Shown here: positions 1 to 50,175 of the stretch, in pieces
How the letters are laid out: each line of letters starts with the position of its first letter
How positions within the stretch are numbered: position 1 is the stretch's first letter
Origin: Armatimonadota bacterium
Lineage (GTDB): Bacteria > Bacteroidota > Ignavibacteria > OLB7
Direction of reading: 5' to 3'
Assembly (NCBI GenBank): GCA_020850315.1
Contig: JADZEY010000042.1
Coordinates: 1-50,175 of the forward strand
DNA: 50,175 nt
Translations under genes and position numbers: made by a program
The notes under the pieces: model-generated
What the model was told of the DNA's origin: nothing
Database searches by the model: none
The model's input: only the letters and a program-made list of their open reading frames with translations

Positions 1-80
1 CCTTCGAGCAGCAGACGACCGCCTTCAAGCCGACGCTCTTCCTGTTGCCCTTTGCTCAGTTTGCTCGGTTTCCAGTCCAT
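1..80 (-). CDS. IS630-family transposase, N-terminal fragment (runs off window)
   Basis: Reading leftward from the ATG at 78-80 gives 26 residues beginning MDWKPSKLSK, followed by an EERRLEGGRLLLEG segment before the window ends. This pattern (a basic start, then ERRLEAGRLL) is the usual first helix of the helix-turn-helix domain of IS630-type transposases and their orphan relatives. The rest of the protein, including the DDE catalytic domain, lies outside. An IS630-type element moves by cut-and-paste and targets TA dinucleotides; the inner end would lie just right of position 80 in AT-rich DNA, but with one end only I cannot define the inverted repeat. Family call rests on a short stretch and is moderately secure. 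Confidence 0.6.
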   Translation of the reverse strand, partial: MDWKPSKLSKGQQEERRLEGGRLLLE

Positions 81-104
81 ATCCTTAAATTTAACGATAT
101 TTAA

Positions 105-257
105 TCCCTGTTGTTAAGACTCAATAAGTATTATTTACGACTTCTCAATAATACTTTTGATTTTGTAGAAAGATATGTGCGACTTGTTGAAGAAGACAAA
201 TCCATTACATATTCCCATAAAAAAATGTGGAATGATTTAATCGGCAAATTGGTATAA
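105..257 (+). pseudogene. AT-rich C-terminal gene remnant
   Basis: An open frame of 50 codons ends at TAA 255-257 and begins right after a stop at 102-104, with no ATG start (only CTG/TTG). It reads as a plausible protein C-terminus: charged and aromatic, containing NTFDFVERYVRLVEED and KKMWNDLIGKLV. Base composition is strikingly AT-rich compared with every other gene here. It sits directly against the IS630-type transposase start, so the simplest reading is the 3' end of a foreign gene cut by that insertion. The family is not recognised. It could instead be a chance open frame in AT-rich DNA. Confidence 0.35.
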
Positions 258-320
258 AATTCTCAAATTCAAAAAAAGGTATACGAAATTCTACGAAACT
301 GAGTACAGTTTGCTCCGAGC

Positions 321-364
321 AAAAAAGCCGCCGCAGAAACCTTCCCTGCGGCGGCTTTGTTTTT
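321..364 (-). terminator. Rho-independent terminator of the aldehyde dehydrogenase gene
   Basis: Perfect 10-bp stem GCCGCCGCAG (327-336) / CTGCGGCGGC (346-355) with a 9-nt loop. On the minus strand it is followed by six T; on the plus strand by TTTGTTTTT, so it can work in both directions. It lies 43 bp beyond the stop codon of the dehydrogenase. Confidence 0.85.
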
Positions 365-407
365 CTTAACCTCACTCTCCTCTCTCCTCATTTCCTACTT
401 CCCGATT

Positions 408-1892
408 TTAGTAATTATCAATCTGCGCCCGCTGTAACGATCCGCTGTAGTCAATATAGACCGTCTTCCATTCGGTGAAAATATCGAACACTGTCCAGCC
501 ACCTTCACGGTGTCCGTTCCCGGTCCCTTTCACTCCGCCGAACGGCATGTGAGCTTCGGCTCCGATTGTTGGAACATTGATGTAGGTGATCCCAGCCTCG
601 ATATCCCGCACCGCCCGGAACGCATCGTTGACGTTGGAGGTGTAAAGGCTGGAGGAAAGGCCGTAGGGGGTATCGTTCAAAATATCAATGGCATCGGTAA
701 GGTCACGGGCTTTCAGAACCGAGAGCACAGGGCCAAAAATTTCCTCGCGCGCAATCCGCATGTTGCGGTCAACGTTGATGAAAATGGTTGGGTGGAAGAA
801 ATTTCCACGCCCCAATTCGCCTTCGTCGGCGCGGTCGCCGCCCAGCACACAAAGCGCGCCTTCTTCGCGGCCAATGCGTGTGTACTGCTGCACCCGTTGC
901 AGCTGCTTCTCGTTGATAACTGGCCCAACATCTGTCCCTTCTTCCAGCCCCGGCCCCAATCGCAGTTTAGAAGCACGGGTGATTAAGCGATTAACGAAGT
1001 CATCATAAATCGCCTCGTGCAGAATCAATCGGCTGGTTGCGGTGCAGCGCTGGCCGGTGGTCCCGAACGCCCCCCAGACAACGCCATCCAATGCCAAATC
1101 TAAATCGGCATCGGGCATGACAATCTGGGCATTTTTTCCCCCCATTTCCAGCGAGACTTTTTTGTTTAAGGCTCCGCCGCGTGCGGCGATTTCGGCACCA
1201 ACTTGGGTGGATCCGGTGAAGCCAATCACCTTGATTGATGGATGCTCCACAATGGCCGCGCCGCATTGGGCCGCACCGTGAACCACGTTAAAAACCCCAG
1301 CCGGCAACCCTGCTTCCGCCAAGACTTCGGCCAGCAGATTGCCGGAGTGTGGTGCGTCCTCCGATGGCTTATACACCACCGTGTTTCCGCAAGCAAGCGC
1401 GGGGAAAATTTTCCAGCTTGGGACTGCCATTGGGAAGTTCCACGCGGTGATGATGCCACACACACCAACCGGCATTCGGAACGACAAGTTCATTTTGTCG
1501 GGAAGCTCGCTGGGGGTGTTGTAGCCGAACAGCCGGCGGGTTTCGGTGGCAGAGTAGTAGGCGGTGTCAATCGCTTCCTGCACATCCCCTTTGGTCTCGA
1601 ACACCGGTTTCCCCATTTCACGGGTCATGGCGCGTGCCAGTTCATCTTTCCGCTCGGCAAGGATATCGCCGGCGCGCCGCAGAATATCACCCCGTTTTGG
1701 GGCGGGGGTTAGCCGCCATGTTTTGTAGGCTTCGGCGGCGGCGTTTGCTGCATCGGCAACGTCAGCTTCGGTGCTGAGCGGGAAGCTGCCGATCACGTCG
1801 TCAAGATTGGCGGGGTTGTGGTTCTGGAAGGTTTGCCCTTGCTGGGCATTCACCCAGCGGCCATTGATGAAATTGCGGAACGACTCGGCCAT
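408..1892 (-). CDS. NAD(P)-dependent aldehyde dehydrogenase
   Basis: Full-length 494-residue ALDH-superfamily enzyme, oxidising an aldehyde to the carboxylate in the cytosol. Visible active-site elements are the cofactor/oxyanion motif around ITAWNFP (Asn152), the general base in LEMGGKN (Glu249) and the catalytic cysteine in TTGQRCTATSR (Cys283). The overall pattern (FRMPVGVCGIITAWNFP and a C-terminal HMPFGGVKGTGNGHREGG) resembles ALDHs annotated as alpha-ketoglutarate-semialdehyde or aminoadipate-semialdehyde-type enzymes, but sequence alone does not settle the substrate. It is transcribed away from a large LuxR-type regulator starting 225 bp to the right, which may control it. The start MAESFRNFINGRW fits the usual ALDH N-terminus. 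Confidence 0.93.
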   Translation of the reverse strand: MAESFRNFINGRWVNAQQGQTFQNHNPANLDDVIGSFPLSTEADVADAANAAAEAYKTWRLTPAPKRGDILRRAGDILAERKDELARAMTREMGKPVFETKGDVQEAIDTAYYSATETRRLFGYNTPSELPDKMNLSFRMPVGVCGIITAWNFPMAVPSWKIFPALACGNTVVYKPSEDAPHSGNLLAEVLAEAGLPAGVFNVVHGAAQCGAAIVEHPSIKVIGFTGSTQVGAEIAARGGALNKKVSLEMGGKNAQIVMPDADLDLALDGVVWGAFGTTGQRCTATSRLILHEAIYDDFVNRLITRASKLRLGPGLEEGTDVGPVINEKQLQRVQQYTRIGREEGALCVLGGDRADEGELGRGNFFHPTIFINVDRNMRIAREEIFGPVLSVLKARDLTDAIDILNDTPYGLSSSLYTSNVNDAFRAVRDIEAGITYINVPTIGAEAHMPFGGVKGTGNGHREGGWTVFDIFTEWKTVYIDYSGSLQRAQIDNY

Positions 1893-2117
1893 CTGTGCTT
1901 GTTGGTTATTGGATTGATGGTTCAGTTGCTACGGAAACGGCTGGCAAAATAGCACCGCCGCAAGGAAGCCGATGGTTTGGAAGGGTTACGAACAACGGGG
2001 CAGCAACGCCGCCGCGCAATGCAAAAGTTTGCTCGGCGGCAGCATTGCACTGCTGTTCGGCGGACTGTTTGATGTAGATTTGCCCTGATTTTTTTCCCTG
2101 ATGCCGACGATTCGCTG

Positions 2118-4910
2118 ATGCTACACGCCTTTGCACGTTCTGCCACTTCCGCAACGCTTGCGCTGTTGCAAACCAAACTCTACGTGCCGCGCCCGCAGCC
2201 AAACCTTGTGGAGCGTGGCCGGCTGATTTCGTTGTTAGATCAAGGGGTAAGCAACCGCCTAACGTTGGTTTCGGCACCGCCGGGATTTGGCAAAACCACG
2301 TTGGTCAGCGAATGGGTTTGGCGCACCGAGCGGATGGTGGCATGGGTAAGTTTAGACGAAGGGGATAACGATCTGCGCCGATTTCTCCGCTACGTTGCTG
2401 CCGCGTTGAACCGTTTGGATGAGCGGATTGGAGCCACCGCGCTGGGGTTGCTGCAATCGCCACAAGGAACTTCCGAAGGGGTGCTGACCACGCTGCTGAA
2501 CGACGTTCTGGAGGTCAACATCCAAGCCGTGTTGGTGCTGGACGATTACCACATAATTGACGCTGCCGAGGTTCACGACGCGGTGTTGTTCATGCTGGAT
2601 CACCTTCCTGATGAATGCCACATCATCCTTACCAGTCGTGTGGATCCACCGCTACCGTTGGCACGGTTGCGTGGCCGCCGCCAGCTTACGGAGGTACGCT
2701 CGGGCGATCTTCGGTTTGCCCCCGATGAAGCCGCTGCATTTTTGAACGCAGTAATGGGATTGAACCTTGAGGCTGCCGATGTTGACGCGCTGGAATCGCG
2801 AACCGAAGGGTGGATTGCCGGATTGCAGCTTGCTGCATTATCGGTGAAAAATCGCGACGACGCTTCCGGATTCATCCAAGCCTTCACCGGAAGCCACCGC
2901 CATGTTGTGGATTACCTTGCCGACGAAGTGCTGCACCGCCAGCCGGAATCGGTGCAACAATTTCTGGTGGAAACCTCCATCCTGGATCGGCTGGCAGGAA
3001 ACCTTTGCGATGCCGTGACCACCACTGAAGGGGGGATTGGGCGGCTGCGGATGCTGGAAGACGCAAACCTGTTTATTGTGCCGCTGGACGAAGCGCGCTA
3101 CTGGTATCGCTACCACCATCTGTTTGCCGATTTTTTGCGGGCGCGGCTTGTTTCCGATTCGCCGGGGGCTATCCCAGAACTCCATCGCCGCGCTGCCGAT
3201 TGGTATCAAACAGAAGGTTTGCTGACCGAGGCAATCCGCCACTTCCTTGCTGCCGATGATGTTGCCGCCGCCTCCAGAATCGTTCTTCGCCATGGCCCCG
3301 GAAAATTGGTCAGAAGTGAGCTTTCGCTGCTGCTGTTGTGGTATCGGATGCTTCCGGAATGGGCCATTGAGCAGAACGTTGGGCTTTCGGTGATCTATGC
3401 TTGGGTGCTGATCTTCACGGGGCAAATCTCCAAAGTTCCGAAACGAATCAGCGATAGCGAGCAGGCACTGGCCAGCGGCGCGCCGGACGAACAGGGAATG
3501 TACGCCGGGCATATCGTTGCCATTCACTCCTTCATGGCACGGATTAATGGCAATGCCGAGCGGGGGATTGCGCTGGCACTGGAAGCCCTTACCATCCTTC
3601 CTATCGAACAACTTGGCGTGCGCGGCGCGGTGAAGCTGAACCTTGCGCTGGGATACCTGATGCAACGGAATGTGGAGCGGGCGCGCGCTTCCTGCTTGGA
3701 GGCACTTCCGCTCAGTATGTCGGCACGTCACCCCTATGCTGCGCTGGCTTCGATACGGCTGTTGGAGCGGTTGGAGGTGATTCATGGAAAACTGCATCAG
3801 GCAATGGAATGGTGCCGCCAGGGATTGGAGCTTGCACGGCACGAGGCTGGCGAGGAAACCGGGCATTTATCCACAGCCGTTGTTCATTTAAGCATTGGGG
3901 AGTTGGAGTATGAGTGGAATAATATCCAACAAGCCAAAACTCACTTAGGCGAAGGACTCCGGTTGGCGGAACTAAGCGGCGATGTGCTAACCCAACGCGA
4001 CGGCTACGTTGCCGCAGCACGCTTGCAGCACGCCAATGGCGACGACGAAGGCGCGCTGGAAACACTGGCCAAAGCCGATGAGCTTGCCCACCGGTACAGC
4101 GTTCCCGATTGGATACGTTCGCCGCTGGCAACCTTCCGCACACGGCTCCATCTGGAGCGGGGTGAGCTTGATGCCGCCGCCGCGTGGATGCAGGAGAAAC
4201 GCCCACGGCTGGAACGCTACCCCAGCGATGGATGGCAACTAAGCGGCTGGACCGATTACAGCGAAATTGAACGGCGAACCGTGGCTCGCGTGCTGATTGC
4301 CCTGGGGGAAACAACGGAAGCTCTGTCAATCCTTTCCGAACTTGCCCAGCTTGCCGAATCGGAAGCACGCAACGGCAATCTTATTGTGCTGCTGAACCTG
4401 ATGGCGATTGCACATTGCCGCAGGGGTGATGAACCACACGCATTGGTCTTGCTGGAACGCGCACTGCGGCTTGGCCAACCCGAACGCTACACCCGCACCT
4501 TTGTTGATGAAGGCACGGCGTTGCGCGGATTGCTGCTGCGGCTACGGAAAAAATTGGTGGGTCGCGGTGAAAACCAGGGAGGGGGCGATGGACGAATAGT
4601 GGAGTATGTGGATCGGCTGTTGGGAGCATTCCCCACGCCGCACCACAATGCCGACGGCGCGGTCCACACAACGTCGCAGCCAATGCCAGCAAACCGAACC
4701 GCGCTTTTCCTGCTGGATCCGCTTAGCCAACGTGAGCTGGAGGTGCTGCGGCTGGTGGCGGCGGGGAACTCCAACCGCCAGATTGCCGAGCAGTTGTTTG
4801 TGGCCCCGGGGACTGTCAAACGGCATATCCACAACATCCACGAAAAATTGGGGGTGGACAGCCGAACAAGGGCAATCGCCAAAGCGCGCGAGCTGGGGGT
4901 GATTGGGTAG
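2118..4910 (+). CDS. LuxR-family ATP-binding regulator (MalT/LAL type)
   Basis: 930-residue transcriptional regulator of the MalT/AlkS class (large ATP-binding LuxR regulators). The N-terminus LLQTKLYVPRPQPNLVERG is the family hallmark; the Walker A motif APPGFGKTT is at about 53-61 and Walker B VLVLDDYH near 138-145. A long helical/TPR-like sensor region follows (about 350-820). The C-terminal LuxR helix-turn-helix, from LSQRELEVLRLVAAGNSNRQ to the end, binds DNA. In this family an inducer plus ATP drives oligomerisation and promoter activation. The divergent aldehyde dehydrogenase is the natural candidate target, but the inducer is unknown. Length is typical for the family. Confidence 0.93.
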   Translation: MLHAFARSATSATLALLQTKLYVPRPQPNLVERGRLISLLDQGVSNRLTLVSAPPGFGKTTLVSEWVWRTERMVAWVSLDEGDNDLRRFLRYVAAALNRLDERIGATALGLLQSPQGTSEGVLTTLLNDVLEVNIQAVLVLDDYHIIDAAEVHDAVLFMLDHLPDECHIILTSRVDPPLPLARLRGRRQLTEVRSGDLRFAPDEAAAFLNAVMGLNLEAADVDALESRTEGWIAGLQLAALSVKNRDDASGFIQAFTGSHRHVVDYLADEVLHRQPESVQQFLVETSILDRLAGNLCDAVTTTEGGIGRLRMLEDANLFIVPLDEARYWYRYHHLFADFLRARLVSDSPGAIPELHRRAADWYQTEGLLTEAIRHFLAADDVAAASRIVLRHGPGKLVRSELSLLLLWYRMLPEWAIEQNVGLSVIYAWVLIFTGQISKVPKRISDSEQALASGAPDEQGMYAGHIVAIHSFMARINGNAERGIALALEALTILPIEQLGVRGAVKLNLALGYLMQRNVERARASCLEALPLSMSARHPYAALASIRLLERLEVIHGKLHQAMEWCRQGLELARHEAGEETGHLSTAVVHLSIGELEYEWNNIQQAKTHLGEGLRLAELSGDVLTQRDGYVAAARLQHANGDDEGALETLAKADELAHRYSVPDWIRSPLATFRTRLHLERGELDAAAAWMQEKRPRLERYPSDGWQLSGWTDYSEIERRTVARVLIALGETTEALSILSELAQLAESEARNGNLIVLLNLMAIAHCRRGDEPHALVLLERALRLGQPERYTRTFVDEGTALRGLLLRLRKKLVGRGENQGGGDGRIVEYVDRLLGAFPTPHHNADGAVHTTSQPMPANRTALFLLDPLSQRELEVLRLVAAGNSNRQIAEQLFVAPGTVKRHIHNIHEKLGVDSRTRAIAKARELGVIG

Positions 4911-4955
4911 GCCGCAACGGATGGAGAGCAGCAGCGTGTACATCTGCCGAAGCGA

Positions 4956-5390
4956 TCAATGCGGCGTGGCAGAAGGTGCGGCTGGTTCGCCCGGTTTGGT
5001 GGCTGCCGTGTGTGGATTGCGTGCCCGGTGGTGTTCCCGCTGCTGGCTGATGCGGCGGAATTCTTGGTGCAAATTTTCAAGCTGTTCATCGCTCATTTCT
5101 TCCAACCGGATCAAGCTGTTGCGGGCGTGGCTTTGGGCACGGATCAGCTCATCAATTTTCAAGTGAAACGCCTTGGTGTCGCGGTTCTGCGTGTTCTGGA
5201 TTAGGAAGACCATCAGGAAGGTGATGATGGTTGTTCCGGTGTTGATAACCAGCTGCCACGTGTCGGAAAAATTGAACAGGGGTCCGGTGGCGGCCCACAG
5301 AATGATAATCAGTGCCGCCGCCACAAACGCCCACGCGCTTCCCAGCAGCTCGGCTGCTTTTTGCGAAAACCGTCGGAAGAAATCACTCAT
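4956..5390 (-). CDS. Low-affinity iron permease family (Fet4-like) membrane protein
   Basis: 144 residues. The start [22 protein letters not shown], a first hydrophobic helix (about 18-40), a second after [26 protein letters not shown] (about 44-65), then [18 protein letters not shown] are the signature of the bacterial low-affinity iron permease-like family. A coiled, charged C-terminal segment (about 85-125) ends in a Pro/Ala-rich tail. Despite the name inherited from yeast Fet4, bacterial members are short two-helix inner-membrane proteins and iron transport is not established for them. It is convergent with the LuxR-type regulator (45 bp between) and divergent from queC. Confidence 0.85.
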
Positions 5391-5515
5391 AGCTGTGTGG
5401 TTATATTGATCTTCGTCCCTGTCGTCTGCCTATCGGTGCAAACATTGCCAACCCCCTAACTCTGCGTCTGGTGCAGAACAGTTGGGGCAACCTACAACAA
5501 CCGATCTGTTGTTCC

Positions 5516-6205
5516 ATGAACCTTCCCAGCGACCCGCGCCGTGCCGTTATTCTGGTTAGTGGCGGGATGGATAGCTGCGTTACTGCCGCAATCATGCAGT
5601 CGCAAGGCTACCAGTTGAATTTTCTTCACACGAACTACGGCCAACGCACCGAGCGGAAGGAGCTGGAATGCTTCCATGCCCTTGCCGACCACTTTAACGC
5701 AGCGCGGCGGTTGATTGTGGATATGCGTCATCTTGGAATGATTGGCGGCTCTAGCCTAACCGACACACATATCGAGGTGACCCCGGCCAACCTTGAATCG
5801 CAGGAAGTTCCCACCAGTTACGTCCCGTTCCGCAATGCCGGAATGTTGTCGGTGGCGGTTAGCTGGGCGGAAGTAATCGGGGCTGGTGCAATTGCAATCG
5901 GCGCGGTTGAGGAGGACTCGAGCGGTTATCCCGATTGCCGCAGCGTCTTCTACGAAGCCTACCAATCCGTGGTGGAGCTTGGCACCCGCCCGGAAACAGC
6001 CATCACCATCGTCACGCCAGTTATCCACATGTCAAAAGGGGATATTGTGGAAATGGGGATACGGCTATCGGCTCCGCTCCATCTAACATGGTCCTGCTAC
6101 CAAAGCGAATCGTTGGCGTGTGGGAAGTGCGATAGCTGCGCGCTGCGATTGCGTGGATTCCGGCAAGCTGGCGCAACCGACCCAGTCGAATACGCGCAGC
6201 GGTAG
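5516..6205 (+). CDS. queC: 7-cyano-7-deazaguanine synthase QueC
   Basis: ATP-dependent conversion of 7-carboxy-7-deazaguanine to preQ0, on the queuosine tRNA-modification pathway. The PP-loop SGGMDS lies at residues 15-20 and a C-terminal zinc-binding cluster reads [15 protein letters not shown], with four cysteines. Internal [12 protein letters not shown] and [17 protein letters not shown] blocks are typical. The frame is open from a GTG at 5471, but the ATG at 5516 puts the usual short lead before AVILVSGG and is preferred (229 residues). No other queuosine genes are adjacent; the start lies 125 bp from the divergent iron-permease-like gene. Confidence 0.95.
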
Positions 6206-6232
6206 ATGCAAGTCTTCGGCATCGCGCGCTTT

Positions 6233-7000
6233 CTACACTGTTGCCTTCCGCAGCTTCCCGCTCACGTAATCAATGCTCATCACAACCCCGATAATCACCA
6301 CGAGGATCATCGAAACGTTCTGGTATTGGAACTGCTTGATGTTGTCGTACAGCATAAATCCAATCCCGCCAGCGCCAACAATGCCAAGTATTACCGAGGA
6401 GCGGATGTTCAGCTCCAGCCGGTAGAAAAAATTGGAGACCAGCAACGGCATCACTTGCGGAACCACTCCCCAGCGAATCACCTGCGAGCGGGAAGCACCG
6501 GTGGACTCCAGCGCCTCAATCGGTCCGCGGTCAATCGTCTCGATAGCTTCGGCAAATAGCTTCCCCATGGAACCCACCGAATGCACCGCCAGCGCAAGCA
6601 CCCCCGCAAGCGGCCCCAGCCCAACAGCCGAGACCAAAATCAGTGCCACAATCAGCACATCAATCGAGCGATCAACGTTGAAAAAGAAGCGGGTGAGCGC
6701 GCCCACGGCCACCGCCGGAGTGATGTTCCGGGCGGCAACAAAGGAGAGGGGGAGCGAGATGGCCGTGGCCAACACCGTGCCAATCCAAGCCATTTGAATC
6801 GTGACCAACATCTGCCACGAAACCTCGCCAAGTATCCCCCAGTTTGGGGGCCACAAGCCTTGCAGGAACTCGCCAAAAAATGGCTTCACAAAAAAACCTT
6901 GCCGGATTTTCTCCATATCCACTTCGGTGGTCTGCAGGCTCCAGGCTGTGAACCCAACCACAAGAGCTACAAGCAGGTAAAGAAAAAGGCGTTTGGACAT
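6233..7000 (-). CDS. phnE: Phosphonate-type ABC transporter permease PhnE
   Basis: 255-residue inner-membrane permease from the ATG at 6998-7000 (MSKRLFLYLLVALVVG); an upstream in-frame extension to 7099 is Pro/Arg-rich and unlikely to be real. Transmembrane segments are spaced as in PhnE, with diagnostic TIQMAWIGTVLATAISLPLS and a cytoplasmic EAA-like loop EAIETIDRGPIEALESTG...VVPQVMP that contacts the ATPase. PhnE pairs with a PhnC ATPase and PhnD binding protein to import phosphonates or related oxyanions. Neither partner is nearby: the neighbours are queC (convergent) and an outer-membrane barrel gene upstream. Start choice is supported by placement of the first membrane helix. Confidence 0.9.
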   Translation of the reverse strand: MSKRLFLYLLVALVVGFTAWSLQTTEVDMEKIRQGFFVKPFFGEFLQGLWPPNWGILGEVSWQMLVTIQMAWIGTVLATAISLPLSFVAARNITPAVAVGALTRFFFNVDRSIDVLIVALILVSAVGLGPLAGVLALAVHSVGSMGKLFAEAIETIDRGPIEALESTGASRSQVIRWGVVPQVMPLLVSNFFYRLELNIRSSVILGIVGAGGIGFMLYDNIKQFQYQNVSMILVVIIGVVMSIDYVSGKLRKATV

Positions 7001-7066
7001 GCTGATTGCCGGATGAGTACGGGCAGAGGTTCGTTGGCTTGGCCCAAAGATAGGTAGCCGATATGG

Positions 7067-7114
7067 AAAAGCACTGCGCACAAGGAAGGGCCTAATCAAC
7101 CTTGTGCACAGTGC
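7067..7114 (-). terminator. Terminator of the first barrel gene
   Basis: Fifteen-bp inverted repeat with a single mismatch: GCACTGCGCACAAGG (7071-7085) against CCTTGTGCACAGTGC (7100-7114), 14-nt loop. On the minus strand it is followed by TTTT. It lies about 115 bp beyond the barrel gene stop and upstream of phnE, separating the two transcripts. Confidence 0.65.
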
Positions 7115-7164
7115 CTTGTTGTGCCGAAAAGCACTCGATGGAGTTTTGCTGGATTCTCTCTTTC

Positions 7165-7222
7165 TTCTTCCTCTTTTCTTCGCGTCCTTTGCGGGCTTCG
7201 CTCCGCGGCTTTGCGTGAACTC
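7165..7222 (-). repeat. Dispersed 58-bp repeat, copy 1
   Basis: On the minus strand this reads as a CGCAAAG-rich repeat (elements CGCAAAGCCGC, CGCAAAGGACGCGAAGAA) that matches 39503-39560 along its whole length with a modest number of substitutions. It begins 8 bp after the stop codon of the barrel gene. CGCAAAG-type repeats are widespread in environmental bacterial genomes. Confidence 0.75.
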
Positions 7223-7230
7223 TTCCCCGT

Positions 7231-8919
7231 TTAGTTGAAGATGTTAAACGAGCGGCTGTACCGCAGCGATGTGCTGAACTCCGTAAAACTCACCGCGCCT
7301 GGCATGGTGTTTCCGTTGGTTGTGGCGTTGAAGCTCACGTTGATGTTGTCCTCCTTCGTCAGTTGATAGGTGCTGCCGATGTTCAGGGCGATGGTGCTGC
7401 TTGCTCCGTCCATGCCAACCACCGATGAGGTGGAGTAGCTGAGGGTTCCGTTCAAGCTGAGTTCGTCGTTGGCCAGCATGGTTACTGCGCCGTTCAGCGA
7501 TGCGCTGAGGGTGTTGGTGGTGGCAAGCCCCGATTTGGTGTTGGCATACACCAGCGACCCACCAACGTTCGTTTTGCTTTTCAGGAACGCCATGTTGTAG
7601 CTGGCCACAGCCGTCAGGGCTTGGTTATCGCTAAGCGCGCTGGTGAAAGCGTTCAGGTCACTGTATTCTTGGTATCCTGTGGAAAGGGTTACGGTCTGGC
7701 TTCGCTCTTCGGTCTGCATTGTCAGGCGTGGGGTCAGTGTGGCACTTTGCATGATGTTCCGTGCGCGGATGCTATCGCTGATTGGGGCGCGGCCCGCTTT
7801 CTGGTTGGTGGAGTAGTTGCTGTAGCTGGCATCAACCCCCCAATCGCTGCTGTTGAAGCCAGCGTTGAACGACCCGATCACCCGCTCGGTTTGGGCCAAT
7901 TTGTTCCCCAGCACGTTGTCGCTTTGCAAACCGACCGCACCGCTTAGGCGCAACGCACTGTTCAGCAAGTTCAGGCTTGGGGCGATAGTCCAGTTGCTGA
8001 TGTCGGTGGTGAAGCTGTACGCGCCCAGCGTTGCATAATCTGGCTCAACATATTCGTAGCCAATACGCACGCCGTAATCGCTTTCAGTCCAGGAGACCCC
8101 AAGCCGCCCGGCCATTGTGAAGGAGGTGGAAACCCGTGGCTGATAGATGCTGGTTAAAAAATCGGGGATGCTGCTGGCCGAGTCAACGTCCACAGTGGCG
8201 GCGCGCAGGTTGCTGGTGTACAGGCTTGCCCCCCCCTCGGCTTCGATAGCAATGCTGTTGGTAATGCCAAACCGCATGGTTCCACCAAGTGCCGAATTCT
8301 CCGCTGGGGCGTCACCTCTGGTTGGGGTTTTCCGCAGGGAGTTGGTGTCGTCGGCGGCATGAAGGTAGCTGGCTTCAAAGAAGGTGCGCTCGCTGCCAAA
8401 TCCCAATTTCACGGCGTACCCATTCCGCTGGTAGCTTGGGATTGCGCCGCCGTTCAACGTGTCCTCCTCAATCGCTTCTTTGAACCGCCCCACCATTGCC
8501 GCGCTCCGCACTGGCCCAGCGTTGAACTCCATCCCACCTCCAAAAAATGTTGTGCCGGACATGATGTAGCGTGAGAAACTCATGGAGCGGTAGCCGAGAT
8601 GTGTCCGCAAAGATTTATAGCTGGGTGAGATGCCGAACTGATTGAACGGCTGGGTGTAGCTTTTGCTTTGGCTGGAGAAGATGAACGAGAAGGGAAGTTG
8701 CACGCCGTACAACGCTGGTGTCAGCGACCCACCCACCGTCCAGCTGAACGGATCCTGGCGGCGGGGCGCGCCGCTGATGGTGCTGGCGGTCAGGTTGGTG
8801 TTCACCGACCCACCCATTGTGAACGGTTTCTGCTCGCCAATCGTCGAAAGCTCCTGCCCAACGGCGGCTGCGGTTGCAAGGATTGTCCAGATCATCAGAG
8901 AGAGTACCAAGCGGTTCAT
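7231..8919 (-). CDS. Outer-membrane beta-barrel protein, paralogue A of the surface locus
   Basis: 562 residues from the ATG at 8917-8919 (MNRLVLSLMIWTILATAAAVGQ, a signal peptide cleaved after about residue 22), preceded by GGTGAG as a possible ribosome site; a second ATG lies four codons upstream. The mature part is an almost continuous run of alternating hydrophobic/polar strands rich in Ser, Thr, Asn and Tyr, ending in SLRYSRSFNIFN, as expected of a large outer-membrane barrel. It is homologous to the gene at 18353-20251: both share an N-terminal PFxF/PFN strand pair, an FGGG(I/M)(D/E) block and a segment with DDT(T/N)S(I/L). No named family is recognised. It is the last gene of the minus-strand surface locus. 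Confidence 0.75.
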   Translation of the reverse strand: MNRLVLSLMIWTILATAAAVGQELSTIGEQKPFTMGGSVNTNLTASTISGAPRRQDPFSWTVGGSLTPALYGVQLPFSFIFSSQSKSYTQPFNQFGISPSYKSLRTHLGYRSMSFSRYIMSGTTFFGGGMEFNAGPVRSAAMVGRFKEAIEEDTLNGGAIPSYQRNGYAVKLGFGSERTFFEASYLHAADDTNSLRKTPTRGDAPAENSALGGTMRFGITNSIAIEAEGGASLYTSNLRAATVDVDSASSIPDFLTSIYQPRVSTSFTMAGRLGVSWTESDYGVRIGYEYVEPDYATLGAYSFTTDISNWTIAPSLNLLNSALRLSGAVGLQSDNVLGNKLAQTERVIGSFNAGFNSSDWGVDASYSNYSTNQKAGRAPISDSIRARNIMQSATLTPRLTMQTEERSQTVTLSTGYQEYSDLNAFTSALSDNQALTAVASYNMAFLKSKTNVGGSLVYANTKSGLATTNTLSASLNGAVTMLANDELSLNGTLSYSTSSVVGMDGASSTIALNIGSTYQLTKEDNINVSFNATTNGNTMPGAVSFTEFSTSLRYSRSFNIFN

Positions 8920-9194
8920 GTTGCTCACCATTCAGTTTGAATTGCGGAGGGTTGCCCTACGCCATTCAAGGTACGCGCCCGATGCCAAGATTTACGGCAG
9001 CATATGCCAAGATTGAAATGGGGTGAAATTTTTTCGAAAAAACTCCATCCACAAAACAAGAACCACCCAGAAGGTGGCCGCATGAAGCCCAAAAAAACAT
9101 CTCGGTTGTGGCATTCTCCCCATGCTTCCCGCTGCGCAGCTAACTGACAGTGAAAAAATGGTGTTCATGGGAGGATCGTAAATGTATCCTCGCC
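8920..9194. other. Upstream region of barrel A; no gene seen
   Basis: No credible coding frame. A weak half-match (TTTACG at 8991) to the element shared by the other three surface-locus genes lies at the same 72-bp distance from the start codon, but its partner half is missing. The stretch 9029-9060 is A/T-rich. Confidence 0.4.
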
Positions 9195-9232
9195 CTCCAC
9201 TCATGCTGCGCCCCGTTGAAGTATGAGTGGAG
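9195..9232. repeat. REP-like hairpin, copy 1
   Basis: Perfect 10-bp stem CTCCACTCAT / ATGAGTGGAG around an 18-nt loop GCTGCGCCCCGTTGAAGT. It is nearly identical to 9306-9338, with a compensatory base-pair change in the stem. The loop resembles the widespread GCTGAGCCcGTCGAAG-type repetitive palindromes. Confidence 0.7.
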
Positions 9233-9239
9233 CTACTGG

Positions 9240-9302
9240 AATTGAGAATTGAGAATTGAGAATGGAGAATGGAGAATGGAGAATGGAGGATGGAGAATGG
9301 AG
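9240..9302. repeat. Heptanucleotide tandem array (9 copies)
   Basis: Nine uninterrupted 7-bp units: three AATTGAG, then four AATGGAG, one GATGGAG and one AATGGAG. It lies between two REP-like hairpins and upstream of the GNAT gene. Confidence 0.9.
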
Positions 9303-9305
9303 TAT

Positions 9306-9338
9306 CCGCTCATGCTGAGCCCGTCGAAGTATGAGCGG
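9306..9338. repeat. REP-like hairpin, copy 2
   Basis: Stem CCGCTCAT / ATGAGCGG with loop GCTGAGCCCGTCGAAGT. Against copy 1 the A-T pair in the stem has become G-C on both arms, so the fold is conserved. Confidence 0.7.
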
Positions 9339-9414
9339 AGCCACTGAACGAGCAAGTTCTCACTCTTCAAATTTTCTGCGTTCGATGAAGTCTTCATCAA
9401 TCACATCAATCACA

Positions 9415-9894
9415 ATGAACCAACGCCTGCAGATAGCCCCGCTTGCCAGCCACCCCGAAGTTCTTCTGGAATTACGCCAATGGTTTGAATCAGAATGGCC
9501 CGAGTACTACGGGGAAGATGGCCCCGGAAATGCCGAGGCTGACCTTGCAGCATTTTCCGGAACAGGCCGGCTGCCAGTTGGCATTGTGGCATTCCAAGAA
9601 GGTGAGCTTTGCGGTGTGGCGGTGCTGAAATCGGAGTCAATCGCAAGCCACCGCCACCTTTCCCCCTGGGCGGCGGCTGGGCTGGTGAAGGGAGCGAAAC
9701 GAGGGAAGGGAATCGGGGCAGAACTTCTGCACGCGTTGGAGCAGGAAGCGCGGCGATTAGGGTTCAACTCCATCTACTGCGCCACTGCCACTTCCGAATC
9801 GCTGTTGCAGCGGGGCGGTTGGGAGCTTCTGGAACGGATAGAGCATCAGGGGGAGCAGCTGGGTGTGTACCAGAAACAACTTCATGTGGCCTGA
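9415..9894 (+). CDS. GNAT-family N-acetyltransferase
   Basis: 159 residues from the ATG at 9415 (MNQRLQIAPL). The frame extends upstream, but that part is translated repeat DNA (9306-9414). The acetyl-CoA-binding motif A is visible as VKGAKRGKGIGAELLHALEQEARRLG, followed by YCATATSESLLQRGGWELLER, the usual strand 5/helix 4 region. The acceptor cannot be told; the overall pattern resembles small amino-group acetyltransferases. It is the only plus-strand gene inside the 7.2-20.3 kb minus-strand surface locus and is bordered by repeats on both sides, so it may be a later insertion there. Confidence 0.88.
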   Translation: MNQRLQIAPLASHPEVLLELRQWFESEWPEYYGEDGPGNAEADLAAFSGTGRLPVGIVAFQEGELCGVAVLKSESIASHRHLSPWAAAGLVKGAKRGKGIGAELLHALEQEARRLGFNSIYCATATSESLLQRGGWELLERIEHQGEQLGVYQKQLHVA

Positions 9895-9915
9895 CAGATG
9901 CCCTAATCAACACAC

Positions 9916-9949
9916 AGCCCCTCCGAAACCACTCGGCTTCGGAAGGGCT
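9916..9949 (+). terminator. Terminator-like hairpin after the acetyltransferase
   Basis: Arms AGCCCCTCCGAA (9916-9927) and TTCGGAAGGGCT (9938-9949) pair with one mismatch. No clear T-tract follows, so efficiency is uncertain. Confidence 0.45.
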
Positions 9950-9966
9950 ATGCAGGGCCAAGATTT

Positions 9967-10095
9967 GGTTAGTGGTCAGTTGTCAGTGGGCAGTTGCAAA
10001 GAAAGGGAGTGCGTTATTAGTCATTGGTCATTAGTGAAGAGAACAAGGATTCTTATTATTTCACTCTTCACTCTTCCCCTTTCACTCTTCCCCCT
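9967..10095. repeat. Degenerate heptanucleotide repeats
   Basis: Four 7-bp units GGTTAGT/GGTCAGT/TGTCAGT/GGGCAGT (9967-9994), three TTAGTCA-type units (10017-10037) and TTCACTC units from 10060. This cluster fills the space between the convergent acetyltransferase and FN3 genes and ends at the FN3 stop codon. Confidence 0.75.
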
Positions 10096-12131
10096 CACGG
10101 TAGCTCGTACATCAGCTCGGCGCGGTCAAGGCTTTCGCGGCCGTTGCGGTCAATGGCGGCTACGGAGTAGAAGTAAATTTTTCCCCGCTCGATTGTTTGG
10201 TCGTCGAACGTTCTGGTGTCGGCTGGGAGCGGTGTTTCGGAAATCCGCTCGGCTTTTTCTGTGCCGGTTTTCCGGTAGATCACGTACCCGCTCACCCGAT
10301 CATCCAACGCTGGATCCCATTCCAATTTTGCGCCGCTGGACCCCTTTGTGGCCATTAAGCTGCCGGGCGGCGGCAATGGGCGCAGGTATCGGGTCATGGA
10401 TAAAAATTGCGTTGGATTCCCCTCAACTCCGTAATCGCTGATTGCACGGATGCGGTACAGATACTCTACATCCCCCTCGGCTGTGGAGTCGGTGAACGTC
10501 CCTGCCTCAGTTGGCAACACCGCCACACGCTCCCAACGCTCGGTTGCTGCCGGGGCGCGCTCGATAATGATGCTGTTGACGATGTTGTCCTCGGCTTCCC
10601 CCCAGAACAATCGGTTGCCGTATGGCTCGGACCAACCACGGAACGCAAGCGGGGCCAGCGGAAGCTCCTGAAGCTCGGGCCGGGCCGCCGTTGGAACGGA
10701 GTAGCGGCTGACAAACCCGGAGTAGTTTATGGCTTGCACCAGATACCAGTAGGTGGCCCGTGAGGAAAGATGTGAGTCGCTATCCTGATAGAAATTTGTG
10801 TCCTTGCTGATAAGCTGCGAGACCTGCGTAAGCTCGCCGTTCAGGCTTTCGGAGCGATAGACAAAGTAGCCTTGCAGGTCCGGTTCGTCGTTGGTGTCCC
10901 ACTCAATCCGCACCCCCTGCTGGTTGCCGGTTGCGGTAACGTACTGCGGCGGCAACGGCGGGCGGAAATTGCGGTAGTAGCCAATGGCGTGCGCGCTCTG
11001 TTCGGAACGGTTGCCAGCGCGGTCAATCGAAACCATGCGGTAGAAATACTGCATGTTCGGCAGTGCTTTCCGATCCTCGTACATCGTGTCGGTTGCTGGG
11101 ACGGCGGCATCGTTAATCTGCTGGAATAGTGAATCGGAGTTGGTGCTGCGGTAGATGTCGTAGCTGGCAAGGTCGTCGGCAACGGGGGGCTTCCACGTTA
11201 CCAAAATTCCAAGCCCCGATGGCTGCGCAACGATTGGCCCCGGCGGCAACGGTGCAACCTTATCGCTTGGGGTGGCCTTGATGATAACGCGGCGACTTTC
11301 GTTCCCAACAAAATCAACCGAAGCGACGGCGTACCAGTAGGTGTGGTCGTCAATCAATCCGGTGTCGGTGAACGCCCCCGTCCCTGGCTTCCCTTCAATG
11401 GCAATCATCAGAAGGTCACGGTGGTTCAGCTTGATGTAGTGGCTTGCCGAATCCACCGCCCGATAGATCCGGTAGGTGAACGCGCCGATGTCGGCCCCGT
11501 TTTGCTCCCACGTCACCTCCACTTTCCCTGGTTGCTCCAATGCCTTCACGTTGGCCGGCCCCAAGCCAGCCGAAGCGGGCGTGCCGTAGGTTGCCGCCAC
11601 CGGGTCGCTTCGCTTCGATTCATCCCCAGCCTTGTTGACAAAGGTGACGGAATACTCGTAGCGTTTCCCCGCCTCAACGTTGCGGTCGCGGTACAGCATC
11701 CCCAACACTTCCTGTAACTCCAGATTGAAGATTGATAGCTTCAGTGCCTGTTTGTTGTTTGCTTGGAACATCTTCCAGGCATCCTCGCGCGTTTTTTTAT
11801 CGAGCGCCAGCATAATCAAATCCAGCACATGGCCATGCTCACGCTCGGCTTCGGCAAGGGTGGCGGCGCGGCTTACGGGTTCGGCGTTAATCTTCCGGAA
11901 ATCGCTTTCCCCTTCGGCACGGCGGTAGATATTGAAGCCGATCCACCCTTTCCCCCCAACCGGCGCGCCGGGGTGATACAGCCGCGATTCGCCGAACAGA
12001 ATGACGTTTCCATCGGGGGAAGAAAACGCTTTTGCCCCGGGCGATTCCCCCTGGGCGTTGGCCGAAAACGGCAGCGCGGCAAGCAACAGCAGCAACAGAA
12101 CAGATGCGTGAATTGTGATGTTGAAGTTCAT
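10095..12131 (-). CDS. Secreted multi-FN3 protein of the surface locus
   Basis: 678 residues from the ATG at 12129-12131 (MNFNITIHASVLLLLLLAALPFSANA, signal peptide). An N-terminal region with a GWIGFNIYRR strand and a charged helical insert (about 50-180) is followed by about five fibronectin type III domains, each marked by a W/IxW strand, YxIYR and an Y(W/F)Y(A/S)V strand (for example KVEVTWEQ, GILVTWKP, GVRIEWDT, AKLEWDP). FN3 arrays are extracellular spacers or ligand modules. No catalytic motif and no obvious T9SS sorting tail are seen (it ends LDRAELMYELP). Its upstream TGTAGT/TGTAAT element is shared with the giant protein and barrel B. In Bacteroidota, FN3 proteins of this shape are found beside TANFOR-type proteins (from memory). 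Confidence 0.85.
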   Translation of the reverse strand: MNFNITIHASVLLLLLLAALPFSANAQGESPGAKAFSSPDGNVILFGESRLYHPGAPVGGKGWIGFNIYRRAEGESDFRKINAEPVSRAATLAEAEREHGHVLDLIMLALDKKTREDAWKMFQANNKQALKLSIFNLELQEVLGMLYRDRNVEAGKRYEYSVTFVNKAGDESKRSDPVAATYGTPASAGLGPANVKALEQPGKVEVTWEQNGADIGAFTYRIYRAVDSASHYIKLNHRDLLMIAIEGKPGTGAFTDTGLIDDHTYWYAVASVDFVGNESRRVIIKATPSDKVAPLPPGPIVAQPSGLGILVTWKPPVADDLASYDIYRSTNSDSLFQQINDAAVPATDTMYEDRKALPNMQYFYRMVSIDRAGNRSEQSAHAIGYYRNFRPPLPPQYVTATGNQQGVRIEWDTNDEPDLQGYFVYRSESLNGELTQVSQLISKDTNFYQDSDSHLSSRATYWYLVQAINYSGFVSRYSVPTAARPELQELPLAPLAFRGWSEPYGNRLFWGEAEDNIVNSIIIERAPAATERWERVAVLPTEAGTFTDSTAEGDVEYLYRIRAISDYGVEGNPTQFLSMTRYLRPLPPPGSLMATKGSSGAKLEWDPALDDRVSGYVIYRKTGTEKAERISETPLPADTRTFDDQTIERGKIYFYSVAAIDRNGRESLDRAELMYELP

Positions 12132-12210
12132 GACCCTTATGTGTGTCCCGGAGCAGAAGCTCAAGTGATTGTGATTGCTGATTGAACCTCTATCAATCTA
12201 TCCCGCAGTA

Positions 12211-12238
12211 ATTACAGAATGGGCGGTTGGGAACTACA
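12211..12238 (-). promoter_or_regulatory. Shared upstream element, copy A (FN3 gene)
   Basis: On the minus strand TGTAGT (12233-12238) and TGTAAT (12211-12216) separated by exactly 16 bp. The inner edge lies 80 bp before the FN3 start codon. The same pair with the same spacing precedes two other genes of the locus. It could be a -35/-10 pair (TGTAAT is one base from TATAAT) or a 22-bp-period direct-repeat operator. Confidence 0.65.
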
Positions 12239-12274
12239 GATGCGGAGTAGCTGGATCACCACACTGCGGTTTAC

Positions 12275-12330
12275 GGGTGAAACGCCGGGGGTGAAACGCC
12301 ACGGGTGAAACGCCACGGGTGAAACGCCGC
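12275..12330. repeat. 14-bp tandem repeat (4 copies)
   Basis: Four units of GGGTGAAACGCC plus a variable dinucleotide (GG, AC, AC, GC). The 14-bp period is twice the heptamer period seen elsewhere. It lies upstream of the FN3 gene and beyond the giant gene. Confidence 0.9.
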
Positions 12331-12354
12331 AGGTTCGCGGGGCTTATAACCACC

Positions 12355-12391
12355 AACGCCCGCAGCATCTTGGATGGATGCTGCGGGCGTT
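12355..12391 (-). terminator. Strong hairpin after the giant surface gene
   Basis: Perfect 15-bp stem AACGCCCGCAGCATC (12355-12369) / GATGCTGCGGGCGTT (12377-12391) with a 7-nt loop, 22 bp past the giant gene stop. There is no T-tract on the minus strand, so it may end transcription with Rho or protect the 3' end. Confidence 0.6.
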
Positions 12392-12413
12392 GTGCGTTTG
12401 GGTGCGTTGTGTG

Positions 12414-15400
12414 TTAATCGCAGCCCAGCGAGAAGTCGAACTCCCAGCCTTTGTTTCCGGCGTAGTCAACCACTGCGGTGATGCAGGGGCAGAACTTGCA
12501 GAGGTCGTCGCAGGAGCTGTTGGCATCGCAGGGCCAGATCCACGCTTTGGCGTTGAACTTGGCCTGGCCATGGAATTTCAGCAGGCTGTTCTTGTACTCG
12601 ATTGCCGCCTGCAGATCTATCGAAGCGGTGAAGCCAACCACCCACAGATCCAGCGCGGCGTTCCCGGCAATCTTGATGCCGCCGGCAAAGTTTCCATCCC
12701 AGTCAATCGCGCCGAACAGGTAGTAGCCGAACTCCAACTGGAAGATGTCGCCGCTCTTTCCAATCTTTGGATAGACCATGCTGGCATCCATGTGGAATCC
12801 GTTCAGCGTTTGGTTGTCGGGGTGGAACGTGACCGGCAGCGTGTGCTTGAATCCCTGGTAGTTCTTGCCAACGAACGCTTGCACTTGCAGCGCGGCAATC
12901 ATCGGGAAGGTGAAGGTTGCGCCGCCACCAACAAACCAATAGACCCCAGCCTTCACCTCGAAATCAATGAACGCTGTCAGCTTCACGCCGCTTTTGTTCA
13001 GCCCGAACTGCACCGACCCAGCAAAGCGTTTTTGTGGAATGTCAATCACAATGTGCGCTTCGCCAATCTGCACGCCCAGCGTTTTCAGCCACGCATCGCC
13101 TTGGATAATCGGGCCGTTCGGCGTGGTCTCCACCTGCACCTGGACCGTAAGCTCCATGGATTCTTTTCCGGCAGCGGTTGCCACCGATCCGCCGAAGCCA
13201 AACGCCCAGTATCCGTTGTTCCGCGCCAGCATCCCCGACACACCAGTGATTGCCACCGGACCAATCGGTATCGGCGGGATGTTCGCCGCAATTTTGATCT
13301 TCCAGTTGTTGCCGTCCTTGTAGTAGAATTCCCCCGCAACCGACAGCACCGGCTGCACCTCCAGCATACCGCTACCCCCAAACGCGGTGTCGCTCCATTG
13401 TGCTGACAGCGAGACCTTCACCGGCCCGGCATTGAAGCCGAAGCCGATCTTCTCGATTGAGAACGTTTTGTCCTCAAAGATTCGGACGTTCCCGGCTTGG
13501 ATGCTGAGCAATGGGATGCTGAAGGCAATCCCCCCTTTCACGAAGATGAATTTCTTCTGCTTGGCGGCATCGAACCCGAACTCGATGGACTGAAGATCGA
13601 ACGTCACCACGTTCATCAGCTTCACCGATTGGTTGAAGGCGATGGTTCCGTAGAAGCTGCCGGTGTCGTTGTAGATCAGGTTCTGGAACTCAATCGGTTT
13701 GCTTAACTGCGGTATCAACAGCTTTCCGCTGAAGGTGAAGTAATGGTTCTCCGGTTTTATCTGCCCCTGGTTTGGTCCGCTTTTTACGGTGTCGGCAGGA
13801 TTGGTCCCGAACCCAAGCATGGAGAGCGTAAACTGCGCGCCCAACACGTTGATCGGTGGTGTTCCCGGATCCATTTTCACCTGCACCCCCATGAACTTCC
13901 CTTCCTTGCTGATGAACATATTCTCGAACCGGAATTTCCGGTTGCCAAGTTTTGTCAGCACCACGTAGCCGCCAGCGATCAGCCCCTGCTGGTTCCATAT
14001 CGCCGAGGTGTCGGCAAACTTGAAGGCCTTCAGGTCAATCTCGAACGGTGTGCTCATATCCAGCTTCACTTGCTCGAACTGCAAGTCCATGGCCGCGGCA
14101 GTGCCGTGGTTTTTGAACTGGAGCATGGAGATTTTAATCGTCTTGTTGATCTTCGGAATCGTGAGCGACCCGACGTACTTGAAGCCGGTGGTGTCGAATG
14201 TGGTTTTGGTGTAGTCAACGGCCACTTTGAAACCCCACATATTCACCTCCACTTCGTTGCTTGTCACCTTGAAGACCGTTCCGCCGTGGAAGGCACCATC
14301 GCCCCAGAACCCAAGCGATTTGGAGTAGGCACCGGCTGCGGTTGCGCCATCGCTCAACTTCTCGGGAATCCATTGCGAACCCGGAAGGATTTTTGGAATG
14401 AACGGCAGCAACTGAAGCTCCTTCCCGCGGATTGCTCCGGTTTTCAGCACCGTGTCGTACTCCACTTTCAGGAAGTCTTCGCCGCCGGAAAGCTTTGCAT
14501 CCAACGCTGTGAAGATGCTTACCGGCATTTCGCTGTAGGGGAAGTAGTAGGCCACCGCCACCGGCTTCATGGTGGTTCCGTCAACCTCCAAGTTGTCGAA
14601 CTTGAACTCGAACGAGCTGTTCGATGTTCCCGCTTTGAACATCAGGTTATCCGGCACTTTGAACTTCCCTTTCAGATACTTGTTCCCCCCCTGCGCATCG
14701 GTGATGGTGTCCAGAATGATTGAGAACCCGTAGGCTGAGTCAATCGGGGAGTCGGCCAGGGAGAAGTCAACGTTCTTTTTCTGCTGCCCTTTCTGCAGCG
14801 GAAGCACCTCGGTTTTTCCCGAAATAAATTTTGGTTTGGAGACGCTCACGTTCAGCTTCACCCCGGTGGGGACGTTCCGCAGGACGTACTCGCCGGCGGC
14901 GTTGGTTTTTGCCGACACACCGGGGACACCAATCAGCGATACTGATGCCGAGTCAATCGGTCCGCCGCCAACTTGCTTTGTCACTTTGCCGTAAATCCGC
15001 GCACCCTGCACCATCTTGATTGTCAGCGGGGAGTTGAAGCCTTCGTTGATAACTTTGGTGGAACTGAAGGGCTTGTAGTCGGCCCCGCCGGCGGTGTCGG
15101 CAATCACAGAAACGTTCAGCTGTCCCAGCCCCAACCCCTTGAAGATTGCCAGCCCGGCCGCGTTGGTCTTCTCAGTTTTTCCGCCGATGCTCACGCTGGC
15201 GTTGGTCATGAAGTTTCCGGTTGCGCTATCCTTCACGGTGATGTTGATCTCGCCGTTTGGTTTTTTCAGATAGATCTTCACGGTCTTCGTCTGATCCTTT
15301 GTCACCGTCACCAGTGTTGATTGGTCAACATACATTGGATAGGATGCCACGATGTTCAGCTTCCCTGTTGGCACGTCTTCAATCAGCGTGCCGGTGATGG

Positions 15401-18092
15401 AGGTGACTGCCGAGATTGATGGAACGCTGTCGGAGCGGATGAATGCACCGTGGGCGTTGATGGTGTCGGCCCCGTTGATTGCAAAGACCGTCACGTGGAT
15501 TTTCCCTTTGTCGCGCGTTAGCTCGGCACTGACTGTCAGGTCGGTTCCGTTGGTGATGGCAATGGGTCCCGGTTTTTCCTGTGGTGCGTATCCGGTTGCC
15601 GAGAACTTGATTTTCACATAGTTCCCAAGTTTCACCGGATAGAGTGTGTAGGTTCCGTCCGGGTTGGTGTTGATGGTCATCACGGTGGTGTCCTTGTTGT
15701 TCACCTTCTTCACCAGTTCCACCTTCGCGTTGCCAACTGGCTTGTTTGCCAGCTTGTCGCGCACGACTCCGTGGATAAATCCTTTGGCGGAATCTTGCTT
15801 GATCGTGACCTCCTTTATTTCACCGTTCAGCGTAAGCCGCACTGGTTTCCACGCATCGATATAGCCAGCGGTGCGGACCCACACAGAGTAGCGGTCGGTG
15901 GGTTGGTCGGGGTCATTTGCCAGGATGTTGGTCAACGTCACTTTGCCGCTGGCATCGGTGATGCCGGTAGCGATTGGGGGGATGTCGGGCATTTTTTCGG
16001 GTGCCAGTGGTACGCCGCCACTGCCGCCGATTGGCACGCCCCATCCCGCCGATGCATCAATCCATCTGCCAGCCGACGCGCCCCCCCCGTAGCCACCCGA
16101 CTGCGCCCCTTGTGGATTGACCAATCCACCCGATGGCACATAAGCACCCCCGTACATCACGGTTTGGGCGTATGCTGCGTATTGACCTTGCATCGGCAAA
16201 TTCCCTGCCGAAGCGTTGTACCCGCCGTTAGAGTTCGCTTGGCCGCTTGGCGGCGCGGCAACGTTGGCTGGTGGGTTAGCTGCCACATCGGGGAACACTC
16301 GCACCGTTGCCCCAACCAATCCCTTGTTCGGGATTTTATCCAGCACCGTCACTTTAATCGTCCCGCGCTTCGCCTTCACTTTTATGCTACCGAGGTTGAT
16401 GGTATCGTTCGCCGTTGGGGTAACGTGGTAAATCTCCTCGGTCTGGTAGCGTGGGTGCTTGATTTTGATGAAGTAGTTATCCCACCACGGAAGGTTCTCC
16501 AGAACGAAGCTCCCGTTGTTCAGCACATAGAGTGAGTTGCCCCACAAGCGGAGCGGCATCACATTGATAACGCCCCCCTGTTGTGCGGCCGTATCGCCGC
16601 CGCCGAAGTCCATCGTTTTGGTGGAGGCAGCAAGGGTTGGGATAAGGTTGGCAGGGCCACCTTGTTGCCCAATCGGGCAAGCCGAGCACCAGCCGATTGG
16701 CCGCCGCCACAACTCCACCACAGCATTGCGGACGTTCTTCTTCGTCAGCAGATCCTCAACCAAACCAATCATGGCCATTGTGCGTGGCTGGACCAGCACC
16801 AGGTAGTTGTTGATGGCTGATTCGATTTTGTACTGCGGGCCAATCTGCGTCACGATTTTGAACCCGTTCTTCTTCACCGTCAGCATAAAGAAGGTTGGGG
16901 CCTTCACTGCTATAAATCTGAACTTGCCGTTGGGGTCGGTGACGGTAGTTAGTGGGGAACCATACGGCTGGAAGCCAAACAGCGTCTGCTTGGCGTAGCG
17001 GAACTCCACCGTTGCCATTGATAGAGGCAGGTTGGTGGTGGCGTTGCGAACTATGCCTTCGAACGGAAGGTCTTTCTTCGGTTGCCCTTCGTAGGGGTCC
17101 TGGAAATTGATCACAATTGGGCCAGTACCACTGGTGGTTCCGCCCCCCTGGTGTCCACCCGATGGCCAGCCTTTCCCACGGGTGGTGTCGGTCGGATTCC
17201 CTTGCTGGGTGATTGGCCCATGTGTGGTGTCGCTGCTGCCACCGCCACTTTTCACCGTGGTGAATGAGAATGGAGTGGCGTAGCCGTCCGGCTCGCCAAT
17301 CGGTTTGTTTTGTGCATCGTAGGCGCGAACGCTCCAGACAAACTGGGTTGCTGTTGCGGGGAACGGAACATCGGCCGGCCACAACATTTGGGTTGGAAGC
17401 GTGGCATCACGATTCAGAATTGGCTGGTTGCTTTTGAAGGCTTGCGCCGGGGTTTGCCCTTGCATCACTTGGAACACCACCACTTGATAACGAACTTTCC
17501 CGGTAGGAGTTGGGGTAACTGGAGTCCAATGGAATGTTGGCCGCACGTTGCTGTTCACTGTTGCTTTGTTGATTGGCAGCTGTAGCATTGGCGGCTGAAA
17601 ACTTGTCAGCAAAAATGACTTGCACGCCGGAAGCTCCACCAGTTTATTGGTGGGGCTGTTGGCCGCCAGAAGGCTGACGCAAAGCTGGTAATTGCCCGCC
17701 GGAAGCATCCCGGTTTTGATTGCCGTTTGATCCACCCCCCCCTGGAAACTAACGGCCCCGGCGGGGATAATCTGGTCGGCCAAAAATGTGCTAACCCCGG
17801 TGGGAATAGCGATGATTGGCATCGAGGCATATTTGGTATGCGCTTTCAATGCCCCGTCCAACGAAACCTGAGCATCAATCTTGGCCATTACCGTGCTTTG
17901 GCCACTGTTGATAACCGTCAGGATTGCTGTCTCCTTTTTCGATGACCAATCGGAAAGGTATGGGCTTGGCTTTGGTGCAATCGTCAGCGTCATCCGCAGC
18001 TGCGATTGTGCAACGGCAGCCGTAGCAACAAAAACCATTGCTGCTATCAGGAAGCCGAAGCGACGAGCGATGAAGTTCATAAAGTTCCTCAT
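12414..18092 (-). CDS. Giant TANFOR-like secreted surface protein
   Basis: 1892 residues from the ATG at 18090-18092 (MRNFMNFIARRFGFLIAAMVFVATAAVAQ, signal peptide); an upstream ATG at 18161 would overrun the shared promoter element. The N-terminal ~260 residues (TIAPKPSPYLSDWSSK, a LPAGNYQLCVSLL block and FxWxPVTP / FVWSVRAYD strands) match the TANFOR-type head of Bacteroidota surface proteins. Then come a Gly/Thr-rich linker and about seven carboxypeptidase-regulatory-like beta domains (G-x-V-x-D/N...A.V.l pattern) to about residue 1130. A ~750-residue beta-rich region follows, and a cysteine-rich end WPCDANSSCDDLCKFCPC. A G8 homopolymer (16081-16088) sits in a Gly-rich loop. Function unknown; adhesion or surface assembly is inference. 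Confidence 0.8.
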   Translation of the reverse strand: MRNFMNFIARRFGFLIAAMVFVATAAVAQSQLRMTLTIAPKPSPYLSDWSSKKETAILTVINSGQSTVMAKIDAQVSLDGALKAHTKYASMPIIAIPTGVSTFLADQIIPAGAVSFQGGVDQTAIKTGMLPAGNYQLCVSLLAANSPTNKLVELPACKSFLLTSFQPPMLQLPINKATVNSNVRPTFHWTPVTPTPTGKVRYQVVVFQVMQGQTPAQAFKSNQPILNRDATLPTQMLWPADVPFPATATQFVWSVRAYDAQNKPIGEPDGYATPFSFTTVKSGGGSSDTTHGPITQQGNPTDTTRGKGWPSGGHQGGGTTSGTGPIVINFQDPYEGQPKKDLPFEGIVRNATTNLPLSMATVEFRYAKQTLFGFQPYGSPLTTVTDPNGKFRFIAVKAPTFFMLTVKKNGFKIVTQIGPQYKIESAINNYLVLVQPRTMAMIGLVEDLLTKKNVRNAVVELWRRPIGWCSACPIGQQGGPANLIPTLAASTKTMDFGGGDTAAQQGGVINVMPLRLWGNSLYVLNNGSFVLENLPWWDNYFIKIKHPRYQTEEIYHVTPTANDTINLGSIKVKAKRGTIKVTVLDKIPNKGLVGATVRVFPDVAANPPANVAAPPSGQANSNGGYNASAGNLPMQGQYAAYAQTVMYGGAYVPSGGLVNPQGAQSGGYGGGASAGRWIDASAGWGVPIGGSGGVPLAPEKMPDIPPIATGITDASGKVTLTNILANDPDQPTDRYSVWVRTAGYIDAWKPVRLTLNGEIKEVTIKQDSAKGFIHGVVRDKLANKPVGNAKVELVKKVNNKDTTVMTINTNPDGTYTLYPVKLGNYVKIKFSATGYAPQEKPGPIAITNGTDLTVSAELTRDKGKIHVTVFAINGADTINAHGAFIRSDSVPSISAVTSITGTLIEDVPTGKLNIVASYPMYVDQSTLVTVTKDQTKTVKIYLKKPNGEINITVKDSATGNFMTNASVSIGGKTEKTNAAGLAIFKGLGLGQLNVSVIADTAGGADYKPFSSTKVINEGFNSPLTIKMVQGARIYGKVTKQVGGGPIDSASVSLIGVPGVSAKTNAAGEYVLRNVPTGVKLNVSVSKPKFISGKTEVLPLQKGQQKKNVDFSLADSPIDSAYGFSIILDTITDAQGGNKYLKGKFKVPDNLMFKAGTSNSSFEFKFDNLEVDGTTMKPVAVAYYFPYSEMPVSIFTALDAKLSGGEDFLKVEYDTVLKTGAIRGKELQLLPFIPKILPGSQWIPEKLSDGATAAGAYSKSLGFWGDGAFHGGTVFKVTSNEVEVNMWGFKVAVDYTKTTFDTTGFKYVGSLTIPKINKTIKISMLQFKNHGTAAAMDLQFEQVKLDMSTPFEIDLKAFKFADTSAIWNQQGLIAGGYVVLTKLGNRKFRFENMFISKEGKFMGVQVKMDPGTPPINVLGAQFTLSMLGFGTNPADTVKSGPNQGQIKPENHYFTFSGKLLIPQLSKPIEFQNLIYNDTGSFYGTIAFNQSVKLMNVVTFDLQSIEFGFDAAKQKKFIFVKGGIAFSIPLLSIQAGNVRIFEDKTFSIEKIGFGFNAGPVKVSLSAQWSDTAFGGSGMLEVQPVLSVAGEFYYKDGNNWKIKIAANIPPIPIGPVAITGVSGMLARNNGYWAFGFGGSVATAAGKESMELTVQVQVETTPNGPIIQGDAWLKTLGVQIGEAHIVIDIPQKRFAGSVQFGLNKSGVKLTAFIDFEVKAGVYWFVGGGATFTFPMIAALQVQAFVGKNYQGFKHTLPVTFHPDNQTLNGFHMDASMVYPKIGKSGDIFQLEFGYYLFGAIDWDGNFAGGIKIAGNAALDLWVVGFTASIDLQAAIEYKNSLLKFHGQAKFNAKAWIWPCDANSSCDDLCKFCPCITAVVDYAGNKGWEFDFSLGCD

Positions 18093-18163
18093 GTGTATTT
18101 GAGGCGGCGTTGTCGTGGTTGTGTCGGTTGTTTCTTTGCTTGCTATCAAGGTAATCAGCAAGG

Positions 18164-18191
18164 ATTACAGAAGCGGGGGGGAATAACTACA
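18164..18191 (-). promoter_or_regulatory. Shared upstream element, copy B (giant gene)
   Basis: Minus strand TGTAGT (18186-18191), 16 bp, TGTAAT (18164-18169); the inner edge is 72 bp before the start codon. A degenerate third half, GGTAGT (18210-18215), lies a further 24 bp upstream. Confidence 0.65.
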
Positions 18192-18222
18192 GAAGAGCAT
18201 TCCAGAGCAACTACCGAATAGC

Positions 18223-18259
18223 AAAAAGCCACTGCGGCTGTTTTGCGCGGTGGCTTTTT
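18223..18259 (-). terminator. Terminator of barrel B gene
   Basis: Arms AAAAAGCCAC (18223-18232) and GTGGCTTTTT (18250-18259), with further G-C pairs inside, give a hairpin followed by T5 on both strands. It separates barrel B from the giant gene, so the two are not one simple operon. Confidence 0.75.
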
Positions 18260-18343
18260 GGTCAGTGGTCAGTGGTCAGTGGTCAGTGGTGATTTTTCGC
18301 TCGTCATCTTCATCCTTCACCCTTCATCCTTCACCCTTCATCC
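18260..18343. repeat. Two heptanucleotide arrays
   Basis: Four GGTCAGT units (18260-18287) directly after the terminator T-tract, then five alternating TTCATCC/TTCACCC units (18309-18343) ending 10 bp before the barrel B stop codon. Confidence 0.9.
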
Positions 18344-18352
18344 GACATTCCA

Positions 18353-20251
18353 CTAAAACCGTGTTGAGAGTGAGGTCTGCAAGTAGTTTTCGGTGGCATC
18401 GCCAGCGGTGGTTCCGGTATAGGTGTTGCGGTCGGTGCTGGCGTTCAGGCTTAGGGTCATCCAATCGCTGGGGTCCCACTGCAAGCCAAGCCGTGCCGAG
18501 ATTCGTGTGTTCTCCTCGCTTCCGATGCTGCTCGCGCTCCAGCCCGCCGTCAGCGATGGGCGGAATCGTCCTTCAGCAAAAGCGTATCCAACGCCAACCG
18601 TCGCGCTGTTGATCGCCACATCGCTGAACGCCATTGCCTGCTGGGTGTTGTTGAATGCCACGGTGGTGTTCAGTGGAAATTCCTTCAAGGTCATTCCCCA
18701 GGTGGCGGCGATTGTTTGTGTTTGCGTGTTGTTCTCTGGGCCGGAGATGATGTTGTAATCGTTGTAGGTGTCCACGCCGAACGTGGCACTGAAGGTGTGG
18801 GTGGTCGTCTCGCCAGCCATCACGTAGGTTGGGGTGATGCTGTACGATTGGGTGACGTTGTGAATCCGGAACGTGTCCACGCGGTTGTTGGTGGTCATCC
18901 CCATGTTGTTGTAGTTGGCATCAATGCTCAACGCCTCCATCACTTGTGCCGAGATTGTGGCGGTTCCGATCAGTTGGTTGGAGGTTTCCGCTTTGGTGCC
19001 GGAAAGGTTGTTTGTCCGCTGGCCGATTGCGCCAGCGATGTTCAAACGATTCTCGAACAAGTTCAGCCGTGGGTTCACGGTGATGTCCTGGCGGTCGGAC
19101 TGCATCTGCGGGTAGCCAAGCGCAACAAATCCGGGGCCAATCAGCAGTGCTTTCACGGCAATCCCGTACTCCGGCCTGTTGAACCCGACCGACCCGCTAA
19201 GGGCGTAATCAATCCGCGAAGATATCCGCTGCTGCATCACGCTGCTTACCACAGGGATTTCATCCTGGATTGTTTCGGCACTCATGTCGCGGGTGAAGTT
19301 GGTGGTGGCGGCTTCACCCATGAAGGAGAAGCCTTCGCCAAATGGCACGCGGCAGCCGAACGAGAGCGAAGCCCCTTCGGTTGGGGTTGGCATAAGGTCG
19401 TGCCGGGTGAAGATCGGCGCGGGTTTCAGCAATATCGCCGAATCAATGGAGTCGGGAAGTTCAATTTGGACTTTTTGAAGAACGTTATGGATGCTTGTGG
19501 TGTCGTCCTGCATCCGCGCAATGCTCACCCCAAAACTGACTTGGCGTTCGTCGGTTTCGTCGCCGTAGCCGATGCGGGCAATGAAGGCGTTTTGCTGGTA
19601 GGCTCCACGCATCCCTTGTGCCGTATCTACCTCCACCCCACGCTGTGCAATCCCAGCCGAGGCGCTGAAACGGAATTTGCCGGGCCGCAGGTCAATCCCG
19701 CCGCCGAACACTTGAACATCGCCAAATGTTAGCTCCGAGTATGCCGGCGTGTGGCTGCCGATGTACAGCTGTGCCCATCCATACTTTGGGGCAATGCTGA
19801 TGGTGTTCATCTGGTTGGCCAGAAATTGCCCAACCGATTGCCCCTTGGCCCAGGGTGTGGTGACGTTGGTTTGCTGTGGCGAGACCATGATGTTGAACGG
19901 CAGCGTGAAAAATTCGCCGATACGCAGTTCGCTGTTCATCACAAGCCGGACGAACGATTCCGGCATCCGAGGGCGGAAGGTGGGTGAGGTGGCCGACCAA
20001 TCGTAGGCATCGGCACTTAGCGTTGCGTTTCCATCGAAGCGGATAAACGCAGGGCGCGGCTCATCTGGCGTTTCCGTTGTGGTGTCGGCTTCAAAGTGGT
20101 GGTGATCGCCGTGCGTCCCCTCGGCAGAATCGGGGGGTGTTTCGGTTTCCTGAGCCAGCATAACCGACGGAGTAATTCCGCTAACAACAAGCATCACTAG
20201 GATGCCGAACGCAGTGTGTAGAAGTCGTTGTGAAGTTGCTGCAATGCTCAT
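18353..20251 (-). CDS. Outer-membrane beta-barrel protein, paralogue B of the surface locus
   Basis: 632 residues from the ATG at 20249-20251 (MSIAATSQRLLHTAF..., signal peptide ending near SVMLAQ). A short acidic/His-rich segment (SAEGTHGDHHHFEADTT) follows the cleavage site and could bind metal. The rest is a long series of amphipathic strands ending in NYLQTSLSTRF, a terminal aromatic as in outer-membrane proteins. It is homologous to the gene at 7231-8919 (shared PFN strand, ISIAPKYGW, FGGGIDL and DDTTSI blocks). First gene of the surface locus, with its own TGTAGT/TGTAAT element 72 bp upstream and a terminator downstream. Not assigned to a named porin family. Confidence 0.75.
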   Translation of the reverse strand: MSIAATSQRLLHTAFGILVMLVVSGITPSVMLAQETETPPDSAEGTHGDHHHFEADTTTETPDEPRPAFIRFDGNATLSADAYDWSATSPTFRPRMPESFVRLVMNSELRIGEFFTLPFNIMVSPQQTNVTTPWAKGQSVGQFLANQMNTISIAPKYGWAQLYIGSHTPAYSELTFGDVQVFGGGIDLRPGKFRFSASAGIAQRGVEVDTAQGMRGAYQQNAFIARIGYGDETDERQVSFGVSIARMQDDTTSIHNVLQKVQIELPDSIDSAILLKPAPIFTRHDLMPTPTEGASLSFGCRVPFGEGFSFMGEAATTNFTRDMSAETIQDEIPVVSSVMQQRISSRIDYALSGSVGFNRPEYGIAVKALLIGPGFVALGYPQMQSDRQDITVNPRLNLFENRLNIAGAIGQRTNNLSGTKAETSNQLIGTATISAQVMEALSIDANYNNMGMTTNNRVDTFRIHNVTQSYSITPTYVMAGETTTHTFSATFGVDTYNDYNIISGPENNTQTQTIAATWGMTLKEFPLNTTVAFNNTQQAMAFSDVAINSATVGVGYAFAEGRFRPSLTAGWSASSIGSEENTRISARLGLQWDPSDWMTLSLNASTDRNTYTGTTAGDATENYLQTSLSTRF

Positions 20252-20517
20252 GGCTCTCGGTTTGGATAGTCGTTGCGTTGCGCCGTTGATTTTGGCGAAC
20301 AACAACAATCTATTCCCCCCCGATTACACTTGCCGCAAGGGGTGACTACAACAGAGGCCGGGGAGCGAATCCGACATCTCTGGCGCGGCTGGGCTTTTTT
20401 ATCATTTACACTTTATCCTTCTCCCTTTCCCCCGTAGGCTCTAAATTCGCGGCTTGCTGGGTTAGCCAAACTGGCCCAACGGCAAACATACATACTCAAC
20501 TTTCCCAGATCGTCATC
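20252..20517. other. Divergent intergenic region between barrel B and the lipoproteins
   Basis: No gene seen. It holds shared element C on the barrel side and a pyrimidine-rich stretch (20405-20440) on the lipoprotein side. The sequence before the lipoprotein ATG has no strong Shine-Dalgarno site. Confidence 0.6.
20323..20350 (-). promoter_or_regulatory. Shared upstream element, copy C (barrel B gene)
   Basis: Minus strand TGTAGT (20345-20350), 16 bp, TGTAAT (20323-20328); the inner edge is 72 bp before the start codon, the same distance as copy B. Confidence 0.65.
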
Positions 20518-21348
20518 ATGCAGAATCTGACAAGCGCGGCGCGGCCTGCCCTACTTTCCCCTTCCACCATTCTCCTTGGGCTGATGCTGCTGGTTGGCAT
20601 TGCTGTTAGCGGATGCAGCAAGCATGGCAAGGGGTTGGAAGTTGGTAAGGGAACGCTGTACTACACCGAAAACGTCACCGAAGATCAGGCTAAGAAGCTG
20701 GGGGAAGCACTCCAGAAATCGAGCCACTTTGCCGACAAAGAATGGAAAGCGCAGATTGATAAATCAGGAGCACTCTGGAAATTCCGCATGGTGGAGGACG
20801 CGGGAAAAGTGAACGACCCAACGTTCAAAGTCTGGGTGACGAACTACAACCTGCAGCTCTCCAAGCTGGCGTTTAACGATGGCAAAGTACAGATTGATCT
20901 TTGCGATGATGATTTCAACACCCTGAAAACCTTCCCCCCAACCTACTACGGACGGCGCGTTGGGTTTGGCGCAAGCGACCTGTACATCGGCAATAACATC
21001 ACCCCCGAGGAAGCCAAAACCATTGGCAGCTACTTGGTGAAAATTGGGTACTTCGGCAAAAGCCCGGAAACAGCACAGTTGCAAAAAGGGAGCGATGGCC
21101 GCTACGCCTTCCGCATCATGGTGAAGTCGGGAACCGAGAACAATCCGGAGTTTCTGCAGCGCAGCCAGCAGTTTGCCCAGGGGCTGACCGCCGCGATGGG
21201 GAACAAGCCAGTGGAGATTCATCTCTGCAACCTGATGTTCAAAACGGTTCGTGTTGTGAAAGGGGATTCGGCAACCGCAGCCGCGGCACCATCGGCCACC
21301 CCTGCCGATGCCGCCAAGCAGCCGGCAGCAAAGAAACCCAACAGCTAA
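20518..21348 (+). CDS. Lipoprotein with two copies of an unnamed ~95-residue domain (1 of 4)
   Basis: 276 residues. A lipobox VSGCSK (Cys about 33) after a hydrophobic segment predicts lipid anchoring. Two domain copies follow: GKGTLYYTENVTEDQAKKLG to QIDLCDDDFNTLK, and SDLYIGNNITPEEAKTIG to EIHLCNLMFKTVRVV. Each starts with an aromatic-aromatic-(T/G) strand, then an acidic helix, a Q(L/I) strand, an FR strand, a helix and a V-x-I-x-(I/L)-C-(D/N) strand. The tail is Ala/Pro-rich. The same domain makes up the next three genes. I do not recognise a named family; periplasmic or outer-membrane-facing function is unknown. The first gene of the cluster, divergent from barrel B. Confidence 0.8.
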   Translation: MQNLTSAARPALLSPSTILLGLMLLVGIAVSGCSKHGKGLEVGKGTLYYTENVTEDQAKKLGEALQKSSHFADKEWKAQIDKSGALWKFRMVEDAGKVNDPTFKVWVTNYNLQLSKLAFNDGKVQIDLCDDDFNTLKTFPPTYYGRRVGFGASDLYIGNNITPEEAKTIGSYLVKIGYFGKSPETAQLQKGSDGRYAFRIMVKSGTENNPEFLQRSQQFAQGLTAAMGNKPVEIHLCNLMFKTVRVVKGDSATAAAAPSATPADAAKQPAAKKPNS

Positions 21349-21369
21349 CATTGCGCCGTCGCTGATGTT

Positions 21370-21381
21370 GGGGGGGGGGGG
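21370..21381 (+). repeat. G12 homopolymer in the leader of lipoprotein 2
   Basis: Twelve consecutive G, 50 bp before the start codon of the second lipoprotein gene. Tracts of this length slip readily during replication and can change promoter spacing or leader structure. Confidence 0.9.
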
Positions 21382-21431
21382 AGTAGCATCTTTCCCCCAA
21401 ACGCTCCCTGATTCTCTGCAACTATCTACTT

Positions 21432-22199
21432 ATGCAACGATTCCTTTTTCCGCTGCTGCTGCTTTGCTTGGTTGGTTGCTCCAACCGTGGCAATCAGCTG
21501 GACATCCCTTTGACCGATGGTGAGTTTTTCTACACCGACAGCATCCGCCCCGACGAAGCGCAGCGGGTGGCGAACTATCTGGCAAACCAGAACTACTTCG
21601 ACGGCACACGCCACAAAATTGTGCAGTTGGATAAGCAGAACGGAACCTATCTGTTCCGCGCCAGCTTCCCCGATTCGGTGCTGGAAGGGACGGACAACCA
21701 AGTGATTGCCAGCATGCGCCGCGCCGTTGCAATGGAGCTATCTAAACTGCTTGATGACCAACGGGTGGAAATCCAGATGTGCGATGATGGATTGAACACC
21801 ATAAAAACAATCCCCCAGCCAAACCATGGAACACGGCTGGCGATGGGCACAGGGGATCTGTTTTTCACCAACACCGTCAAGCGTGTTGTTGCCGAGCGGC
21901 TGCGGACCTTCCTGCTGGCCAAAGGCTTCGCCGGAAAAAACTCCATCACCGCACAACTGAACTTGGTCAACACCACCTGGCAATTCCGGCTGATGGTGCT
22001 TCCGCAGAAAGCAAAGGATCCCGATTATCTTGCCACCTGCCGTGCGTTCGGTGCGGAGCTATCGAAAGAAGTGTTTGGGGGCGCGCCGGTGGAGGTTCAC
22101 TTGTGCGACCTTGACTTCCGCACGCTGCACGCAATTGATTGGGCAACCATCCAAACCCCGATTGCCGCAAACGGGGCCGACACAACTGCCATGAAATAA
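21432..22199 (+). CDS. Lipoprotein with two copies of the unnamed domain (2 of 4)
   Basis: 255 residues; signal MQRFLFPLLLLCLVGCSNRG with lipobox LVGCS (Cys16). Domain copy one runs from GEFFYTDSIRPDEAQRVANY to EIQMCDDGLNTIK, copy two from GDLFFTNTVKRVVAERLR to EVHLCDLDFRTLHAI. The inter-domain linker (PQPNHGTRLAMGTG) matches the equivalent linker of the preceding gene (PPTYYGRRVGFGAS), so the two-domain form duplicated as a unit. The conserved cysteine near the end of each copy is kept. Its leader carries a 12-G tract. Function unknown. Confidence 0.8.
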   Translation: MQRFLFPLLLLCLVGCSNRGNQLDIPLTDGEFFYTDSIRPDEAQRVANYLANQNYFDGTRHKIVQLDKQNGTYLFRASFPDSVLEGTDNQVIASMRRAVAMELSKLLDDQRVEIQMCDDGLNTIKTIPQPNHGTRLAMGTGDLFFTNTVKRVVAERLRTFLLAKGFAGKNSITAQLNLVNTTWQFRLMVLPQKAKDPDYLATCRAFGAELSKEVFGGAPVEVHLCDLDFRTLHAIDWATIQTPIAANGADTTAMK

Positions 22200-22270
22200 T
22201 CAGGCTTCGCAACGCGCTGCTTTGTGCGGGCTTGGCTACGTCATTCATCACATAATCACATCTTCTGTAA

Positions 22271-22276
22271 AGGAGG
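22271..22276 (+). promoter_or_regulatory. Strong ribosome-binding site of lipoprotein 3
   Basis: AGGAGG ten bases before the ATG at 22287. It is one of the few perfect Shine-Dalgarno sites in the window and decides the start against the upstream in-frame ATG at 22224. Confidence 0.8.
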
Positions 22277-22286
22277 AGACACGCCA

Positions 22287-22703
22287 ATGAACACAACACG
22301 ATTGGCACAAGGAATGATAGTGCTGCTGGCAATGCTTGCGCTTGCCGGATGCACGAACTACGGCACAAAATTAGAGTTCAAAAAAGGGGAGCTCTACTAC
22401 ACCGAAAACGTTACCGAGGCCGAAGCCAAAAAACTTGGGGACTACTTGCTGGAGCAGGGATATTTCGACGACACCGAGACCCGCACCGTGCAGCTTGACA
22501 AAAAGGATGGCACGCCGCACGTCCGGTTTGTGGTGAAGGAGGAATACCAGACCAGCCCGAAATCCATCGAGCTGTTTACGCCGATTGGTGCCGAGCTTTC
22601 CAAAGCGGTGTTCGGCAACGCAAAAATTGTGGTGGATATCTGCAACGAGACGCTGGAAACCAAGCAGACCATCACTGCCACCGCCGACCAGCAACCGGCC
22701 TAA
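22287..22703 (+). CDS. Lipoprotein with one copy of the unnamed domain (3 of 4)
   Basis: 138 residues; signal MNTTRLAQGMIVLLAMLALAGC with lipobox LAGCTN. One domain copy from KGELYYTENVTEAEAKKLGD to VVDICNETLETK, nearly identical at its start to the first copy in gene 1 (YYTENVTE), which links the single- and double-domain forms. A strong AGGAGG precedes the start. The tail is short. Followed by a perfect hairpin that may end the transcript. Confidence 0.8.
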   Translation: MNTTRLAQGMIVLLAMLALAGCTNYGTKLEFKKGELYYTENVTEAEAKKLGDYLLEQGYFDDTETRTVQLDKKDGTPHVRFVVKEEYQTSPKSIELFTPIGAELSKAVFGNAKIVVDICNETLETKQTITATADQQPA

Positions 22704-22725
22704 GCAGGTTTGCGCCAACGAACCA

Positions 22726-22763
22726 ACGTGCGGCCTGCCCTTCTGTTGAAGCAGGCCGCACGT
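22726..22763 (+). terminator. Hairpin between lipoproteins 3 and 4
   Basis: Perfect 13-bp stem ACGTGCGGCCTGC (22726-22738) / GCAGGCCGCACGT (22751-22763), 12-nt loop, no T-run after it. Confidence 0.55.
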
Positions 22764-22809
22764 CGTTCTACCCTCACAATATCTGTCAATATCAACGTCC
22801 ATTCAGCCG

Positions 22810-23211
22810 ATGAACTTCCCCTCCACTTTCTGCGCATTGCTGCTTGCTCTGCTTTGCGCTGCTTGCGTCCAGAAAACCGCCGATGTTGGGAAAAAGTTGG
22901 AGATAAACGGTGGTGATTTCTACTACACCACCAACGTCACCGACACCGAAGTCTGGAAGGTTGTGGATGTGCTGACCGCTGCCGGATTCTACCGCGAAGG
23001 GGGGAAGACTTCGGCGCAATTAGACCGATTGCGCTCGATTCCCCATGTCCGGTTGGTTGCCCAGGAGGCGATGCTGAACAGCCCTGCAATCCTTGACACC
23101 GTTCGCCCGCTGGCAAAGCAGTTTTCCGAAAAAGCGTTTGGTGGCGGGAAGGTTGTGGTGGATATCTGCAACGACCAATTCTCCACCGTGCAATCGCTCA
23201 CCTATCCGTAG
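22810..23211 (+). CDS. Lipoprotein with one copy of the unnamed domain (4 of 4)
   Basis: 133 residues; signal MNFPSTFCALLLALLCAAC with a lipobox-like CAACVQ. One domain copy from GGDFYYTTNVTDTEVWKVVD to VVVDICNDQFSTVQSL. It is the most divergent copy in the helix after the first strand but keeps the YYT, QLD, VRLV and ICND positions. It ends 80 bp before the aminotransferase gene. Function unknown. Confidence 0.78.
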   Translation: MNFPSTFCALLLALLCAACVQKTADVGKKLEINGGDFYYTTNVTDTEVWKVVDVLTAAGFYREGGKTSAQLDRLRSIPHVRLVAQEAMLNSPAILDTVRPLAKQFSEKAFGGGKVVVDICNDQFSTVQSLTYP

Positions 23212-23290
23212 TTGCAGGCTTCCCCACCGGCACCGAACCAATCCCCCCCCTGACCATGCTCCTCTTCATCAACTAAGCTCATTCCGCACC

Positions 23291-24445
23291 ATGAACAATC
23301 TTCGTTCCCAGTTTCTGCTTCGTCCCGATGTTGCCTTCCTGAATCATGGATCCTTTGGCGCAACGCCCCGCCCGGTGTTTGAGTGCTACCAGCAATGGCA
23401 GCGTGAGCTTGAGCTTGAGCCGGTGGATTTTCTGGGCCGCCGCGCCCCCGATCTGCTCCGCCAATCGCGCACCCAGCTTGGCCAGCTGCTTGGTGCCGAT
23501 CCTGATGATTTGGTCTATACCACCAACGCAACCACTGGGGTGAACATCGTTGCCCGCTCGTTGCAGCTTGGCGCGGGGGATGAAGTGCTGACCACCAACC
23601 ATGAGTACGGGGCTTGCGATAACATCTGGCGGTTTCTTTCCGGCAAGCAAGGGTTCAGCTACCGTGCCGTGGAAATTCCGGTTCCGGTGGCAACGCACAA
23701 GGATTTTCTGGAGCGGTTTGTTGCCCAGATTACGCCGCAAACGCGGGTGATATTTATCAGCCACATCACTTCGCCGACGGCCCTTACCTTCCCGATTGCC
23801 CAGCTTTGCCAGATTGCCCGCCAGCGCGGAATCATCACCGTGGTGGATGGAGCCCACGCCCCCGGCCAACTGCCGCTGAACCTTCGGGAGTTGGATGCCG
23901 ATTTCTACACCGGGAATCTTCACAAGTGGTTGTGTGCGCCAAAAGGGGCGGCATTCCTGTACGCCCGGCGCGAGCTGCAAGAAATGCTGGAGCCATTGGT
24001 GATAAGCTGGGGGTGGAACGGGCCATTCAGCAAGGGCTCGCAGTTCCTTGATTATCTGGAGTATGGCGGAACCAGCGACATCTCCGCTCCGCTGGCGGTT
24101 CCGGCGGCAATCCAGTTTTTTCAGGAGAACAACTGGCCCGCGGTGGTGGAGGGTTGCCACCAGCTTGTGATGCGGGCGCGCCCGGAAATTTCGGCAGCGT
24201 TGGATGCCACCCCAGTCTGCCCCGATAACGGCCAATGGTTCCAGCAAATGAGCGCGTTTCTGCTGCCGGAAGGGATGCCGGGGGATTTGCTTCACGCACG
24301 GTTGTTCAGCGAGCATCTGGTGGAGATTCCAACCTTTTTTTGGCAAGGCCGATGGGCGATTCGGATTGCCGTGCAGGGCTACAACGCATGGGATGATGTG
24401 GAGCGGCTGCTGGCCGGCTTGCGGGAAATTCGGAAGACGCTGTGA
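23291..24445 (+). CDS. Class V PLP-dependent aminotransferase (isopenicillin-N-epimerase-like)
   Basis: 384 residues from the ATG at 23291. The start FLLRPDVAFLNHGSFGATPRPVFE is characteristic of the isopenicillin-N epimerase/ergothioneine-synthesis-like branch of class V enzymes. Other marks are YTTNATTGVN (phosphate binding), HITSPTALTFPI, VDGAHAPGQLPL (Asp contacting the pyridine) and GNLHKWLCAPKGAAFL with the PLP-binding lysine. Cytosolic. Substrate unknown: this branch includes epimerases, cysteine desulfurase-like and C-S lyases. It is convergent with the sirtuin gene across a heptamer array. The longer frame upstream is the overlap with lipoprotein 4 and is not used. Confidence 0.9.
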   Translation: MNNLRSQFLLRPDVAFLNHGSFGATPRPVFECYQQWQRELELEPVDFLGRRAPDLLRQSRTQLGQLLGADPDDLVYTTNATTGVNIVARSLQLGAGDEVLTTNHEYGACDNIWRFLSGKQGFSYRAVEIPVPVATHKDFLERFVAQITPQTRVIFISHITSPTALTFPIAQLCQIARQRGIITVVDGAHAPGQLPLNLRELDADFYTGNLHKWLCAPKGAAFLYARRELQEMLEPLVISWGWNGPFSKGSQFLDYLEYGGTSDISAPLAVPAAIQFFQENNWPAVVEGCHQLVMRARPEISAALDATPVCPDNGQWFQQMSAFLLPEGMPGDLLHARLFSEHLVEIPTFFWQGRWAIRIAVQGYNAWDDVERLLAGLREIRKTL

Positions 24446-24564
24446 GGTGTGAAACGGGAAGAGTGAAACGAGAAAAGCCTGTTCGTTCATGGCTCCAGGC
24501 TTCGGGCGGGGATCACGAGTTCTCTCTTCCTTCCTCTCTCTCCCGCTGCAATCTGGCATCACCC

Positions 24565-24641
24565 TTCGCCCTTCACTCTTCACCCTTCACTCTTCACCCT
24601 TCACCCTTCACTCTTCACCCTTCACTCTTCACCCTTCACTC
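24565..24641. repeat. Heptanucleotide tandem array (11 copies)
   Basis: Eleven 7-bp units of TTCACCC/TTCACTC (first unit TTCGCCC) without interruption. The array runs into the 3' end of the sirtuin gene and supplies its last codons and stop. Confidence 0.92.
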
Positions 24642-25368
24642 TTCTCAACATCCGCACAACCTCCGGCAGCACGTTCCCGCTGGGGAACGGAAGATGTTCG
24701 TGAGCTTGTGCTGTCAGTGGGGTTGTTTCGGTGTTGATCTCGACCACATACGCCCCATGCTCCAACGCCACAAACGGCAGCTCCGCCGCCGGCCACACTT
24801 GGGATGAAGTTCCCACCGAGAAAAGGACGTTTGCTTCGGCAGCAAGCCGCCACGAACGCTCCACTGCTTCGGTGGGGAGCATCTCGCCAAACCAGACAAC
24901 ATCGGGACGGATAAATCCACCGCACTGGCATTGCTGAACTTCTTGCAGTGTCAGGAATTTGGGGTCATCGTAGCGGCGGCGGCAGCGGATGCAGAAATTG
25001 CGGAGCGCGCTTCCGTGAAGCTCAATCACATCGCCCGAGCCAGCACGGTGATGAAGCCCATCAATGTTTTGGGTGATGACCACAACCTTCGGGATCAGTT
25101 CTTGCAGCTTGGCAATGGCAACGTGGCCAGCGTTCGGCTCGGCTTCGGTGATTGCTTGGCGGCGGGCTTGGTACCATTCCCAAACAAGCTGCGGGTTCCG
25201 CAAAAAAGCGTCAACGTTGGCAAGCTCCTGCGGGCTGAATTTCGCCCACAAACCGTCCGGCGAACGGAACGTGGCGATGCCACTTTCGGCACTGACACCG
25301 GCTCCGGTAAAAACCAGAACCAGCCGCGCATTGGCAAGGCGTTGCAGAAGAGTATTAGATGGCTGCAT
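24622..25368 (-). CDS. cobB: NAD-dependent protein deacylase, sirtuin family
   Basis: 248 residues from the ATG at 25366-25368 (MQPSNTLLQRLANARLVLVFTGAG); an alternative ATG is at 25393-25395. Class III sirtuin marks: FTGAGVSAESGIATFRSPDGLW, ITQNIDGLHHRAG, the catalytic histidine in ELHG, and a zinc site CIRC...CQC (CxxC-CxC). WYQARR gives the Y-x-x-R pair that in SIRT5/CobB-type enzymes binds acidic acyl groups, so desuccinylase activity is possible. It removes lysine acyl groups using NAD. The last six residues (RVKGEE) are encoded by the heptamer array, an odd case of a repeat providing a C-terminus. Confidence 0.93.
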   Translation of the reverse strand: MQPSNTLLQRLANARLVLVFTGAGVSAESGIATFRSPDGLWAKFSPQELANVDAFLRNPQLVWEWYQARRQAITEAEPNAGHVAIAKLQELIPKVVVITQNIDGLHHRAGSGDVIELHGSALRNFCIRCRRRYDDPKFLTLQEVQQCQCGGFIRPDVVWFGEMLPTEAVERSWRLAAEANVLFSVGTSSQVWPAAELPFVALEHGAYVVEINTETTPLTAQAHEHLPFPSGNVLPEVVRMLRRVKGEE

Positions 25369-25532
25369 GATGGGTTGAGTACCTGTGGTTGTCATTTGGT
25401 TGCCATTCGGGGCGGGAACAACGTGGCGCAAGTTACGGCTTGCTCGGCACAGGGCGGGAAGGTATGTTGCCTGCCAACAACACTGTCCTAACGTGAAGAT
25501 GGTACTTCTCCTTTTCTTTCACTGTTGAACCG

Positions 25533-26381
25533 ATGCCGACCGACGCAGCCCACGAAGCAATCCAGATAATTGAGCCGACCGAGACAACCGAAACGCCAGC
25601 GTGGGAACCCACCCGGGGCGCAAATCCTGCGGTTGGGAATCCACTCATCAGCATCATCGTCCCCGCGTTGAACGAGGAGAAATTGCTTGAGCGGACGCTT
25701 CGTTGCTTCCCCCCCCAGCTACGCGAACGCTACGGGATGGAGTTGATCGTCAGCGATGGCGGCAGCAGCGATGCCACGCCGCTGATTGCCGAACAGTATG
25801 CCGATGCCGTTGCCCGCCACACCGAACCGCGCCGCCAAACCATTGCCGAAGGGCGCAACCGTGGTGCCGAGCGTGCGCGTGGCGTGCTGTTGGTGTTTAT
25901 CAATGCCGACACCGTGCCGAAGGATGCTCAAAAATTTCTGGCAGCATTGCAGCAGATTGCCCAGGAGGATTCCCCCAACGGCAGCCGTGTTGTTGCCTAC
26001 GCCTGCCCAGTGGAAATTGCCCCGGAGGAGCGGCAACTCAGCGACCGATTATTTCACGGATTCTTCAACCGCTACGTCCGGTTCCTGAACGCGATTGGCG
26101 TGGGGATGGGGCGTGGTGAGTGCCAGGTGATCCACCGCGCCCCCTTCCTGAAGGCTGGCGGCTACGACAACGGCATGGTTGCTGGTGAGGACTTCGACCT
26201 GTACAAACGGCTAACCCGCCTGGGAACCATTGGCCACCGAGCAGAGTTGATGGTGCATGAATCCCCTCGCCGTTTCCGTCGCTACGGCTATCTTCGCGTG
26301 TTGTGGGAATGGACGCTGAACGCGCTGTCGGTCATCTTCTCCGGCAAAGCTGTCTCCAAAGAATGGGAACAGATCCGGTAG
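25533..26381 (+). CDS. Family 2 glycosyltransferase
   Basis: 282 residues. After about 35 variable residues, ISIIVPALNEEKLLERTLR starts a GT-A fold; VSDGGSSDAT and FINADTVPK carry the nucleotide-sugar and metal-binding aspartates, and GGYDNGMVAGEDFDLYKRL the acceptor-side ED pair. A C-terminal hydrophobic segment (TLNALSVIFSG) may touch the membrane. Such enzymes build surface glycans or glycolipids; donor and acceptor are unknown. A C8 tract (25709-25716) lies inside the gene and would switch it off if it slipped. The start codon is the only ATG near the 5' end; it is 138-165 bp from the divergent sirtuin start. Confidence 0.9.
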   Translation: MPTDAAHEAIQIIEPTETTETPAWEPTRGANPAVGNPLISIIVPALNEEKLLERTLRCFPPQLRERYGMELIVSDGGSSDATPLIAEQYADAVARHTEPRRQTIAEGRNRGAERARGVLLVFINADTVPKDAQKFLAALQQIAQEDSPNGSRVVAYACPVEIAPEERQLSDRLFHGFFNRYVRFLNAIGVGMGRGECQVIHRAPFLKAGGYDNGMVAGEDFDLYKRLTRLGTIGHRAELMVHESPRRFRRYGYLRVLWEWTLNALSVIFSGKAVSKEWEQIR

Positions 26382-26464
26382 GAACAACCAGCACCGCACA
26401 ACGCCAGGCAGCTAACATTCCCGAACGAAGCACAACTAACCACACCGACAACGAGCAACTCCAC

Positions 26465-26962
26465 ATGATTCGTTTCACTGTTCTCAGCCTTGCGGGCCTT
26501 TTTCTCCTTCTGATTTCTGCTTGCGACGACAACTCCACCGGACCCGGCGTTGGTTCGGGGAATGAGTTGGTGGCAAAGATCAACGGAACAGAAGTGACCT
26601 TCACGTTGCAATCGGCGGTTGCCAGCTACGACCCCAGCACAAAGCTGGGAAGGTTTGGCGGCACCGCCACCGGCACCCCAACACGAACCATGACCCTTTC
26701 CTTCACCCACGATATTGATAACGGTTCCTTCCCAATCACGCTGAAGGATCCCGAGATCAGCATCACGTACATCGAGATTAGCGGGACCGACACCACAACC
26801 ACCATCTGCGATCCGCTGAAAGGGCATTGCACCCTGACGCTTACCGCAAGCGACGGCAGCGTCGTTGATGGAACCTTCTCGGCCACGCCCCTAACCGACA
26901 CCAAAAACCCAGCCAAAACCTTCGAAGTGAAAGGGGGGACGTTCTCGGCACGGTTGCGGTAG
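26465..26962 (+). CDS. Small lipoprotein, unassigned beta-rich domain
   Basis: 165 residues; signal MIRFTVLSLAGLFLLLISACDD with lipobox ISAC. The mature part opens with a Gly/Ser linker, then NELVAKINGTEVTF and a series of predicted strands, similar in style to DUF6252-type Bacteroidota lipoproteins (A-x-(I/V)-N-G start), an assignment I hold loosely. Two cysteines (ICDPLKGHC) could form a disulphide. It starts 83 bp after the glycosyltransferase; a frame through the gap is not coding. Function unknown. Confidence 0.7.
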   Translation: MIRFTVLSLAGLFLLLISACDDNSTGPGVGSGNELVAKINGTEVTFTLQSAVASYDPSTKLGRFGGTATGTPTRTMTLSFTHDIDNGSFPITLKDPEISITYIEISGTDTTTTICDPLKGHCTLTLTASDGSVVDGTFSATPLTDTKNPAKTFEVKGGTFSARLR

Positions 26963-27036
26963 CTTGGGGGGGATGGCCACTGAGTAGTAGCGGGACAGTG
27001 GTGTGCCTATGGTATTCCATTGCAAATTCCACTGCT

Positions 27037-27047
27037 GGGGGGGGGGG
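27037..27047 (+). repeat. G11 homopolymer in the leader of the nuclease gene
   Basis: Eleven consecutive G, ending 43 bp before the nuclease start codon. The placement mirrors the G12 tract before lipoprotein 2 (50 bp). Confidence 0.9.
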
Positions 27048-27090
27048 AAGCACTCTCCCCAGTTTCACAATACTTCTCAGGAGTTTCGCC

Positions 27091-27903
27091 ATGCCACTGA
27101 AGATTACCGTCGAAGACCTGAACCGTGAACATCTGGGTGCAGCCCGCTGGGGTGGGACCCCAACCGATGGAGATACGCCAACCGTCTCGCTCAACATCCG
27201 AATGGTGAACGTGGACGCGCCCGAGGTTCACTACCCCGGCAACCGCAAGCCTTCCGGCCAGGACAAAGCCCTTTCCGAACTGCTTGCCAAACGCCCCGAA
27301 GTGTTTGCTCCTCAGCTTCGGGAGTACCTTCTGGAAAAACTGGACGGGCAAGCCGGCACACGCCAGATGGAGTGGGGGGAGAAATCGCGCAACGCGTATG
27401 ATGCGTTAGCCAAACAGTTGCTACGTTTTGACCCGGTAAAGGAGCGGTACGGCACAAAGGTGCATATCACCATCGGCAGCGAACCCTTCGACCGTTTCCA
27501 GCGGCTGCTTGCCTACGTTGCGCCAATGGAGAAAACCCCTGCCAACCGGAAGACGTTCAACTTGCTGTTAGCCGAACAAGGCTGGGTTATCAGCTACTTG
27601 ATCTATCCGAACCTTCCGCAGCGGGCAGACATCATCAAGCTGCAACAAGCGGTGGCCAAGGCGCGGAAAAAGAAGTTGGGCATTTGGAGCGACCCATTGC
27701 TGTTGGCCGGCTACGAGTTCCGAAACCTTGTTGACACTGCCTCCAAAAAATCCAACGGTCCCAAACGCCACTGCGCCGATATATCAACCGGGAAACTCTA
27801 TCTGCCGGAAGACTACTTCACCGTTCTCCCCGAACACCGTTTGTTCATTGACCAAAAGCACCTGAAACAAGCGCAAGCAACGCTTGGGTTGCAGTGGGCC
27901 TAA
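27091..27903 (+). CDS. SNase-fold (thermonuclease-like) protein
   Basis: 270 residues from the ATG at 27091, preceded by AGGAG (27079-27083). The staphylococcal nuclease pattern is visible: DGDTP (26-30), LNIRMVNVDAPE with Arg37 and Glu45 matching catalytic Arg35/Glu43, WGEKSRNAYDAL, and FDRFQRLLAYV with Arg138 matching Arg87, then LLAEQGWV and KARKKKLGIW. All catalytic positions seem kept. It has no signal peptide, unlike secreted thermonucleases, and is about 100 residues longer: a helical insert (55-90) and a C-terminal extension with HCADISTGKLYLP. A cytosolic nucleic-acid role is possible. A G11 tract sits in its leader. Confidence 0.85.
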   Translation: MPLKITVEDLNREHLGAARWGGTPTDGDTPTVSLNIRMVNVDAPEVHYPGNRKPSGQDKALSELLAKRPEVFAPQLREYLLEKLDGQAGTRQMEWGEKSRNAYDALAKQLLRFDPVKERYGTKVHITIGSEPFDRFQRLLAYVAPMEKTPANRKTFNLLLAEQGWVISYLIYPNLPQRADIIKLQQAVAKARKKKLGIWSDPLLLAGYEFRNLVDTASKKSNGPKRHCADISTGKLYLPEDYFTVLPEHRLFIDQKHLKQAQATLGLQWA

Positions 27904-27914
27904 TTTCCCCAACA

Positions 27915-27960
27915 ACAACAACGCGATGGAAGCAAGTGATTGCCTTCATCGCGTTGTTGT
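27915..27960. terminator. Bidirectional terminator between nuclease and DALR gene
   Basis: Perfect 14-bp stem ACAACAACGCGATG (27915-27928) / CATCGCGTTGTTGT (27947-27960), followed by TTGTTGG on the plus strand. It lies between two convergent genes. Confidence 0.7.
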
Positions 27961-27983
27961 TTGTTGGCCGGGTGGGGCTGAGT

Positions 27984-28724
27984 TCAAGAGGATAACTCTG
28001 GGTTCTCCACTAACCGCAGCGTTTCCCGCAGCAGCGCAAGGCTGCCAGCCACAGCTTGCGGCGCAACTCCATCCTTGCCAAGTATTGGATGTTCCGAACG
28101 GTAGCTATTGAACTGCTGAATCAACTGCCACATTGCAATCTGGAGCGAGTGCTGCGCCAGATGTGCCGGCAGCAACAGCAGCAGGCTGAGCAAGGGGGTA
28201 AGATGAGGATTGGAAGGGGAATGGGGAAGATGCCAGCTACTGATCTCATCATGCCCGGCGGCATCATGGAGTTGGTTATTGGCCAGCATCAGCAGTGCGC
28301 CATCAAGGTGAATAATGGATAGTTGGATGGTGTGACGCAGCTTGTTGGGAAGCAAGGGAGGGGGGGCAGCGGTGCTGCGCGATGCAATGGAGTGATTGAT
28401 TGCTTCCGGCAACCACTGCCGCACCGCTTCGGTGGCATGGCTCCAGATAAACGAATCGCTCAATCGGAAGGCCAACGCCCCACGGGGGGTGACGGCTGTG
28501 GTGAACTGATCTCTCCATTCTTCCATCAGCCGGTCCTGAATTTTTTTTGCGGTCAGCAGTGGATCCCAGCCGCAATGCCCGGCCAGCATCAACGGGGTGT
28601 TGCTGCGTGCGTGAACCGCCGCCGAAGGCTTCGGGAAATGGAGGTTCAGCGATGACGTTGGGGCCGCAGGGGCGTGGTGACGCACCGCCCCCCACAAGGC
28701 TTCAAGGATTAGCGTGCGGATCAT
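27984..28724 (-). CDS. DALR-domain protein lacking a tRNA-synthetase core
   Basis: 246 residues from the ATG at 28722-28724 (MIRTLILEALWGAV); a GTG at 28763 is less likely. The N-terminal third (LNLHFPKPS, AKKIQDRLMEEW, GALAFRLSDSFIW) resembles the N-terminal Add-1 domain of arginyl-tRNA synthetase, which ends in a GxxxFxLS strand. The C-terminal part (LPAHLAQHSLQIAMWQL, then FNSYRSEHPIL, ending LALLRETLRLVENP) resembles the DALR anticodon-binding helix bundle. HIGH and KMSKS motifs and the whole Rossmann core are missing. Eukaryotic DALRD3, which binds tRNA-Arg, is a precedent for such a protein. It follows the ribosome-silencing factor gene by 61 bp, fitting a translation role. Homology by eye only. 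Confidence 0.55.
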   Translation of the reverse strand: MIRTLILEALWGAVRHHAPAAPTSSLNLHFPKPSAAVHARSNTPLMLAGHCGWDPLLTAKKIQDRLMEEWRDQFTTAVTPRGALAFRLSDSFIWSHATEAVRQWLPEAINHSIASRSTAAPPPLLPNKLRHTIQLSIIHLDGALLMLANNQLHDAAGHDEISSWHLPHSPSNPHLTPLLSLLLLLPAHLAQHSLQIAMWQLIQQFNSYRSEHPILGKDGVAPQAVAGSLALLRETLRLVENPELSS

Positions 28725-28785
28725 CTCACTGACGGCCAGCGTTGGTGGCGCGATCGCTCCCACAGGTTGCAGGGTTCACAAAGCA

Positions 28786-29184
28786 TCACTCCCCGGCAGT
28801 ATCCACCACCTTCTCAATTTTTGCATCAGACCAAATGCGCTCAATCTTGTAGAAGTCCCGTGCTTCCTTGTAGAACACATGAACCACCACCTCAACAAAA
28901 TCCAAGATAATCCACTGCTCCCCCTGCCACCCTTCGGTGCGGTAGGGCTTGATGTCGTACTCTCGCATGGCATCTATCACGCTGTCGGCAATGGCGCGAA
29001 GTTGGGTGTCGCTATCGGCAGAGCAGACCACAAAGAAATCAGCGATGTCGGTCAGCCCGCGGATGTCCATGATAATAATGTCCTTCGCTTTCTTCTCAAT
29101 CATTCCTTCGGCGCACCAGCGGGCGATTGTTTTGGGATGGCGTTGGTGCTGGCCGATGCTTTCGGTGTTGTGTGTTTCGTCCAT
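28786..29184 (-). CDS. rsfS: Ribosome silencing factor RsfS
   Basis: 132 residues from the ATG at 29182-29184 (MDETHNTESIG); a longer frame to 29205 is less likely. The core EKKAKDIIIMDIRGLTDIADFFVVCSADSDTQLRAIADSV and GWQGEQWIILDFVEVVVHVFYKEARDFYKIERIWSDA are textbook RsfS (Iojap/YbeB). It binds ribosomal protein uL14 and blocks subunit joining when nutrients are scarce. In many genomes it neighbours nadD or holA; here it precedes the DALR-domain gene and is divergent from the TPR/acidic-repeat gene. Confidence 0.95.
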   Translation of the reverse strand: MDETHNTESIGQHQRHPKTIARWCAEGMIEKKAKDIIIMDIRGLTDIADFFVVCSADSDTQLRAIADSVIDAMREYDIKPYRTEGWQGEQWIILDFVEVVVHVFYKEARDFYKIERIWSDAKIEKVVDTAGE

Positions 29185-29308
29185 AAGGCTCCAACAATAC
29201 GGCAAACCATGCTTCCGGCGAAGTCAAAATCGGTGAGATGCAGAGCAAATGCAGAATTGAACAGACCGCGTGAGCGATGGTTCAGCCGCTTTTCGTAATC
29301 TTGCCGCC

Positions 29309-31246
29309 ATGTTGGTCTCCGAATCACGCCGCCACCGACCCGGGGCGGTCCGTCCTTCACCGTTGTTCCCGCACGAAGCGCAGCAGCTTCTTGCCGATGG
29401 CTCCCTTCCGCAAGCAATGGAGGTCTGCCGGCAAGGGTTGGTCTATTTCCCCGATCAGATTGCGGGCTACATGATCCTTTCGCAAGTTTTTCTTGCGATG
29501 GGCCAGCGCGACCGTGCCGCCAACGTTCTGCGCGATGGATACCGCCGCACTGGCGCGCCACACTTGGAAGACCTGCACCAGCAACTCCTTCATCAATCGC
29601 ACGATTCCCGCCACCACGGGATAAGCCACAGAATTGGCGAAGGAATCGCGCAACGGGCTGCTTCCCCCTTTGCTCGCGTTGCTGATTCCCCAAGCGATAC
29701 TGCCCATGCTCAATCGCTTGCAGCGGTTCCGTTGCGGGTTCCGCAGCCCCCCGGCGGTGTTTCGGCCCCAACGTCCGCGACGAATCCCGGTTCCGACCAG
29801 CCAGCCGCAGAAACCGCCACCGAGCAACCTGCGGCAGATACTGTGGTGGTTCCACCATGTTCAGCACCCCGCATCGAGCAAGAAAATTTCGCCGATGACA
29901 CGGCCACAGCCCAAGCTGCTTCGGCTGATGCTGCCGATGATGCTGATGCCGAAATCGCAATCGGGAATGATCTGCACATCATAGCCACGATTCCGGAATC
30001 GACGGAACTTGATCACCAGGAAGCAAGCGATTTGCTTCCTGAGTTAGCTCTCCCGGGGCAAGATCACCCTGAAATAATGGCTGAAGCGGAGAGTGAGGTT
30101 CAAATGGAAGTGGAGGGGGAGACTCAGAGTGATGTTGAGATTGAGAGTGAAGTCCAAAGTGACGTTGAGGTTCAGAGCGATGCTGAGATCGGAAGTGAGG
30201 CTGAGATCGAGAGTGACATTGAAACTGAAGCTGAAACTGAAGCTGAAACTGAGAGCGGCATTGAGGATATCAGCTTGTTAGTTGATAGCGTTGACAGCCT
30301 TGTTGATGCTCCAGTTCCCCCCCCCGTTCCTCCTCCGTTCCCAGATTTTTCACTCCCTTCCGGAAGCAACGCACCCGCAGCGCAGGGCGTTGGTGAGCCA
30401 GCGAGGGAAACCATTACGCCGAGCCCGTTGGCTCCGGCATCGCAGGCCGACCAGCGGGCGATTCGGTTGCTGAGTGCCGTGGATTCTGGGGAGCAAGGGG
30501 GGAAGCCGGCAAGCAACATCCGCCCCATCTCGGTGCTGGCAATCCACAAGGGGAGCAATGTTTCGCGGCTGCGGAGTGCCAACCTTCGGCTGATTCCGGG
30601 GTTGGAGTTTGCCCCGCTTCGCCACGAGGAGCCGGCGCGGAAGCAGGCGATTGCCCCACTGATTAATCAACCAATGCCGGGGCCGGAACTCCCGGGGCGT
30701 GCGGTAACATTGCCGCCAATCGTAACCTCCGTTTCGGCTTCAGGCGCGGCAACCTCGGTCACCCCTTCCGAAACTGGCGCAGCGTTCACCTTGCCGGCAG
30801 CAACGGTTGTGGCTCCGCTTCCGCCAAGTCTGGAGCCGTTGGAGCATCGGGGCGGCGCGCAATCAGCGCGGAGTGAGGAGAAGAAAAAAGAGGGAGGCGA
30901 GAGGAGCGTTCTGCAATCGGCGTTGGGGAAGAAGAACGTATCACACCCACCCGACGCGCCGAACGTGGCGACGGGGCAGATGACACCGTTGGAGGAGTTA
31001 GCAAAGCGGTTAGAAAGCGCACGGATTCCGGTGGTTGAGGATGAGGAACACCACCGCCCGGTTCCGTTCGAGCCATCCATTGTTAGCGATACTTTGGCCA
31101 ACATTTTGGTTGCGCAAGGGGCTTATGCCGAGGCGTTAAAAGCCTTCCAAACATTAGCGCGAACCAAGCCGGAGCGGTTGGATTATTACGAAGCCCGAAT
31201 CGCTGAAATGAAACGCCGGTTAAGCCAGCAGCCACCGTTGCACTAA
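29309..31246 (+). CDS. TPR protein with a long acidic repeat region
   Basis: 645 residues from the ATG at 29309; a GTG at 29270 also keeps frame. N-terminal TPR helices (about 20-80: AQQLLADGSLPQAMEVCRQ, GYMILSQVFLAMGQRDRAA) and a C-terminal TPR pair (TLANILVAQGAYAEALKAFQ) bracket a disordered centre rich in Ala, Pro and Glu. The centre contains an acidic tandem region (about 260-325) of alternating (V/A/I)E(S/T)(E/D) units, encoded by an 18/12-bp DNA repeat, and a Pro stretch over a C9 tract (30317-30325). It probably scaffolds protein contacts. It is followed after 63 bp by the LptF/G gene. No membrane segment or signal peptide. Confidence 0.75.
   Translation: MLVSESRRHRPGAVRPSPLFPHEAQQLLADGSLPQAMEVCRQGLVYFPDQIAGYMILSQVFLAMGQRDRAANVLRDGYRRTGAPHLEDLHQQLLHQSHDSRHHGISHRIGEGIAQRAASPFARVADSPSDTAHAQSLAAVPLRVPQPPGGVSAPTSATNPGSDQPAAETATEQPAADTVVVPPCSAPRIEQENFADDTATAQAASADAADDADAEIAIGNDLHIIATIPESTELDHQEASDLLPELALPGQDHPEIMAEAESEVQMEVEGETQSDVEIESEVQSDVEVQSDAEIGSEAEIESDIETEAETEAETESGIEDISLLVDSVDSLVDAPVPPPVPPPFPDFSLPSGSNAPAAQGVGEPARETITPSPLAPASQADQRAIRLLSAVDSGEQGGKPASNIRPISVLAIHKGSNVSRLRSANLRLIPGLEFAPLRHEEPARKQAIAPLINQPMPGPELPGRAVTLPPIVTSVSASGAATSVTPSETGAAFTLPAATVVAPLPPSLEPLEHRGGAQSARSEEKKKEGGERSVLQSALGKKNVSHPPDAPNVATGQMTPLEELAKRLESARIPVVEDEEHHRPVPFEPSIVSDTLANILVAQGAYAEALKAFQTLARTKPERLDYYEARIAEMKRRLSQQPPLH
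30087..30255 (+). repeat. Coding tandem repeat (acidic)
   Basis: Imperfect short-period repeat of GAG-AGT-GA and GAA-GCT-GAA-ACT units inside the TPR gene, with the last part (30222-30249) an exact 12-bp repeat. In-frame unit changes would alter protein length only. Confidence 0.8.
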
Positions 31247-31309
31247 GCCCACACAATCCCGATTGCAATACCGCAACAACGGCAGCCGTCGGGCAGCCAT
31301 CACAGCAGC

Positions 31310-32686
31310 ATGAGAATCGCTTGGTACATCCTACGAATGCACATTGGGCCGTTCCTATTCGGGACGGTCTGTGTGGTGTTTTTCTTCCTGCTGCAATTTC
31401 TGTTCAAGGCCGGTTCGGAGATTTTTGGGAAGGGGTTGGATCCGTGGGTCATCACCAAACTTATTGCCTACAATCTGGCGTGGATGTTAGTGTTGGCGGT
31501 TCCGTTGGGGGTGCTGGTGGCCTCGCTGATGTCCTACGGAAAACTGAGTGGCAGCAACGAGCTGACAATCATCAAAAGTGCGGGGGGAAGCGCGTTGGGG
31601 GCAATGATGCCGGGGATGGTTGGCGGGCTGCTGCTCTTCTTTGGGCTATTTCTGTTTAACGACCGAATCCTGCCCGAAACCAACCACACCGCAATGGTGA
31701 TGTTGCTAGACATCCGGCAAGTTCAGCCCACGCTGGCAATCGAGCCCGGGCAGCTGATTACGTTGGAGGGGTACAGCATTCTGGCACGCAAGGTGGACAG
31801 GGCGCGGAATGCTCTGTACGATGTCACCATCTACACGCAAGATGCCGAGCGGATGAACACGATCACTGCCCGGACGGCAGAGTTGGCGTTCAACCAAGAT
31901 TACAGCCGATTGCTGATGACGCTTCGCGACGGAGAAATTCACCAGCTGGATCGCCGCAACACCGCCCGGTTCACGCGGTTATCGTTTGCCGAGCATCAAG
32001 TGGTGGTGGCCGCTGCCGGATTCAACCTAACATCCACCGACCCTAACTCCATTGGCCGAACCGATCGGACCATGAACATCGAGCAGATGCGCGCCCGTGC
32101 CGACAGTGCCGAATCGCGTGCCAACCGTGTTGCCATGCGGCGTGATTCTTTGCTGATGGAGTTCAGTATGCGAGTGATGAGATTTGGCGCAGGCGTGCTG
32201 AACCCGCTGAACAGCGACCCAGAGGCAAGCCAGCGTATGTTGGAGACGGCCACACTGAAAGGGCAGGCCGAATCGGAACAAGCGGTAGTGACGCAGCATC
32301 TGAAAGAATCGGATCAATACTGGGTGGAGATTCACAAGAAGTACTCAATCCCCGCTGCCTGTTTGGTGTTTATGCTGGTGGGCGCGCCGCTGGGAATTGT
32401 GGTGCGCCGTGGAAATTTTGGCGTGTCGGCAGCAATCACCCTCGGTTTTTTTGTGATCTACTGGGCCTGCCTTGTCACCGGCGAAAAACTTGCCGACCGT
32501 GGCGCGCTCCCCCCAGCCGTTGCCATGTGGATGGCTGATGCGATTATCGGTGCAATCGGCCTGTACCTCACCATCCTTGTCTCCCGCGAAACGGTGACGC
32601 TCACTTTCGAATTCAATCGCCTTCGCAGATTGTTCCGGCGGAAAAGGGGACAAATGGAGCTGGCACGCCCCTCTGCTTCGCCCTGA
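31310..32686 (+). CDS. LptF/LptG-family permease
   Basis: 458 residues, inner membrane. N-terminal WYILRMHIGPFLFGTVCVVFFFLLQFLF, then AVPLGVLVASLMSYGKLSGSNELTIIKSAGGS, the coupling segment that meets the LptB ATPase; a ~200-residue periplasmic domain (IRQVQPTLAIEPGQLI...LMTLRDGEIHQL) and two or three C-terminal helices (SIPAACLVFMLVGAPLGIVVRRG). The periplasmic domain has an extra charged helical stretch (RADSAESRANRVAMRRDS). With LptBC it extracts lipopolysaccharide from the inner membrane. Only one of the two paralogous permeases is in the window. Confidence 0.93.
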   Translation: MRIAWYILRMHIGPFLFGTVCVVFFFLLQFLFKAGSEIFGKGLDPWVITKLIAYNLAWMLVLAVPLGVLVASLMSYGKLSGSNELTIIKSAGGSALGAMMPGMVGGLLLFFGLFLFNDRILPETNHTAMVMLLDIRQVQPTLAIEPGQLITLEGYSILARKVDRARNALYDVTIYTQDAERMNTITARTAELAFNQDYSRLLMTLRDGEIHQLDRRNTARFTRLSFAEHQVVVAAAGFNLTSTDPNSIGRTDRTMNIEQMRARADSAESRANRVAMRRDSLLMEFSMRVMRFGAGVLNPLNSDPEASQRMLETATLKGQAESEQAVVTQHLKESDQYWVEIHKKYSIPAACLVFMLVGAPLGIVVRRGNFGVSAAITLGFFVIYWACLVTGEKLADRGALPPAVAMWMADAIIGAIGLYLTILVSRETVTLTFEFNRLRRLFRRKRGQMELARPSASP

Positions 32687-32781
32687 AAGGCTTCGCGTTC
32701 CTTCCCAAGATGATGAGGTGAAAAAGGGGCGGATATACACTCATCATTCGACACCCAACACTTAAACTCGACATTTCTATC

Positions 32782-33591
32782 ATGACCTACGCTCTGATTC
32801 TTGGTGCTTCCAGCGGGTTTGGCGCGGCGGCGGCGGTGGAGCTTGCGCGGGTTGGGATGAACATCATCGGTGTTCATCTGGATCGTGCCGGCACCATGCC
32901 AGCCGTGCTTGCCGTGCAGGAAGCCATTGGCCACCATGGCCGTGAATCTCACTTCTTCAACGTGAACGCTGCCGATGCCGAAGCACGGGCTTCGGTGCTG
33001 AACCAAGTGGCGGCATTGTTCCAGGAACGCCCCGGTGCGCACCTCCGGTTGCTGATGCACTCGCTGGCGTTTGGCGCGCTGAAGCCGTTAGTGGCGACCA
33101 ATCCCAAGGAAACCGTATCGCAAGCGCAAATTGAAATGACGATGAACGTGATGGCCAACAGCCTAGTCTATTGGACGCAAGACATTGTGGCACGCGGCAT
33201 GATGCCGCCTGGTGGCCGAATCGTTGCCATGTCAAGCTCCGGCGCGCGGCGTGTGCTGCCGATGTACGGCGCGGTGTCGGCAGCAAAAGCCGCGTTGGAA
33301 AGCTACTGCCGCCAGCTTGCGTTCGAGCTTGGCGTGCAGGGGATTTGCGTCAATGCAATTCAAGCCGGCGTTACCGACACCCCTGCGCTGCGGAAAATCC
33401 CCGGCGCCGAAAGTCTGATTGCCTACGCCCGCCAACGCAACCCTTTCAACCGCCTAACCACCCCCGATGACGTTGCCCGGCTGATTGCCCTGCTTACAAC
33501 CGACGCTGCTGGGTGGGTGAACGGCACAACCATTCAGGTGGATGGTGGCGAGGATTCGGTGGACACCAATTGGCAGGAGCGTGAAGGTTAA
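32782..33591 (+). CDS. FabL-like enoyl-[acyl-carrier-protein] reductase (SDR fold)
   Basis: 269 residues, Rossmann fold with ILGASSGFGAAAAVELA (cofactor loop). The catalytic pair is Y162-x6-K169 (MYGAVSAAKAALE), the spacing of enoyl-ACP reductases (FabI/FabL), not the Y-x3-K of ordinary SDRs. The segment ICVNAIQAGVTDTPALRKIP and the ending GWVNGTTIQVDGGE match FabL more than FabI. It would reduce trans-2-enoyl-ACP in the last step of fatty-acid elongation. Assignment is by motif; another SDR role is possible. First gene of a tight run; nanE starts two bases after its stop. Confidence 0.75.
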   Translation: MTYALILGASSGFGAAAAVELARVGMNIIGVHLDRAGTMPAVLAVQEAIGHHGRESHFFNVNAADAEARASVLNQVAALFQERPGAHLRLLMHSLAFGALKPLVATNPKETVSQAQIEMTMNVMANSLVYWTQDIVARGMMPPGGRIVAMSSSGARRVLPMYGAVSAAKAALESYCRQLAFELGVQGICVNAIQAGVTDTPALRKIPGAESLIAYARQRNPFNRLTTPDDVARLIALLTTDAAGWVNGTTIQVDGGEDSVDTNWQEREG

Positions 33592-33593
33592 CG

Positions 33594-34286
33594 ATGAAAG
33601 GTTTTTCCGATATCATTCGCCCCGGTTTGATTGTTAGCTGCCAGCTTGACGAACACGAACCGCTCTACACCCCACAACATTGCTCCCTGTTTGCACAAGC
33701 TGCAGAATTGGGAGGAGCCGTTGGCATTCGCGGGGAAGGTATTCCGAATTTGCAAGAAATCCGCGCCACCACCCGAATCCCGCTGATTGGCTGTGTGCGC
33801 GGCAAATTCAAAGACGGCTGGGTGCTGGTTACGCCCGACCAAACCAGCCACACGCGGCTTGCGCGAATGGGAATGGATGTGATTGCCGTGGATGCCACGC
33901 TGCGCCCCCGCCCCGACGGAAGCGATGGCCCAGCCTTCATTCGCGAAGCATTAACCCGCCACCCCGATGTTCCGCTTCTTGCCGACATCGCCACCTACGA
34001 CGAAGCGATGCGTGCTGCCGAAGCCGGGGCCGGGGCAATCAGCACCGTGTTGTTTGGGCGAACCAAGGAGACTGTTGAGCAAGCGATTTCCATCGAGGCC
34101 CATTTGGAGTTGGTGCACAGCTTGGCCCAGGCCGCTGCAATCCCGGTGCTGGCCGAAGGCTTCATCTGGAGCACCACCGATGCCGCTGCCGCAATGGAGG
34201 CCGGCGCCTACGGTGTGATAGTTGGCGGAGCCATCACCCGCCCACGGGTGATTACCCAACTGTTTGCCGAGGCGGTGGGGGGGTGA
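33594..34286 (+). CDS. nanE: N-acetylmannosamine-6-phosphate 2-epimerase
   Basis: 230-residue TIM-barrel enzyme converting ManNAc-6-P to GlcNAc-6-P. Visible motifs are the start GLIVSCQLDEHEPLYTPQH, GAVGIRGEGIPNLQEIR, LIGCVRGKF, MGMDVIAVDATLRPRPDG, ADIATYDEAMRAAEAGAG and GVIVGGAITRP (phosphate-binding). It starts two bases after the reductase stop and ends in a G7 tract against the next start. Other sialic-acid catabolism genes (nanA, nanK) are not nearby, so its role may be in amino-sugar recycling. Confidence 0.92.
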   Translation: MKGFSDIIRPGLIVSCQLDEHEPLYTPQHCSLFAQAAELGGAVGIRGEGIPNLQEIRATTRIPLIGCVRGKFKDGWVLVTPDQTSHTRLARMGMDVIAVDATLRPRPDGSDGPAFIREALTRHPDVPLLADIATYDEAMRAAEAGAGAISTVLFGRTKETVEQAISIEAHLELVHSLAQAAAIPVLAEGFIWSTTDAAAAMEAGAYGVIVGGAITRPRVITQLFAEAVGG

Positions 34287-34288
34287 AC

Positions 34289-34564
34289 ATGTATGACTCA
34301 ACTACTTCCATGGATTACATCCGCCTACTCGGCTTTGCGGCTGGGGCTGTTGGGGTTATCGCCTTTGTGCCGCAAGCCGTGAAGGTGTTGCGCACGCGAT
34401 CCACTCACGACCTGTCGCTCCCTTCGTACTTGATGATGGCTACCGGAAGCATCTTGTGGGCCGCCTATGGCTTCCTGCAACATGACCTCCCGATTATCCT
34501 CCCCAATGTGATAATCCTTTTGCTACAACTCACGATTCTCTGGGCAAAATTCCGTTTTCACTGA
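34289..34564 (+). CDS. SemiSWEET-type sugar transporter
   Basis: 91 residues from the ATG at 34289, three bases after the nanE stop (a GTG overlapping nanE and an ATG at 34310 are alternatives). Three transmembrane helices with the PQ-loop motif in IAFVPQAVKVLRTRSTHDLSL and a PNV segment near the third helix. Bacterial SemiSWEETs dimerise and pass mono- or disaccharides through the inner membrane. Next to nanE, an amino-sugar substrate is an attractive guess, not shown. 29 bp before the hutG-like gene. Confidence 0.88.
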   Translation: MYDSTTSMDYIRLLGFAAGAVGVIAFVPQAVKVLRTRSTHDLSLPSYLMMATGSILWAAYGFLQHDLPIILPNVIILLLQLTILWAKFRFH

Positions 34565-34593
34565 TCCCATCTCCACTGATTCTATCTCTACTG

Positions 34594-35583
34594 ATGTTCC
34601 ATCATCTGATCCCTACCAACTCCGCACTTTTTTTCAGCAAGAATGATCCCAACGATCCGCGCATGGGCGATCTGGTGGGAAAAGGGGGCGATGGAATAAC
34701 TGAGCATACTCACACTGCAATCATCGGTGTGCCCCAGGAGCTTGGTGTGGCGCGGAATGGCGGGCGCGTTGGCGCGGCCCAGGCTCCGGATGCTATCCGT
34801 GCAATGTTCTACCGGTTGGCTCCGTACGATTTTGCAAACCAGCGAAGCATTCCGCAAGGGGCGGTGGTTGATTTGGGGAACATCCGTTGCGAGGGGGAAT
34901 TGGAGGAAATTCATGACCGATTGACCGAGGTTGTGGCGGCGGTCTGCCGTCGCGGCTTGGTCCCGCTGGTGCTTGGTGGCGGCCACGACATCACCTACGC
35001 GGCGGCCAGCGGTGTTCATGCAGTCCATGGCACGTTGGGGATCATCAACTTCGATGCCCACCTTGATGTTCGCCCGCCAAACCCACTTCGCAACAGTGGA
35101 ACCTCATTCCGGATGCTGATTGAGGAAGGGAAATTGGCAGCTGAACGGTTTGTGGAGTTCGGGATCCAGAGCTTTGCCAACGCACGGGCGCACGTGGAAT
35201 GGCTGCAAGGGAAGGGTGGAACGATCATCCCGCTTGAAATTGTTCGCCAAGATGGGTTTGCCCGCACCCTATCCACAGCCTATCAGGTTGCTGCTTCCGG
35301 GCAACGCCCGGTGTACGGCACGCTTGACATTGATGGAGTTCGTGCCGCCGACGCGCCCGGCGTATCGGCCACCATGCCGGATGGGTTTGCGGCCTCCGAG
35401 CTTCTGGATACTGCGCGGTTGCTTGGCTCCAGCAAGGAAACAGTGGCGATAGATATTGTTGAGGTGAACCCCCAATTCGACCGCGACAACCAAACCGCAA
35501 AACTTGCCGCCCACGCAATGATGAGGTTTATTGCAGGGCGGGAAGCAGCAACCAAACAACCAGCTTCGGCAGCCGTCCACTGA
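34594..35583 (+). CDS. hutG: Formimidoylglutamase-type ureohydrolase
   Basis: 329-residue arginase-fold enzyme. Manganese motifs: LVLGGGHDITYA, NFDAHLDVR and LDIDGVRAADAPGVSA, the last with the DAPGVSA ending typical of formimidoylglutamases and agmatinase-like relatives; EVNPQFDRDNQTAKLAAH completes the site. The first domain has IIGVPQELGVARNGGRVGAAQAPDAIR. In histidine breakdown it hydrolyses N-formimidoylglutamate to glutamate and formamide. No hutH/U/I gene is nearby, so substrate is likely but not proven. An ATG at 34663 is an alternative start. Confidence 0.85.
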   Translation: MFHHLIPTNSALFFSKNDPNDPRMGDLVGKGGDGITEHTHTAIIGVPQELGVARNGGRVGAAQAPDAIRAMFYRLAPYDFANQRSIPQGAVVDLGNIRCEGELEEIHDRLTEVVAAVCRRGLVPLVLGGGHDITYAAASGVHAVHGTLGIINFDAHLDVRPPNPLRNSGTSFRMLIEEGKLAAERFVEFGIQSFANARAHVEWLQGKGGTIIPLEIVRQDGFARTLSTAYQVAASGQRPVYGTLDIDGVRAADAPGVSATMPDGFAASELLDTARLLGSSKETVAIDIVEVNPQFDRDNQTAKLAAHAMMRFIAGREAATKQPASAAVH

Positions 35584-35764
35584 ACGTGAATTCTAAAGCC
35601 CCCCTCCTCTCTTCGCTACTGACCAATGACTACTGACTCTCTCTCTCTCCGCAACTACCCACACCAAGATTTTTCCTTCCCCTGTGATGTTCCCCTGCAT
35701 TGTTCCGTTATCTTCATGCCTCTCTCTCTCTTTCTCTGCTTCACGTTAGTCCCGGAATGAACGC

Positions 35765-36430
35765 ATGGCATGGTATCGCCAGATATTCCAGACAGCACCC
35801 GGCGAAGGGGTACAGGAATCGGGATCGCCGAAACCTACCAACCCGGACACGCTGACTTTTGAACGCTTCCTTGCCGGGGATGACTCGGCATTGGTGGAAC
35901 TGTATGACCGCCACAATCACCGGATTTTCTTGTATTGCCGGCAGTTTGTGCGCGACCATCAGCGGGCTGAAGATATGACCCAAGAACTGTGGGAACGGGT
36001 GATTCGCCTACGCCGCGAGCGGAAAGTGACATCGCAGAACCCCATGGGCTTTTTGCTGACGATTGCGCGAAACCTCTGCTTGGATGAGCTTCGGAAGGAT
36101 CGTCACCACTTGGCGATTGACGACTTGCCGGAAACAAGCCACCCGGTGGATACGATTCCAGAGCTTTCGCACATGGAGGAGTTGGTTGTGTTGGCGCTTC
36201 CCCACCTTCCTGCTTCGCAGCGTGAAGTGTTGGTGCTGAACGCCTACAGCGGCTATCGGTTCGATGAAATTGCCGAAATGCTTGGCGAGCCGGTCGGAGC
36301 GATTCGCACACGCGCTTGGCGGGCACGGACTCACTTGGCCCGGATGATCTCCGCCATGATCGGCATTGAAGAAGACAAAGAAAACAAGCAGACGACCAGA
36401 CCCCAAAACAGAAAGGAGCAAGGACAATGA
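35765..36430 (+). CDS. ECF sigma factor
   Basis: 221 residues. Region 2 (FLAGDDSALVELYDRHNHRIF to AEDMTQELWERVIR) binds core polymerase and the -10 element; a linker with NPMGFLLTIARNLCLDELRK follows, and region 4 (LPASQREVLVLNAYSGYRFDEIAEMLGEPVGAIRTRAWRART) reads the -35. An N-terminal ~25-residue extension and a polar tail are extra. Its stop overlaps the next start (ATGA), the usual arrangement of an ECF factor with its anti-sigma partner. Upstream 35584-35764 is pyrimidine-rich and holds its promoter, which I could not define. Confidence 0.93.
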   Translation: MAWYRQIFQTAPGEGVQESGSPKPTNPDTLTFERFLAGDDSALVELYDRHNHRIFLYCRQFVRDHQRAEDMTQELWERVIRLRRERKVTSQNPMGFLLTIARNLCLDELRKDRHHLAIDDLPETSHPVDTIPELSHMEELVVLALPHLPASQREVLVLNAYSGYRFDEIAEMLGEPVGAIRTRAWRARTHLARMISAMIGIEEDKENKQTTRPQNRKEQGQ

Positions 36431-37224
36431 CACGCAGGGAACAGGAACGACTGGTAGGCCGCTATATCGGCGGCGAGCTAACCGGTGCCGAGGAGCAGGA
36501 TTTCTTCATCCAAGTTGCTGTTGATAACGACCTACGCCAAACCTTGAAGGCATATCAGGTGGTGGACAGCGCGCTCCATAAACACCGCGAAACTATTCCG
36601 GTGCAGCATCCAGAATCGCGCGAGCGTATGGTGATGATGCTGCGCCAATCCGCTGCGGCTGCCCCCGCGCAACAGCAAGCGGTTCGGTACAAGCCGGGGA
36701 TTGCTGCAATTGTTGGTGGTTGGTTCAATCGCCGCACGGCGTTTGTTAGTGCCACCGCCTTTATCTGGATGATTGCCGGATTCAGCGCGTTTGCCCTGAT
36801 AACCGGTGCGATTGTGGTTGTGCCAATGATCACCGACGACGCTGGCCAGGAAGCCAAGCCGCCCGCTGCGGTTCGGCACGTTGCACAACCGCAAGGAACC
36901 AGCAACGCGCCAGCACAGCAGAAGCTCAGCGAAATCCCAACAACAACCGATTCAGCAGCAATTGAACAAGCAACGCTACGCTCTGGTACCACAATAACAG
37001 CAACCGAAACGCTTCCGGCGGCACGCCCGACAGCACTGCGGAATCCGAACGGAACAAGCACGTTCTTGCAACGCCGCGCAATCGCAACGGCAAGCCAATC
37101 CAGCAAAGCAACTGCGCAAGCAAAGGCTGAGGAAGCAGCGGAAGTAGAAGAAGCCAGCACCGCTAAACGTCCGGTAAAGGACACCATCAACGCACGGGCA
37201 AAGGTGAAGGTGCTGCGCCCGTAA
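36427..37224 (+). CDS. Membrane-anchored anti-sigma factor candidate
   Basis: 265 residues; ATG overlaps the sigma-factor stop and is preceded by AAGGAG (36413-36418), spacing 8. The N-terminal ~60 residues (REQERLVGRYIGGELTGAEEQDFFIQV) look like a zinc-less anti-sigma domain, as in Bacteroidota anti-sigma factors. A single membrane helix (about 103-130: FVSATAFIWMIAGFSAFALITGAIVV) leads to a long Ala/Thr/Pro-rich outer part. It likely holds the sigma factor at the membrane until a signal. The coupling is inferred from the overlap. Confidence 0.8.
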   Translation: MTRREQERLVGRYIGGELTGAEEQDFFIQVAVDNDLRQTLKAYQVVDSALHKHRETIPVQHPESRERMVMMLRQSAAAAPAQQQAVRYKPGIAAIVGGWFNRRTAFVSATAFIWMIAGFSAFALITGAIVVVPMITDDAGQEAKPPAAVRHVAQPQGTSNAPAQQKLSEIPTTTDSAAIEQATLRSGTTITATETLPAARPTALRNPNGTSTFLQRRAIATASQSSKATAQAKAEEAAEVEEASTAKRPVKDTINARAKVKVLRP

Positions 37225-37235
37225 AACGGAGAGAT

Positions 37236-37273
37236 GCCAATCGCTGGGGAATTTTCAAGCATCAGCGATTGGC
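37236..37273 (+). terminator. Hairpin after the anti-sigma gene
   Basis: Perfect 11-bp stem GCCAATCGCTG (37236-37246) / CAGCGATTGGC (37263-37273), 12 bp after the stop; no T-run. Confidence 0.5.
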
Positions 37274-37428
37274 GAACTTGATCGGGGCAACACCCTCCAC
37301 GTTCCCGTTGCCCTTTCCCGTCACGAACGTTCCCAACGTTCTTCAAATTCTCAGGCGGCTCCCCCGCCCATTTCTCTTTCTCCAAGAAAGAGCGGACTGT
37401 TCATTCACATCGTTCTTCAGGTATCGTT

Positions 37429-37572
37429 ATGGCCCCCCAGGCATCATTCGACCTACCGGAATCGGAAACGGAATTCCCGCATTGGAACCGCGTGTACATC
37501 GCTGTGGTGGTTGCCACCGCCGTGGTGGTTTGCGGGCTGTGGCTGTTCGCACGGAAATTCGATTTACGGTAA
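37429..37572 (+). CDS. Small single-helix membrane protein (47 residues)
   Basis: An ATG at 37429 opens a 47-codon frame: a polar, acidic start (MAPQASFDLPESETEFPHW), one strongly hydrophobic helix VYIAVVVATAVVVCGLWLF, then a basic end ARKFDLR. The helix with positive charges on its C-terminal side suggests an N-out inner-membrane peptide. It lies between the anti-sigma hairpin and a strong terminator, so it has its own short transcript or ends the sigma operon. No family recognised; coding is inferred from composition. Confidence 0.55.
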   Translation: MAPQASFDLPESETEFPHWNRVYIAVVVATAVVVCGLWLFARKFDLR

Positions 37573-37645
37573 CGGCATAGCATAAACTAACAGTAGGGTC
37601 GGGAAAGGATCGGCAACACATCCTACCTCAGCCCACATTCGTCGT

Positions 37646-37700
37646 AACGCCAGCACGTAGCGTCCGTTCCCTGAACGCGCGCTACGTGCTGGCGTTTTTT
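37646..37700 (+). terminator. Strong Rho-independent terminator
   Basis: Perfect 17-bp stem AACGCCAGCACGTAGCG (37646-37662) / CGCTACGTGCTGGCGTT (37680-37696) followed by six T (37695-37700). It insulates the sigma/small-protein unit from the symporter gene. Confidence 0.9.
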
Positions 37701-37793
37701 GCTGGCGGAATGGGGCGAACTAAATACCTTTGCCCGGGGGCAACCCACCCTTCCTCGCTCTTCAATCCTTTCTGGCATTTACTACCAACCCGA

Positions 37794-39521
37794 ATGCACT
37801 GGCTCGACTGGCTGATTATCGCTGCATATCTGATCTACATCGTCTATGATGGCATCCGTCTGACCCGGCGCAGCCACGGGCTTGAGGGCTACTTCCTTGC
37901 CAACAAAAGCCTACCGTGGTGGGCTGTTGGGCTGTCGGTAATGGCAACTCAGCTTAGTGCCATCACCCTTGTGGGAACCACTGGGCAGGCTTACGACAAG
38001 GGGATGGGGTTCATCCAATTCTACTTCGGGTTGCCGTTGGCGATGGTGATCCTGTGCGTAACGGTGGTTCCGTTTTTTTATCGGGCCAACGTCTTCACGG
38101 CGTATGAGTATCTGGAGCGGCGGTTCGATGCCAAAACGCGCTCACTCACCAGCTTTTTGTTTCTGCTTTCGCGTGGCCTATCGTGTGGTGTCATCATTGC
38201 TGCGCCTTCGGTGATCCTTTCGATTGTGTTGGGGTGGAACGAAACCATCACCATTCTTGCCATGGGGCTTTCCACCACGTTGTACACCATGTTCGGCGGT
38301 GTGCAGGCCGTCACTTGGACTGATGTGAAGCAGATGGTGATAATTTTTGTGGGGCTTGCGGTGGTGCTGTTCGTGATCTTCTCACAGTTGCCCAGCGGCG
38401 TTGGCATCACCGAAGCCCTTTCGATTGCTGGGGCTGCCGGGAAGCTGGAAACCGTGAGCTTTAACACCAGCCCAAAGGAAACCTACACCTTCTGGTCGGG
38501 GCTGATTGGCGGGTTGTTTCTGATGCTAAGTTATTTCGGTTGCGACCAAAGCCAGGTGCAGCGGTATCTGACCGCCCGCTCGGTCAGCGAAGGACGAACG
38601 TCATTGCTGATGAGCGCGTTCGTGAAAATCCCCATGCAGTTTGTGATACTGCTGATTGGTGTGTTGGTGTTCGTTTTTTATCAGTTCCAAGCTCCACCAA
38701 TCATCTTCAATCGGCAGGATATTGCGGTGGTGGATAGCAGCCGTTTCAGCGGGGAATTTCACCAGCTGCAGCAGCAGTACCAAACCCAGGCCGCTGCGCG
38801 AAGCACCCAAGCAACTGCCCTATCCAATGCCGTCAACAGCGGCGCGGCGGACCTGGCCCAGCAGCGCGATGCCTACTTGCGGGCCGACAGTGCCATGTCC
38901 GCAACCCGCAAGCAAGCGATTGATGTGGTGAAACAGGCCACCCAAAGCCAGACATTCAGCGATGTCAACCACGTTTTCCCAACCTTCGTGACAACATACA
39001 TGCCGCCGGGGGTGATCGGCTTGATTATTGCCGCAATTTTTGCCGCTGCCATGTCCTCCATTGCTGCCGAACTGAACTCACTTTCCACCGCAACGGTGAT
39101 TGATTTCTACCGCCGTTTCTACCGCAGCAACGCCAGCGATTCCCACTATCTGTGGGTCTCTAAACTCACAACGCTGCTGTGGGGAGTTTTTGCTTGTGTG
39201 GTTGCGTTCTACGCCATGCAGCTTGGTTCGCTGATTGAGGTTGTGAACCGATTTGGGTCGTTCTTCTACGGCTCGCTGCTGGGGGTGTTTGTGCTGGCCA
39301 TTGGGGTGAAACGTGCCACCGCCAACGGCGCATTCTTTGGGCTGATTGCCGGGATGGGAACCATTGCTGTAGTCCACTACGGCTTCAATGCCGACGGCCA
39401 GGTGATGAGTTTCCTGTGGTACAATGTGGTTGGATGTTTGGCGGTAGTAGCGGTGGGGATTGCTTGGAGCTTGGTGGGTGTTCAAAGGGGGGATGAGAGC
39501 TCGCGCAAAGCCGCAGAGTGA
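37794..39521 (+). CDS. Sodium/solute symporter (SSS family)
   Basis: 575 residues from the ATG at 37794 ([20 protein letters not shown]); the frame continues upstream into the terminator and is not coding there. SSS marks: [39 protein letters not shown] in the first helices and [24 protein letters not shown]. Twelve or so helices are expected. An unusual ~85-residue loop rich in Gln, Ala and Ser, probably helical ([14 protein letters not shown] to [11 protein letters not shown]), interrupts the later helices. Substrate unknown. The last residues (ESSRKAAE) and stop come from the dispersed repeat. Confidence 0.9.
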
Positions 39522-39560
39522 AGACGCAAAGAACGCGAAGAAGAGAAGAGAGGGAGAGTA
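39503..39560 (+). repeat. Dispersed 58-bp repeat, copy 2
   Basis: Matches the reverse complement of 7165-7222 with conserved blocks CGCAAAGCCGC, GAAG and ACGCGAAGAA. It overlaps the last six codons of the symporter gene. Confidence 0.75.
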
Positions 39561-39574
39561 TGGGAGAGAACGTA

Positions 39575-39609
39575 GCGAGGGAGGCTACCGGATGGGCGGC
39601 CTCCCTCGC
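39575..39609. terminator. Hairpin between symporter and ferredoxin
   Basis: Perfect 11-bp stem GCGAGGGAGGC (39575-39585) / GCCTCCCTCGC (39599-39609) between convergent genes; no T-run. Confidence 0.5.
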
Positions 39610-39636
39610 GTGGTAATTGTGTTGCAGGGGGTGGGG

Positions 39637-39984
39637 CTAATTGCGCAGCCGGTCGGTGTCAACGGCGTTCAGCATATCCACTTTTTGCAGAAGTTCTTCT
39701 TTCGATTCCACAAGGTTTGGATCCGGCAGACAGACATCCACCGGGCAGACCGCAGCGCACTGGGGTTCGTCGAAAAATCCAACACACTCGGTGCATTTAT
39801 CGGGGACGATGTAGAAATAATCAGCAGACCAGAATTGGGCCGAACCGCTTGGTGCGGCTTCCCCTGCGCCATAGGTGACACCTGCCAACGCCCAGTTTGC
39901 GCCCCCTTCGTAAATCGCGGTGTTGGGGCATTCGGGCTCGCAGGCGCCGCAGTTAATACAATCTTCGGTGATATGGATTGCCAT
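39637..39984 (-). CDS. Dicluster 4Fe-4S ferredoxin
   Basis: 115 residues. [24 protein letters not shown] gives the first cysteine set (C-x2-C-x2-C-x3-C); [18 protein letters not shown] gives the second with the widened C-x2-C-x8-C-x3-C spacing found in Chlorobium-type and YfhL-like ferredoxins. A 45-residue insert ([12 protein letters not shown]...[11 protein letters not shown]) separates the clusters and a helical tail follows. A soluble low-potential electron carrier; partner unknown. It follows the DUF309 gene by 17 bp. Confidence 0.93.
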
Positions 39985-40001
39985 GTATTTCTTGCTCCGG
40001 A

Positions 40002-40403
40002 TTATGATTGATTGTCGTTATGTGAGTACCCAACGTTTCCCAAATCTGCTCCCCCAACCGTAGTGTGCAGGGTGATTTGCAGCGAAGGAAGGCTACTACT
40101 GGTTCTGATCGCCTCACGCAATGCCATCAGCTGTGGCAGCAGTCCGTTTACATCAATGCCAAATTTTTCGGGGCGATGCTCGGCTAACCGCTCGATAGCC
40201 CGCTCGATCTGTGTTGTGGCTCCGGCGTGGTTGCTCCGCGCCGCGTGGAACGACCCGATTGCTGCGTGGATCATCCCTTGCATAAATCGACGATCATCCC
40301 CCTGCAATGATTCCCACATGATTTCAAAGGAGTCGTGGCTTTCAAAAAAACGTCCGCTGTTGAACTCGGCAACGGCAAGTTCCAGAAGTGAGTGCTTGTC
40401 CAC
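40002..40403 (-). CDS. DUF309 protein
   Basis: 133-residue all-helical protein. The core [23 protein letters not shown]...[28 protein letters not shown] matches the DUF309 signature (FN-x-G-x-(F/Y)(F/W)E-x-H-(D/E)-x-x-E-x-x-W, then QG and H). Conserved His, Glu and Trp suggest a possible metal or ligand pocket, but no function is established. The tail after residue 110 is low complexity. Probably cotranscribed with the ferredoxin. Confidence 0.85.
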
Positions 40404-40555
40404 AGTCGTACTGAAAGGGAAGGAGGAGGAGAGGAGACCTTACGGATGAAGGTATTAACGCTGCGAATATCACACTTTGGGGAATCTCTTGTTCTCCTCA
40501 GCTTGTAACAACACACGGCATCGCTCCCCTTTTTTCTTGCCACTGGCTTCAACGA

Positions 40556-42049
40556 TTACGCCCACTGCCAAGCCACGTTACCCGCCACAATCGTCGCGAT
40601 TGTTTTCGGCTGCGAAGCCCCGTAGGGGTTGCCGGAAAGCACAACAATATCAGCCGCGTAGCCTTCGGCAATGCGTCCCCGCCGTGGCTGCCCGGGAATC
40701 CCCGCAGCGGGCCATTCGGTGAATGCTGCAATCGCTTCTTGCTGGGCGATCCGCTGCTCTGGATACCACGGCTTTCCGGTGGAAGAATTCAGCCGCTCCA
40801 CAAAGGCGCGAATCCCCGCGATTGGGTCGGGGCTTTCAATCGGGAAATCGCTTCCGGCAAGGATTGGAACGCCGGTACGCCGAAGGTTTTGCCAGCCGTA
40901 AGCGTAACCGCACCGCTGGTATCCCAGCCGCTGCTCGGCCATTGTTGCATCGCTGGTGCAGTGGGTTGGCTGCATCGAAGGCAGCACCCCAAGTTGGGCA
41001 AACCGTGGCACATCGTCGGGGTGAACAATCTGGGCGTGCTCAACACGAAGCAACGCATCTGGATACCGATTCCGAAGCTGCTGGTAGGCATCCAACACCA
41101 ACCGGTTGGCTCCATCGCCAATGGCATGGGTTGCCACCGCAAAACCCCGGCGTGCTGGCTCGTTGGCCAGCCCCGCTAATTGGTCGGCAGAAAGAAGTTG
41201 GATTCCGTGCGTGGTTGGGTCGTCGCTGTACGGTTCCAGCAGCAACGCCCCACGCGAACCAAGTGCGCCATCGGCAAAGTATTTCACCCCAACAATGGAG
41301 AGATTCTTTGCCAAGCTCTGCGGCTGCGGAACCGCCCGCCATTCCTCCCCTTGCGCCTTCAGAAACACCTCACATCGGATACTCATCTCGTCATGCTCGG
41401 CAAGTCGCACCATTGCTTCCAACCGCTCTGGCTCAACGTTCATGTCGTGCAGGCTGGTGATGCCGTACCGCAGGCATTGCTGCACCCCGTAAGCAATCCA
41501 CTCCATTTTCTGCTGGGTAGTGATTGGGGGAATCTGTTGGAATGCCAGCCCCATTGCGTTGTCAATCAAGATGCCATTTGGCTGGCCTGTGCCGTCCAGC
41601 AGAACTTCGCCACCATCCACCCAGCGTGGGGTGATGGCGGCGGCGTGGATTGCCGCGCTGTTCACCCACGCCGCGTGGGTGTCAATCCGGAGCAGTATCA
41701 CTGGGTGATCCGGAATCAAGCGATCCAGCAATTCGCGCGTGGGAAGGGTTGGGGAATCCCACCGCTCTTGGTTCCATCCAAACCCTTGGATCCATGTTCC
41801 CGAAGGAACGGTTTTGGCGTGCTGGGCAATCCGCTGGGCACACTCCTGGGCCGAGCGGGCATCCACCAGATTCACCTTCGACCCCATTTCGCCCAACCCA
41901 ATCAGGTGGGCATGGGAATCGGTGAAGCCGGGAAGTATCACCCCCCCTGCTGGCAGGGGGTACTCGGCTCCATCAAGAAACAGCCGTGGGCGATTGCTTG
42001 GAAGAACAGAGGTAATCAAACCAGTTGCGGAAGAGCATTCGATTCGCAT
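40556..42049 (-). CDS. YtcJ-like amidohydrolase
   Basis: 497 residues, cytosolic (no signal peptide). GFTDSHAHL gives the first metal histidines; VKYFADGALGSRGA, VATHAIGDGANR, RVEHAQIVHP and LAGSDFPIESPDP supply the remaining ligands and the catalytic aspartate, in the order of the amidohydrolase_3/YtcJ family; the ending GRIAEGYAADIVVLSGNPY is the usual second beta-sandwich strand. The beta-sandwich at the N-terminus is short (about 35 residues), as if trimmed. Substrate unknown. 113 bp separates it from the M14 peptidase upstream. Confidence 0.9.
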   Translation of the reverse strand: MRIECSSATGLITSVLPSNRPRLFLDGAEYPLPAGGVILPGFTDSHAHLIGLGEMGSKVNLVDARSAQECAQRIAQHAKTVPSGTWIQGFGWNQERWDSPTLPTRELLDRLIPDHPVILLRIDTHAAWVNSAAIHAAAITPRWVDGGEVLLDGTGQPNGILIDNAMGLAFQQIPPITTQQKMEWIAYGVQQCLRYGITSLHDMNVEPERLEAMVRLAEHDEMSIRCEVFLKAQGEEWRAVPQPQSLAKNLSIVGVKYFADGALGSRGALLLEPYSDDPTTHGIQLLSADQLAGLANEPARRGFAVATHAIGDGANRLVLDAYQQLRNRYPDALLRVEHAQIVHPDDVPRFAQLGVLPSMQPTHCTSDATMAEQRLGYQRCGYAYGWQNLRRTGVPILAGSDFPIESPDPIAGIRAFVERLNSSTGKPWYPEQRIAQQEAIAAFTEWPAAGIPGQPRRGRIAEGYAADIVVLSGNPYGASQPKTIATIVAGNVAWQWA

Positions 42050-42163
42050 GGTGGCGTGTGGTGGTGGTTGATTCCGGAGAACAGTCTGTGCAGGTTGAAG
42101 AAGAAGCCGAAGGCTGAAGACCTGCGGCTTCCGTGGAAATTGACAGTATCTACATCGCCATCA

Positions 42164-43408
42164 TCATCGCATCACCACAACCCAGGCGGAGGCCATGGAG
42201 TTTCCGCTGCGTAACTGGCAACGGTAGCGCCCTGAAGGGAGATCGGGCGGAAGCTGTGTGGTATAGTTGCCGGCGGGAAGTTGGTCATCAAGAAGCTGCG
42301 CCACGTTGCGCCCCAACAGGTCGAACAACAGCAACTGCGCACGCTCTGTTCTGGGAAGGTGATAGTGGATGTTCCCTTCCGAGGACTGCTGCACCGATAG
42401 CTCAGTGCCGTTGCCCCCATCTGGCTCCACATCGCTGGCAAGTGGAACGCCCAGATACTCACCAACCCCCTGCAAAATGGCGCGTGCGGTTTGGTCGTAG
42501 TTCCCTGCTTGGTCGCAGTTCATATCCTCGTAGGTCATGGCCATCACTGCCGGGCCGTAATTCAGCCAGTGCCAGCTTTCGGGGAAGACGCGCGGCGTTC
42601 CGGTGTCCCAACTGCGGTAGTAATCCCAGGGCTGAATCCCCTCGGGCCAAAAGCTCCGCACCTTCCCAATAAACAGCTGTTGGCTTCGGGCAAACTCGCG
42701 CGAGGTTCCTTTCTGGTCGTGATAGACGAAGTAGCGCTGGCACAAGTAGGCCGAATGGAGGTTCAGTGCCAGCCTGATTGGTGCGGTGCTGTTCATCAGT
42801 TCAGTGAATCGGGCTTTCAGCGCGGCGGGTTCTGGCTGCGGGTTCGGTGTGTCCCATTCCCGTTCAAGGTCAATTCCGTTAGCGTTTTCGCGGGGGTACT
42901 GAAGCTCCACACCATCAGGGTTGTACATCGGGATGATGTGAAACACTATGCGTTCGCGCAATGCTGTGGCGCGTGGGTCATCCGACATCAGGTAGCGGAT
43001 CATCTGGTTTGCTACCCACCAACTTTGCACCTCGCCCGGGTGTGTTCGGGCATGGATAAACACCGTCTGGCGCGGGGTTGTGGGGATTGTTGCCGAGGTG
43101 ATCGTCAGTTGCCACAACGCCCGCCCCTGCACGCTTCGCCCGATGGAATCTACCCGAACGTAGGGGCTGCCGCGCCAGTCGTCAAGATCTTTCAGCAGAT
43201 CAGCATAGCCGTAGCCCCAGTTGGCTCCCAGCGTGGCAAGCAGATCCCGTGCGTGTTGTTCGGTTAGGCCGTGCGGGTCGTGCGCGCCGCCGTTGCAGGC
43301 ATCCGCTTGGGCAATGGAGGTGTTGCCAGTTGTTTGAGTTATTGCTGGGATGGAGAGCAGCAGCAGGAGAACGCAATGCAGAGCAACATGGAGCGGCAAA
43401 ATTTTCAT
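42164..43408 (-). CDS. Secreted M14 zinc carboxypeptidase with T9SS sorting domain
   Basis: 414 residues; signal peptide MKILPLHVALHCVLLLLLSIPAITQ. Zinc ligands H123 and E126 (HARTHPGE) and H218 (LALNLHSAY); NPDGVELQYPRENANGIDLEREW is the substrate-binding stretch with the M14 arginine, and AMTYEDMN carries the likely catalytic glutamate. A C-terminal ~70-residue domain (RTERAQLLLFDLLGRNVAQLL...LPAGNYTTQLP...SGRYRCQL...VVVMR) is a type A T9SS sorting tail, so the protein is exported through the outer membrane by T9SS. No T9SS machinery gene is in the window. Confidence 0.93.
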   Translation of the reverse strand: MKILPLHVALHCVLLLLLSIPAITQTTGNTSIAQADACNGGAHDPHGLTEQHARDLLATLGANWGYGYADLLKDLDDWRGSPYVRVDSIGRSVQGRALWQLTITSATIPTTPRQTVFIHARTHPGEVQSWWVANQMIRYLMSDDPRATALRERIVFHIIPMYNPDGVELQYPRENANGIDLEREWDTPNPQPEPAALKARFTELMNSTAPIRLALNLHSAYLCQRYFVYHDQKGTSREFARSQQLFIGKVRSFWPEGIQPWDYYRSWDTGTPRVFPESWHWLNYGPAVMAMTYEDMNCDQAGNYDQTARAILQGVGEYLGVPLASDVEPDGGNGTELSVQQSSEGNIHYHLPRTERAQLLLFDLLGRNVAQLLDDQLPAGNYTTQLPPDLPSGRYRCQLRSGNSMASAWVVVMR

Positions 43409-43465
43409 GCTGCAAAAGTACGGCAGAAACAGAGTGACAGGAGCGAAGCCAGCATCACGATTACG

Positions 43466-44344
43466 TCAAATTTCCTCCGCCCTCTGTTTCCGAAACTGAT
43501 CCAAATTATCCGGGCCCAACTGGGCAATGGCGTAGCCGCTGGGATAGGTGCGGTTGCGGCGATGGTGGAAGAAGAGCGGTTTTTTCCGCGCCGGCAGAAG
43601 GTAGCGGACAATCCGCCCGCGCAGCCACAAGCTGAACGAGGCAATCCGCCGCATCAGCGGAACTGGTTTGGGGAATCCGAATGCTTCCAGCATGGAATCA
43701 TCCAGCATGGCATAAATCCCCCGGTGAACCATCGGTTTGGTGAAGCGTGGGAACCATGCCGCGAACAGGTCGCGGGTGGCTTCGCCGATGTTCTTGTTCG
43801 TTTCATCGAACCGAAAATGCTTCTGCTCATACTGTTGGCTGAACTGATAGAACGCTTCGTAGGTGGGTGGGATATCCTTGATTCCCATCCGCTTCCCCAC
43901 CTCGCGCCAGAAGCAGTAGCTGGCAAGCTCCTCGGTACGGGTCATGGCACGCCATCCGAATCGCTGCATCCACCGGATCGGCTCGTAGATGAAGGTGGAG
44001 AGAACGTACAGGTAATCATCGTTGCTGATATTGAAATGGCCGTGGATGCGGTTCATCCGTTTCAGTGCTTCCAGCCCGCGCCCGCTTGCGTAGCCATGCT
44101 CGCTCAGCTCGGCCACGATAATCGTTGTGTCGTCGTAGCGTTTTTGCGGAGCGCGAAGGAAATTCCCGGTTTTGGCCAACAGGCCGGAGATGCTGGGGAC
44201 GCAATAGGTGCGGTAGAGTGCCACCTCCAGTGCCCGGGTGGTATCCCAGGAAAATTCGTAGCCAGTGGTGAGGTGATAAATCTGTTGATGATCCCGTTCC
44301 GGATCCATCGTCTCAATCCGGCGAAGAATATCGAATCGTCCCAT
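43466..44344 (-). CDS. MpaB/DUF2236-family protein
   Basis: 292 residues, all helical. RMNRIHGHFNISNDDYLYVLSTFIYEPIRWMQRFGWR and TRTEELASYCFWREVGKRMGIKDIPPTYEAF are the conserved core of the MpaB/DUF2236 oxygenase-like family, whose characterised relative, latex-clearing protein, binds b-type heme through a histidine. A C-terminal basic segment (RKKPLFFHHRRNRTYPSGYAI) is typical. Substrate unknown. Upstream lie three inverted repeats (44427-44529). Confidence 0.85.
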   Translation of the reverse strand: MGRFDILRRIETMDPERDHQQIYHLTTGYEFSWDTTRALEVALYRTYCVPSISGLLAKTGNFLRAPQKRYDDTTIIVAELSEHGYASGRGLEALKRMNRIHGHFNISNDDYLYVLSTFIYEPIRWMQRFGWRAMTRTEELASYCFWREVGKRMGIKDIPPTYEAFYQFSQQYEQKHFRFDETNKNIGEATRDLFAAWFPRFTKPMVHRGIYAMLDDSMLEAFGFPKPVPLMRRIASFSLWLRGRIVRYLLPARKKPLFFHHRRNRTYPSGYAIAQLGPDNLDQFRKQRAEEI

Positions 44345-44426
44345 TGATGACTCCTAGTTCTACAATTGCGCGTTCTGTTCTGGCTTGGAGTGTGGTACGG
44401 AGTTGTTTCGCTGCTGGATTGGCTGG

Positions 44427-44483
44427 GGTGAGTACCTCACCTTATGCAGAATCATGTTGGATATGGGTAATATCACATTACCC
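44427..44483. promoter_or_regulatory. Palindromic sites upstream of the MpaB-like gene
   Basis: GGTGAG-TAC-CTCACC (44427-44441) and GGGTAAT-N5-ATTACCC (44465-44483). Both are perfect inverted repeats 80-140 bp before the start of the minus-strand MpaB-like gene. They are candidate operators; the first shares its arms with the terminator stem just beyond. Confidence 0.45.
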
Positions 44484-44486
44484 TCC

Positions 44487-44529
44487 AAAAAAACAACAGG
44501 TGAGATGGCCGAAAACCACCTCACCTGTT
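44487..44529 (-). terminator. Terminator of sucC
   Basis: Stem AACAGGTGAG (44495-44504) / CTCACCTGTT (44520-44529), 15-nt loop, followed on the minus strand by G and a run of T (44487-44493). It lies about 40 bp past the sucC stop. Confidence 0.85.
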
Positions 44530-44567
44530 CTATCGTTTGTGCGCTGAAGAATCGTCCGTGCGGGCGA

Positions 44568-46100
44568 TTAGAAGTTGCTGTCGTCGCCGTCGCTCAGCAG
44601 CGAGTCAATGTCGTCAACGTTGTCGTCCAACTCTTCTTCATCGAAGTCGGCAAAGTTCATTGCATCTGGGTCTTCGATGTCTTCAATATCAACTTCTTCC
44701 ATGGAGCGTGTGTAGCTGTCCTCCTCTTCCTCTTCGTTCATTTCGTCATTAAAGTCCAGATCATCATCATCATCCAAGCGGCGGATGACGGATGCCGATG
44801 CCATTGCTGCGCTCATAACGGTTGATCCCTCCGTAGTGGTTGCGACGGTTGTAGTTGTGATAGCTTCTAATGCCTCGGTCACTTTTTGGGCAGCTTCCAG
44901 CAGCGTTCCGGCAACCGAGAAATTGAGTGGCGAGTTCATCAGAATTTGGCGTGCTTCTTCGGCGTTGGTTCCGTCCAGCCGGACGATCACCGGGACGCTT
45001 ACTTGCACAGTTTCCATTGCTTGGATAATGCCGTTGGCCACGCGGTCGCAGCGGACAATTCCGCCGAAGATATTAATCAGCACGGCCTTCACGTTCGGGT
45101 CGCTCATCATCACGCGGAATGCGTTGGCCACGCGGTTCACGCTTGCGCCGCCGCCAACATCAAGGAAGTTCGCAGGTTCGCCACCGGCCAGCTTGATGAT
45201 ATCCATGGTGGCCATTGCCAACCCCGCGCCGTTGACCATGCAACCAACGTTGCCATCCAGCTTGATGTAGTTCAACTCATACTTCCCGGCTTCCACCTCC
45301 AGCGGGTCTTCTTCCGACTCGTCCCGCATTGCTGCAATCTCCTTGTGACGATAGAGAGCGTTGTCGTCAATGCTCACTTTTGCGTCAACGGCAATGATCT
45401 TGTCGTCGGGGGTCAGCACCATTGGATTGACTTCCACCATGGAGGCATCAATGCTCAAATAAGCATTGTAGAGAGCGGTGATGAAGCTGATGAAATTTTT
45501 CTGGGCGGCTCCGCTTAGCCCCAAGCCAAACGCAAGGCGGCGGGCTTGGAACCCTTGCACCCCTTGTCCCGGCTCAACATACTCGCGGACGATTTTTTCT
45601 GGTGTTTCCTCGGCCACTTTCTCAATCTCAACGCCCCCTTCGGTGGAGACCATGATGATGTTCTTGCCAGTTCCCCGATCCATCAGGATGGAGCAGTAGA
45701 ACTCCTTGGCGATGTCCACACCGTTGGCAATCAGCATCCGGTTGATGATTTTCCCCTGCGGCCCGGTTTGCAGCGTGACCAGTTTCTGGCCAAGCATCCG
45801 GCGCGAGATTTCATAGACCTCATGCAGCGGGTTCCCCTCGGTTGCTGGCAGCACTTTCACGCCGCGAAGCTCCTTCAGGTTATACATCACTGGTTCGTTG
45901 GTTTGTGGGTTATGGATAACCCCTTTGCCACGCCCGCCGGCATGGATTTGTGCTTTCAGGATCAGCAGTTCTGCCCCATCCTGAAGCGCGTAGTAGGCGT
46001 TCTCCACCGCCTGTTCGGGCGTGTAGGAAACGCGCCCGGTCTGGACCGGAACGCCATACTTGCCAAGCAGTTCCTTGGCCTGGTGCTCGTGAAGATTCAT
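44568..46100 (-). CDS. sucC: Succinyl-CoA ligase beta subunit with acidic C-terminal extension
   Basis: 510 residues, against about 390-410 normally. The ATP-grasp fold (MNLHEHQAKELLGKYGVPV, KAQIHAGGRGKGV, VEVNPMVLTPD, VNGAGLAMATMDIIKLAGGEPANFLDVGGGA) and CoA-ligase domain (INIFGGIVRCDRVANGI) are complete and end near LLEAAQKVTEAL. After that come about 97 residues beginning ITTTTVATTTEGS and becoming almost pure Asp/Glu (RLDDDDDLDFNDEMNEEEEED, then EDIEDPDAMNFADFDEEEL). The enzyme makes ATP from succinyl-CoA in the TCA cycle with SucD, which is not adjacent. The tail is unusual and its role unknown. Own terminator downstream. Confidence 0.93.
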   Translation of the reverse strand: MNLHEHQAKELLGKYGVPVQTGRVSYTPEQAVENAYYALQDGAELLILKAQIHAGGRGKGVIHNPQTNEPVMYNLKELRGVKVLPATEGNPLHEVYEISRRMLGQKLVTLQTGPQGKIINRMLIANGVDIAKEFYCSILMDRGTGKNIIMVSTEGGVEIEKVAEETPEKIVREYVEPGQGVQGFQARRLAFGLGLSGAAQKNFISFITALYNAYLSIDASMVEVNPMVLTPDDKIIAVDAKVSIDDNALYRHKEIAAMRDESEEDPLEVEAGKYELNYIKLDGNVGCMVNGAGLAMATMDIIKLAGGEPANFLDVGGGASVNRVANAFRVMMSDPNVKAVLINIFGGIVRCDRVANGIIQAMETVQVSVPVIVRLDGTNAEEARQILMNSPLNFSVAGTLLEAAQKVTEALEAITTTTVATTTEGSTVMSAAMASASVIRRLDDDDDLDFNDEMNEEEEEDSYTRSMEEVDIEDIEDPDAMNFADFDEEELDDNVDDIDSLLSDGDDSNF

Positions 46101-47137
46101 ACGTTAAAAAAGCTGTGTGTATATGAGTTTGCTTGTTGCTTTGTCAGTAAAAAACGGAATACCGGAACATACCCCTGCGGCTTCTGGGAAGCCCTGAATA
46201 ACGCCCCAGGCTACTAATCTGCTACAACGCTCCGGCTGCCTAACCAAGAACCAGAGCTTCCTCGGGGTGGCAAAAATAGCAAAAGTTCATCGGCACGGTA
46301 AATCATGGGTGGGGAGTGGCAGCGTGAGAAACTGAAACGTTACAGGGGAGGATGGATACGCAAGACCTCGGTTGCCAGCCGAAATAGTCTGGACGGGTGG
46401 GGTTGTTGGCGGGAATCAAGGTAGGGATTGCAACTGAGCCAGGGGCAATGATAGGCATTCCGCCAATGCTACTTCCGCGAAGCCGGGCATGGCCAAGTAG
46501 GATATGCGTGGTGGAACGCCAAGAGCGAGAGAGGAAACGTGTACTGGCCAATTACCAGCCAGGCTTTGCCTGCGATAATTGAGCAAGGTCACCACATTTT
46601 TTCTGCCCGTGTGACACTTCCCAATTTGGTGGGGTCTATATCCGCACACTCGCAAACACAGGATGCCGTTAGGGGACGGCAATCTTGATAACTGGGGCCA
46701 ATCGCCATACAGACCACTTGAGACAACTTCTTCCCCTGTTCTCTGCGCTGCTGTTGTCTACTGGTGTTGCTGCCCATCATACAACCAACTCACACTGCAC
46801 GAATGCCCGTATGGGCTTCCTGTTACTGGGCTTGCGCCAAACAGGGAAAGAATTGCTTTGCCATAACTGAACGTTTACGCACGGCAGATAAAATTGCCGA
46901 ACACCCTTTTTCTCACGGAGTAAAAAAAGGGAGGGAATTTCTGTTGCCTGTGTAAATAAAAATCGTGCCGGAAAGGTGCAAAAATGGAGCATACATACAT
47001 GCCCCAGCAAGTTTTATTTGCCAAATTTTTAGCATCGGCAATTCGGAGAAAAATCGTCTGGGAAATGGGAAGTATTTCTTGCTCGGTAGGAATAATCGAA
47101 CTGTTGGCATAAACACAGAAAAACACAAGGAGTTTCA
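46101..47137. other. Gene-free 1-kb region before the TonB receptor
   Basis: No frame here has plausible protein composition or a family match; short frames on both strands overlap each other. Base composition is lower in GC than the surrounding genes. I searched by eye for a cobalamin riboswitch and a Fur-like palindrome and found neither. The last 200 bp (from about 46930) are AT-rich and likely hold the receptor promoter. It could hide a small RNA. Confidence 0.5.
47127..47132 (+). promoter_or_regulatory. Ribosome-binding site of the TonB receptor
   Basis: AAGGAG five bases before the ATG at 47138; a clear site that fixes the start. Confidence 0.75.
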
Positions 47138-49558
47138 ATGAGAGCTTTTTTACATCCTGCCAGTGGTTGTTGTGCTTCCGTAAAAATCAGCATTATTTCA
47201 GCACTATTGCTGTTAGCTGTTGCTTCGGTAAGCCAAGCACAACAAACGCCTGCTACTGGAACGATTCAGGGGAGGGTAACATCACGGGAAGGGGCCGCAT
47301 TGGGTGCGGCAACAATTCGGTTGGAAAAAACATCCACCGGAGCAATTGCCGACCGTGATGGATATTTCTTGCTTACCAATATCCCTGTTGGTTCCTACAC
47401 GCTTACCGTGACGTATGTGGGGCATTCACCATACAGCACTGCCATCGAAATTAATGCAGCGGCTACTGCACGTCTGCAAATTGTTTTGGATGAACGCCCA
47501 TCGGGAACTGTGGTGGTTACGGCACCGCGTTCGGCGTACCGCGTGCCAACCTCCAGCACCGCAACAAAAACATCCACGCGGCTACTTGAAACCCCGGCCA
47601 GCGTCCAAGTTGTTACTGCCCAGCAGCTAAGCGACCAACGCGCCGACCGTGTGAACGATGCCTTCGACTACATGACAGGGGTTACGCAAGGCGGGGGAAC
47701 CCGTGCGCAAGCCTATCTGCTTCGTGGGTTTGCAGTGGACGATCGTTTTATCCCTTATCAAATTGATGGAATCAGTGGTGGGGTGTGGCGGCAACACGAG
47801 CCGCCAGCCGCAATTATTGAGCAAATCGAATATCTGAAAGGCCCAGCCACAACGCTCTACGGTGTTACTCAGCTTGGTGGGGTGTTGAATTATATCACCA
47901 AAAAACCGAAGGCGATAAATGAGGCCAGCATTGAGGTTCGCCACAGCACGTACGCCAGCCAATTTTCGCCACTGGGTGCTAAAAACAGTGTTAGCATGAC
48001 GGCGGATATGACCGGCCCATTGACCGATGATGGTGGGCTTCTGTACCGATTAATTGGCAACCACAATAATAGCACAACGTTCCGCCAGGGTGTTGAGGAG
48101 TCAAGTTTCGATCTCTTCCCTTCGGTGGCATGGAATATCAGCGATGCAACGCAGGTGACGTTCTCATTAAATATCAACGTTGATAAAGGGCGCTGGGATG
48201 AATATCTACCAGTGCCAAGCCGCGACCTTAGCAAAATCCCGGACATCCGCACACGCATTAACGAGCCAGCAGATTATTACTGGGATTATGGCTGGGGAAT
48301 TGGCTACATGCTACGCCATACGTTGAACGAGAATTGGACTATCCGTTCCGTAGCGCGCCGTACTGCACGGATTGATGGGCGACAGTTATTCGAGTTCGCC
48401 GGGCTGAAATCCGATGGGAAAACCATGAAGCGCAACTGGCGCGACCAATTCAACGAACGACACTACACCTACGTTGATGCTACCATTGAAGGGAAATTAG
48501 CCACAGGGTCATTATCGCACACCATTCTTGGTGGGGCAACGCTGGGCATTGAGGATATTCATTTCGACCGCCGCAACCTGCAAGGTGATTCGACGCTGGA
48601 CATTAACATCTACAGCCCGCTGCACGGTGCACGCCAGCTGCTTCCCCCAAAGCCAGGGTTCGACCGCTACTTCGATAACGATTATATCGGTGCCTATCTG
48701 CAAGATCAAATCACCATTATTACAGGGCTTCAGGTTGTGTTGGGGGCTCAGTTCACACAGGGATTAATCACCCATGAGGAACGCCGTGGTGAGCTTTTAT
48801 TCGACAAAAAAAATAGCGGTATTTCCCCGCGTGCCGGATTGGTTGTGATGCCAGTTGAAAATGTTTCGCTGTATGCTTCTTACAGTAGTTCTTTTTCGCC
48901 AACCAATGCCGAGCGTGAGAATGCAGAAGGGAACATTGATTTTAAGCCAGAGCTTGGCAAACAGATAGAAGCGGGAATAAAAACTGAGGTATTGGATGGG
49001 CGCATTGGACTAACCGCTGCCATCTACCGCCTTGATTACACCAACGCACTAAGCCAAACTGGGGATAAAAATCCGAACGGAAACACTGTCTGGGTACAGA
49101 CCGGAGAATCGCGCAGCAGGGGGATTGAACTTGACCTTGCAGTAATGCCGTTCGATGGGCTGTATGTATCGGCAGGCTACAGCTACACCGATGCTCGCGT
49201 TGTAGCCGACGAAACTGTGGCACGTGTTGGCCAGCGTTTGCCGTACGTCCCCTACAACACCGGCAACGCACGTGCAACGTACCAGTTCGGCAGCGGGCTA
49301 CAAGGATTGAAAATCGGTGCTGGAATAACCGGGATAGATGCGCGGCCAACAGAATTCCCTACCAGCACTGGCGCGATTTTCTTCCTTCCCAGCTATACCC
49401 GCATAGATGGCTTTGTTAGCTACGATTTCAGCCGTGCGACCCTTGCCATAAACATCAACAACCTCACCGACCAGCAGTATTTCGTCAGCGGTGGAACCAG
49501 ACAGGTTGTACCCGGTGCACCGCGCACAGTTCGGACTACACTGCAAATGCGGTTTTAA
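47138..49558 (+). CDS. TonB-dependent siderophore-type receptor
   Basis: 806 residues, outer membrane. Signal peptide to about residue 34 (LLLAVASVSQAQQ), then a carboxypeptidase-regulatory-like domain (GTIQGRVTSREGAALGAATI...DGYFLLTNIPVGSYTLTVTYVG) as in Bacteroidota receptors. The plug (TRLLETPASVQVVTAQQL, LLRGFAVDDRFIPYQIDGI, IEYLKGPATTLYGVTQLGGVLNYITKKP) is of the FhuA/FpvA ferric-siderophore class. The beta-barrel ends in TVRTTLQMRF with the C-terminal Phe. It takes up an iron-siderophore or similar large ligand with TonB energy. AAGGAG precedes it. Confidence 0.93.
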   Translation: MRAFLHPASGCCASVKISIISALLLLAVASVSQAQQTPATGTIQGRVTSREGAALGAATIRLEKTSTGAIADRDGYFLLTNIPVGSYTLTVTYVGHSPYSTAIEINAAATARLQIVLDERPSGTVVVTAPRSAYRVPTSSTATKTSTRLLETPASVQVVTAQQLSDQRADRVNDAFDYMTGVTQGGGTRAQAYLLRGFAVDDRFIPYQIDGISGGVWRQHEPPAAIIEQIEYLKGPATTLYGVTQLGGVLNYITKKPKAINEASIEVRHSTYASQFSPLGAKNSVSMTADMTGPLTDDGGLLYRLIGNHNNSTTFRQGVEESSFDLFPSVAWNISDATQVTFSLNINVDKGRWDEYLPVPSRDLSKIPDIRTRINEPADYYWDYGWGIGYMLRHTLNENWTIRSVARRTARIDGRQLFEFAGLKSDGKTMKRNWRDQFNERHYTYVDATIEGKLATGSLSHTILGGATLGIEDIHFDRRNLQGDSTLDINIYSPLHGARQLLPPKPGFDRYFDNDYIGAYLQDQITIITGLQVVLGAQFTQGLITHEERRGELLFDKKNSGISPRAGLVVMPVENVSLYASYSSSFSPTNAERENAEGNIDFKPELGKQIEAGIKTEVLDGRIGLTAAIYRLDYTNALSQTGDKNPNGNTVWVQTGESRSRGIELDLAVMPFDGLYVSAGYSYTDARVVADETVARVGQRLPYVPYNTGNARATYQFGSGLQGLKIGAGITGIDARPTEFPTSTGAIFFLPSYTRIDGFVSYDFSRATLAININNLTDQQYFVSGGTRQVVPGAPRTVRTTLQMRF

Positions 49559-49605
49559 TGTGTAGTTCGATGTATATCACTATCAACCACAGGGTAAATC
49601 CATAC

Positions 49606-50175
49606 ATGAATAACAGCAGCCTTTTCCGGTTCACCATAGTCAGCCTGGTTGTGTGGGGAACTATGATAACCACACTGGCTATTAGCCAATCAAAAGCACC
49701 AGCGACGGGAACAAACGCATCGGTAGCAACCCGGATTGTCATCACATACCGTTGTAGTCCAGTAAACCGCCCAGCATTCCTGCGTGAAATGCGGAGCAAG
49801 GGAACTGAGCGATTTGACAAGTGGAAGCGTGACGGAGCAATTAAGGATTACCTGCTGTTGTTTAATTCTTTTGTTGATACTACAACGTGGGATATGCTGG
49901 CCGTTATTTCATTCAGCGATTACCAACAAACCGATCGTTGGCGCGATATCGAAGAGGAATATCCAGGAGGATTGGACTCGGTTGCTCTTCGGATTGCAGC
50001 CCCATCCGGCACATTTATCTCGGAAGAAAAGTGGAAGCTGGGAACCACTGGCGACCCTAAATCAGCATTGTATTTGGTGATTCCGTATGAGCATCCAGAT
50101 CGCGCTATCTACACTGATTTTGTCAACAGCGTCTTGGTTCCGCAGTTCGATGGATGGATGAAAGAAGGGGCACTC
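49606..50175 (+). CDS. Secreted protein with two alpha/beta repeats, 3' end outside
   Basis: Open to the window end (190 codons). ATG at 49606 gives MNNSSLFRFTIVSLVVWGTMITTLAISQ, a signal peptide; an ATG at 49570 would only lengthen the polar start. The mature part holds two similar units: RIVITYRCSPVNRPAFLREM with FDKWKRDGAIKDYLLLF, and LYLVIPYEHPDRAIYTDFV with PQFDGWMKEGAL. A beta strand, then a helix with F-D-x-W-x-(K/R)-(D/E)-G-A, as in dimeric alpha/beta-barrel (ferredoxin-like) proteins. It follows the receptor by 47 bp and may work with it; a heme- or siderophore-related role is a guess. Family not named. Confidence 0.7.
   Translation, partial: MNNSSLFRFTIVSLVVWGTMITTLAISQSKAPATGTNASVATRIVITYRCSPVNRPAFLREMRSKGTERFDKWKRDGAIKDYLLLFNSFVDTTTWDMLAVISFSDYQQTDRWRDIEEEYPGGLDSVALRIAAPSGTFISEEKWKLGTTGDPKSALYLVIPYEHPDRAIYTDFVNSVLVPQFDGWMKEGAL

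Follow-up and report, generated by a model that had tools for sequence, protein, structure and literature searches.

Three surface-protein genes on contig JADZEY010000042.1 of an uncultured, Chlorobiota-like bacterium (assembly GCA_020850315.1) are each preceded by the hexamers TGTAGT and TGTAAT, 16 bp apart. Are these genes under one control and, if so, which kind of regulator reads the element? We have defined as the window the whole stretch analyzed, 50,175 nucleotides in length, and we refer to the three genes as the FN3, giant and barrel-B genes.

The element before the FN3, giant and barrel-B genes

On the minus strand of the window, exact matches to TGTAGT-N16-TGTAAT were found at 12211-12238, 18164-18191 and 20323-20350, the start codons (ATGs at 12131, 18092 and 20251) being 80, 72 and 72 bp away, respectively. 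These positions, spacings and distances are exactly those given by the sequence-only reading that drew attention to the locus. Allowing up to one mismatch gave the same three matches only, against a mean of 0.10 in shuffled sequence. The whole genome (4.24 Mb, 138 contigs) contains four copies of TGTART-N16-TGTAAT, the three in the window and one on contig C87, and no match to the reversed pattern. In all four copies a TAnnTTG box (TAGATTG, TACCTTG, TAGATTG and TATCTTG) starts exactly 10 bp after the inner hexamer. Since this offset is fixed, we describe the element as a direct heptamer repeat of 22-bp period ending 9 bp before a putative -10 box, which favors the predicted direct-repeat operator of that period, one of the two possibilities raised from the sequence.

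A congeneric sister species (MAG-306, labelled Chlorobiota) has three matches and no more, each upstream of the ortholog of the FN3, giant or barrel-B gene, so that the element is kept at three of three genes. In the alignment of the two species, the upstream DNA had diverged and strong conservation ran from TGTAGT onward, with the 16-bp spacer drifting. Among 12 ortholog pairs of such elements, identity was 0.96 for the 5' heptamer, 1.00 for the 3' heptamer and 0.99 for TAnnTTG, compared to 0.80 and 0.82 for the spacers and 0.58 for the upstream DNA. The idea that the element is conserved signal is thus borne out, with repeats and -10 box kept and spacers drifting between species. The proposal of separately promoted genes also fits what we observed, as strong hairpins lie between barrel B and the giant gene and between the giant and FN3 genes, as expected for separate units (the second has no U run). 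The coordinates of all these features are given in Table 1.

Table 1. Predicted operators, putative -10 boxes, genes and hairpins in the window
Feature	Position	Strand	Basis
5' repeat TGTAGTT, FN3-gene predicted operator	12232..12238	-	exact match; conserved in sister species
3' repeat TGTAATT, FN3-gene predicted operator	12210..12216	-	exact match; conserved in sister species
Putative -10 box TAGATTG, FN3-gene promoter	12194..12200	-	same offset in all elements; 0.99 identity, 12 ortholog pairs
5' repeat TGTAGTT, giant-gene predicted operator	18185..18191	-	exact match; conserved in sister species
3' repeat TGTAATC, giant-gene predicted operator	18163..18169	-	exact match; conserved in sister species
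Putative -10 box TACCTTG, giant-gene promoter	18147..18153	-	fixed offset; ortholog-pair identity
5' repeat TGTAGTC, barrel-B predicted operator	20344..20350	-	exact match; conserved in sister species
3' repeat TGTAATC, barrel-B predicted operator	20322..20328	-	exact match; conserved in sister species
Putative -10 box TAGATTG, barrel-B promoter	20306..20312	-	fixed offset; ortholog-pair identity
5' repeat CTTGGCA, barrel-A predicted operator (second sequence class)	9005..9011	-	blind scan
3' repeat CTTGGCA, barrel-A predicted operator	8983..8989	-	blind scan
Putative -10 box TACCTTG, barrel-A promoter	8967..8973	-	blind scan; ortholog-pair identity
FN3-domain secreted protein, 678 aa, predicted controlled gene	10095..12131	-	
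Giant secreted protein, CarboxypepD_reg domains, predicted controlled gene	12414..18092	-	
Barrel B (name from the sequence-only reading), predicted controlled gene; no Pfam match; 13 tblastn-type genome matches	18353..20251	-	
Barrel A, 566 aa, homologous to barrel B	7231..8931	-	
Hairpin with flanking A/T runs, barrel B/giant gap, terminator-like	18218..18260	-	-20.5 kcal/mol, z -5.1
Strong hairpin, giant/FN3 gap, terminator-like, no U run	12350..12397	-	-36.6 kcal/mol, z -8.9

Barrel and giant genes stand as neighboring pairs in the window (barrel A, giant gene and barrel B in Table 1) and on contigs 15, 26, 30, 60, 124 and 138 of the genome, and the barrel genes and giant secreted proteins of these pairs have a common N-terminal region of ~300 aa. 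Our sequence comparisons suggest a barrel-plus-giant-partner surface system in this genome. Besides, short tandem words (GGATGAAGGGTGAA and CCACTGACCACTGA) are found between genes at 18258-18340 of the window and at loci L191 and L199, and the sister species and genome G002 have similar words. The window also encodes a MalT-like AAA/TPR/LuxR regulator (2118-4910), which has two relatives elsewhere in the genome, one of full length and one partial.

A class of elements defined by geometry

We scanned 135 kb of the genome (G000) blindly for any heptamer repeated upstream of TAnnTTG, leaving the word itself unspecified. Period 22 gave six cases, while each other period gave none or one. A second word, CTTGGCA, was found in this way before barrel A (8967-9011), and three further places in the genome carry the CTTGGCA element, all of them with a sister-species counterpart. 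Further words were CGTAAGA, CGTGACG, CGTSACC, GATAATC, TGCAACC, TGTAAGC, TGAATCG and TGTGGCC, all with a 22-bp period and the same distance to TA, in loci chosen for their nearness to barrel genes or to genes of SARPs (the type of activator that turns on antibiotic genes in actinomycetes, such as Streptomyces) and thus not a random sample of the genome. In a period-by-offset table of noncoding DNA with TA..TT, the combination (22,16) was joint top in G000 and sole top in G001; with the looser TA...T it was not top, and the table was uninformative in G002 and G004 together. Outside the genus, in the wider class searched, matches to the TGTART and CTTGGCA patterns hardly rose, if at all, above the control level, so that by sequence search both words look specific to the genus.

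The first genes behind the elements mostly encode surface or secreted proteins, or a four-CxxC protein of ~75-110 aa that corresponds to a double zinc ribbon (the C87 copy matches Pfam DZR) and is followed at several loci by a secreted or fibre-like gene. This zinc-ribbon protein comes first behind a SARP-type operator repeatedly (L014:9505-9840, L178, L211, L247, L249, L199, L201, L206, L208 and L277), mostly in loci with a SARP, one of them in another family (G106). On C87, two tandem promoter-like elements with the TGTAATC and CTTGGCA words (L014:9216-9450, that is, G000:C87:39215-39450) lie divergent from a SARP gene, and both precede the same zinc-ribbon and fibre genes. The latter (L014:9930-15929) encodes a 1,999-aa secreted protein with a partial match, below the curated cut-off, to the N-domain of Bdellovibrio mosaic adhesive trimer fibres.

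Regulators beside the elements

BTAD-domain proteins adjoin the sites in four genomes (G002 contigs 24 and 34, G004 contig 9, G001 contig 73 and G000 contig 87), the regulator on G000 contig 87 being a divergent frame of 1,221 aa. These proteins, of ~1,100 aa, show an AAA/STAND region with 'FLNHG.LPF.GR' at the N-terminus, then a long central part and, in the last ~240 residues, a winged helix followed by BTAD. When a profile of 16 C-termini was compared with solved structures, the best match was AfsR (residues 37-257, E = 1.1e-6), with EmbR weaker; the AfsR match covers the whole SARP domain, the OmpR-like winged helix and then BTAD. Pfam BTAD was present in 16 of the 16 profile members, and Trans_reg_C, with marginal scores, in two. 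Judged by these profiles, the C-terminal domain of the regulators is a SARP domain. With at most 22 candidates scored, the genome encodes at least 19 of them plus one longer relative; we found 19 matches in the sister species and seven and six in two other genomes of its family, whereas elsewhere in the class or phylum they were very few. The openly available literature yielded nothing relevant on SARPs outside actinomycetes, which does not by itself prove their absence.

Upstream of 51 SARP genes, a set that includes orthologs and is therefore not fully independent, ten loci carried a heptamer repeat (6 of 7) plus TA..TT at period 22 on the divergent strand. Other periods gave 0 to 2 loci, and the opposite strand gave none at period 22. 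Many of the 51 loci showed no such element nearby. As SARP genes are absent from the window and from 80 kb of the sister contig, any such control of the window genes would have to act in trans. Among the SARPs of this genome, only that on C87 shows TGTAATC at the divergent promoter of its own gene and, because a CTTGGCA box is found there too, it is not assignable. Regarding DNA recognition, the distance between recognition helices and that between boxes showed no overall correlation (Mantel r = -0.01). Grouped post hoc and by eye, helix NFAVFRLRE went with box GATAAT, NL[AT]VHRLR with GCAAYC, xG[IL]LRLRE with CGTGAC and NMA[IV]A[SGA]LR with TTGGC. As this rule failed at further loci (C106/C126, G022, C36, C26 and G002:C70b, all without the expected box), we do not claim a helix-to-box recognition code.

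One could argue, as the sequence-only reading did, for an alternative (ECF) sigma factor, for instance the product of the ECF-type gene present in the window (35765-36430), with one hexamer serving as its -35 and the other as its -10. The 16-bp spacing indeed fits such a pair. Yet an ECF promoter has distinct -35 and -10 motifs, and here the hexamers are nearly copies of one word, with a separate -10-like TAnnTTG at a fixed distance. Besides, both copies change together in the sister elements (CTTGGCA, CGTAAGA, CGTGACG, GATAATC and TGCAACC), with period 22 kept and TAnnTT beyond. We consider a sigma factor very unlikely, since two separate sigma contacts would not co-vary in this way, and nothing connects the ECF gene to the element. 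The same reading had also named LytTR-type regulators. These bind direct repeats of about 22-bp period (about two turns), a period like that of our elements. The family, however, is nearly absent here: the genome has two LytTR genes (C53 and C127), on contigs in which no site was found and too few for about ten repeat sequences, and the regulators that adjoin the sites are SARPs instead. A LytTR protein is accordingly a most improbable reader.

Two other regulators could be put forward. The MalT-like LuxR-family protein might bind the repeats, being encoded in the window and having an ortholog near barrel A in the sister species; that ortholog, however, is on a different contig from the three genes, so the regulator and these genes do not stay together. 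It has, moreover, only three matches in the genome, one of them partial, and the other element-bearing loci that we examined have SARPs beside them or no regulator. We hold its involvement to be scarcely plausible. Another activator with the same repeat geometry could also bind the window elements, with SARPs binding similar elements elsewhere, and the lack of SARP genes near the window genes would agree with it. Nevertheless, on C87, and likewise in the sister copy on C73, a TGTAATC element with identical -10 spacing adjoins a SARP gene, and we give such an activator very little credence.

A probable SARP-type operator grammar and its known counterparts

The shared geometry, the neighboring BTAD/AfsR-like regulators and a published rule for the spacing of repeats and -10 point to SARP-type sites. 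Our preferred reading, with a probability of about 0.83, is that each element consists of a predicted operator for a SARP-type activator and a -10 box, and that the FN3, giant and barrel-B genes are under one trans-acting SARP. The sequence evidence covers the geometry of the elements, their conservation, and their association with surface genes and SARP genes; from it we infer binding, activation and polymerase recruitment at the elements. According to this model, TGTAGTY and TGTAATY, two helical turns apart, would occupy the place of the -35 and end 9 bp before TAnnTT(G); setting the -10 at -12 to -7 places the 5' repeat near -50 to -44 and the 3' repeat near -28 to -22. A SARP (OmpR-like winged helix plus BTAD) would bind the repeats and recruit the housekeeping RNA polymerase to a promoter that lacks a good -35. 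One trans-acting member of the genome's STAND-SARP family would co-activate the FN3, giant and barrel-B genes, and a SARP with a different specificity would act on barrel A.

More broadly, this uncultured bacterium appears, from its gene content and elements, to use about twenty SARP-type regulators to control cell-surface proteins. It is conceivable, though we put it forward tentatively and at somewhat less than even odds, that the ~twenty STAND-SARPs per genome, each with its own heptamer in the same 22-bp/9-bp geometry, split the surface repertoire into switchable modules, with the four-CxxC zinc-ribbon protein as a partner or feedback regulator. The predicted occurrence of SARP operator grammar in a distant phylum, with other DNA words and serving surface and secreted proteins, would offer a handle on surface control in an uncultured lineage. 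The regulators form a large lineage-specific family with reversed domain order and, together with their predicted operators, would make a natural set of paralogous pairs for working out SARP DNA recognition.

Among known systems, LytTR operators share with our elements the direct repeats of about two turns. The closer likeness is to the Streptomyces SARP operators (AfsR/afsS; ActII-ORF4, DnrI), with 22-bp direct repeats over the -35 region and the 3' repeat near the -10. By the published rule, the direct repeats of SARP targets recur at 11 or 22 bp, and 8 bp separate the 3' repeat from the -10 (PMC10936776); here the period is 22 bp at all sites, only this form stood out, and 9 bp lie between the heptamer and TAnnTT. 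In afsS, the afs box is centered at -29.5 and its upstream repeat lies at -40 to -30 (PMC10936776), so the 3' heptamers of the window, at -28 to -22, fall inside the position of the 3' afs repeat. In Streptomyces, cognate regulators are often beside their targets, and SARP genes are likewise beside many of the sites described here. The differences lie in the phylum, in the heptamers (such as TGTAATC and CTTGGCA) and in the targets, which are antibiotic clusters in Streptomyces but here, for the most part, proteins of the surface or secreted ones, along with small zinc-ribbon proteins. As in the large SARPs (AfsR, with a SARP-NOD-TPR layout, or SARP-LAL proteins such as PimR), winged helix and BTAD are joined to an AAA/STAND module and helical repeats. 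However, the SARP domain is N-terminal in AfsR-like large SARPs, whereas in our regulators the order is reversed, with the AAA module at the N-terminus and the winged helix and BTAD at the C-terminus, and about twenty paralogs are found per genome.
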